Shown: one piece after another, positions 1 through 38,232 of the stretch
Numbering within the stretch: the first letter of the stretch is position 1
Layout of the letters: each line of letters begins with the position of its first letter
NCBI GenBank assembly: GCA_015206805.1
Contig: JADEZP010000009.1
Coordinates: 1 to 38,232 of the forward strand
DNA length: 38,232 nucleotides
Reading direction: 5' to 3'
Source: Quinella sp. 1Q7
GTDB taxonomy: Bacteria; Bacillota; Negativicutes; Selenomonadales; Selenomonadaceae
Program-made: the position numbers and the translations under genes
Notes under the pieces: model-generated
Seen by the model: the letters and a program-made list of their open reading frames with translations, nothing else
What the model was told of the DNA's origin: nothing
Database searches by the model: none

Positions 1-1012
1 GGGCAACGTCCTCCGCGAAGCCCGCCGCAATGTTGAGATTCTGGACGGCTTGACCCGCCGCGCCCTTAACAAGGTTGTCAATCGCGGAAAGGATTATAAC
101 ACGCCGCGTGCGTTCGTCAATGTGCCAGGCAATGTCGCAGTAGTTGGAGCCGCGCACGAATTTAGTTTCGGGGTAGGCGTCGCGTCCGAGCAGTCGAATA
201 AATTTTTCGCCGCCGTACATTTTGAGAAACACGGCGTCGACCATTTCCGCGCCGACATTTTCGTTGAGCGTGGCATAACACGTCGCCAAAATTCCGCGAG
301 ACATCGGCACAAGGTGCGGCGTGAAGTTGATGATAGTTTTTTCGCCGCCGATATCTTCGAGTGCCTGTTCAATTTCGGGCGTGTGACGGTGGTGCGCGAC
401 GTTGTAAGCCTTGAAGTTGTCGTAAAGTTCGGGGAAGTGGTTGCCGAGCTTGAGCCCTCTGCCCGCGCCCGAAACTCCCGACGCCGCGTCGACGATGATT
501 GAGTTCGTGTCGATTAAATGATGCTTGACCAGCGGCGCGAGCGCAAGGATTGATGCCGTCGTGAAACAGCCCGCATTGCCGATAATCTTTGCCGTGCGAA
601 TGTCGTCGCGATAAATTTCCGCCAGCCCGTAAACGCGTTTGGCGTCCTTATGCTTGTGCGGCACGTTGTACCACGCCTCGTAAACGTCGGTGTCGGAAAA
701 GCGGTAGTCCGCGCCCAAGTCAATGATTCGGACGGGCAACGCGTCGAGTTTCAAGCCGACGTCCATTGCGTGACCGTGCGGCAATGCGATAAAAATAAAA
801 TCGCTGTCCGCGCCGATTGATTCGATGTCCGCCAATGACTCAAGCACCATGTCGCAGACGCCGCGCAAGTGCGGATACAGCTCCGAAATTTTTTTGCCCG
901 TGTGGCTCTCCGATGTGATGTGCGCGATTTTTGCTTGCGGGTGCCGAATCAAAATCGACAGCAGTTCTGCCCCCGCGTAGCCCGTCGCGCCGATTACGCT
1001 GACTTTAATCAA
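1..1012 (-). CDS. argC: N-acetyl-gamma-glutamyl-phosphate reductase, 3' end cut by window edge
   Basis: ArgC makes N-acetylglutamate semialdehyde from N-acetylglutamyl phosphate with NADPH in arginine synthesis. The translation begins with an NAD(P)-binding motif (VIGATGYAGAEL), and the catalytic cysteine lies at about residue 149 in GNAGCFTT; most family members have GNPGCYPT. Later matches include the PHGHAMDVG and FTPHLVPMSRGI stretches. About 337 codons are visible against a usual length near 345, so only a few C-terminal residues are missing. No ATG precedes the first motif. A TTG at 1012 has a GGAGG sequence 8 nt upstream and places the Rossmann motif at the normal distance, so I use it. 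It is the last visible gene of the left minus-strand group; no other arginine gene is visible. Confidence 0.95.
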   Translation of the reverse strand, partial: MIKVSVIGATGYAGAELLSILIRHPQAKIAHITSESHTGKKISELYPHLRGVCDMVLESLADIESIGADSDFIFIALPHGHAMDVGLKLDALPVRIIDLGADYRFSDTDVYEAWYNVPHKHKDAKRVYGLAEIYRDDIRTAKIIGNAGCFTTASILALAPLVKHHLIDTNSIIVDAASGVSGAGRGLKLGNHFPELYDNFKAYNVAHHRHTPEIEQALEDIGGEKTIINFTPHLVPMSRGILATCYATLNENVGAEMVDAVFLKMYGGEKFIRLLGRDAYPETKFVRGSNYCDIAWHIDERTRRVIILSAIDNLVKGAAGQAVQNLNIAAGFAEDVA

Positions 1013-1039
1013 TGTGTTAGCCTCCTCGTGAAATGTTCG

Positions 1040-1294
1040 TTACATGTTGAAAGTCCTGTACCATGCGGCAAGGATTGTGTCTTGATTCGCCAGCAGGTAC
1101 GTTTCAATTTTGCGCAAGTCTTTAAGTCGGATACGTCCTCTGTTGTGAGCAAGTTCGACGCCGTCGCGCCGTATCCAAAATTTTGTCGCGTTGGGAGTTT
1201 GCTTACCTTTCGACACGTGGACATGCGGCGAAGTGTTCTGCTCAAGCCAAAAGTAAATTGCGTAGCCCATGAAGTCTTGCAAGACCTTAGGCAT
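1040..1294 (-). CDS. DUF4160 family small protein
   Basis: This 84-residue protein has the features of DUF4160: an MPKVL start, a GYAIYFW strand, the SPHVHVSKG histidine motif, and an ending that resembles the family's helix (LRKIETYLLANQDTILAAW). The biochemical role of DUF4160 is unknown; members often sit in small two-gene modules, sometimes next to DUF2442 proteins. The ATG at 1294 gives the canonical family N-terminus and overlaps the stop of the upstream 89-residue gene by 8 bases, so the two are probably translationally coupled. A GTG at 1303 would add three residues. A toxin-antitoxin-like role is possible but not shown by the sequence. Confidence 0.75.
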   Translation of the reverse strand: MPKVLQDFMGYAIYFWLEQNTSPHVHVSKGKQTPNATKFWIRRDGVELAHNRGRIRLKDLRKIETYLLANQDTILAAWYRTFNM

Positions 1295-1556
1295 TTTGAG
1301 CACCGCCCTTTTGCGCGAATTCCCAAATCAGGAACGAATTGTTGCGCATGTACTCGCGCAGTTTGAACAGCTCGTCCTCCGAAAAGCCGAACGCTTTTTG
1401 GAAGCTGAAGTGCGGAATTCTGCCGTCGGCGAAGTCGAAGCCGTTATTGTCGTTAGGTCGCTCAAAGTGCACGCGCACGCATGGCATTGAATATTCGTCG
1501 GTCTCAAGCGCGCTGTGCGTCATAACAACGCCGTCGACGGTCGAATAATAGTACAT
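1287..1556 (-). CDS. Hypothetical protein coupled to the DUF4160 gene
   Basis: An 89-residue protein that I do not recognise. It begins MYYYSTVDGVV, is acidic and rich in aromatic residues, and has no signal peptide or membrane segment. Its start is well supported: GAGGAGG lies 7 nt before the ATG, and the bases GGAGGCTTTATCATG are identical to those before the DUF262 gene at 3855. Its stop codon overlaps the start of the DUF4160 gene, so they form a two-gene unit. The spacing of only about a dozen bases to cbiT suggests the pair is carried on the transcript coming from 4991. Confidence 0.7.
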   Translation of the reverse strand: MYYYSTVDGVVMTHSALETDEYSMPCVRVHFERPNDNNGFDFADGRIPHFSFQKAFGFSEDELFKLREYMRNNSFLIWEFAQKGGAQNA

Positions 1557-1568
1557 GATAAAGCCTCC

Positions 1569-2132
1569 TCAAATTTTTTCAACGGTGACGATTGTGACGG
1601 GATTCAGTGCCCGCGACATATCGTAACGCCCGACGCGTTCAAGACGGGTTATCTGCACTTGAAAGGCGTCGTAACTCCAGCCGCACGCCCTGCAGTGTTC
1701 AAGCGCAGTCGCCGTCGTCTGAAGGGTTATCGCGTTGATGACGAGCCGCCCGCCGACTTTGAGCTTGCCGTAAAGCGCGTCGAGAATTTCACGGAGTTTG
1801 CCGCCGCTTCCGCCGACAATCGCCGCGTCAAGTGTCGGAAGTGTCTCCAAACCGTTCGGTGCCGCCGCGCAGATTATTTCCACGTTGCTGACGGAAAATT
1901 TTTCGACGTTGCGGCGAATCAGCTCGACTGCCTCAAGCTTGCGCTCAATGGCGAAAATTTTCCCGTGCGGAGCAAGTCTCGCCGCCTCAATCGATATGGA
2001 GCCCGTGCCCGCGCCGACATCCGCCACGACCGAATCAAGCTTGAGCCGCGCTTTTGCCAGCGTCAATATCCGAATTTCCTGCTTGGTCATGGGAACATCG
2101 CCGCGCAGAAATTTTTCGTCGTCAATCATCAT
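1569..2132 (-). CDS. cbiT: Precorrin-6Y C5,15-methyltransferase (decarboxylating), CbiT subunit
   Basis: CbiT methylates C15 and decarboxylates the C12 acetate side chain of the corrin precursor in anaerobic cobalamin synthesis, using S-adenosylmethionine. The protein is 187 residues, the normal size of the stand-alone subunit. Visible family marks are the DEKFLRGDVPMTKQE N-terminus, the SAM-binding DVGAGTGSISIE loop at about residues 38-49, and VGGSGGKLREIL. The ribosome site GAGGTGA is embedded in the end of the DUF262 gene. Two ATG codons stand in tandem at 2132 and 2129; the second has the better spacing. No other cobalamin gene is visible here, so this is either an isolated cbiT or separated from its pathway. 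Confidence 0.93.
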   Translation of the reverse strand: MMIDDEKFLRGDVPMTKQEIRILTLAKARLKLDSVVADVGAGTGSISIEAARLAPHGKIFAIERKLEAVELIRRNVEKFSVSNVEIICAAAPNGLETLPTLDAAIVGGSGGKLREILDALYGKLKVGGRLVINAITLQTTATALEHCRACGWSYDAFQVQITRLERVGRYDMSRALNPVTIVTVEKI

Positions 2133-2133
2133 A

Positions 2134-3855
2134 TCACCTCATGGAACCGTTAATCTTGTCGGCAATCAGCTGTGCCCGCGCCTTAAGAAACTGCTTGAAG
2201 TTGCTCGGCTTCCAAAGTCCCTCGTCGTCGGGAATCAAATGGAAATTCAAATACTGCCGGCGGTCGGCTTGAACGTTGAGCCAATCTTTCAAGCGTTTGT
2301 CGCCCTTAACGGAGTTGTCGTCGCGATTGAGCAACTCCAAATTCGCAACGCTGTCGATCATTTCCTCGGTAATGTTCTTTTGCCCGCGCCCGATAAGCTC
2401 CAGCAGACGAACTCGCGGCTGAATGTGGTCAATCGAATTGCGCTTCGGAGGCTCGCCGCCATAAATCAAATAGAACAGATAATCGCGGTTACGGTTGAAT
2501 TCGTCAAGATTGTCCGCCTTCACTTCGGAGTAGAACGAATGCAAATTGCGCTTGCACACGTCAAACAGCTCGTCGACGGGGAAGGCTTGAGCGCGATAAT
2601 GCTTGAAGGTATCGTGCAAAAGTTTCATGCCGCGTTCGGAAGGAATCCAGCCGCAGCCGCGCCGAAAGATGCCGTTCAACATTGACAGCCGCAACCAACG
2701 TTTGAAGTCGCCGAAATTTTCGCGGGGACGTTCGGAGTAAAACGTGTGATACGCCAAAATGTACAGCGGTATCGGTGAGCGGTTTCTGTTCATTGCAAAC
2801 CAGTTGTAGTCTTTTGAGCCGCGCAGGAAGTCGCGCAACGTGCCGAGCGTCGAACGAATTTTATCGGCATTGTTCAGCGCGAACGCCGCAAATTTATCGC
2901 CGTCGTCGTCCAAGTCGGTGACTTCGCTCAAAGGTTTGTCCTGCAACGTCATAATCAGCTTGATAAGTTCGTCTTGATTGACGCGCAAGTCGCCGTTTTC
3001 GCTGACCATTTTGTCGAGGAAATTTTCCATGCGGCTGTCGAAGCCCTTCAAGCGCGAAGCAACCAAATCCAGCGTGTTGAGCGGCGTGCCTTCGCTGTTG
3101 AGGCGTCGGAAAAGCTCCACCATGCGCTGACGATTTTCAATCGGAGTGCGCCCGTAATCAACGACAATTTCCGAAATGCCGACGCTCTTCACGTCGAAAA
3201 TATTTCTGTAAAACTGCTTGACGTTCGCGATTATGTGTTTGCATTTGTGCGGCTCATCGACGGCAAAGTCGCGAATAATTTCGTCGGCAATACGGTCGCT
3301 GTTGCCGCCCGCCATCGAAAGTTTATCGTACAGGTCGCACACGGGATACCACAGACATTCCGCCACGGTCTCAATTTCGTTGGCGGAAATTTCGCGCTCA
3401 CTGCGGTCAAGATTTTTTACGGAAGATTTGCCGCGCGTCGGCGAGGCGAACTTAAAATCGTAATCGCCCCTTTGAAAGTCGCTGTACAGGTCGAAGTAAA
3501 GCCGCTTGCCTCCGTAAGAGCCGCATAAACCGATGTAAAACGTTTTCAGGCGTTGTTGCCCGTCAATGACAAAAAATTGTTCGTCGTCCAGAAGTTTTTC
3601 CTGCGTCGACAAATCGGCATTGCGCGGCTCACCGTCGATTGAAAATTCGCGGGAAGCAAACAGCGGTTTTTTACGCGCCCGCTCCTTGAGGACAATCACC
3701 GCGCCGAAAGAATATTCCTTGAGCAGCGTGTCAAAAAGTTTCGCCATTGAATCTTCTTTCCAAACGAGCCGCCGCTGAATGACGGGCAGGACGAATTTTT
3801 TACTGCCGATTTTCGTGACGACATCGTCAACGGTTTTCGGTTCCCAACTTGCCAT
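2134..3855 (-). CDS. DUF262/DUF1524 protein, single-chain GmrSD-like nuclease candidate
   Basis: A 573-residue protein. The N-terminal half is DUF262 (ParB/sulfiredoxin-like), with FVLPVIQRRLVWK and the nucleotide-binding signature VIDGQQRLKTF at roughly residues 95-105. The C-terminal part carries a DUF1524/HNH-like motif, SIDHIQPR, followed by NLELLNRDDNSVKGDK. This arrangement is known from type IV restriction enzymes of the GmrSD class, which use NTP to cut modified phage DNA, and from other DUF262 defence proteins. The ATG at 3855 has AGGAGG 7 nt upstream; the longer open frame has no support. It sits between a membrane acyltransferase and cbiT without other defence genes, so a role in defence is inference from domains only. 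Confidence 0.85.
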   Translation of the reverse strand: MASWEPKTVDDVVTKIGSKKFVLPVIQRRLVWKEDSMAKLFDTLLKEYSFGAVIVLKERARKKPLFASREFSIDGEPRNADLSTQEKLLDDEQFFVIDGQQRLKTFYIGLCGSYGGKRLYFDLYSDFQRGDYDFKFASPTRGKSSVKNLDRSEREISANEIETVAECLWYPVCDLYDKLSMAGGNSDRIADEIIRDFAVDEPHKCKHIIANVKQFYRNIFDVKSVGISEIVVDYGRTPIENRQRMVELFRRLNSEGTPLNTLDLVASRLKGFDSRMENFLDKMVSENGDLRVNQDELIKLIMTLQDKPLSEVTDLDDDGDKFAAFALNNADKIRSTLGTLRDFLRGSKDYNWFAMNRNRSPIPLYILAYHTFYSERPRENFGDFKRWLRLSMLNGIFRRGCGWIPSERGMKLLHDTFKHYRAQAFPVDELFDVCKRNLHSFYSEVKADNLDEFNRNRDYLFYLIYGGEPPKRNSIDHIQPRVRLLELIGRGQKNITEEMIDSVANLELLNRDDNSVKGDKRLKDWLNVQADRRQYLNFHLIPDDEGLWKPSNFKQFLKARAQLIADKINGSMR

Positions 3856-3866
3856 GATAAAGCCTC

Positions 3867-4991
3867 CTAAATTTTTATGACAATGCCGCGCCGATAAAGC
3901 AACTCCGCCAACGGCAACCATAACAGGCACCACGTCGCGCAGAAAAGCGTCGCGCCGAATTTCACGGAATGCAGTCCCGCCGTCGTGTGATTATACAGCC
4001 ACATGTAAAATCCGAGCCCGTCCGTCGGCGACGGCAAGTAGCTCACGACGATTAACGTCAGACAGTTCGCCGTGAAGAAAAACAGCGGATTCATGCCCAG
4101 AGCCTTGAGCGGTCGGAAAAATTTTTCGGCTGAAGGTGCGGCGTCGAACAACATCATCAACAGCGCAAGGGCAACGGAGTCGCCGCCCGCGTTTAGCAGC
4201 GTGAATGACGACGTCCACAATTTTTTTGAGACGATGTCCAGCGAGCTCCACAGTCCGCCGACGATTAACAGCGCAATTCCCGCCGCGCCGAGCAAAAAAA
4301 TTTTGTCGCGAATCGTCGCCGTATCAATCAGAACGCGTCCCGCCAGGAAGCCGAATAAAACCGACGCCGTGCCCGCGATTGAGCCGTAAAGCCCTTCGGG
4401 GTCATGCGTCGGCGTGTAAATGTGATTCGCGCCGGGGAAAATGTAATCGACTGCGCGGCTGATATTGTGCGCCTCGTCGAAGGGATTTTCGGGCGCGTAA
4501 ACGTAAAAGCCCGCCGTCGACACAATCAGCAACATGAACGCCGTCGCCAAAATTCCGACGTCACTGCGAATTGCCCTCGCCAAAAAAATTCCCGCCGCGT
4601 ATGTGACGGCAAGGCGTTGGATTATTCCGAACAGCCGACCGTGAACGATCATTACGTCGAAGAAATTTTCCGCCGTGAAGCCGTGCACGAACAGTAACGC
4701 GAAAATATTCCACGTGAACGTTATGAACAATCCGACGGCGAACATAATTGCCGCGCGCTTTAAGATTCGGCTCGTCGACGGTTCGCGGCGTGACATGGAA
4801 ATTGCCGCGCCCGCGCCCATTGCGAACGAAAAAATCGGCAACGCGACATCGGGCACCGTCAGTCCCGCCCACGGCGCGTGCTCAAGTATCGCGTAAATTG
4901 TATCGGGCGGCGCGTCAAGGAAAAGCATTATCGCTATCGCCACGCCCCGCAAAACGTCAAGCGCGTAAAATCTTTGTTTGCCAATCGCCAT
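3867..4991 (-). CDS. HGSNAT/DUF5009-type membrane acyltransferase
   Basis: A 374-residue polytopic membrane protein with about ten hydrophobic segments. The N-terminus (RFYALDVLRGVAIAIMLF) and the LDAPPDTIYAILEHAPWAGLTVPD region followed by LPIFSFAMGAGA are typical of the family that includes heparan-alpha-glucosaminide N-acetyltransferase and bacterial DUF5009/DUF1624 proteins. Family members are thought to move acyl groups across the membrane onto sugars; the substrate here cannot be read. The ATG at 4991 has GGAGG 8 nt upstream. A truncated copy of this 5' end lies just upstream at 5033-5170. The gene is followed within 11 bases by the DUF262 gene and is probably first in the left minus-strand transcript. 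Confidence 0.8.
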   Translation of the reverse strand: MAIGKQRFYALDVLRGVAIAIMLFLDAPPDTIYAILEHAPWAGLTVPDVALPIFSFAMGAGAAISMSRREPSTSRILKRAAIMFAVGLFITFTWNIFALLFVHGFTAENFFDVMIVHGRLFGIIQRLAVTYAAGIFLARAIRSDVGILATAFMLLIVSTAGFYVYAPENPFDEAHNISRAVDYIFPGANHIYTPTHDPEGLYGSIAGTASVLFGFLAGRVLIDTATIRDKIFLLGAAGIALLIVGGLWSSLDIVSKKLWTSSFTLLNAGGDSVALALLMMLFDAAPSAEKFFRPLKALGMNPLFFFTANCLTLIVVSYLPSPTDGLGFYMWLYNHTTAGLHSVKFGATLFCATWCLLWLPLAELLYRRGIVIKI

Positions 4992-5032
4992 AAAGTCAGC
5001 CTCCGTGAAAATTTTTAACGCGGCGAATTTTA

Positions 5033-5170
5033 TCACGGCACGCAAAAAAAATCTGCCCTCCGACAATCGGGGAGCGGATTAAATTTTTTGTGAGCATCGG
5101 GACACGGCGACGCAATCGCCACGCCCTGCAAAACGTCCGGCGCGTAAAATCTTTGTTTGCCCGTCGCCAT
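5033..5170 (-). pseudogene. Truncated duplicate of the acyltransferase 5' end
   Basis: An ATG at 5170 preceded by GGAGG opens a 45-codon frame whose first twenty residues (MATGKQRFYAPDVLQGVAIA) nearly repeat the start of the gene at 4991 (MAIGKQRFYALDVLRGVAIA). After that the frame leaves the family and runs through non-coding sequence to a stop at 5033. The similarity also covers the ribosome site and, after a 64-bp insertion, the upstream leader. It is a non-functional remnant of a partial tandem duplication. Confidence 0.8.
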
Positions 5171-5236
5171 TGATTCAGCCTCCGTGAAAGTTATTGAGTT
5201 GCGGTCATCGTAACATTGCGGGGAACACAATCAGGA

Positions 5237-5259
5237 TGCAACGTCACGTTGCAATTTTT
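5237..5259 (+). terminator. Small hairpin with T-run inside the duplicated leader
   Basis: TGCAACG and CGTTGCA form a 7-bp stem with a TCA loop at 5237-5253, followed by ATTTTTT. It could be a weak plus-strand terminator, although no plus-strand gene ends upstream of it. It lies in the 64-bp insertion that separates the two halves of the duplicated leader. Confidence 0.35.
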
Positions 5260-5443
5260 TATGCGGCGAATTTTATCACGGCGCGCAAAAAAAATCTGCC
5301 CTTCAACCGACGATTGATGAGCAGATAAATTTTTGTCGCGGGAAATTTTTCAGATAAATTTCCACCGTTCCAAAATTGACAAAAAAAATTTAGAATGGCG
5401 ACAATCGTACTCAAAAATTTTTCCCACGATTGGAGATGAGGAA

Positions 5444-7441
5444 ATGTTCAAACGAACTGTCGCCGCCATAATCATTTTGGCGGCAATGCTTTGTACGGCG
5501 GTCAAGGTCGACGCCGCCGACACCCCGCGTCACACCAAGGACGACACGTGGCTGATTTACATGTACATTTGCGGCGCGGATTTGGAAGAAGTCGGTCATG
5601 CTGCCACAGGCGACATCGCCGAAATGCAACACGTTAACCTTCCGCCGAACGTCAAAGTTCTGATTGCCGCAGGCGGTGCGAAGGTCTGGCATCACCCGAC
5701 GATTGCTGCGGGTGGCGAGGGGATTTATCTTTACGGCACGAACGGTTTGACGAAGCAAGTCGATTGGCATGCGAATATGGGCGACCCGTCAACGTTGGCG
5801 CAATTCCTTCAATACGGTGAGGAAAATTTTGCCGCCGACCACAAAGTCATAATCTTTTGGGATCACGGCGGACTAAGCGGTTTATGTTTTGACGGTGCTT
5901 TTGAAGACGGTCAACGTTATTACATGAGTTACGACGGTTTGAAAAACGCCTTCACCGCCGTCTACGGTAACGCGCCCGAAAATCCGCCCTTCGAGCTGAT
6001 CGGGTTTGACTTGTGCGTCAGTGCCTCCTATGAATTGGCAGACAGCATCGCCAATTTTTCCCGCTACATGATAGGTTCGGAACCTTCCACGCCGGCTTTC
6101 GGTTGGGACTATACTTATTGGCTGAACGCTTTGTCTAAAGATGCTTCTGTCAACGGTGCACAATTGGGCAAAATTATCAGTGACGGCAACATGAAGTATT
6201 ACAAATCGCAAAATGTGCCCAGAGCAAAAATCAACACCTATTCCGTCATCGACCTGACCAAAATGCCCGAACTGCGCGAGGCTTACGAAGCTTATTTCGA
6301 CGAAGCCGCCGCCCGTTCCAAAGAATATATGGGTTTCAGTGGAGCTTTTGCCCGCGCCGCCTACGCTCCGAACGTCGACAAGTATTCCAACTGGTACGTC
6401 GATTTGGGAGTTCTTGCCAAAAATACCAAATCGATTATGCCCGACGCCTCCGAAAAATTGCTCAAGACCATTGACCAAACTGTCGTCTACCAAAGACAAG
6501 GCAGATATCTCAAGAGCAAGGGTATTTCGACGTATTATCCTTACGTTTCGCCGCAAAGATCCACAATTTCCACAGAGGACAACGACTTTGCAGACCGTTT
6601 TATGTCAGAAGATTCCAGTTACGCCGCGCAGAAAGAACTTTACAATACTTTGCTCGGTCTTAATACCTTGCAGGACGGTGCCATTCCCGTTGAGCTGAAT
6701 TCCAACGGACATCTTGTCGCCAAACTTGAGCCCGAACAAATGGGAAATATTTCGATGACACGTTGCATTATTTTCCCCGTGACGAAAAGCAAAAGCACAT
6801 TCGGTCACGATATTGTTTTAGGCGGGGCAGTTTTAATTTCCGTCGACGATTTGAAAGTCGATTGGAAAAAAGGTATCGTCACGGAAAAATTCCGCGCGAC
6901 AGAGCCCGTGTTTGACGGTCACCGAATCGTCACGATCGCCACTGTAAGCGGTCGCGGACACAATTTCTACGAAGTCCCGATCATTCACAACGATAAAGTG
7001 CGCGTTCTGCAAGTTCGTTACGATACATCCGCCAAGAAATACGAAATCGTCGGCTTCGGCTCCGAAGTGGAAAACGGCATGGTGACCCAAATGGAAAATC
7101 AACAACTTCGACCGGGCGACATTATAACGCCGATACACATGATTATTACCGCCGAAGAAAGCGTTGACCCGGACGACAAAACCATTATCGCTCAATCCGT
7201 CGACCCCGAAACCGGTAAAATAATTTGTCTTAAGTTGGTCTCTTCCGAGCCTTTTGTTTACACGCATAATTCCGCCATTACCGACAGAAAAATTGCGCGG
7301 GGCAATTATTTTTACGGTTTCAGTTTCAGAGCACCCAACGGGCAATCTGCAGTGTCGCGCGCAGGGTATCTCCGCGTTAAATACGGCAAGGTTACTCGCT
7401 CCACCCAATATGATGATTCGGACGAAGATGACCTAGAATAA
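5444..7441 (+). CDS. Secreted clostripain-family (C11) cysteine peptidase
   Basis: A 665-residue exported protease. The ATG at 5444 follows GGAGATGAGG and opens a signal peptide of about 24 residues (positive MFKR, hydrophobic core, VDAAD). The mature part starts with TWLIYMYICGADLE, typical of peptidase family C11. The catalytic dyad is visible: His at about 141 in IIFWDHGGLSG and Cys at about 191 in GFDLCVSAS. Family members cleave after basic residues. The C-terminal 230 residues form a beta-rich region and the protein ends in an acidic tail (DDSDEDDLE). An open frame extends upstream to 5333 but has no ribosome site or homology. It is monocistronic, with a shared terminator after it facing efp. 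Confidence 0.88.
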   Translation: MFKRTVAAIIILAAMLCTAVKVDAADTPRHTKDDTWLIYMYICGADLEEVGHAATGDIAEMQHVNLPPNVKVLIAAGGAKVWHHPTIAAGGEGIYLYGTNGLTKQVDWHANMGDPSTLAQFLQYGEENFAADHKVIIFWDHGGLSGLCFDGAFEDGQRYYMSYDGLKNAFTAVYGNAPENPPFELIGFDLCVSASYELADSIANFSRYMIGSEPSTPAFGWDYTYWLNALSKDASVNGAQLGKIISDGNMKYYKSQNVPRAKINTYSVIDLTKMPELREAYEAYFDEAAARSKEYMGFSGAFARAAYAPNVDKYSNWYVDLGVLAKNTKSIMPDASEKLLKTIDQTVVYQRQGRYLKSKGISTYYPYVSPQRSTISTEDNDFADRFMSEDSSYAAQKELYNTLLGLNTLQDGAIPVELNSNGHLVAKLEPEQMGNISMTRCIIFPVTKSKSTFGHDIVLGGAVLISVDDLKVDWKKGIVTEKFRATEPVFDGHRIVTIATVSGRGHNFYEVPIIHNDKVRVLQVRYDTSAKKYEIVGFGSEVENGMVTQMENQQLRPGDIITPIHMIITAEESVDPDDKTIIAQSVDPETGKIICLKLVSSEPFVYTHNSAITDRKIARGNYFYGFSFRAPNGQSAVSRAGYLRVKYGKVTRSTQYDDSDEDDLE

Positions 7442-7480
7442 AATTTTGACAACAAACTTTTCCGAATAAAGCAACCCAAT

Positions 7481-7522
7481 CAAAAAGCCCGTCACTCGCA
7501 ATGAGCGGCGGGCTGATTTTTT
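7481..7522. terminator. Bidirectional terminator between the C11 protease and efp
   Basis: An inverted repeat beginning AGCCCGTCACTC and closing GAGCGGCGGGCT forms a stem of about 12 bp with one mismatch and a five-base loop. Runs of A before it and T after it (ATTTTTTT) serve both convergent genes. Confidence 0.9.
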
Positions 7523-7536
7523 TGTGCGTGAACGTT

Positions 7537-8094
7537 TTATGCGCGTTCGATGTAGTTGCCTGTGCGGGTGTCGATTCGCAGAACGTCGCCTTCGTTGATG
7601 AACAGCGGCACGCGCACGACGTAACCGGTTTCAAGCGTGGCATTCTTAGTTGCGCCGGTTGCAGTGTTGCCTTTGACGGCGGGTTCGCATTCCGTGACCT
7701 TGAGTTCGACGCTGTTGGGCAAGTTGATGCCGATAATGCGCCCTTTGAACGTCTGCAGGTTGACTTCCATGTTTTCCATAAGATAGTTGAGCGCGGTGCC
7801 GAGCTGCTCTTTGTTGAGCTCAATCTGTTCGTAAGTCTCAACGTCCATGAAAGTATATTGCCCGTCGGATTCGTAAAGGTACTGCATGCGGCTGGTATCG
7901 AGGCGTGCGGGCGGCATCTTTTCGTTGGGGTTGAAGGTGCGTTCGACGACCGCGCCCGTCTCAACGTTTTTAATTTTGGTGCGCACGAACGCCGCGCCTT
8001 TGCCGGGCTTGACGTGTTGGAATTCGACGACCTGCCACGCCGAGCCGTCAATCTCAATCGTCAATCCCGTGCGAAAATCTGTACTTGAAATCAT
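7537..8094 (-). CDS. efp: Translation elongation factor P
   Basis: EF-P binds between the P and E sites of the ribosome and rescues stalling at polyproline. The protein is 185 residues, as expected, with the three beta-barrel domains recognisable from [24 protein letters not shown] and the closing [17 protein letters not shown]. The tip loop reads VKPGKGAAF, with a lysine at the position modified in many bacteria. The modification enzyme cannot be told from this window. The ATG at 8094 lies 9 nt after GGGAGG; a TTG three codons upstream overlaps the ribosome site and is unlikely. It is the last gene of the long minus-strand cluster, directly after the M24 peptidase gene, a common Firmicutes pairing. 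Confidence 0.97.
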
Positions 8095-8115
8095 TGGTAT
8101 CAACCTCCCAAAATT

Positions 8116-9201
8116 TTATAGCTCAATTAAATTTTTCGGCGACTGCGTGAGCGGTTGAGCTTCGCCGCCCGTGACCAAAACCGTGTCTTCGATTCGCACG
8201 CCGCAGAAATTTTCAATGTAAATGCCGGGCTCGTCGGTGACAATCATATTCGGCAGGAGATGTTCGCATTTGCTTAACTTGCTCAAGCGCGGCTCTTCGT
8301 GAATTTCCAAGCCGACGCCGTGACCGAGTCCGTGCACGAAAAATTTTCCGTAGCCAGCCGTCGTCAATCGGTCGCGAACTGCCGCGTCGCAATCAACGCC
8401 GCTTTTGCCCGCCGTGATAATTTCCAGCCCGTAAGCTTGCGCGTCAAGCACCGCGTTGTAAATTTTGCGCTGTTCAGCCGACGCCTTGCCGACGCAAATT
8501 GTGCGCGTGATGTCGGAACAATAGCCGCCCCACGTCGCGCCGAAATCCATCGTCACAAGTTCGCCCGCCGAAATTTTTTTGTCGGACGCCGAGCCGTGCG
8601 GGAGACTGCCGCGTTCGCCCGAAGCAACAATCGTCGTGAACGCCGCGCCCTCCGAGCCGAATCTACGCATAAGATATTCGAGCTCCGCCGCAACGTCAAG
8701 TTCGCGCATGTTCGGGCGAATGAACTCCAGAATTTTTTCAAAGGCGTCGTCGGCAATTCGGCACGCCCTGCGAATTTGAGCGACTTCCGCCGCGTCCTTG
8801 ACCTGCCGCAACGTGTCGAGCTCCACGGGCTTGAATTCGACGCCCGCAAGTTCTTTGGCAAGGTAATTGTGTTGCGCGACCGTCATGAAAAGACCTTCGA
8901 CGCCGACTTTGCGACAGCCCGCCGATTTTATTTCGTCGACGAGTTTTTTGTAAAGCCCTTCGGTCTGTTCGACGAGCGCGAAATTTTTTACCTCACGCCG
9001 CGCTTGCTCAATGTAGCGACCGTCAGTGACGAGCCGCCGAAAATTCCGCCCGATTAAAAGCGCGGTGCTGTCGCCGTGAAAGCCGCTGATATACGTGACG
9101 TTTGCGGGCTTCGTCACAAGCAGCGCGTCGACCTCCTCGGCGTGAAGTTTGTCGTAAAGATTCGCAAGCCGCCCGCTGAAGTTGAAATCCGCGCCGCTCA
9201 T
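8116..9201 (-). CDS. M24 family Xaa-Pro aminopeptidase
   Basis: A 361-residue cytosolic metallopeptidase that removes residues preceding proline. The N-terminal creatinase-like domain ([21 protein letters not shown]) is followed by the pita-bread fold with all metal ligands visible: the two Asp in [18 protein letters not shown], His in [15 protein letters not shown], and Glu in TDEPGIYIE and [11 protein letters not shown]. The start ATG at 9201 overlaps the aroQ stop in ATGA, so the two are coupled. The family is often annotated pepP or ypdF; I leave the symbol open because substrate range cannot be read. Confidence 0.93.
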
Positions 9202-9674
9202 TTGGTGTCCTTTTGAATGCGGCGAATCGCAATGTCCAGCGCGGCAATGTAGCTGTCGACTCCGAAGCCGCAAATTTGACCCATGACGACGGGCGCGATA
9301 ACCGACGTGCGGCGGAATTCTTCGCGGCGGTGAATGTTCGACAGGTGCACCTCAATGACGGGCACGGGCACTGCGGCAATCGCGTCGCGCAGGGCAATGC
9401 TGTAGTGCGTGAATGCGCCCGCGTTGAGCAAAATAAAATCGTATCGACCGCGCGCATTTTGAATCGCGTCGACGAGTGCGCCTTCGTGATTCGACTGCAC
9501 AAAGTCAATCGTATCGACGCCGGCTTTTTGCGCCCGCTCACGCAAAAGTTCGTTTATGTCGTTGAGCGTCGTGCGTCCGTAAATTTCGGGCTCACGGGTG
9601 CCGAGCAAATTCAAATTCGGTCCGTTGAGCACCAAGATTCGCTTGACGTTGACGCCGTCAGTGTTTAATTGCAA
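9198..9674 (-). CDS. aroQ: Type II 3-dehydroquinate dehydratase
   Basis: AroQ converts 3-dehydroquinate to 3-dehydroshikimate in the shikimate pathway. Family marks are [20 protein letters not shown] with the catalytic tyrosine, the FVQSNHEG segment, [16 protein letters not shown] and the proton-donor histidine in [14 protein letters not shown]. The frame is open far upstream, but only a TTG at 9674 fits. It has GGGGAG 7 nt before it and leaves a 10-residue extension before the usual first strand, giving 158 residues against about 145-150 normally. It follows acylphosphatase and overlaps the M24 peptidase gene. No other shikimate gene is nearby. Confidence 0.95.
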
Positions 9675-9702
9675 AGTTAATCTCCCCTTCCGCGACGCGC
9701 CG

Positions 9703-10047
9703 TCAATATCGAATGGCAAATTTATCCTCGCCCGCGACGACGGGCAACGTGGAAGATTCAAACGCCGTGACCTTAATCCAATCGTTGCCGCGCTTGATTT
9801 TGGCGATAAGGCGTTCGACAATCTGCGGCTCGCCTTGAAGTTCCATCGTGACGGAGCCGTCGCTCATGTTTTTGACCCAGCCGGTAATTCCCAAAGCTTT
9901 CGCGCTGCTTTGCACGAAAAATCGGAAGCCGACGCCTTGAACACGACCTTCGGCACGACCCGCCACGCGCACGGCGTTATCGGGATTGACGGGCGCGACG
10001 GATTCGGCATCTTCGCCGCCGCCGAAAATTTTTCCCCATAAGCTCAT
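9703..10047 (-). CDS. acyP: Acylphosphatase with N-terminal extension
   Basis: Acylphosphatases hydrolyse carboxyl phosphates such as acetyl or 1,3-bisphosphoglyceroyl phosphate. The catalytic arginine and asparagine are in [13 protein letters not shown] and [11 protein letters not shown]. The protein is 114 residues; the conserved domain is about 90, so roughly 25 residues ([16 protein letters not shown]...) are extra and look flexible. The ATG at 10047 has AGGAG 8 nt upstream. It lies 11 bases after the FkbM methyltransferase gene in the long operon. Confidence 0.92.
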
Positions 10048-10058
10048 AATCTCAACTC

Positions 10059-11186
10059 CTATCGGGCAAGTAAAACGCACTCGCCGTAAAATTCATGCCA
10101 CGGCTCCAAACCCAACGCTGTCATATGCGGCTGAAAATCCGCGTCGACGGCAAAAGGCTCATCTTCGGGCGACACGTGATAATGACGCAGGGCGAACTCG
10201 TAATCGGGATTCAACGCCTTGACGAATTCCATCAGCGTCCAAAAGTCGTCCCACTTGTGATACGCGCTCAACGCAAGTATCGGCTTGAAGCGGGTGATTG
10301 TCGTCGTCGCGCCGCGCAGGACGTCGAGTTCGGCACCTTCCACGTCAAGCTTGATAAAGTCGACGCGCGGCAAATTTTTTTCGCGGACGTAGCTGTCGAG
10401 CGTGACAATCTGCGCGGATTCGGAGCCGTCGTCGGCAACGCGTGTTGAGCCGCCGTTAATCGGACAATAGCTTGCCGTGTGATTGTAAGCACCGAGCCCG
10501 AAATTTTCCACGACGAAATTATTTTCGCGGGCGACCTTCGCGGCGTATGGATAAAGATTTTTGTCGAGCTCAAAGCCGTAAACTTTGAAGCCGCGTTCGG
10601 TAAAGCGCAATCCCGTGCCGCCGTCGAAAGCCCCGCCGTCAATGACAATCGCGCCGCGTTCGGGAATAAAGCCCGGCGTCAAGTAATGCGGACCTTTGGC
10701 GTGGTGAAGTTTGTCGGGACGATTCGCGACGTTGCCGAGCCAATAGCCGCGAAAAGTTTTGCGGGAGTCTTCGTCAATCAACGCGTCGTAAAAATTTTTC
10801 AGCGCGGGCAAATTGCTCATGAACGTATCGTAAATTTCGGCGGTATTTTCGTTTTCGGGATAAAGCACCGTGCTTGCCGGGAAATTCTTCGCGGCAAAAC
10901 GTGCGTCGAGCGGCGTGAGCGTGAAAATATATTCGGGGCGCAGACGGCGTTCAATGGCGGCGTCGACGGTGACGATCTCAAAATTTTTCGGCGCGTCGGG
11001 AACGGCTTCGGGCAACGTGATAAATTGCGTTATGTTGAATGTCGAGCCCTGCGCCACTTCAAGCGCACGTTCCACGTTGATGACGGCAAGCAGTGCGACG
11101 GGAATTTGTTGCGCAAGAATTTTTTTTAATACGGTGTCGTAAAGTTCGACGTGCATATCGCGGACAAGTTCAATGAATTTTTCCAC
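10059..11186 (-). CDS. FkbM family methyltransferase with N-terminal domain
   Basis: The C-terminal half (about residues 180-375) is an FkbM-type SAM-dependent methyltransferase: VIDGGAFDGGTGLRF binds SAM and VDFIKLDVEGAELDVLRGA is the family signature. The first 170 or so residues do not match anything I know and look like a separate alpha/beta domain. FkbM enzymes usually methylate sugar hydroxyls of surface glycans or natural products; the target here is unknown. I place the start at a GTG (11186), 10 nt after GGAGG; a TTG at 11192 that overlaps the U32 stop in TTGA is the alternative. It is an unusual insert in a translation/envelope operon. Confidence 0.82.
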   Translation of the reverse strand: MEKFIELVRDMHVELYDTVLKKILAQQIPVALLAVINVERALEVAQGSTFNITQFITLPEAVPDAPKNFEIVTVDAAIERRLRPEYIFTLTPLDARFAAKNFPASTVLYPENENTAEIYDTFMSNLPALKNFYDALIDEDSRKTFRGYWLGNVANRPDKLHHAKGPHYLTPGFIPERGAIVIDGGAFDGGTGLRFTERGFKVYGFELDKNLYPYAAKVARENNFVVENFGLGAYNHTASYCPINGGSTRVADDGSESAQIVTLDSYVREKNLPRVDFIKLDVEGAELDVLRGATTTITRFKPILALSAYHKWDDFWTLMEFVKALNPDYEFALRHYHVSPEDEPFAVDADFQPHMTALGLEPWHEFYGECVLLAR

Positions 11187-11188
11187 AG

Positions 11189-12478
11189 TCAAAGTGCCTC
11201 CCTCATTAGCGACCAAATTTCGACGGGCTTGGTTACGGGAATTGTGACGAGTTGTTGAGCGTGCGGCGCGGCTGAAATTTCCAAACCGTTAGCGTCGCGC
11301 ATGAAGTCAATCGTCTGCGTGAAGGTGTCGCCGTGCGGCTGAAGAAATTCCACGCGCCCGCCGCGTTCAAATTTGCCGCGCTGTTCAATCGTCGCGGTCA
11401 TTGTCTCGCCGTCAAAGTTGCGGACGATGCCCAAAAAATTAGCCGAGCGTTTCGGCTTGGACGTGTCGTAAATTTCAGTCGGCAAACCGTCGCCCGCGAA
11501 AAAGCCCGTCGTGTACGGACGGTGAGCAACCTTGTCGAGTTCGGCAAGCCAATCGTCGCGCATGGAAAAATTTTCGGGGTCGGCAAAGTACGCGTCAATC
11601 GCCGCCCGATAAACTTTGACGACGCCCGCAACGTAATTGACGCTTTTCATGCGACCTTCGATCTTTAGCGACGCGACTCCGCTTTGAATCACGTCGGCAA
11701 GCTTCGGCAGTAAGCAAAGGTCTTTGGAGTTCATGACGTAAGCACCGCGCGTATCTTCGCCGACGGGAAAAAATTCGCCTTCGCGCGTCTCCTCGACCAG
11801 CCGATATTTCCAGCGGCAAGAGTGCGTGCAAGCACCTTGATTGGCGTCGCGACCCGTCAAAAATTTCGACAGCCAACATCTGCCCGAATACGAAATGCAC
11901 ATTGCGCCGTGCACGAAAATTTCAAGCTCCGCCGCGCAGTGAGCTTTGATGTCGGAAATTTCTGCGCGGGTGAGTTCGCGGGCAAGGACGATACGTTTCG
12001 CGCCGAGTTCGTGAAAAAATTTCGCCGCCCGCCAATTCGTGACGTTCGCTTGCGTGCTTATGTGAATGTCGAGCGCGGTGAGCTCCTTTGCAAGCGCAAG
12101 AACGCCCGCGTCCGAAATTAAAACCGCGTCGACGCCCGCGCCCTCCAGAAACGTCAGATAATCGGCAAGCGCGTCGATGTCGGCATTGTGCGCGAAGATG
12201 TTCACAGCCGCGTAAATTTTTTTGCCGAGCGCGTGAGTGAAGTCGACGGCTTGAAAAATTTCGTCGCGTGTGAAGTTGTCTCCGAATGCACGCAAACTGA
12301 AGTCCTTGCCGCCGAAATAAACGGCGTCCGCCCCGTAAATCAGCGCGGCTTGCAGTTTCTCGAAATTTCCTGCGGGCGCGAGCAGTTCGGGCTTTGGACA
12401 ATTAGGAATTAGGAATGAGGAATTAGGAATTAATTCGGCGTCATCATTCCCGATTGAATCAGCGATATTGATTGACAA
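11189..12478 (-). CDS. U32 family peptidase / tRNA hydroxylation protein-like
   Basis: A 429-residue U32 protein. The domain starts at PELLAPAGNFEKLQAALIYGADAVYFGG, and the U32 signature EIFVHGAMCISYSGRCWLS with its cysteines is intact; a C-terminal U32-associated beta domain follows. Relatives of this order (TrhP and RlhA groups) act in prephenate-dependent hydroxylation of RNA; older annotations call them collagenase-like peptidases. Its place after mltG is a Firmicutes hallmark. The start is a TTG at 12478 within the mltG end, 10 nt after GAGGAG. Between this start and the domain, codons from about 12432 down to 12400 are a heptanucleotide tandem array encoding LIPNSSFLIPN, with no in-frame ATG, GTG or TTG downstream of it before the domain. 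Confidence 0.9.
   Translation of the reverse strand: MSINIADSIGNDDAELIPNSSFLIPNCPKPELLAPAGNFEKLQAALIYGADAVYFGGKDFSLRAFGDNFTRDEIFQAVDFTHALGKKIYAAVNIFAHNADIDALADYLTFLEGAGVDAVLISDAGVLALAKELTALDIHISTQANVTNWRAAKFFHELGAKRIVLARELTRAEISDIKAHCAAELEIFVHGAMCISYSGRCWLSKFLTGRDANQGACTHSCRWKYRLVEETREGEFFPVGEDTRGAYVMNSKDLCLLPKLADVIQSGVASLKIEGRMKSVNYVAGVVKVYRAAIDAYFADPENFSMRDDWLAELDKVAHRPYTTGFFAGDGLPTEIYDTSKPKRSANFLGIVRNFDGETMTATIEQRGKFERGGRVEFLQPHGDTFTQTIDFMRDANGLEISAAPHAQQLVTIPVTKPVEIWSLMREAL
12400..12432. repeat. Heptanucleotide tandem array inside the U32 gene
   Basis: The plus strand reads AATTAGG repeated 4.7 times (third unit AATGAGG). It is translated on the minus strand as LIPNSSFLIPN, a stretch not expected in the family. 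Because 7 is not a multiple of 3, gain or loss of one unit would change the reading frame between the start codon and the U32 domain. Confidence 0.9.
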
Positions 12479-13616
12479 GATTCAAATGCTCCTCGTAGGT
12501 GTTGGCGTAGTGATTGTGTCCGCGGCGGTCGGCGACGAAATACAGATAATCGGTCTCCGCAGGGTGCAGGACGGCTTCAATCGCCGCCATACCGGGATTT
12601 GCAATCGGTCCCGGCGGCAAGCCCGTGTGCTGATAGGTGTTGTACGGCGAATCGATTTGTGTGTCCTCGATTGAAACATCTTCCTTGGGCGTGTCCATAA
12701 GATATTGCAACGTCGCGTCGGTTTGCAGCGGCATGTTGAGCTTGAGCCGCTTTAAAAGCACCTGCGCGACAATCGGACGGTCTTCGGGGAAACGGACTTC
12801 TCGCTCGACAAGCGACGCCAACGTTATCAAGTCGTAAATCGACAAGCCCATAGCCTCCGCCTGCTTGCGCATCGACATCGTCAGCTTTTTGTTGAGCGTG
12901 CCCGCCATAAGGTCAAGAATTTCGGCGACTTCCATATCGCTTTCGACGGCGTATGTGTCGGGGAACAAAAACCCTTCCGCCGCGTAGAAAACGTTTTCGC
13001 GCTTTTTCATGTATTCGTAGGGCGCAAAGTCAGTCGCCGCCTTGAGAAACTCCGCTTTGTCGGCAAGGTCGAGATTTTGCAGACGTTCGGCAATTTCCTT
13101 GACGCCGAAGCCTTCGGGAATGGTGAACTGAATCAAACGCTTTTCGCCCGTCAAAAGTTTTGCAAAGACTTCGTCGTCGTCCATGTCGGCTGTGAAGCTG
13201 TAGGAGCCGGGGCGCAGTTTGTCGTCGTAGCCGCGCAGTCGCGCAAGTATGCGGAACTTGAGCTTGCTTTTGATGACGCCGCGTTCGGCAAGTTTGTCGG
13301 CGATTTCGGCGGTGGAAGAGCCTTCGCGGATTTCGACTTGAATGGAGCGTTCCACGTTCGATTCGGAATTTGCGGGAGTCTCGACGGGCGCGGGCTGTTG
13401 AACATTCACGGCGGACGGGTCGACCAATGTCATTGCCAAGCCCAATCCGACGACGCACAAAAGTACGACGCCTGCCACGCCGAAAACGTATCGCCGCGAA
13501 ATTTCCATGTCGGCGAAAAACGCGCTCAACTTGCCGCGCAGAGTTCTGGGTTTGCCGGCACTGCGCGACGGAATTTCCAAGCGTTTGGTGTCGGCGTCGG
13601 AGTCGGGCTTATTCAT
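12459..13616 (-). CDS. mltG: Endolytic murein transglycosylase MltG
   Basis: MltG cleaves nascent glycan strands at the membrane and thereby sets their length. The 385-residue protein has a short cytoplasmic N-terminus, one transmembrane segment (VFGVAGVVLLCVVGLGLAMTL, about residues 45-65), a LysM-like region and the YceG domain. The domain carries the catalytic glutamate motif LASLVEREVRFPEDRP and the TDATLQYL and SPYNTYQHTGLPPGPIANPG segments. The start ATG at 13616 overlaps the end of the DUF1292 gene by 8 bases. The U32 start is embedded in its last codons, giving coupling on both sides. Confidence 0.96.
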   Translation of the reverse strand: MNKPDSDADTKRLEIPSRSAGKPRTLRGKLSAFFADMEISRRYVFGVAGVVLLCVVGLGLAMTLVDPSAVNVQQPAPVETPANSESNVERSIQVEIREGSSTAEIADKLAERGVIKSKLKFRILARLRGYDDKLRPGSYSFTADMDDDEVFAKLLTGEKRLIQFTIPEGFGVKEIAERLQNLDLADKAEFLKAATDFAPYEYMKKRENVFYAAEGFLFPDTYAVESDMEVAEILDLMAGTLNKKLTMSMRKQAEAMGLSIYDLITLASLVEREVRFPEDRPIVAQVLLKRLKLNMPLQTDATLQYLMDTPKEDVSIEDTQIDSPYNTYQHTGLPPGPIANPGMAAIEAVLHPAETDYLYFVADRRGHNHYANTYEEHLNLVNQYR

Positions 13617-13938
13617 CGTCCTCGTCCAAAAGTTTTTCGTAAGCCGCCTGAACTTTATCGAATTCCTCGTCGGTCGGCTCGACGTATTCTTCTTGCCCGT
13701 CGGCACCCGTCACGATTTTGGCAATGATAACGTCGTCGTCATCGCAACCGCAATCGCAATCGCAATCGCAATCCGCGCCGTGATCGTGTTCGTCCTTAAC
13801 TGCGACAAGCAGGGCGAAATTCACGCCGTCGACGGGAATAATCATTTCCTCGACGTAGTAAAAAACGTTGCCCTCTTCGTCGGTCATTTCGACCAGAAAA
13901 TCGTCGTCCATGAGTTCTTCGCGTTTATCAGTCAACAT
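13609..13938 (-). CDS. DUF1292 protein with Cys-Asp repeat insert
   Basis: A 109-residue acidic protein of the DUF1292 family, found between ruvX and mltG in many Firmicutes; the function is unknown. The N-terminal part (FLVEMTDEEGNVFYYVEEMIIPVDGVNFALLV) fits the family. The middle is unusual: HDHGADCDCDCDCGCDDDD, encoded by a hexanucleotide repeat at 13751-13774. Alternating Cys and Asp after a His pair could bind metal. The C-terminus returns to the family (DGQEEYVEPTDEEFDKVQAAYEKL). The ATG at 13938 follows GAGGAA by 7 nt. It overlaps mltG. Confidence 0.88.
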   Translation of the reverse strand: MLTDKREELMDDDFLVEMTDEEGNVFYYVEEMIIPVDGVNFALLVAVKDEHDHGADCDCDCDCGCDDDDVIIAKIVTGADGQEEYVEPTDEEFDKVQAAYEKLLDEDDE

Positions 13939-13962
13939 AAAAAATTCCTCATTCCAAAAAAT

Positions 13963-14373
13963 TTAATTGGCATCAAGCCAACCCTGCAGAATGTAAACCG
14001 CCGCCATCTTGTCAATGACGCGTTTACGCTTGCGACGAGAGACATCCGCCGCGATTAAAGCCTTTGACGCCGCAACTGTGCTCAATCGTTCGTCCCAAAA
14101 AATTTGCTTGACGTCGGGAAGTGCCGCGCCGATTTTTGCCGCGAACTTGCGAACGAGTTCACAGCGCGAACCTTCGGTGCCGTCCATGTTTTTGGGCAAG
14201 CCGATAACAAACGTCGTCGCCTCGAATTGCGCGACAAGCTCACCGAGCCGCTTAAGGTCGTCTTTGGCGGATGTGCGGCGGATTGTCTCGACGCCCTGCG
14301 CCGTAAGTCCGAGCAAGTCACTGACTGCCACGCCGATTGTCGCGTCGCCGATATCAAGGGCAAGTGCTCTCAC
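13963..14373 (-). CDS. ruvX: Pre-16S rRNA nuclease / Holliday junction resolvase-like RuvX (YqgF)
   Basis: YqgF-family nuclease with an RNase H fold, needed for maturation of the 16S rRNA 5' end and first described as a resolvase-like protein. The 136-residue sequence shows the first acidic residue in [29 protein letters not shown] with the following helix, and [16 protein letters not shown]. The start is GTG at 14373, overlapping the ireB stop in GTGA, with GGAGGG upstream. The order ireB-ruvX-DUF1292 is the classical one. Confidence 0.95.
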
Positions 14374-14651
14374 CGCTTACCCTCCAGCCGCTCAAGATAC
14401 GTGCGCACGAGTTCTTCAAGCAATTCGTCGCGCTCGACCTTGCGAATTTTGCTGCGCGCCTCCAAGTGGCTCGTCACGTAAGCGGGATCGCCGCTCAAAA
14501 GATAGCCGACCAGTTGATGCACGGGATTGTAGCCTTTTTCGGTCATCGCGCGGTAGGCGTTCTTGATGACTTTTTCCGCGCGATTTTCCTCCACGCCGAA
14601 GCGGAACATCCTTGTTTCGTCGCTGACGGTGCGTGTTTCGTCGCCGCTCAT
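14370..14651 (-). CDS. ireB: IreB family regulatory phosphoprotein (DUF965)
   Basis: In enterococci IreB is a substrate of the PASTA kinase IreK and a negative regulator of cephalosporin resistance; it is otherwise known as UPF0297/YrzL. The 93-residue protein has the conserved core TRMFRFG...[34 protein letters not shown]. The N-terminus is rich in threonines ([13 protein letters not shown]), where phosphorylation occurs in relatives. The ATG at 14651 has AAGGAG 8 nt upstream. The longer frame to 14693 is not supported. Confidence 0.95.
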
Positions 14652-14701
14652 GGTATCACTCCTTTGCAAAGTTTTTCGGGCATTGTACACCAATTAAGGG
14701 C

Positions 14702-15994
14702 TTAGGCGCAAGAAATTTTCCCGAACACTCCGTCCGCGTGAAGACGTTCGATTTTGACGCGCACGACTTCGCCAAGTTTGATTCCGACGTCGGGAACGTA
14801 GACGCGAACATAATTTTTCGTCAGTCCGTCGACAATGCCGTCCGTCGAAGTCTCCGCAATAATTTCCACCGTTCGACCGATTAGGCGCGACGAAAAATTT
14901 TCCGACTTTGCACGCGACAACTCGACCGCCGAAACTGCGCGGGACTTTTTGACTTGCGGGGCGATTTGATTCGGCAACGTCGCCGCCAACGTTCCATGCC
15001 GCGCAGAAAACGGGAACACGTGTATTTTGCTGAACGGCTGCTCGCGGATAAAATTCAACGTCTCGGCAAAAAGTTCGTCCGTTTCGCCGGGGAAGCCGAC
15101 GATTAAATCCGTGCCGATTGAAATTTCGGGAACCTCCGCGATTAGCCGCGCAGTCAGCTCCGAAAAATTTTTCGTCGTGTACGGACGGCGCATTGCCCGC
15201 AAAATTTCGTCGCTACCCGATTGCAACGGCAAGTGCACGTGGTTGCAAAGGCGGCTGTCGCGCTTGAGCAGGTCAATCAGTTCGTCGGTCAGCTCTGCGG
15301 ATTCGATTGAGCCCAGTCGCAGGCGTAAAGGGTCGGCGGCGTCCAAAACGGTTTGCACCGCGTCGACAAGGCTCACGCCGCGCAAGTCCCTGCCGTATGC
15401 GCCGATGTGTATGCCCGTCAAAACAATTTCCTTGTAGCCCGCCGACTTGAGCTCGACACATTCCGCGCGAATACTTTCAAGACTGCGGCTCCTCACGCGT
15501 CCGCGAACGTTCGGAATAATGCAGTAGGCGCAACGATTGTCGCAACCGTCCTCAATCTTCAGGAAAGCTCGCGTGCGGTGTGGAGTGTGCGGCAATTCCT
15601 CGAAGTCGCGAATATCATCAACGTTGCCGACGCGAAAAATTTTCTCGCCGCGCTTCGCAAATGCCGCCTCGACAAGCTCGACAATGCGCGTGCGATCTTT
15701 CGTGCCGATAATCACGTCGACGCCGTCAATCGCGCTGACGACCTGCGGCTCACTTTGCGCATAGCAGCCGACGACGACCAATATGCAGTTTCTATTGACG
15801 TTTGCCGCGCGACGAATCATCTGCCGCGACTTTTGTGAACTGACAGCCGTAACGGTGCAGGTGTTGACGACGACGACATCAGCCGCAGAAATTTCCTCCG
15901 CCGCAGTGTAGCCCGCCGCCTCGAAAAGTTTGCGCATTGCCTCCGACTCGTACTGATTGACTTTGCAACCGAGCGTCACGAAAAAAATTTTCAA
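14702..15994 (-). CDS. mtaB: tRNA t6A37 methylthiotransferase MtaB
   Basis: MtaB adds a methylthio group to t6A37 in ANN-decoding tRNAs. The 430-residue protein has the three-domain layout: N-terminal UPF0004 domain with cluster cysteines in TLGC, NTCTV and VGCYAQ; a radical SAM core with CDNRCAYC (C-x3-C-x2-C); and a C-terminal TRAM domain. The start is TTG at 15994, preceded by GAGTGAGGC. It overlaps, in TTGA, the stop of a short frame (16173-15991) that is a duplicate of this gene's own first 41 codons, so translation may now be handed over from the fragment. It precedes ireB by 50 bases. Confidence 0.95.
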   Translation of the reverse strand: MKIFFVTLGCKVNQYESEAMRKLFEAAGYTAAEEISAADVVVVNTCTVTAVSSQKSRQMIRRAANVNRNCILVVVGCYAQSEPQVVSAIDGVDVIIGTKDRTRIVELVEAAFAKRGEKIFRVGNVDDIRDFEELPHTPHRTRAFLKIEDGCDNRCAYCIIPNVRGRVRSRSLESIRAECVELKSAGYKEIVLTGIHIGAYGRDLRGVSLVDAVQTVLDAADPLRLRLGSIESAELTDELIDLLKRDSRLCNHVHLPLQSGSDEILRAMRRPYTTKNFSELTARLIAEVPEISIGTDLIVGFPGETDELFAETLNFIREQPFSKIHVFPFSARHGTLAATLPNQIAPQVKKSRAVSAVELSRAKSENFSSRLIGRTVEIIAETSTDGIVDGLTKNYVRVYVPDVGIKLGEVVRVKIERLHADGVFGKISCA

Positions 15995-16167
15995 GCCGCC
16001 TCACTCCGTAAACTCGTAATAATTTTTGTTGGCATCCGTTGCGCGACGACATCAGCCGCAGAAATTTCCTCCGCCGCAGTGTAGCCCGCCGCCTCGAAAA
16101 GTTTGCGCATTGCCTCCGATTCGTACTGATTGACTTTGCAGCCGAGCGTCACGAAAAAAATTTTCAA
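15871..16167. repeat. 124-bp direct repeat of the mtaB 5' end
   Basis: Bases 15871-15994 recur at 16044-16167, offset 173, with 49 bp of unrelated sequence between them. I see only two mismatches, both synonymous (gac/gat for Asp and caa/cag-type third-base changes on the coding strand), so the event is fairly recent or under gene conversion. Confidence 0.9.
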
Positions 16168-16173
16168 CGTCAC
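15991..16173 (-). pseudogene. Duplicated N-terminal fragment of mtaB
   Basis: A 60-codon frame starting GTG at 16173, overlapping the rsmE stop. Residues 3-43 match the first 41 residues of MtaB exactly (from LKIFFVTLGCKVNQYESEAM to ISAADVV), then the frame diverges into AQRMPTKIITSLRSEAA and stops exactly over the start of the intact gene. It cannot fold into an MtaB domain. It may be the original mtaB start, with the functional copy now reading from the second copy. Confidence 0.85.
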
Positions 16174-16916
16174 GCCCCCATGAACTCATAGTTAATCATT
16201 GCAAGGACGCTGATTGCGGCAGTGTCGGTCTTGAGAATTCGTTTGCCCAAACTGACGCTGACTCCGCCCGCCGCTTTAATCGCGTGAACTTCGCGATCGC
16301 TGAAGCCGCCTTCGGGACCGATAAGCACGATAAAATTTTTGTCGCCGCCGGAATTTTTGTAGGCGCGCAAAACTTCGCGGACGGTCGTCGTCTGTTCGCC
16401 CTCCCAGCAGAATAAAAACAGCGTCCCGTCATCAAGCGGCGAAATTTCGTTGAGCCACACGTCAAGCCCGCGAATGTCTCCGAACGTCGGAATGGTGTTT
16501 CGTGCGCATTGTTCGGCGGATTCTTTAGCGATACGGCTCCAGCGTTCAAGCTTGGACTGCCCGCGCGAATTATTCGGGCGTGCGATTGTTCGTTCGGAAA
16601 TCAGCGGCTCAATCCTGTCGACGCCCAGTTCGGTCGCCTTCTCGATGATGTTGTCGAAACGATTTTGTTTGGGCAGGCAGTCGGCAAGGACGATGCTTTG
16701 TTCGACGGCGGTTTTCTGAATTTCGCTGATACGCCGCGCAGAAATCATTTCCCTGTTGAAGTCGACGAGCTCCAAAAGTGCGCAGTTGCCCGCGCCGTCA
16801 ACGGCAGTGATTTTGTCGCCGCGTTTGAAGCGTAACGAGCGCGCCATGTGATTGGCGTCGCCGCCGCGTATCGTGACTTCCGTGCCCGTAACGTCCTCGA
16901 CAAAAACTCTCTTCAT
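16170..16916 (-). CDS. rsmE: 16S rRNA (uracil1498-N3)-methyltransferase
   Basis: RsmE methylates U1498 of 16S rRNA. The 248-residue protein has an N-terminal PUA-like domain (residues 1-70, with GGDANHMARSLRFKRGD) and a SPOUT methyltransferase domain whose knot is visible in VLIGPEGGFSDREV and SLGKRILKTDTAAISVLAM. The ATG at 16916 has GAGGTGA 6 nt upstream. In many Firmicutes prmA precedes it; here it is the first gene of the cluster, after a heptanucleotide-repeat leader and a predicted promoter. Confidence 0.95.
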   Translation of the reverse strand: MKRVFVEDVTGTEVTIRGGDANHMARSLRFKRGDKITAVDGAGNCALLELVDFNREMISARRISEIQKTAVEQSIVLADCLPKQNRFDNIIEKATELGVDRIEPLISERTIARPNNSRGQSKLERWSRIAKESAEQCARNTIPTFGDIRGLDVWLNEISPLDDGTLFLFCWEGEQTTTVREVLRAYKNSGGDKNFIVLIGPEGGFSDREVHAIKAAGGVSVSLGKRILKTDTAAISVLAMINYEFMGA

Positions 16917-16934
16917 AATCTCACCTCTGTTATG

Positions 16935-16983
16935 AGCTTTTAGCTTTTAGCAAATGTCCTGACCCCTGACCCCTGACCCCTGA
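16935..16983. repeat. Two adjacent heptanucleotide arrays in the rsmE leader
   Basis: AGCTTTT is repeated 2.4 times at 16935-16951, and seven bases later CCTGACC is repeated 3.7 times at 16958-16983. Both have a 7-bp period, as do the arrays at 12400 and 33905, but with different units. They lie between the predicted promoter and the rsmE ribosome site, so they are probably transcribed. Confidence 0.88.
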
Positions 16984-16993
16984 AACCTTTTCG

Positions 16994-17022
16994 ATTGTAT
17001 ATCACGGCAAAGGTTTTCGCAA
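16994..17022 (-). promoter_or_regulatory. Predicted sigma-A promoter for the rsmE operon
   Basis: On the minus strand TTGCGA (17022-17017) and TACAAT (16999-16994) are separated by 17 bp. It stands about 80 bp upstream of rsmE and would drive the whole cluster to efp. Confidence 0.5.
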
Positions 17023-17127
17023 TTCCGAACGGTCGCCGTCGCGGACGCGTTCTTGCCAAAACTTAACTGGTAAGCGTGCGGAATTTCTGCTATCATGTAG
17101 AAAAATTTTTTTGGGAGGAAGATTGTC

Positions 17128-18234
17128 ATGAGCTTGAAGAAAAAAATTATCGCGGCGTCGACGACTGCGGCTTTAGGTTTGTCGCTGACGTTCGGCGTGC
17201 CCGCGCAGGTTGCCGAAGCCGGCGGTTTGGAGACTGCCGTAAAAATCGGCGCAATCTTCGCGCAAGGTGCCTCGCTCAAAAGTCAGGCGCGCCAAGTCGT
17301 CAGACATCTCAACGAGACCGATGAAGGTCGCCAAGAACTTTACCAAAACCTTCGCGAAAAAAAAGGCGTCGATACCAGCTCCGAATACAACGCGAAACTC
17401 GAAAAGCTGATGACGAATTTGACGCGCGGCGTCGCGGCGGTTGATCCGACGATTAACGACAAGCCGTATCTGTATTTTGTTGCCGATGACGATACGCTCA
17501 ATGCCGCCTGCGGTATGGGTCACGTCATGATGGTCAATCGCGGGGCGTTCAAGGCGTTGCCCAACGAAGACGAACTTGCGGCGGTTGTCGGGCACGAAAT
17601 GGGGCACGGTCAAAAAAATCACGTCGCCAAATCCGTCGACAAGACTGTCGATTCGCAGATAACGGCGGGCGTGATAACTGCCGCGCTCGGCGGCGACGCG
17701 ATAACTTCGCTGATAACGAACATTGCCGTCGGACATACCAGCGCACATAAAGACAAAAAATTTGAGACCGAAGCCGACCTTTTGAGCATCGATTATCTCG
17801 TCAACACGCCGTACAATATCGGCGCGACGGCGGCGGTCATGCAACGGTTTGTCGAAATGTCAATCGGCAAGAAGCGTTCAACAATCGAAGCGATGTTCAA
17901 TCCCTCCGACCACCCCGACAGCGAAAAACGCCGCGACGCTTGCGCAAAGAAGCTCACCGAATACAGCGGCAACCACGTCACGGCTAAAGACGGCGTCGTC
18001 AGCGTGAACAAGAAAGCTTTCGCGACCGTCGCTGCGGCGGGCAATATGTCGGGCGCGGAACGTTCGTATTTTGTTATGGGCAACTTGGCGCGCGCCTATC
18101 ACGACGGGCAAAACAAATACGAAGCCACTGTTCAGAATGGCACCGTAATGCTCGGCTCGCAGGCGATTATCACGCCCGTTGACGGCGACGAAGACGCTTA
18201 CACCCTTGCCGAACGCCTGAACGCCATCAAATAA
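17128..18234 (+). CDS. Secreted M48 family metalloprotease
   Basis: A 368-residue zinc protease. The N-terminus is a signal peptide (MSLKKK, then a hydrophobic core ending around VAEAGG). The M48 motif HEMGH is at about residue 156, in AAVVGHEMGHGQKNHV, and the third zinc ligand is in FETEADLLSIDYL about 55 residues later. The C-terminal 80 residues (NPSDHPDSEKRRDACAKKL onwards) resemble the tail of periplasmic BepA/YfgC and LoiP relatives, which act in envelope quality control. GGGAGGAAGATTGTC stands before the ATG. It is monocistronic; the three-hairpin repeat begins 33 nt after its stop. Confidence 0.9.
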   Translation: MSLKKKIIAASTTAALGLSLTFGVPAQVAEAGGLETAVKIGAIFAQGASLKSQARQVVRHLNETDEGRQELYQNLREKKGVDTSSEYNAKLEKLMTNLTRGVAAVDPTINDKPYLYFVADDDTLNAACGMGHVMMVNRGAFKALPNEDELAAVVGHEMGHGQKNHVAKSVDKTVDSQITAGVITAALGGDAITSLITNIAVGHTSAHKDKKFETEADLLSIDYLVNTPYNIGATAAVMQRFVEMSIGKKRSTIEAMFNPSDHPDSEKRRDACAKKLTEYSGNHVTAKDGVVSVNKKAFATVAAAGNMSGAERSYFVMGNLARAYHDGQNKYEATVQNGTVMLGSQAIITPVDGDEDAYTLAERLNAIK

Positions 18235-18261
18235 TTCGGTGTTGTTGCGCCGTCCGAACGT

Positions 18262-18382
18262 TTATAACCTACTTTCTTTCGGCGGCGAAAGAAAGTAGGC
18301 AAAGAAAGCCGCGCCGCCTACGAAAACGTCACGTTTTCTAACGGCGGCGACCACGGCCGCACATCCATGTGCGGCCTCAAGC
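18262..18382 (+). repeat. Three-hairpin dispersed element, copy A
   Basis: Three consecutive inverted repeats follow the M48 gene. H1 at 18268-18299 has a perfect 14-bp stem, CCTACTTTCTTTCG with its complement, and a GCGG loop. H2 at 18312-18349 has arms CGCCGCC/GGCGGCG around the near-palindrome GAAAACGTCACGTTTTC. H3 at 18355-18376 has a 10-bp stem, GGCCGCACAT and its complement, with a CC loop. A second copy in the opposite orientation lies at 29057-29175. H1 and its right flank (CAAAGAAAGCCG) are identical in both copies. Confidence 0.9.
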
Positions 18383-18400
18383 AATATCGCTGATTTCAGC

Positions 18401-18439
18401 AAAAAAATTCCCGTCACTCCAATGAGCGGCGGGATTTTT
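18401..18439. terminator. Bidirectional terminator between the M48 protease and the carboxypeptidase
   Basis: CCCGTCACTC and GAGCGGCGGG pair around CAAT, with A7 on the left and T5 on the right. It closely resembles the terminator at 7481. Confidence 0.85.
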
Positions 18440-19575
18440 CACGTTATGAACGGCGCGATGATACTCACAAGCAGTGAACCGATGCTGAAGCCCGAATCGA
18501 CGTTTTCGCGGGCAACAAGCGGTACACGCGCGACGGGCTTGCCGTCGTAGCGCAGGACTGCCTCGCCAAGAACTTGACCTTCGGTAATTTCGGCGTCGAC
18601 CACTCGCGGCAATTCATACGTCACGCGCAAAAGTTTGGCGTCCTCGCCCGCCATAAGCGGAAATTTCAAGTCCTCGTCAATGCCGACGCGAACAGTCGCC
18701 TGCTCACCGCCGCGCACAAAAATTTTTTTTCGGGAACGTGACTTGCTGATACCGTCGACCATGCGCACGCGTTCGAAGCCGTAATTGAACAGGGCAGTCG
18801 CGTCGTCGAAGCGCGTTTCGTGATCGAACGAATGCATAACAACGGCGATAAGCTCGACATCTCCGCGCTTAGCCGACGCCGACAGACATCCGCCCGCCGC
18901 ATTCGTCCAGCCGGTCTTTATGCCGTTCGCGCCCTTGTATTTGCCCAAAAGTTCGTTCGTGTTGTTGAGTTCGGTCCATTTGTCTTTGGGCGATATCCAG
19001 TGAATTGACGTGCGGCGCGTCTCAACGAGTTTGCGGAATTCGGGATTTTTCATGCAGTAAACGGCAATGCGTGCCATATCGGCGGCGGTGGAGTAATGAT
19101 TTTTGTCGGGCAGTCCGTTGGGATTCATGAAGTGCGAATATCGGCAGCCGAGTGCGGCGGCTTTGGCGTTCATCATGTCGGCGAAATTTCCCGTGTTGCC
19201 CGCGACGGCTTGAGCAAGGGCGACTGCCCCGCCGTTTTCCGAAACGAGCATTACAGCCGTCAGCATGTCCCACGCGCTCAAAATGTCGCCCTCCGCCCAA
19301 GCAAGCGTGTTGTCCTCCGTGAAGACTGCCGCGCGGCTCATTTTGATTTCGTCGAGCGGATCGAGTTGCTCAAGCGCGATTATGCACGTCAGCATTTTTG
19401 TCATTGACGCGGGCTCACGTTCGGCGTCGGAATTTTTTTCGCAGATGATTCGCCCCGTCGACGCCTCGACCAAAATTGCCGAGTCCGCAGAAATTTTCGG
19501 CACGTCCGCCGCGAAAGTGATTGAGCTTGCCGCGAACATTGCGACGAAAATTATTGCGACAAAAATTTTTTTCAT
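18439..19575 (-). CDS. dacF: D-alanyl-D-alanine carboxypeptidase (PBP5/DacF type)
   Basis: A low-molecular-weight penicillin-binding protein that trims the terminal D-Ala of peptidoglycan stem peptides. The 378-residue protein starts with a signal peptide (MKKIFVAIIFVAMFAASSITFA). The three active-site motifs are complete: SMTK with Ser57 and Lys60, SEN at about 112-114, and KTGWT near 217. The C-terminal PBP5-associated beta domain is present, and the last residues (IGSLLVSIIAPFIT) could be a membrane anchor. The ATG at 19575 lies 5 nt after GGAGG; the frame upstream runs into the tRNA gene and is not coding. It may be cotranscribed with tRNA-Pro. Confidence 0.93.
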   Translation of the reverse strand: MKKIFVAIIFVAMFAASSITFAADVPKISADSAILVEASTGRIICEKNSDAEREPASMTKMLTCIIALEQLDPLDEIKMSRAAVFTEDNTLAWAEGDILSAWDMLTAVMLVSENGGAVALAQAVAGNTGNFADMMNAKAAALGCRYSHFMNPNGLPDKNHYSTAADMARIAVYCMKNPEFRKLVETRRTSIHWISPKDKWTELNNTNELLGKYKGANGIKTGWTNAAGGCLSASAKRGDVELIAVVMHSFDHETRFDDATALFNYGFERVRMVDGISKSRSRKKIFVRGGEQATVRVGIDEDLKFPLMAGEDAKLLRVTYELPRVVDAEITEGQVLGEAVLRYDGKPVARVPLVARENVDSGFSIGSLLVSIIAPFIT

Positions 19576-19637
19576 GACTGCCTCCGAAAACGCTAAAGGC
19601 GGAAGTTTTGCAACCTCCGCCTGAAAAATTTCTATGT

Positions 19638-19714
19638 TGGTCGGAACGACGAGACTTGAACTCACGACCTCTTCCACCCCAAGGAAGCGCTCTCCCAAAC
19701 TGAGCTACGTCCCG
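19638..19714 (-). tRNA. tRNA-Pro (anticodon GGG)
   Basis: A 77-nt cloverleaf. The acceptor stem CGGGACG/CGTTCCG pairs with one G-T, the D arm contains TAGCTCAGTTTGGGAGAGC, and the anticodon stem CTTCC/GGAAG encloses TTGGGGT with anticodon GGG. The T arm contains GTTCAAGTC, and the CCA end is encoded in the DNA. Confidence 0.96.
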
Positions 19715-19724
19715 AACGGCTGTT

Positions 19725-19753
19725 ACTGTAACACAAGCCGAAAAATTTTGCAA
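19725..19753 (-). promoter_or_regulatory. Predicted promoter for tRNA-Pro
   Basis: Minus-strand TTGCAA (19753-19748), a 17-bp spacer and TACAGT (19730-19725), placed 10 bases before the first base of the tRNA. Confidence 0.5.
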
Positions 19754-19783
19754 GAACTTTTTTTGGGACGCGCCGTCCGTACG

Positions 19784-19819
19784 AAAAAATCCCCCGCCGA
19801 TTTGTGCAGGGGATTTTTT
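19784..19819. terminator. Terminator after the small peptide genes
   Basis: AAAAAATCCCC and GGGGATTTTTT form an A/T-flanked inverted repeat that ends the minus-strand peptide gene at 19835. Confidence 0.85.
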
Positions 19820-19834
19820 GAGGCTCGCGGTCAG

Positions 19835-20140
19835 TCACAGACTGCGCTGTTTGAAATTGGTTTGCAGGTGTGCGATTGCCGTATCGCGGTCAACATTCTT
19901 GCCGTTGATTGAGTATTCGTTGTCTGCGGCAAAGTGTGTCACAACATGGACGCCCGCTTTTTTCCAGCCGTCGTCGACTTTCGGGCTGTACGATTCCCAG
20001 TGGAAGAAAGTTCCAAGTTGCGTGTAATGGTCGTCCATAAGTTTGCGGTCATAAAGCTCGAAGCTGTCTTTTGCAGTTTCAGCATAGCCGCCGCCCGCAG
20101 TGAGATTCAATTCGTTCATACTGATGATTTCGTTCGTCAT
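19835..20140 (-). CDS. Small protein with double-glycine-type leader (peptide A)
   Basis: A 101-residue protein of unknown function. Its first 17 residues, MTNEIISMNELNLTAGG, look like a bacteriocin-type double-glycine leader (acidic, MNEL segment, GG end), normally cut by a C39-peptidase transporter. The remainder, about 84 residues, is hydrophilic. The end, DNEYSINGKNVDRDTAIAHL, shares an N-x-Y-x-[IV]-N-G motif with the C-terminus of the neighbouring peptide B. Start ATG at 20140, AAAGGAG 8 nt upstream. No transporter or modifying enzyme is in the window. Confidence 0.75.
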   Translation of the reverse strand: MTNEIISMNELNLTAGGGYAETAKDSFELYDRKLMDDHYTQLGTFFHWESYSPKVDDGWKKAGVHVVTHFAADNEYSINGKNVDRDTAIAHLQTNFKQRSL

Positions 20141-20161
20141 TGTTATCGCTCCTTTCGTGCG

Positions 20162-20518
20162 TTAAATCATTTTCAAAACTTCGGCGTGGCTTATGCGCTG
20201 ACCGTTGACTTCGTAACGGTTGGGGTCGTCGCACATGCCCGTGCCCAAAATTCCGACGCTCAAATCAGTTTTGATGCCTTTGCTCGAAAGTGAGGAGGCA
20301 ACCGCATTCCTGATTATGATGTTCAGCGGTCCGGCAATCTTGCCGACTTTGCAGGTGTCCTGCAGGAAGGCGGAAATATCACTCAACACCGGTCCGACCT
20401 TGCTGATAAAACCGTTGCTGTCGTGTTTCATCAGCGTTCTGCTAAGTTCGTGGACTTCAGTGAGGCTCGCGCCGTTGACGCGGGCAAGTTCGTTCATGGT
20501 GAGGATTTCGTTTTTCAT
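20162..20518 (-). CDS. Small leader-peptide-like protein (peptide B)
   Basis: A 118-residue protein whose beginning (MKNEILTMNELARVNGASL) parallels peptide A, but with N-G-A in place of G-G at the expected cleavage site. The centre is amphipathic and mildly hydrophobic (VGKIAGPLNIIIRNAVASSLSSKG), with two cysteines, one in DTCKVG and one in GMCDDP. The end (NRYEVNGQRISHAEVLKMI) matches the C-terminal motif of peptide A. The ATG at 20518 has AAAGGAG 10 nt upstream; the in-frame TTG three codons earlier overlaps the ribosome region. It is the first gene of a two-gene unit, 21 bp before peptide A. Confidence 0.75.
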   Translation of the reverse strand: MKNEILTMNELARVNGASLTEVHELSRTLMKHDSNGFISKVGPVLSDISAFLQDTCKVGKIAGPLNIIIRNAVASSLSSKGIKTDLSVGILGTGMCDDPNRYEVNGQRISHAEVLKMI

Positions 20519-20656
20519 CGGTATCAAGCTCCTTTGCGTTGAATTTTTACTTTCTGCCGCTTATACGGTCGCCGCAACGATTCGTTACAGCCGACTGAAA
20601 AATTTTTGTCGCCGATTAAAATTCGTTGGAAATTGCCAAAAAAATTTTCTGCCAAT

Positions 20657-20686
20657 TCGACAGGAAAAATATTGCGCGGCTAGAAA
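20657..20686 (+). promoter_or_regulatory. Possible promoter for the amidohydrolase gene
   Basis: TCGACA, an 18-bp spacer and TAGAAA, 60 bp before the start codon. The -10 box is weak. Confidence 0.3.
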
Positions 20687-20746
20687 TACAAAGCAATTAA
20701 TTTTAACTGCCCATCGATTGACGGCGATGCTTGGAGGATTTACGGC

Positions 20747-22388
20747 ATGTTTCAAAACTTAACCCGCAGAGAATTTATCAAGACGAATTTAATGGCGGCG
20801 GCGGCAATGACAGTTCCCGTTGAAGGTTTCGCGGCGGATAAGACTAAAGCTGACCTCGTTGTCTACGGAAAAATTTTCACTGCCGAAGGCAACCAAATTG
20901 TTGACGCGTTCGCGGTTAAGGACGGCAAATTCGTCTACGTCGGCAACAGGGCGGGTGCCGCAACCTTCATCGACAAAGGCAAAACGGAAGTCATTGACTA
21001 CACCGGCAAGGGTCTGGTTATGCCTTCGTGCGGCAACGGTCACGCGCATTATTCGGCGGGGCACGCCATTCAAGCTGTCGGGACGGTTTTAAATAAGTCG
21101 GACACGCTCGAAAAATTATTTGCGGAAAGTATCCCCGCCGCCGTCAAGAAAGCTCGCGCCGCCGGTGCAAAGACTATCTTCGGCTCCGGCTGGGACAGAA
21201 ATTTTCCGCCGGACTTTCCTTATCGCCAACGGCTTGACGCAATCTGTGACGACATTCCGATTTACTTCGCGGACGAAGAAGGTCACAAAGGTATGGCGAA
21301 CACGCTCGCGCTTGTCAACGCGGGTATCATGTCGAAGGACGGTGCTGTCCTCAAAAAAGAAATGCGCGGCGGCGTAATCGCCATTGGTGCTGACGGCACG
21401 CCCACAGGCTATCTGTCGGAACAAGCAGGAACTTTCGTGCGGTCATTCCTTGACAACGAATATCTGTTTTCCGTCGACGTTGTGAAAGGATTCATTCCGA
21501 AAATCGAGCAACAGTTACATTCCGAAGGCTACACGATGTACCTGGACGGCTTCTCAACGTATTTCTTCAACACCAACTTTCACAAAGCCGCTCAAGAAAT
21601 GGACAAAGCCGGCGATATGCATTTCGTTTTGGGCTTGACTTACGAAATCGAAGGTTGGATGAATCCCGACGAGGCGTTGCCCAAAGCCGTTGACGCAAAA
21701 AAATATTCTTCCACGCGCGTCAAGCCGAACGGGATTAAGCTTTTCATTGACGGCACTGTCGAAAGCGGCACGGGCTTTATCGAACCGGTATATAACGACG
21801 GGCACCAAGGATCTGTCAACTGGTCGGAAGAGGAAATGACCGACATCACCCGCAAGGCAAATGCGCAAGGCTTGACAATGCACATACACGCAATGGGCAA
21901 CGCGGGCGTCAATCGCGTCGTCAATTCCTTTGTCAACGGCGGCAAGGACGAAATGCGCAACACTCTGGTGCACGTGTACGGCGTCATGCCGTCGGACTAC
22001 AAGCGCATGGCAGAACACAACATTTACGTCACTGAAGGTATGCTTTGGCACCACAATAGCGACGAGTTAAGAAATTTTTTGCTTGAACGTCTTCCCGAAG
22101 ACATGGGCGAAAAAGGCTTTCCCATGAAGTCCCGACGATTCGTTCGGAATTATAGAAATCCCTTGGTGGACTTAAGAACTCATCACACGCGAACAGGCTA
22201 TAAATTCTCTGACAATCAACGTCGCGCGGCAAATGTTCCTTGAACATGAACGCGGCAGTATCAGCCCCGGCAAATATGCCGACTTCCTGCTCGTGAATAA
22301 GGACGTGCTGACTTGCCCCGCGACGGAAATTCACACTGCAAAACCTGCGGCTACTTACTTCGAGGGCAAAAAAGTTTTCTCCATGTAA
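20747..22388 (+). pseudogene. Tat-exported amidohydrolase (YtcJ-like), frameshifted near its 3' end
   Basis: The frame from ATG 20747 (GGAGG upstream) starts with a twin-arginine signal (TRREFIKTNLMAAAAM) and reads as a metal-dependent amidohydrolase of the YtcJ/exoenzyme-regulatory type. It has GNGHAHYSAGHA for the HxH ligands, IKLFIDGTVESGTGF, and MHIHAMGNAGVNRV. After FPMKS (about 22130) the family match jumps to the +1 frame, and the original frame ends at 22243. The +1 frame reads SPDDSFGIIEI, meets an in-frame TAA at 22173-22175, then gives a good family C-terminus (ELITREQAINSLTINVARQM, then GSISPGKYADF) to 22388. About 15-20 residues expected around the junction are also missing. A deletion with frameshift plus a stop makes this a likely pseudogene. 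Confidence 0.85.
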
Positions 22389-22508
22389 GGACGTGATGTT
22401 GTGTCAAGTTCTTCCGCCCGACAACGTTTTTGCCGCATGATATTGGCAAAATCTTAAGTTTGGACGCATTGCGCTACGTCTACGAAAATTAATAAAGGAG
22501 CGGTTGTT

Positions 22509-23873
22509 ATGGCAGTCAATACTTCCGGTTTCGGCGCGTATGACATTCGCGGGATTTATCCCGTCAGCATAAATCAGGAGCTCGCCTATCGCGTGGGCAG
22601 AGTGTTCCCCGAAATTTTCGGCGCGAAAAAAGTTGCCGTCGGTCATGACATCCGCTTGAGCGGTCCGACAATCTTTGAGGCACTGGCACGCGGACTAACC
22701 GAGGCGGGTTGCGACGTTTACGACATCGGGCAATGCGGCACGGAAATGATTTACTTCGCGACGGGCTTTAACGACTTCGACGGCGGAATTATGATTACCG
22801 CGTCGCACAATCCCGCCGAATACAACGGCATGAAATTCGTCCGCAAAGGCGTGCGCCCCGTCAGCCCGAAAACGGGACTTTTGGACATCAAAGCCGCCGT
22901 CGAGGACGAAACTCGCGATTGGTCATTCCGCAAGGCGACGGGCACAATCCGCCGAATCGACATTCAGCCCGACTATATCAAGTGCCTGTTGAGCTACGTC
23001 GACGTTGCAAAGCTCAAGCCGCTGAAAATCGTCATCAACACGGGTAACGGCGCGGCAGGTCCGATTATCAACGAGCTTGAAAAATTTCTGCCGTTCGACA
23101 TCGTCAAAGTCCACAACAACGGCAACGGCTACTTCCCGCACGGCGTCCCGAATCCGTTGCTTCAAGACGCCCGCCACGAGACTGCAAAAGCCGTCGTCGA
23201 CAGCGGAGCGGTTTGCGGCATTGCGTTTGACGGCGACTTCGACAGGTGTTTTTTGTTCGACGAGCGCGGCAACTTCATCGAGGGCTATTACATGGTCGGA
23301 TTGCTTGCCGAGGCGTTCCTTAAAAAGAATCGCGGCGAAAAAATCATTCACGACCCCCGCGCCATTTGGAACACCATTGACATTGCCGAAACTTACGGCG
23401 GGACGCCGATTATGTGCCGTTCGGGACACAACTACATGAAAGACACCCTGCGCGCGGAAAATGCGATTTACGGCGGCGAAATGGCGTCGCACCACTACTT
23501 CCGCGATTTTTACTACTGCGACAGCGGCATGATTCCGTGGCTGTTGATTGTTGAGCTTTTGGGCAACACCGATAAGCCGTTGTCCGAATTGATGGCGGGC
23601 AGAATTGCTGCGCACCCCGTCAGCGGGGAAATTAACACCAAAGTCAGCGGCACCGACAAAGTCCGCGAAATTATGGCGCGTATCGAAAAAATCTACGGAG
23701 CGACGGGCGCGGTCAATCACGTTGACGGCTTGAGCGTCGATTTCCCGACGTGGCGTTTCAATCTGCGCGGCAGTCAAACGGAACCGTATATCCGCCTGAA
23801 CGTCGAATCGCGCGGCGACAAAGCCCTTATGGAGGCGAAGCGCGACGAATTGCTTGCCATTATCCGCAGCTGA
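22509..23873 (+). CDS. manB: Phosphomannomutase/phosphoglucomutase
   Basis: A 454-residue alpha-D-phosphohexomutase that interconverts hexose 6- and 1-phosphates. It starts with FGAYDIRGIYP. The catalytic phosphoserine loop is ITASHNPAEYNG (Ser at about 101), the metal loop is FDGDFDRCF, the sugar-binding loop is GGEMASHHYF, and the phosphate-binding loop is RGSQTEPYIRL. GEMASHH fits the ManB/AlgC type, so mannose-1-P or glucose-1-P for surface polysaccharide is the likely product. AAAGGAG stands 9 nt before the ATG. It heads the plus-strand sugar-phosphate block. Confidence 0.93.
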   Translation: MAVNTSGFGAYDIRGIYPVSINQELAYRVGRVFPEIFGAKKVAVGHDIRLSGPTIFEALARGLTEAGCDVYDIGQCGTEMIYFATGFNDFDGGIMITASHNPAEYNGMKFVRKGVRPVSPKTGLLDIKAAVEDETRDWSFRKATGTIRRIDIQPDYIKCLLSYVDVAKLKPLKIVINTGNGAAGPIINELEKFLPFDIVKVHNNGNGYFPHGVPNPLLQDARHETAKAVVDSGAVCGIAFDGDFDRCFLFDERGNFIEGYYMVGLLAEAFLKKNRGEKIIHDPRAIWNTIDIAETYGGTPIMCRSGHNYMKDTLRAENAIYGGEMASHHYFRDFYYCDSGMIPWLLIVELLGNTDKPLSELMAGRIAAHPVSGEINTKVSGTDKVREIMARIEKIYGATGAVNHVDGLSVDFPTWRFNLRGSQTEPYIRLNVESRGDKALMEAKRDELLAIIRS

Positions 23874-23878
23874 TAACG

Positions 23879-24319
23879 ATGGAAGTAATTATTGCCGTAT
23901 TGTCATGCGCTGTATTTTTGGCGTTGTATTTGCTCCGTTCCACAAAAAAAGATGTCGCGTTTTTACGGGAAAGACTTATCGAACAAGAGACCGCACTCGG
24001 ACATTTGAAACAAACACTTCTTGAACACGAGGACAGGTTGCGTCGATTATCGCCCGCCGAAATTAAATCTCCGCCACCCGAAGATAAACGATTCGTTCAA
24101 GTGATATTTACACCCGACTCAAAAAATCGATACGACTACTTTTTGGGCAACAATCCCGATGTAAAAATCGGCGATTTCGTTGAAGTCTATGTTACCGATA
24201 AGGACAGCGGAAAACCTAAATGGTCCGTTGCAAAAGTCGTCTACATCAGCGAGCCCGGCGAAAAATCGAAACATGCCAAATCCAAGATTAAACGTAAACA
24301 CGACCGTTATAGATGGTGA
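23879..24319 (+). CDS. Small membrane-anchored protein of unknown function
   Basis: A 146-residue protein. Residues 2-19 form a membrane anchor (EVIIAVLSCAVFLALYLL), 22-60 a probable coiled coil (RSTKKDVAFLRERLIEQETAL and on), and 70-135 a small beta domain (FVQVIFTPDSKNRYDYFLG, IGDFVEVYVTD, WSVAKVVYIS). The beta domain faintly recalls the N-terminal domain of PriA, judged by the YDYFLG-IGDFVEV spacing only. It ends in a basic tail. The start at 23879 is 5 bases after the manB stop; no good ribosome site is visible, so it probably depends on coupling. Confidence 0.7.
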   Translation: MEVIIAVLSCAVFLALYLLRSTKKDVAFLRERLIEQETALGHLKQTLLEHEDRLRRLSPAEIKSPPPEDKRFVQVIFTPDSKNRYDYFLGNNPDVKIGDFVEVYVTDKDSGKPKWSVAKVVYISEPGEKSKHAKSKIKRKHDRYRW

Positions 24320-24358
24320 CCGTCAGCCGCAGTTGAAATATCGGAGGAATTTCAGTCC

Positions 24359-24733
24359 ATGCTTACCATAATCGGCTTAATTGTATGCACGGCGATAATA
24401 GCCTACGCAATAGGTATACCGTGGGCGATATTTTATTTGGCGGCGCATTTCGTCATGGCACTGTTGGCAGTATCGCTGGTTTTGCGCACGGTGACGACAA
24501 TCGCCCTGCTCGGAATATTGTTTTACTTCAACCTGCCGTGGTGGTACGTCCTGATATTTTCGCAAAACATCGCGCGAATGTGGATGCTCGAATACACAAC
24601 CGCTAAAGTTCGCGACGGAAAACTTACCGACGCCGACGCCGCATTGCGCCTGAAAAAATTCGGTATGGCGGCGGACGTCGCGTTTTACACAGGCATAATT
24701 GGAATGATTCAACATTGCGTTTCCAAATTTTAA
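24359..24733 (+). CDS. Small integral membrane protein of unknown function
   Basis: A 124-residue protein with about three hydrophobic segments (residues 3-25, 27-60 and 100-118). The stretch between the last two contains AKVRDGKLTDADAALRLKKFGM, which may lie in the cytoplasm. I do not recognise a family. GGAGG stands 11 nt before the ATG. It lies between the two mutase genes in the same orientation. Confidence 0.65.
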   Translation: MLTIIGLIVCTAIIAYAIGIPWAIFYLAAHFVMALLAVSLVLRTVTTIALLGILFYFNLPWWYVLIFSQNIARMWMLEYTTAKVRDGKLTDADAALRLKKFGMAADVAFYTGIIGMIQHCVSKF

Positions 24734-24799
24734 ATTGCCGCAGTCGCTCGAATTGTTGAGCGTGTCGATAAATTTTTTTCAACCAAAGGAGGACTCGTT

Positions 24800-26413
24800 A
24801 TGAGTAAAACCGTTGTCAACCTTCCGTCATTGATCAGCGATTACTACACCCTTACGCCCGACCCGGAGAACAAAACTCAAGGCGTCGCGTTCGGCACATC
24901 GGGACATCGCGGCAGTTCCAAACTCAAAAGCTTCAACGAAGAACACATCCTTGCCATTGCGCAGGCGGTTTACGAATATCGCACCGCCGAAAAACTTCAA
25001 GGACCGCTTTACATCGGCGCGGACACCCACGCCCTTTCCGAGCCCGCACTTCGTTCCTGCGTCGAGGTTTTGGCGGCAAACGGCGTCGACATCATCTTGC
25101 AGGAAGGTTTCAAGCCCGTGCCCACGCCCGTTGTCAGCCGCATTATCCTTGCGCACAACTACGAACGCAAAGAGGCTAAGCAGGCGGACGGCATTGTTAT
25201 TACGCCCAGCCACAATCCCCCGACCGACGGCGGTATCAAATACGACCCGACGACGGGCGGTCCCGCCTCCGCTGAAACGACCAAAATTATTCAGAATCGC
25301 GCCAACGAAATTATTGCGCAGGGCGTCGACAAAGTCGTTAAGCGTGTCCCGTTTGAACGCGCTGTCAAAATGGACAACGTTCACTTTATGGACTACATGC
25401 GCCCCTACGTTGAGGCACTCGGTCGCGTCATCGACATGGACGCCGTCATTAACAGCGGCTTGAACGTCGGCGCGGATCCGCTCGGCGGCAGCGGCATTTT
25501 CTACTGGGATTTGATTAACGAAGTCTACAAAATCAAAAACCCGATTAAAGTCGTCAATCCCAACATCGATTACACGTTCAGCTTCATGCCGCTTGACCAC
25601 GACGGCAAAGTTCGTATGGACTGCTCGTCGCCGTATGCAATGGCAAATCTTATCGCGCTCAAAGATCAGTACGATATCGCCTTCGGCAACGACACCGACT
25701 ACGACCGCCACGGCATTGTCACGCCGCAAGGACTCATGAATCCGAATCACTATCTCGCAGTCGCAATTCGCTATCTGTTCACGCACCGCGACGGCTGGAG
25801 CAAAGATGCAATGGTCGGCAAAACGCTCGTTTCAAGCTCGCTGATTGACAAAGTCGCGGCTGATATCGGGCGCAAACTGTGCGAAGTCCCCGTCGGCTTC
25901 AAATGGTTTGTTGACGGCTTGTTTGACGGCTCAATGGGCTTCGGCGGCGAAGAGTCTGCGGGCGCGTCCTTCCTGTGCAAAGACGCAAGCGTTTGGACGA
26001 CCGATAAAGACGGCATCATTATGGACTTGCTCGCCGTCGAAATCACCGCGAAGACCGGCAAGAATCCTTCCGAACATCATAAGGAACTTACCGACAAATT
26101 CGGCGAATTCTTCTACGCACGCAAAGACACGCCTGCCACGCCCGACCAGAAAGCCGCGCTCGGCAAACTCGCTCCCGAAAACCTCAAAGCCGACACACTT
26201 GCGGGCGCGAAGATTACGGGCAAATTCACGAAGGCTCCCGGCAACGGCGCATCAATCGGCGGCTTGAAGGTCGTCACCGATAAGGGTTGGTTCGCGGCTC
26301 GTCCCAGCGGCACCGAGGATATGTGCAAAGTTTACGCCGAAAGTTTCGTCAGCGCGGAACACCTTGCCCAAATCCAGAAAGAGGCTCAAGACATCGTCGC
26401 TTCCGTCGTGTAA
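24800..26413 (+). CDS. pgm: Alpha-D-glucose phosphate-specific phosphoglucomutase
   Basis: Pgm interconverts glucose-1-phosphate and glucose-6-phosphate. At 537 residues it fits the E. coli Pgm group. Marks in order: [12 protein letters not shown] near the start, the phosphoserine loop [12 protein letters not shown] (Ser at about 144), the metal loop [23 protein letters not shown], and the phosphate loop [17 protein letters not shown] stands 8 nt before the ATG at 24800. It precedes pgi, so Glc-1-P, Glc-6-P and Fru-6-P are linked by adjacent genes. Confidence 0.96.
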
Positions 26414-26450
26414 TTAACAACTCGCTCACATGCGAAAGGAGACTACTCAA

Positions 26451-27905
26451 ATGGCATTGGTTTTAAAGTCCGGCTTCACGTTCGATTACGATAATCTTTT
26501 CGGCGAAGGCAAAGTTACTCAAGCCGACATCGACGAATGCTCCGACGCCCTCAAAGCCGCTCACGCCGCAATGAAAGTCATGCGCGAATCCGGCTTCATC
26601 AAAGCTCACCTTAGCAAGGACGGTGCGCCCGAAAAAGTTTACTTCAGCAAACTGCCCTACATCACCGAAGAAAACGGCAAACTCAATCTCAACAGCCCCG
26701 CGTCGATCAAGCGTCTGCACGACTTCACCGAACGTATCCGCAACAACGTCGACGTCGTAGTTTCGCTCGGTATCGGCGGCTCGTTCCTCGGCAACAAAGT
26801 TCTGTTCGACATTTTCTGCGGCGAATTCTGGAACACGTGGACGCCCGAACAGCGCAAGGGCTTGCCGAAAGTTTATTTCAGCGGTCAGAATATCGACCCG
26901 CGCCGCACCGGCGACATCATCAACCATATCAAGGCAATGGCGGCGAATAAGGGCGGCAAGTTCAAAGTCATGCTCATCTGCATTTCCAAGAGCGGCGGCA
27001 CGCTCGACACGATGAGCAACTTTATGGTCATGCTCGACGCGCTCAAGAAAGACGCCAATATCGAAGTCGAATGCGTCGCGGTAACCGATCCCAACATGGA
27101 GAAAAAGACGCTCCTCAAGCAAATCGCTGTCGACAACGGCTGGGAAACTTTCGCGGTGCCCGACGGCGTCGGCGGACGTTTCACGGTCTTTTGCGAAGTC
27201 GGACTTTCGACGGCGGCTGTTATCGGCATGGACATCGAAAAATTCCTGCAAGGCGCGCAGGACATGGACAAAGCTTGCCAAAACGACGACATCTGGCAGA
27301 ATCCCGCAATGCTCAACGCCGCGCTCAAAGTTATCGCTTACAAAAAATACGGTCGCAATATCGAAGTCATGATGCCTTACGGCGATTATCTCAAGTCGCT
27401 GTCGGAGTGGTACATTCAGCTGTTGGCGGAGTCGCTCGGCAAACAATTCGACAAAGAGGGCAAGGAAGTTTGCGAAGGTCGCACGCCGCTTGTCGCAGTC
27501 GGCACGACGGATATGCACTCTCAAACGCAGCAACATCAGGAAGGCACGCTCGATAAAGTTGTTCAGTTCATCAAGGTTGCGAAGTGGGCAAACGATTTGA
27601 CAATCCCGAACATCTTCCCGACCGTTAAAAAGCTCGCGGACATTTCGGGCGTCAAAATGGGCGACGCGCTCGAAGTCGCACGTCAATCGAACGCCGACGC
27701 GCTCAAGTCCAACAATCGCTTCAACGCGTGCTTCACGCTCCCCGAACTCGACGAATATCATCTGGGCGAATTGATGTATCTGTTGGCAATGTCCGTCGCT
27801 TACGAAGGCGAATTGCTCAACGTCGACGCGTTCAATCAGCCCGGCGTCGAGGCTTACAAACGCATAATGGGTCCGAAACTTCAGGAGCTCAAAGCCAAAG
27901 GATAA
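26451..27905 (+). CDS. pgi: Glucose-6-phosphate isomerase
   Basis: Pgi interconverts glucose-6-phosphate and fructose-6-phosphate. The 484-residue protein has the two SIS-type subdomains: VSLGIGGSFLGNKV, the phosphate-binding SKSGGT loop, the HSQTQQHQEG segment with the active-site region, and the C-terminal FNQPGVEAYK with the catalytic lysine. AAAGGAG lies 9 nt before the ATG at 26451; a GTG-like extension to 26430 is unsupported. It is the last gene of the plus-strand sugar block, followed by a terminator. Confidence 0.96.
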   Translation: MALVLKSGFTFDYDNLFGEGKVTQADIDECSDALKAAHAAMKVMRESGFIKAHLSKDGAPEKVYFSKLPYITEENGKLNLNSPASIKRLHDFTERIRNNVDVVVSLGIGGSFLGNKVLFDIFCGEFWNTWTPEQRKGLPKVYFSGQNIDPRRTGDIINHIKAMAANKGGKFKVMLICISKSGGTLDTMSNFMVMLDALKKDANIEVECVAVTDPNMEKKTLLKQIAVDNGWETFAVPDGVGGRFTVFCEVGLSTAAVIGMDIEKFLQGAQDMDKACQNDDIWQNPAMLNAALKVIAYKKYGRNIEVMMPYGDYLKSLSEWYIQLLAESLGKQFDKEGKEVCEGRTPLVAVGTTDMHSQTQQHQEGTLDKVVQFIKVAKWANDLTIPNIFPTVKKLADISGVKMGDALEVARQSNADALKSNNRFNACFTLPELDEYHLGELMYLLAMSVAYEGELLNVDAFNQPGVEAYKRIMGPKLQELKAKG

Positions 27906-27929
27906 CGCTTAAATTTCAGTTTCACGCAT

Positions 27930-27969
27930 AAAAAATCCCCCGCCGCATTCGGTGGGGGAAATTTTTTTT
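27930..27969. terminator. Bidirectional terminator after pgi
   Basis: CCCCCGCC and GGTGGGGG pair around GCATTC, with A-run on the left and ATTTTTTTT on the right. Confidence 0.9.
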
Positions 27970-27974
27970 GCCGT

Positions 27975-29003
27975 TTAAAGCGCGGCGCGAATCGTGAAGG
28001 TCAGTTCGCCGTCGCGAGTGGTTGAGCTGTCGAGGCGGGCACTTGGCGCGACGGAATTTTTCACGCGGCTCAAGTAGCTTTTGACGGCGTCGGGCGTGAC
28101 GGAAACTCCGTCGAGCTCCAAAAAATTTTCGTCGGCGCGAATTTTCGTCAAGCGCACGCCTCCGCCCGCAACTTTGCCCAAATTCAACAGCAGATTGAAT
28201 CGCGTCGGACTTACGTCTTGCGCCGCGCAAATTTTGTTCAGGCGATTGAGTTCGACAATGTCCGCGTCGAGTGATTCTTTCAGCGCAAGGTCGTCGCGCA
28301 TTTCGTCGAGTGAAATTTTTTCCGCGTCGAGTTCGTCAGTTGCCGTGCCGTGGTCGAGCAAAACTTTCGCCGAGCAAATCAGCAGACCGCTCAACATGAA
28401 CGCCGCGATTGCCGCTGAAATTTTCGACGCGTTCCACACACTGTCCCGTGCCAAAAGGTTCGGGGATTTTTTGTTGCGAACGATTTGTGCGACGAATTCC
28501 GCGCGATTGAGCGGCGTGAGCTTCGTGAGCATGTCGGCGGGCATTACGGACAGTCCGCGCAGATTCATGCCGAATTTCCGCCACGCCGCGCTGAAGTCGT
28601 CAAGCGTCCGTCGCGGCACGGTCTCCATCCAAAGTTCGCCGCCGACTTCCGTGAATGCAAATGCCGCCTCCGCGCCCGCTTGAGCTTGAGCCCAACTCTT
28701 GACGAACGCGGGAATTTTTTCAGCGGGCAAGTTGTCGACGGCGGTTTGATAGGTGACGGCGTCGCCCTCGCGCAGACAGAATCCGACCGCAGACGTGCTC
28801 CAGCCGCGTTGTCGACAAGTCAGCGAAATTTTTTCGGCAAGGTGTTCAAGCTCCGCAGAGTCCGCGTCGACTTCGGCAGCTTCGGAATTTTCGGCAAGGT
28901 GCGCGACAAAAATTTTATCGCCGTCGAAATATGCGCCGACAGCTTCGCGCACGTCCTCGCGGAAAAAATTTATCGCACGTGCAAAAAAATTACCGCCGCT
29001 CAA
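27975..29003 (-). CDS. PilM/PilN-like (GspL-type) pilus assembly protein
   Basis: A 342-residue protein. The N-terminal 180 residues look like a degenerate actin-like PilM/GspL cytoplasmic domain (AVGAYFDGDKIFVAHL at the start). A single membrane segment (ISAAIAAFMLSGLLICSAKVLL, about 195-216) follows, then a coiled coil, then a PilN-like ferredoxin fold (VRLTKIRADENFLELDGVSV to the end). This is the layout of GspL or of a fused PilMN in type IV pilus or secretion platforms. No other pilus gene is present. The start is a TTG at 29003 with GGAG 11 nt upstream, rather far; an ATT closer to it is a non-standard alternative. Confidence 0.6.
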   Translation of the reverse strand: MSGGNFFARAINFFREDVREAVGAYFDGDKIFVAHLAENSEAAEVDADSAELEHLAEKISLTCRQRGWSTSAVGFCLREGDAVTYQTAVDNLPAEKIPAFVKSWAQAQAGAEAAFAFTEVGGELWMETVPRRTLDDFSAAWRKFGMNLRGLSVMPADMLTKLTPLNRAEFVAQIVRNKKSPNLLARDSVWNASKISAAIAAFMLSGLLICSAKVLLDHGTATDELDAEKISLDEMRDDLALKESLDADIVELNRLNKICAAQDVSPTRFNLLLNLGKVAGGGVRLTKIRADENFLELDGVSVTPDAVKSYLSRVKNSVAPSARLDSSTTRDGELTFTIRAAL

Positions 29004-29056
29004 AATAATTCACGCTCCAAAAAAAATTTTCGCAACGTCAGGTAGAGTCGCAACGA

Positions 29057-29175
29057 TTGAGGCCGCCCAAGGATGGGCGGCCGTGCCCGCCGCGTTGAAA
29101 ACGTGACGTTTTCATTGCGGCGGCGGCTTTCTTTGCCTACTTTCTTTCGCCGCCGAAAGAAAGTAGGTTATACAA
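29057..29175 (-). repeat. Three-hairpin dispersed element, copy B
   Basis: Reverse-oriented copy of the element at 18262. H1 lies at 29136-29167 with the same 14-bp stem and loop. H2 is at about 29084-29127, with GC-rich arms around the same near-palindromic core at 29098-29114. H3 is at 29061-29082. H3 differs in sequence from copy A but keeps pairing: an A-T pair has become C-G. H1 begins 33 nt after the stop of the radical SAM gene, on the same strand. Confidence 0.9.
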
Positions 29176-29200
29176 CACAAAATTTAATTCAATGCCAAAA

Positions 29201-30196
29201 TCAGCGCGACGCCGCAAATTCACACTTGCACCACGGTTCGCCGCTCATGAAGTCGCCGCCGTTGTAGCACGCCGCCCGCGCCCGACAGCCTCCGCAACGA
29301 TTTTTGTAACGGCACGCGCCGCAATTCCCGCTGTATTCGAGCGTCCGCAACGTCCGAAAAACTTTGTTCGACCGCCAAATTTCGTCGAAGGGCGTTTGCC
29401 GCACGTCGCCCAGTTCCATGTTCAGATACGCGCACGGCTGAACTTTCCCGCGCGGGCTGATAATGCAGTAACTCAATCCCGCAAGGCAGCCGCGCTTGAA
29501 ACGTGTCTTGACGCCGAGTTGGTCGGCAATGCGTATAAATTGCGGCGCGCATGTCGGCTTGAGTTCGATTGGAACTTCGCGTTGCTTGAGCATGATTCGC
29601 GTCAGAACATTTTCGTAACCGTCGGCGCGAAGTGATTCCTCCTCAATCGTCGCCGCTCGACCTGTCGGCACCAGAAAGAAGAAGTGATGCGCTTTAGCCC
29701 CGATTGTGACCGCGAAGTCAGTCAACGCCTCCAGCTCGTGCTGATTCCAATCCATAACCGTCGTGTGAATTTGGAAGGGCAAGTCCGCCGCGAGACAATT
29801 TTTCATGCCGTCGACTGCACCTTGCCACGCGCCCGCGAACGAGCGGAATTTGTCGTGCTTATCGGCGTCGAGTGAGTCCAGCGAAATTCCCATGCCCTTC
29901 GCGCCCGCAGACTTCAAGTCGCGAGCCATTTGCGGCGTGATAAGCGTGCCGTTCGTGCCGAAGACCGCGATTAACTTCAGACGCGTGGCGTGCTCCACCA
30001 GCTCCAAAATGTCGGGGCGCATGAGCGGTTCTCCGCCCGAAAAAATCATTATCTTGAATCCTGCGCGGGCAATTTGATTGAGCAACTCTTTGGCTTCGGC
30101 GGTCGAAAGTTCTTCTTGCGCCTTGCAGCCGGCGTCGCGGTAACAATGTGCGCAATACATATTGCAAGCGTTGGTCGTGTTCCATGAGACAATCAA
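29201..30196 (-). CDS. nirJ2: Radical SAM/SPASM protein, NirJ2-like haem biosynthesis enzyme
   Basis: A 331-residue radical SAM enzyme. The cluster motif CNMYCAHC (Cys 11, 15, 18) is at the very N-terminus, GGEPLMRPDI follows, and the C-terminal SPASM region carries at least seven cysteines (RGCLAGLSYC, VQPCAYLN, GNCGACRYKNRCGGCRA). This pattern and the WNTTNACNMYCAHCYRDAG start match the proteins called NirJ2 in Negativicutes and Clostridia, relatives of AhbC/AhbD that modify side chains of haem precursors in the sirohaem-dependent route. The start TTG at 30196 has GGGAGG 7-8 nt upstream; the open frame beyond it is antisense to the flavodoxin gene and not coding. It is divergent from the flavodoxin. 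Confidence 0.85.
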   Translation of the reverse strand: MIVSWNTTNACNMYCAHCYRDAGCKAQEELSTAEAKELLNQIARAGFKIMIFSGGEPLMRPDILELVEHATRLKLIAVFGTNGTLITPQMARDLKSAGAKGMGISLDSLDADKHDKFRSFAGAWQGAVDGMKNCLAADLPFQIHTTVMDWNQHELEALTDFAVTIGAKAHHFFFLVPTGRAATIEEESLRADGYENVLTRIMLKQREVPIELKPTCAPQFIRIADQLGVKTRFKRGCLAGLSYCIISPRGKVQPCAYLNMELGDVRQTPFDEIWRSNKVFRTLRTLEYSGNCGACRYKNRCGGCRARAACYNGGDFMSGEPWCKCEFAASR

Positions 30197-30294
30197 GTCA
30201 ATCCCTCCCGCCGAAAATATTCTGTCGCGTGAAATTTTTTCCTGCAGAGCGTCGGCACTGACGGTGATCGGAAAATTTTTTTTGCGCAGGATGT

Positions 30295-30324
30295 TTGCTT
30301 TAAGCCGACTCCCAAATTTATAAT
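30295..30324 (+). promoter_or_regulatory. Predicted promoter for the flavodoxin gene
   Basis: TTGCTT, an 18-bp spacer and a perfect TATAAT, about 32 bp before the start codon of the gene at 30356. Confidence 0.55.
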
Positions 30325-30355
30325 CGACGCAGAAAAATTTTTCGGAGGTATCGAC

Positions 30356-30967
30356 ATGGACATCACGCGCAGAAATTTTATCAAGCTTGCGGCGGCGGGC
30401 GGACTGATTCTGTCGGCGGGCAAAGTTTTCGCCGCGACGAATGAAAAAATTTTGGTCGCTTACTTTTCGCGCACGGGCGAGGAATACGGCGTCGGACACA
30501 TTGCCAAGGGCAACACCGAGATTGTCGCCGAACTCATCGCGCAGAAAATCGGCGGAGACATTTTCAAGATTGAGCCCGTCACGCCCTACCCCGACGGCTA
30601 CGAAGACTGCAAGACCGTTGCAAGCCGCGAAAAGGCGACTAAGGCGCGACCTGCCTTCGCGGGCGACGTTGCGGACTTCGCGCAGTACACAATGATTTTC
30701 GTCGGCTATCCGATTTGGTACGGCGACGCGCCGCAGATTATTTACACGTTTCTTGAGCGTTACGACTTCGGCGGCAAAAAAATCGTCCCGTTTTGCACGC
30801 ATGGCGGTAGCGGACTTTCGGGCACGGAGCAGCGCATTTCGTTGACGTGTCCCGCCGCGCAGTTGCTCAAAGGTTTTGCAATATCGGGTCGGACGGCGCA
30901 AAGTGATCGTTCGCAGACTGACAGGCTTGTCGACGAAAATTTGCGGCGGTTTGGATTAATCGGCTGA
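30356..30967 (+). CDS. Tat-exported flavodoxin-like protein
   Basis: A 203-residue protein with a twin-arginine signal (MDITRRNFIKLAAAGG, hydrophobic core to VFAATN), followed by a flavodoxin fold. The FMN phosphate loop is YFSRTGEEYG, the isoalloxazine-contact region is FVGYPIWYGDAP, and the third loop is FCTHGGSGLSG. Relatives are short-chain flavodoxin_4 proteins, thought to carry electrons or reduce quinones outside the membrane. GGAGG stands 8 nt before the ATG. A short second copy of its start lies 20 bp after its stop. Its divergence from a radical SAM gene may reflect a redox link, but Tat export argues against direct electron supply. Confidence 0.88.
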   Translation: MDITRRNFIKLAAAGGLILSAGKVFAATNEKILVAYFSRTGEEYGVGHIAKGNTEIVAELIAQKIGGDIFKIEPVTPYPDGYEDCKTVASREKATKARPAFAGDVADFAQYTMIFVGYPIWYGDAPQIIYTFLERYDFGGKKIVPFCTHGGSGLSGTEQRISLTCPAAQLLKGFAISGRTAQSDRSQTDRLVDENLRRFGLIG

Positions 30968-30988
30968 AATTTTTTTGGAGGTATCGAC

Positions 30989-31090
30989 ATGGACATCAGC
31001 AGACGACAAGTTTGCGAATGCCAAAAAAATAATTTCCGCTCGACAAAATTAAAATTCCCCGTCAACTCGGCGGGGAATTTTTTTCCGTGA
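30989..31090 (+). pseudogene. Remnant of a second flavodoxin-type gene start
   Basis: The leader and first codons of the flavodoxin gene recur here: a T-run, then GGAGGTATCGACATGGACAT identical to the upstream copy, then MDISRRQV in place of MDITRRNF. After eight residues the frame loses similarity and runs through the terminator to a stop at 31090, 33 codons in all. It looks like a tandem paralogue whose body has been deleted. Confidence 0.75.
31051..31084. terminator. Terminator between the flavodoxin and RTX-like genes
   Basis: AATTCCCC and GGGGAATT pair around an 11-base GC-rich loop, with a T7 tract on the right and an A-run on the left; it serves both convergent genes. Confidence 0.85.
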
Positions 31091-31107
31091 AAGATTTTCA
31101 GTCGAGC

Positions 31108-32091
31108 TTAGCTTTTAATGAGTTTGCCGCCGCTAAGCCGGTACGTCGTGCTGTTAACGTGGAAGGTCGTTGCGGTGAAGTCGCGGAGCGTAATTGCCGA
31201 AGCAGTCTTGCCGACTTTGAACGCGATTGACTTGTCGGACTTGCTGTAGCTTGCAGTGACGTTGCCGCCCGTGATTTGCAACAGGTCGTTATTGCCGAAG
31301 CTGCTGATAACGTCCTTGCCGTCGCCGCTTGAGTAAATAAACGTGTCTTTACCTGCGCCGCCCCACAAGCTGTCGTTACCTTTGCCGCCGATAAGTGTAT
31401 CTTTGCCTGCGCCGCCGTAAATCGAATCATTCTTTGAACCGCCGACAATCGAATTTGCCGAGGCGTTGCCGACGATTTTAACAGCCGTCGTGCGCGTCGA
31501 GGCGTCGGCAATTTTAATGCCCGATTTAAGTTTGACGGACGATTTTGTCGAGTCGGTGATTTTCATTGTGTCGCTGACGATTTTGACAGTCTCAAGTGTT
31601 GCCGCGCCGTCGAGAGTGATTTTGCCCTTGCCGACGGTGACGATGACATTCGAACCGCTCTTCTTCGTGAAGTAGGTGCTGCCCGCAATTTGCAACGTCG
31701 ACGTGTCGTTGAAGCCGCTGATAACGTCCTTGCCGTCGCCCGCCGCATATTTGAACAAGATGTTTTCGCCTTCGTTGTAAATGTAATCATTGCCCGCGCC
31801 GCCGTTGATTGAAACGTTGTCGCCGCTGTTTACGATTGAATCATTGCCCACGCCGCCAAGGATCGTGACGAAGGATCTCTCGTAGTTGCTGATAAAATCG
31901 TTACCCGCGCCGCCGTCAATTAAAACACTTTCGCCGTAATTATAGATTGAATCGTTACCCGCGCCGCCGTTGATTGTCACGTTGGAGCCTTCGTTTTCGA
32001 TTGAGTCGTTACCGTCTCCGCCGTCGATTGAGACGTTGTTACTGTACCAATTTTCAATGTCGTCGTTGCCTGCGCCCGCATTGATTATCAC
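31108..32091 (-). CDS. RTX-like calcium-binding repeat protein, 5' end uncertain or lost
   Basis: About 327 residues. The N-terminal part is five 18-residue repeats of pattern VxIxGGxGNDxIxNxGxN (about residues 18-110). A spacer with KVGKGKITL-type strands follows, then a classical nonapeptide block (GGSKNDSIYGGAGKDTLIGG, continuing GKGNDSLWGGAGKDTF), and a C-terminal region like type I secretion targets (RDFTATTFHVNSTTYRLSGG). The GTG at 32091 is not a convincing start. The repeat family continues upstream in frame (NTVVSGTSKADYIHNHGD) to about 32169, where no ATG, GTG or TTG occurs before a stop at about 32197. Either a rare ATT start is used or the true start was lost where the ppaC promoter now lies. 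Confidence 0.75.
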   Translation of the reverse strand: MIINAGAGNDDIENWYSNNVSIDGGDGNDSIENEGSNVTINGGAGNDSIYNYGESVLIDGGAGNDFISNYERSFVTILGGVGNDSIVNSGDNVSINGGAGNDYIYNEGENILFKYAAGDGKDVISGFNDTSTLQIAGSTYFTKKSGSNVIVTVGKGKITLDGAATLETVKIVSDTMKITDSTKSSVKLKSGIKIADASTRTTAVKIVGNASANSIVGGSKNDSIYGGAGKDTLIGGKGNDSLWGGAGKDTFIYSSGDGKDVISSFGNNDLLQITGGNVTASYSKSDKSIAFKVGKTASAITLRDFTATTFHVNSTTYRLSGGKLIKS

Positions 32092-32171
32092 GGTGTCGCC
32101 ATGGTTGTGAATGTAATCGGCTTTACTCGTGCCGGAAACAACGGTGTTGTATTCGGCGCGGCGGAAAATTA

Positions 32172-32200
32172 TAGACAGCCCGGAATTTTTTGATTATAAT
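32172..32200 (+). promoter_or_regulatory. Predicted sigma-A promoter for ppaC
   Basis: TAGACA (32172-32177), a 17-bp spacer and a perfect TATAAT (32195-32200), 48 bp before the ppaC start. Confidence 0.7.
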
Positions 32201-32248
32201 TCAGCGCGTGGAAGTTGTAACTTTCTGACAGTTGGAGGAGGTCTTTTA

Positions 32249-33901
32249 ATGAAAGGCGGCAATAAACCCGTGTACGTTATCGGGCACAGAAATCCCGACA
32301 CCGATTCGATTTGCTCGGCAATCGGCTACGCGCACCTTAAACAGGCTATGGGCGTCAACGCCGTGCCCGCCCGTTGCGGCAAAGTGAACAATGAGACCAA
32401 ATACGCGCTGGAGTATTTCAAGGTTGAGCAGCCCCTGCTCCTAACGGATTTGTATCCGCGTGTCAAAGACGTTGCGCTTGAGTGCAAAACCGTCGTCCGC
32501 CAACACGACACGCTCCGTCATCTCGGCGAAGTCATGCGCAAAAGCGAATTGCAGTCCGTGCCCGTCACAGACTCCAACGGCGAACTCGTCGGCATTGTGA
32601 CGGTCAGCGACCTTGCAAAGCGTTACTTCCTTGAACTCGGCTTGCAAAGTCTCGTCGACCTGCGCGTCCGTTATCGCGACATCATTCAGGCGACGGAAGC
32701 TAAAGTTCTCGTCAGCGGCGACGAAAACGAGCTCATCGAAGGCAACATAATCATCGCGTCGGGAAGTGCCTTTTCGACCGTCAGCATCCTCAACAAGAAA
32801 GATATCGTTCTTGTCGGCGACAGGAGCCCCGAAACTTTACTGCAGTTCCTTGAGTGCGGCATATCGTGCCTTATCGTGACGATGAACAGCCGCATTGCGC
32901 CCGAAGTTTTGGAGGACGCGCAACGTCGCAAAGTCTTCGTGCTGTTGACGCCGTATGACACTTACACCGTCGGACGTTTGCTCAATCAGTGCGTGCCGAT
33001 TCGCCGCATAATGCACGCAAACCCCGTTTGCTTCCGCCCGATGGATTTGCTCAGCGACATCAAGGGCGTCATGGACGAACACCGCTACCGTAGCTATCCC
33101 GTCGTCGAAAACGGCAAGCTCGTCGGTTTGGTCAGCGCGGATGAAATTATGTTGCCCGAACGCGAAAAAGTTATCCTCGTCGACCACAATGAGCGCGGTC
33201 AGGCGATTGAGGGCATTGAAGACGCCAAAATCATGGAGATTATCGACCACCACAGACTTGGCGGAATTCAGACGAGCGAGCCGATTTACACGCATCAAGA
33301 GCCCGTCGGTTGCACGTGTACAATCGTCGCGAACATGCATTGGCACCGCGACATTGACCTGCCGCCGTCAATCGCAGGTTTACTGTTGAGCGCGATTATT
33401 TCCGACACCGTGCTGTTCAAGTCCCCGACCTGCACGCCCTACGACAAGAAGACTGCCGAAAAACTTGCGGACATTGCGGGCGTCGACCTCAAGGAATACG
33501 GACTTGCAATGCTCCGTGCGGGCGCGGGTATCGGCGACAAAACTCCCGCCGAAATCGCCAAGAACGACCTCAAGGAATTCAAAATCGGCGACTACCGCAT
33601 TATCGTCAGCCAAATTTCCGTCATGGATCCGAAAGAAATTCTCAACATCGAAGATCAAATTATCGACTTCATGCGGGAGAACGCCGAGCGCGAAGGCTTC
33701 GACATGCACCTGCTTATGGCGACGGACATTCTCGAAGAGGCGACGTATCTGCTTTACGCGGGCTCACCGAAAACGCTTATCGGCGAGGCGTTCAAGAAAG
33801 ACGCCAGCGGCACGCACGTTTACTTGCCGGGCGTAATGAGCCGCAAGAAACAAATTATCCCGCCGCTTAGCGAAGCCGTCAAACGCATCAAACCGCAGTG
33901 A
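32249..33901 (+). CDS. ppaC: Manganese-dependent inorganic pyrophosphatase with CBS and DRTGG domains
   Basis: A family II (DHH) pyrophosphatase of 550 residues, where the plain enzyme has about 310. The metal motif GHRNPDTDS lies at residues 12-20. A regulatory insertion follows: CBS domain at about 74-128 (QSVPVTDSNGELVGIVTVSD), DRTGG domain at about 135-245, and a second CBS at about 250-310 (RSYPVVENGKLVGLVSADE). The DHH motif in IIDHHRLGG is at about 333 and a DHHA2 domain ends the protein. In characterised relatives AMP/ADP inhibit and ATP or diadenosine polyphosphates activate through the CBS pair. The ATG at 32249 is preceded by GGAGGAGG; upstream codons overlap the promoter. Confidence 0.94.
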   Translation: MKGGNKPVYVIGHRNPDTDSICSAIGYAHLKQAMGVNAVPARCGKVNNETKYALEYFKVEQPLLLTDLYPRVKDVALECKTVVRQHDTLRHLGEVMRKSELQSVPVTDSNGELVGIVTVSDLAKRYFLELGLQSLVDLRVRYRDIIQATEAKVLVSGDENELIEGNIIIASGSAFSTVSILNKKDIVLVGDRSPETLLQFLECGISCLIVTMNSRIAPEVLEDAQRRKVFVLLTPYDTYTVGRLLNQCVPIRRIMHANPVCFRPMDLLSDIKGVMDEHRYRSYPVVENGKLVGLVSADEIMLPEREKVILVDHNERGQAIEGIEDAKIMEIIDHHRLGGIQTSEPIYTHQEPVGCTCTIVANMHWHRDIDLPPSIAGLLLSAIISDTVLFKSPTCTPYDKKTAEKLADIAGVDLKEYGLAMLRAGAGIGDKTPAEIAKNDLKEFKIGDYRIIVSQISVMDPKEILNIEDQIIDFMRENAEREGFDMHLLMATDILEEATYLLYAGSPKTLIGEAFKKDASGTHVYLPGVMSRKKQIIPPLSEAVKRIKPQ

Positions 33902-33904
33902 TTA

Positions 33905-33930
33905 TAGGGACTAGGGACTAGGGACTAGGA
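33905..33930. repeat. Heptanucleotide tandem array between ppaC and secA
   Basis: TAGGGAC repeated 3.7 times, three bases after the ppaC stop and just before the terminator stem. Same period as the arrays at 12400 and 16935, with a different unit. Confidence 0.9.
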
Positions 33931-33932
33931 AT

Positions 33933-33969
33933 AATCCTCCGCCAAAAATTGCGCGGGGGATTTTTTTTT
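33933..33969 (+). terminator. ppaC terminator
   Basis: ATCCTCCGC and GCGGGGGAT form a 9-bp stem (one T-G pair) followed by nine T. Confidence 0.88.
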
Positions 33970-33977
33970 GCTATCAT
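33949..33977 (+). promoter_or_regulatory. Weak promoter candidate for secA
   Basis: TTGCGC, 17 bp and TATCAT, overlapping the terminator. GCTATCATGT also occurs before the M48 gene at 17090, so the -10 may be real even though the -35 is poor. Confidence 0.35.
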
Positions 33978-34006
33978 GTGCAAAAACTTTGCAGGGAGTG
34001 ATAACT

Positions 34007-36685
34007 TTGTTCGGATTCTTGAAACGATTTTTGGGCGACAACAACGACAAGGAGATCAAGCGTCTTCAAAAGACTGTCGATAAAATTAACGCGCTGGAGC
34101 CGCAAGTTCAGAACTTCACCGACGACAAGCTTACGTCGTCGACCGAACGTTTCCGCGAACGACTTGCCGCAGGTGAAACGCTCGACGACCTGTTGCCCGA
34201 AGCTTTTGCCGTGTGCCGCGAGGCGTCGCGCAGAGTTTTGGGTATGCGGCATTTCGACGTTCAGCTTATGGGCGGCATGTGTCTGCACGAAGGCAAAATT
34301 GCCGAAATGAAGACCGGCGAAGGCAAAACCCTTGTCGCGACGTTGCCCGTCTACCTGAACGCGCTCGACGGCAAAGGCGTCCACATGGTCACCGTCAACG
34401 ATTATCTTGCCCGCCGCGACAGCGAATGGATGGGGCAACTGTACAACTTTCTCGGCTTGAGCGTCGGTTTGATTCTGCACGACATGGACTTTCCCGAACG
34501 CAAACATTCCTACAGCTGCGACGTAACCTTCGGCACGAACAACGAATTCGGCTTCGATTATCTGCGCGACAACATGGTCGTGCACGAAGAACAAATGGTT
34601 CAGCGTCCGTTGCATTACGCCATTGTCGACGAGGTCGATTCTATTCTGATTGACGAGGCGCGCACTCCGCTAATCATCAGCGGACCCGGCGCGAAGTCCA
34701 CGGAAATTTATGCGGTTATGGCGCGTGCCGTCGCGAATCTCAAGGAAGGCGAAGATTACAAAGTCGACGAAAAGCAAAAGACCGTCGCGCCCAACGACGA
34801 AGTCATTCCGAAAGTCGAACGCTTCCTCGGAATTCAAAATCTTTACGCGCCCGAAAATATCGAGTATTCGCACTGCTTCACCGCCGCACTCCGCGCAAAG
34901 GCTCTCATGAAACGCGACCGCGATTACGTCGTGCGCAACGATGAAATTATTATCGTCGACGAATTCACTGGGCGGCTTATGACGGGGCGCAGATACTCCG
35001 ACGGTCTTCATCAGGCGATTGAGGCTAAAGAGGGCGTCCGAATTCAGCGCGAATCCCAGACGCTTGCGACGATAACGTTCCAAAATTATTTCCGCATGTA
35101 CGACAAGCTTGCGGGTATGACGGGTACCGCCAAGACTGAGGAGGACGAATTTCTCAAGATTTACAAGTTGCCCGTCGTCGTCATTCCGACGAACAAGCCC
35201 GTTCGCCGCACCGACCATCCCGATGTTGTCTACAAGAACAAACGCGCCAAGTATCGCGCCGTCACCGATTTGGTTGAGCAGGTGCACACGAAAGGTCAGC
35301 CCGTCCTAATCGGCACCACGTCGATTGAACAGTCGGAGGAACTTAGCGGCTACCTTAAGAAGCGCGGCATTCCCCATAACGTCTTGAACGCCAAGTTCCA
35401 CGAAAAGGAGGCGCAGATTGTCGCGGACGCGGGTCAGCGTAACGCCGTCACAATCGCAACGAATATGGCAGGTCGCGGCACGGATATCAAACTCGGCGAC
35501 GGCGTGCCCGAACTCGGCGGTTTGTTCATTGTCGGCACGGAGCGGCACGAATCCCGACGCATTGACAATCAGTTGCGCGGACGTTCGGGGCGTCAAGGCG
35601 ATCCCGGCGAATCGCGGTTTTACATATCGCTTGAGGATGATTTAATGCGGCTGTTCGCGTCGGAGGCGATTGCCAAAATTATGGACAAACTCGGCATGGA
35701 AGAGGACGAGCCGATTGAACACACGCTGATAACCAAGTCGATTGAACACGCGCAAAAGAAGGTCGAGGCGCGAAACTTCGACATTCGCAAGCACGTCCTT
35801 GAGTATGATGACGTCATGAATCAGCAGCGCGAAATTATGTACGGCGAGCGGCGGAAAATTCTGCGCGGCGAAAATTTGCGCGACAACATACGCGGCATGG
35901 TCAACCACATCATCAAGCAGGAAATGAATCAGTACGCCAGCGAAAAACTTTATCCCGAAGAGTGGCAACTTGACGAACTCATCAAGGACGCCGAAAAAAT
36001 CTTCGCGCCGCCCGGTGCATTGAAAGTTGCCGAACTTGAACAACTTAGCCGCGACGAACTCAAGGAACGTCTTGAAACTTTGGCGGAGGACATTTACAAA
36101 CAGCGCGAGGCGGCGTTCACGGAACCCGTCATGCGCGAGCTTGAAAAAGTCGTCATGTTGCGAATCGTCGACAACAAATGGATGGAACACCTTGACCACA
36201 TGGACATGTTGCGCGAAGGCATCAACCTGCGTGCTTACGGACAACGCGCGCCGCTGGTCGAATACAAAATCGAGGCGTTGGCGATGTTCGAGGAGATGGA
36301 AGGCGCGATTCAAGACCAGATTGCCGCGACAATGTATCACGTCGCCATTGTTCAGAATGAGCCGCCCGCCGATAAGCCCGAAACTTTCGACGATGCCGAC
36401 GAGCCGTCAACGCCCGCCGTCGAGGATGAGCCGTCCGAAACTCCCGACGAGCCGTCAACGTCGACAGGCAAAGATATTCGCGAGGCTGAATCAATCGTTC
36501 GCCGCGAACAGGCAAAAGTTCAAGACCGCCTGCAAACTGCGCGGGCTTCTCACGGCGGCGACACTTCCCCTGCCGAATCCAACAAACGCGCACGCACTGC
36601 CGACGGCAAAAAAATCGGGCGCAATGACCCGTGTCCGTGCGGCAGCGGCAAAAAGTACAAAAATTGTTGCGGTCGTAACAAATAA
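34007..36685 (+). CDS. secA: Preprotein translocase ATPase SecA
   Basis: SecA drives secretory proteins through SecYEG. The 892-residue protein shows Walker A in [14 protein letters not shown] (about residue 102), the [19 protein letters not shown] block at about 206, the preprotein cross-linking region, and NBD2 with [10 protein letters not shown] and [15 protein letters not shown] low-complexity acidic linker with repeated DEPS units lies at about 800-825. A C-terminal SEC-C zinc motif ([14 protein letters not shown]) follows. The start is TTG at 34007, 8 nt after GGGAG; MLSCAKTL... upstream would read through the promoter region. prfB, often next to secA, is not present. Confidence 0.97.
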
Positions 36686-36700
36686 TCGGAGGTCTTTAAC

Positions 36701-37399
36701 ATGTCGAATCAGCCGCAACTCAATCTGCCGTTTGAATATCACGTGGCGCGTATTAACGGGATTCGGACGCCGTTTGTCTTCCGCCCGACAAACGAAGATG
36801 TTTATCTGATACAGTCGATTTTCGGGGCTGAAGAATACAATTTGCCGATTGACTTCAAGCCGCGATTGATTCTGGACTGCGGCGGCAATATCGGCTGTGC
36901 GGCGGTTTACTTCGCCAACAAATATCCCGACGCGCAAATTTATTTCGTCGAGCCCGAAGGCGACAATTTCCGACTCCTGCAATACAACACGGCGTTTTAC
37001 GACAACATTCACCCGATAAAGTCTGCGGTTTGGGACAAGGAAACTTTCATTCGCGTGGAAGATCGCGGCTACGGCAAATGGGGCTTTATGACCTTCGAGA
37101 CGGCGGCTGACGCTCCCGACGCAATGCGGACGACGACCGTTGCAAAGCTCCTTGCCGATTCGGGCTTCGACGAAATTGACCTGCTTAAGATTGACATTGA
37201 GGGCGCAGAGAAAGAAATTTTTTCCGCGACCGATGTAGACGATTGGCTCCCGAAAGTCAACGTGCTCACGATTGAACTGCACGACCGCATGAAACGCGGC
37301 TGTTCTTACGCGTTCTTCAAAGCGGTGTCGAAATATCAATGGCACTTTGAACTGCGCGGCGAGAATCTGATTTTTATCCGCGAAAGTTCCATAACATGA
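36701..37399 (+). CDS. FkbM family methyltransferase
   Basis: A 232-residue SAM-dependent methyltransferase. The SAM-binding strand is LILDCGGNIGCAAVYFANKY, followed by YFVEPEGDNFRLLQ and the FkbM signature IDLLKIDIEGAEKEIF. It is a minimal FkbM enzyme without the N-terminal domain of the one at 10059, and the two are not close in sequence. The target is probably a sugar hydroxyl on a surface glycan, by family only. GGAGG stands 9 nt before the ATG, 15 bases after secA, so it is likely read from the secA transcript. Confidence 0.88.
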   Translation: MSNQPQLNLPFEYHVARINGIRTPFVFRPTNEDVYLIQSIFGAEEYNLPIDFKPRLILDCGGNIGCAAVYFANKYPDAQIYFVEPEGDNFRLLQYNTAFYDNIHPIKSAVWDKETFIRVEDRGYGKWGFMTFETAADAPDAMRTTTVAKLLADSGFDEIDLLKIDIEGAEKEIFSATDVDDWLPKVNVLTIELHDRMKRGCSYAFFKAVSKYQWHFELRGENLIFIRESSIT

Positions 37400-37414
37400 C
37401 GGAAGGTGATAACC

Positions 37415-37702
37415 ATGCGCGACGAAAACGGACTTTTAATCTACGACAGAGAGTATTACCGCAGTCTTTGCACCGAAAAGGAAAACGCCCTTGACGATGA
37501 GTATACGAAAAAATTTTGTGAGCTCTTCGACAGGCGCGACAGAGGCGAAATTTCGCAGGAAGAATGCAACCGTCTGTATGAAAAGCTTGACGCTGAACAT
37601 ACTGCGGCTTGCGAACGGCTTTACGACGAGGAATTCGGCACTCACTCCGCAACTGACGACGACGAAAATTTTTTCATGCCGCCGAACTTTGCAACCGCTT
37701 GA
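37415..37702 (+). CDS. Small acidic protein upstream of a RelE-like toxin
   Basis: A 95-residue hydrophilic protein with many Glu, Asp and Cys residues (CTEKENALDDEYTKKFCELF, then CNRLYEKL). No family recognised and no helix-turn-helix visible. The ATG at 37415 lies downstream of GGAAGGTGATAACC, which acts as ribosome site; a GTG three codons earlier is part of it. It ends 12 bases before the RelE-like gene and could be its partner. Confidence 0.65.
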   Translation: MRDENGLLIYDREYYRSLCTEKENALDDEYTKKFCELFDRRDRGEISQEECNRLYEKLDAEHTAACERLYDEEFGTHSATDDDENFFMPPNFATA

Positions 37703-37714
37703 GGAGTCGAAACT

Positions 37715-38071
37715 TTGTACAAAATTATTTTCTACGAAGACAGAAAAGGTCGTTCGCCCGTCCGCGATTACACGAATCGGCTTGCTCTGCGAAACGATAA
37801 AGACAGTCGAATCAAATTCCTAAAGATAAAACGTGACATAGAATTTTTAATCAGTCACGGCACTCGAATCGGTGAGCCCGTTGTTAAGCACCTGCGCGGG
37901 GAAATTTGGGAGTTGCGCCCGTTGCGCGACAGAATTTTATTCGCGGCGTGGATTGGCGATTCGTTCGTGTTGCTCCATACCTTTCAGAAGACGACGCAAA
38001 AAACTCCGCCCGATGAAATTGAAAAAGCCGAACGTGCGCTTGAAGACTTCAAGGAACGTTTCGGCTTGTGA
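37715..38071 (+). CDS. RelE/HigB-like toxin, phage Gp49-like family
   Basis: A 118-residue protein of the phage-derived Gp49-like (DUF891, HigB-type) family: YKIIFYEDRKGRSPVRDYTN at the start, then VVKHLRGEIWELRPLRDRILFAAWIGDSFVLLHTFQKTTQKTPPDEIEKA. Characterised members cut mRNA on the ribosome and are paired with an XRE-type antitoxin, normally downstream. Here only the end of a convergent gene lies downstream, so the 95-residue gene upstream is the candidate partner. The start is a TTG at 37715 with GAGGAG 8 nt before it. Confidence 0.85.
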   Translation: MYKIIFYEDRKGRSPVRDYTNRLALRNDKDSRIKFLKIKRDIEFLISHGTRIGEPVVKHLRGEIWELRPLRDRILFAAWIGDSFVLLHTFQKTTQKTPPDEIEKAERALEDFKERFGL

Positions 38072-38080
38072 AGTGATTCG

Positions 38081-38232
38081 TCAAAGTTTGATGCCCAAAT
38101 CCCATGAGGCGGGCCAATATCTTTCCGCAATGTCGAGGATTGGCGGAACAAGCTCCTCGACGTTTTTTATTTTGCGCAGTCGCCAATCGTCGCCGCGCCT
38201 GTCGAACTCCAGCACGAAGTTCAGCACGCCGA
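38081..38232 (-). CDS. C-terminal end of an unknown protein, cut by window edge
   Basis: A minus-strand frame enters from the right edge and stops with TGA at 38081. Its 50 residues include VLEFDRRGDDWRLRKIKN and end WPASWDLGIKL. The composition is protein-like and the frame has no stops; I do not recognise a family. It converges on the toxin gene with 9 bases between stops and no terminator. Confidence 0.55.
   Translation of the reverse strand, partial: GVLNFVLEFDRRGDDWRLRKIKNVEELVPPILDIAERYWPASWDLGIKL

Follow-up and report, generated by a model that had tools for sequence, protein, structure and literature searches.

REP/BIME elements are dispersed intergenic palindromes that occur singly or as inverted pairs. 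Another kind of bacterial repeat, described by Holder et al. (2015; PMC4666352), has the potential to fold into an intrastrand triplex, the three strands of its class II following one another in pyrimidine-purine-purine order. As that paper presents it, BoxC/TM_ECO is G/C-rich and intergenic, has no strand bias, lies 10-310 nt from genes and sometimes forms inverted pairs; its triplex is stable in vitro, in vivo footprinting gave no support, and the repeat has been linked to instability. By the same account, triplex stability is driven by G.G-C triplets in the purine motif and by T.A-T triplets in the pyrimidine motif; the pyrimidine motif can form in RNA, and purine-motif triplexes cannot. 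Hoyne and Maher are credited there with 21 such motifs in H. influenzae.

How does the present locus compare? The window (the whole stretch of DNA analysed, 38,232 nt; contig C130 of a genome of 2.58 Mb in 169 contigs) holds a unit whose first hairpin, together with the AAAGAAAG linker that follows it, has the Y-R-R layout of a “potential intrastrand triplex”. Judged by this layout, the core belongs to a kind of repeat already known. Like BoxC, PIT and TM_ECO as described by Holder et al. (PMC4666352), it has the class II order, is intergenic, shows no strand bias, lies at variable distances from genes, occurs occasionally as close inverted pairs and differs sharply in copy number between close relatives. 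Unlike BoxC, which is G/C-rich in that description, it is A/T-rich and has a loop/tail pseudoknot, proposed from complementarity, two linked hairpins and covariation of three strands; unlike REP/BIME, which are RAYT-associated, it is larger and has a triplex core, and no Y1 domain was found in its own genome. BoxC/TM_ECO itself was considered and rejected: its consensus, CCCTCNCCC...GGGNGAGGG...GGGNGAGGG, is G/C-rich, and the stems here are CTTTCTTT/AAAGAAAG. Loop 1 of the window copies is 8 nt long; the finder of Holder et al. allows 1-6 nt and that of Hoyne 0-10 nt (PMC4666352). Some A/T-rich copies are probably already in the Holder et al. database. The strings “pseudoknot” and “covar” do not occur in the main text of PMC4666352; a literature search, with subscription papers mostly outside it, found no description of the A/T-rich family's covariation, lock or attached hairpins, and a search of the same coverage with the core strings gave no relevant paper. 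The evidence below, drawn from sequence comparison, makes it probable that the unit is a dispersed intergenic DNA repeat with a BoxC-like potential intrastrand triplex, A/T-rich and more elaborate, that is selected for its single-strand fold.

Layout of the two window copies

Both copies that the earlier note had placed at 18262-18382 (+) and 29057-29175 (-) are present, and they are the only two matches of the core pattern in the window (0.00 expected from 100 shuffles). Folded as single strands and compared with 200 shuffles each, they give the three hairpins in the order claimed (z -8.6 and -9.1; 0/200 shuffles as good). The hairpins thus stood; a description by hairpins was incomplete, since the linker and the hairpin-1 loop join the proposed triplex and pseudoknot. 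The features, all in window coordinates, are:

17128..18234 (+), M48 peptidase gene, a neighbour outside the unit; its stop lies 33 nt before copy 1 hairpin 1
18268..18299 (+), copy 1 hairpin 1: pyrimidine arm CCTACTTTCTTTCG, loop GCGG, purine arm CGAAAGAAAGTAGG
18282..18286 (+), copy 1 GCGGC in the loop region of hairpin 1; loop/tail complementarity suggests 18308-18312 as its pseudoknot partner
18301..18308 (+), copy 1 linker AAAGAAAG, proposed third strand; mirrors the purine arm at 18287-18294 (mirror covariation)
18308..18312 (+), copy 1 GCCGC at the linker end, proposed pseudoknot partner of 18282-18286; one base is common with the linker and one with hairpin 2
18312..18349 (+), copy 1 hairpin 2: outer stem GC-rich, inner GAAAACGTCACGTTTTC
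18355..18376 (+), copy 1 hairpin 3 (GGCCGCACATCCATGTGCGGCC); the stem covaries over 30 copies
18377..18435 (+), 3' extension after copy 1, common to one other copy
29061..29082 (-), copy 2 hairpin 3 (GGCCGCCCATCCTTGGGCGGCC), from sequence and fold
29085..29127 (-), copy 2 hairpin 2, from sequence and fold
29127..29134 (-), copy 2 linker AAAGAAAG, proposed third strand, from the core pattern match
29136..29167 (-), copy 2 hairpin 1, from sequence and fold
29201..30901 (-), radical SAM/SPASM gene, a neighbour outside the unit; its stop lies 33 nt before copy 2 hairpin 1

The stretch 18266-18435 is 97% identical to one on another contig of the same genome (G000:C43), and about 45 nt upstream of hairpin 1 appear, by eye, semi-conserved in many copies. 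At the gathering threshold, Rfam places no family on the element, the one match in the window being a tRNA; with the limit relaxed to E 10, over seven loci, only chance-level or sub-threshold matches touch copies. Among these, Bp1_684 (RF02421) has two sub-threshold matches at a copy in Caballeronia sp. NK8 (L051; 39.2 and 34.7 bits vs 44), the first of which covers the outer flank and the hairpin's first bases, not the core. Elsewhere in the window, a tRNA at 19641-19714 (-) runs over the 5' end of an ORF listed as S11 peptidase (18439-19698), so the true start of this ORF is probably further in.

Covariation of arms, linker, loop and tail

Linker and purine arm mirror each other: the linker CAAAAGAAA accompanies the arm AAAGAAAAG, and the linker CAAAAAGAAA the arm AAAGAAAAAG. 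How far does this hold where the search left the sequence free? In arm and linker alike, only the inner AAAGAAA was set by the search pattern, leaving the outer runs (at least 3) open. Among 110 distinct rows from the window's class, most of them from its genus, arm and linker have equal outer A-runs in 107 (39 of length 3, 45 of 4 and 23 of 5), with a shuffle mean of 38.9 and a maximum of 62 in 10,000 shuffles that leave copy kinship uncorrected; several run-length classes coexist within single genomes. A sample centred on Caballeronia (89 rows from 29 of 32 core-positive genomes) has equal run lengths in 85 rows, against 44.1 in shuffles (maximum 60; copy kinship again uncorrected). Across 223 distinct copies taken from loci, many found by a pattern fixing the outer run at 3, 218 have matching outer runs and 193 matching inner runs, the inner runs of the other 30 disagreeing; among the named-genome matches listed, the inner run agrees in 50 of 61 distinct rows.

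The order of the runs bears on their origin. Where the two runs of an arm are unequal (109 rows), the linker has them in mirror order 87 times, in direct order never and in neither order 22 times; direct copying of the arm gives direct order, so the mirror order does not come from it. Mirror order is the requirement of a third strand antiparallel to the purine arm (A.A-T and G.G-C triplets), and it equally suits a pyrimidine third strand on the complementary strand (T.A-T and C+.G-C). A cruder 7-mer scan, with 269 mirror and 181 direct matches, cannot separate the two orders because AAGAAAG also matches off register. The substitution spectrum, as a guide to purine vs pyrimidine motif, consists of 10 one-mismatch linkers, some of which equal the reverse reading of the hairpin. 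All the elements of a class II triplex are there, namely a Y arm, an R arm and an R third strand, on one strand and mirrored: the window copies have 7-8 triplets where the definition asks for 6-15, the eighth base being common to linker and lock.

That lock is the complementarity of the hairpin-1 loop to the bases directly behind the linker: in the window GCGGC/GCCGC, and elsewhere GCTGC/GCAGC, TCGCC/GGCGA, TGTGC/GCACA, CTTGAT/ATCAAG and GCGAA/TTCGC. The longest loop/tail complement averages 4.57 vs 3.33 with tails dealt among rows (0/2000 shuffles as high) and is at least 4 in 49 of 61 distinct rows; over the 223 copies, the mean is 4.51 vs 3.32 (shuffle maximum 3.54 of 500), with at least 4 in 182 and fewer in 41. 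Rows without a loop/tail complement exist (e.g., L061, L062, L083). Copies within one genome are related and the shuffles leave this kinship in; the breadth of lineages is therefore the better argument. Arm pairing and loop/tail pairing together would make an H-type pseudoknot, its linker spanning the long stem.

Over 30 own-genome copies, hairpin pairs stay formed in 99.3% of cells and two-sided changes number 26 vs 6.0 in shuffles, with lower counts for every slid version; 25 of the 26 fall in hairpin 3 and one in hairpin 1. Further pair types (10) are no higher than in shuffles (9.8) of the same copies. An A-T to C-G change noticed earlier between the two window copies of hairpin 3 is real, the pair being AU in 14, GC in 10, CG in 5 and UA in 1 of 30 genomic copies. 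Window copy 2 alone among the 30 departs from the aligned hairpin-2 stem and folds its own stem instead. Hairpins 2 and 3 are met again in relatives, where the stems differ and the loops are similar (ATCAC/GTCAC and TCCA/TCCT types); two or more such hairpins are found in 14/14 distinct own copies, 7/9 Quinella copies and 14/28 copies of relatives, and Quinella and uncultured Selenomonadales records show a similar three-hairpin layout. The earlier suggestion of selection on structure gains support from the mirror covariation of arm and linker, from the loop/tail complementarity and from the two-sided hairpin changes; it is very likely that the fold is under selection. We infer that selection for a real triplex lies behind the covariation, and the selected form would be single-stranded DNA.

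Surroundings, spread and possible movement

In both window copies, hairpin 1 does begin 33 nt after a stop, as the earlier note had observed; the fixed distance it drew from this fails. Measured from the same-strand upstream stop to TTTCTTT, the distance runs from 10 to 488 nt (35 cases, own genome and relatives), and it likewise varies widely over 30 own-genome copies with flanks; the two equal distances are a coincidence of two. In the own genome and relatives, 56 of 63 sites lie outside ORFs of at least 80 aa and 7 inside, counts that are approximate because genes were called by a simple longest-ORF rule. Tandem regions hold 19 sense (++) and 17 antisense (--) copies, convergent regions 16 and divergent regions 4 (convergent > divergent, p 0.012). 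The pattern is that of an intergenic repeat avoiding promoters, not of a sense 3' UTR element, and the sites are intergenic and without strand bias, as expected of class II triplex repeats. A terminator or 3' UTR RNA element placed at a constant distance from the stop, which the earlier note had put forward, would account for the two 33-nt starts and for the shortage of copies in divergent regions; given the range of distances, the many antisense copies and the absence of a T-tract directly after hairpin 3 in both window copies, it is very unlikely.

The exact core pattern occurs at 97 places in the own genome (48 and 49 by strand) and its reversed-pattern control at 0; the earlier note had held that a lack of further copies would count against it, and about 100 are there. 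A similarity search of the own genome with copy 1, in which 40 of 128 first-look candidates were scored, gave 40 units 82% to 100% identical to it on many contigs and both strands, 38 of them spanning at least 107 of 121 nt and the other two 82 and 89 nt. Core numbers differ widely among relatives: the exact pattern is present in 35/300 sampled genomes of the window's class, and 24 same-genus relatives range from 0 copies in five to 217 in another (247 by a wider pattern), with 342 copies, by a slightly wider pattern, in one genome of another genus of the same family. Reversed-pattern controls in the class sample are 0 in nearly all genomes and reach 3 at most, in G283 and G295.

The core also occurs far outside this class. 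It is found in 32/143 genomes of the class of Caballeronia glathei (controls 0); plasmid Blast with the unit matched 10 records (for 9, the match falls in the first ~46 nt of the unit), from Caballeronia, Paraburkholderia, Pasteurella and others, and with the Caballeronia form 20 records. A search of phages gave 3 weak records. A pattern scan of named genomes found at least 116 stretches; the 80 loci listed include some from Beta- and Gammaproteobacteria, Pasteurellaceae, Desulfuromonadales, Clostridia, UBP11 and Selenomonadales including Quinella, and also from Bacteroidota (Mucilaginibacter, Segetibacter, Flavipsychrobacter) and Spirochaetota. By the same pattern, Caballeronia glathei has 64 copies, Quinella sp. 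2Q5 56, Mucilaginibacter 8, Dechloromonas 7, Haemophilus aegyptius 3 and a Spirochaetota MAG 2. E. coli genomes searched with the typed core gave no match. The link suggested earlier between hairpins of the AAAGAAAGTAGG type and proteobacterial repeats is borne out by the core in proteobacterial plasmids and genomes; on these matches, hairpin 1 is best described as a cross-phylum module. Viral contigs gave 20 exact-core matches that were rejected: none has, by eye, the pyrimidine arm in the 60 nt upstream, so they are chance A-rich sequence.

Some arrangements of copies recur. In Quinella G005, same-strand neighbouring copies lie 175-194 bp apart (e.g., C15:12563/12756, C22:36029/36223, C29:11389/11564, C41:9730/9923); in C. 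glathei (G002), convergent inverted pairs, ~450-550 bp apart and spread over many contigs, account for many of the 64 cores. A second motif seen by eye, AACTCG...CTCAGACA/CTCAAACA, recurs in several Beta- and Gammaproteobacteria at a distance of 60-150 nt past the core (L131, L084, L078, L068 and other proteobacterial loci). In the Thiobacillus region L078, the A/T-rich core is followed, downstream of 5134 (+), by a BoxC-like triplex motif that is G/C-rich (CCCCTCTCCC...GGGAGAGG...GGGGAGAGGG).

Haemophilus offers a comparison of alleles. A ~488-bp convergent inverted pair of cores lies between fabH- and fabD-like genes (L183:1471-1975); in the same interval, some Haemophilus genomes have the ~488-bp pair and others partial pairs, and in one (G470; L308:1841-1925) the pair is cleanly absent, with an 18-bp palindrome, GTCAGGCGAAATCCTGAC, in its place. 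For a target duplication, the comparison offers only 2 ambiguous shared bases; insertion into the palindrome and precise loss both fit. H. aegyptius has the core as convergent inverted pairs at two sites, and at a third (L189:48-3038) it has a core-bearing half-element, flanked by genes for a fimbrial adhesin and for topoisomerase subunit A. The intergenic dyad sequences (IDS) of Haemophilus are said, in a passage on a pilus locus, to matter for gene-locus mobility (PMC4144887); that the published IDS are the present repeat is only a lead. Upstream of the core in L270-L329, many of the 17 distinct contexts start with a short hairpin whose stem varies yet stays paired (GTCAGG/CCTGAC, CATTAGG/CCTAATG, TATCGG/CCGATG); its loop TTTCGCC is complementary to a following GGCGA, a second pseudoknot-like piece.

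What might move the unit? A non-autonomous repeat of REP/MITE type had been suggested. The dispersed part of that suggestion is upheld by copy number, by scatter and by the Haemophilus relative's allele without the core; the strict REP part is not, no Y1 transposase domain being found in the own genome. REP/BIME-like mobilisation by a RAYT or an IS200/IS605 Y1 transposase would suit a palindromic, intergenic, high-copy element, and Y1 does match above the cut-off in one relative of high copy number, G283 (119 copies). PF01797 passes that cut-off in 4/31 genomes, with any match in 5; it was not found in the own genome (G000, 95% complete) or in five high-copy relatives (G296, G292, G135, G263, G319), all in incomplete assemblies, which makes this the least probable of the readings weighed. 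No terminal repeats were seen by eye in own-genome copies, and for units of the window's type neither a transposase nor a target duplication nor an empty site came to light. At the M48 site, where the exact core pattern was applied up to 260 nt from the stop, 3/18 relatives with readable tails have an element, each of another subfamily and one in opposite orientation; the identity (77% at best) is too low to give a junction.

Holder et al. propose that BoxC is an obstacle to replication or repair, kept or tolerated for genome plasticity (PMC4666352). The same view, with units that are themselves immobile, could be taken of the present repeat, which is of the same motif kind, intergenic and without strand bias, and which forms partial pairs at shared Haemophilus sites. 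Near-identical copies at unrelated sites (L001, which is copy 1, and L002 agree in 117/117 bases) and a range of 0 to 217 copies within a genus speak against it: copying or movement is needed, beyond instability, and immobile obstacles are rather improbable here. The dispersed pattern points instead to a DNA repeat that may be moved by an enzyme reading the folded strand.

The proposed fold and what it would mean

For the intergenic DNA repeat favoured here, folding would begin when the Y-R-R strand is exposed as single during replication or repair or in a transposition intermediate. The pyrimidine arm CTTTCTTT would pair with the purine arm AAAGAAAG, and the AAAGAAAG linker that follows would run back antiparallel along the purine arm as the third strand, in A.A-T and G.G-C triplets. 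The post-linker bases, pairing with the hairpin-1 loop, would pin this strand, and hairpins 2 and 3 would then follow. Copies would spread as a non-autonomous unit served by an enzyme that recognises the fold.

If the same covariation can be read on either strand, why prefer DNA? The functional molecule could be RNA of the opposite strand, UUUCUUU - CUUUCUUU - loop - AAAGAAAG, folded as an H-type pseudoknot, its first loop, rich in pyrimidines, set into the long stem's major groove in U.A-U triplets and one C+.G-C triplet; its role might be that of a multicopy noncoding RNA or of an end that stabilises RNA. Such a fold would presumably resemble telomerase-type and MALAT1-type triple helices. 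Mirror covariation and lock hold equally on the complement, and two terminator-like sites on that strand lie inside the copy 2 unit, vs 0.9 (sd 1.0) in shuffles of both strands. Pyrimidine-motif triplexes, driven by T.A-T, can form in RNA according to Holder et al. (PMC4666352), so that the A-rich triplets would be more stable on the opposite strand and count against the purine reading. Against the RNA, gene orientation is inconsistent on either strand, no promoter-like site is found on that strand at either window copy, and the only terminator-like site of copy 1 lies outside the hairpins, in a count equal to that of shuffles; Rfam gives no match at the gathering threshold, and a hundred copies per genome would be odd for an RNA gene. 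An opposite-strand RNA is therefore unlikely, and single-stranded DNA is the first choice because gene orientation is random and purine-motif triplexes, as stated in PMC4666352, do not form in RNA.

Arm, arm and third strand covary both in the window's class and in that of Caballeronia, and the core reaches Bacteroidota and Spirochaetota. A wider claim can be made only tentatively from these alignments: a locked intrastrand triple helix may be the selected fold of a widespread class of bacterial repeats, or else an opposite-strand U.A-U RNA pseudoknot may be, and either way the triplex would be the recognition structure for non-autonomous spread. The in vivo relevance of intrastrand triplexes has been an open question, BoxC folding in vitro and footprinting being unsupportive in the account of PMC4666352; three-strand mirror covariation in more than one lineage is evolutionary evidence of a kind not found in the text of that paper. 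The pseudoknot lock offers a concrete, mutable model, and the fold would bring dispersed intergenic repeats from Burkholderiaceae, Pasteurellaceae, Selenomonadales and other groups under a single structural name.
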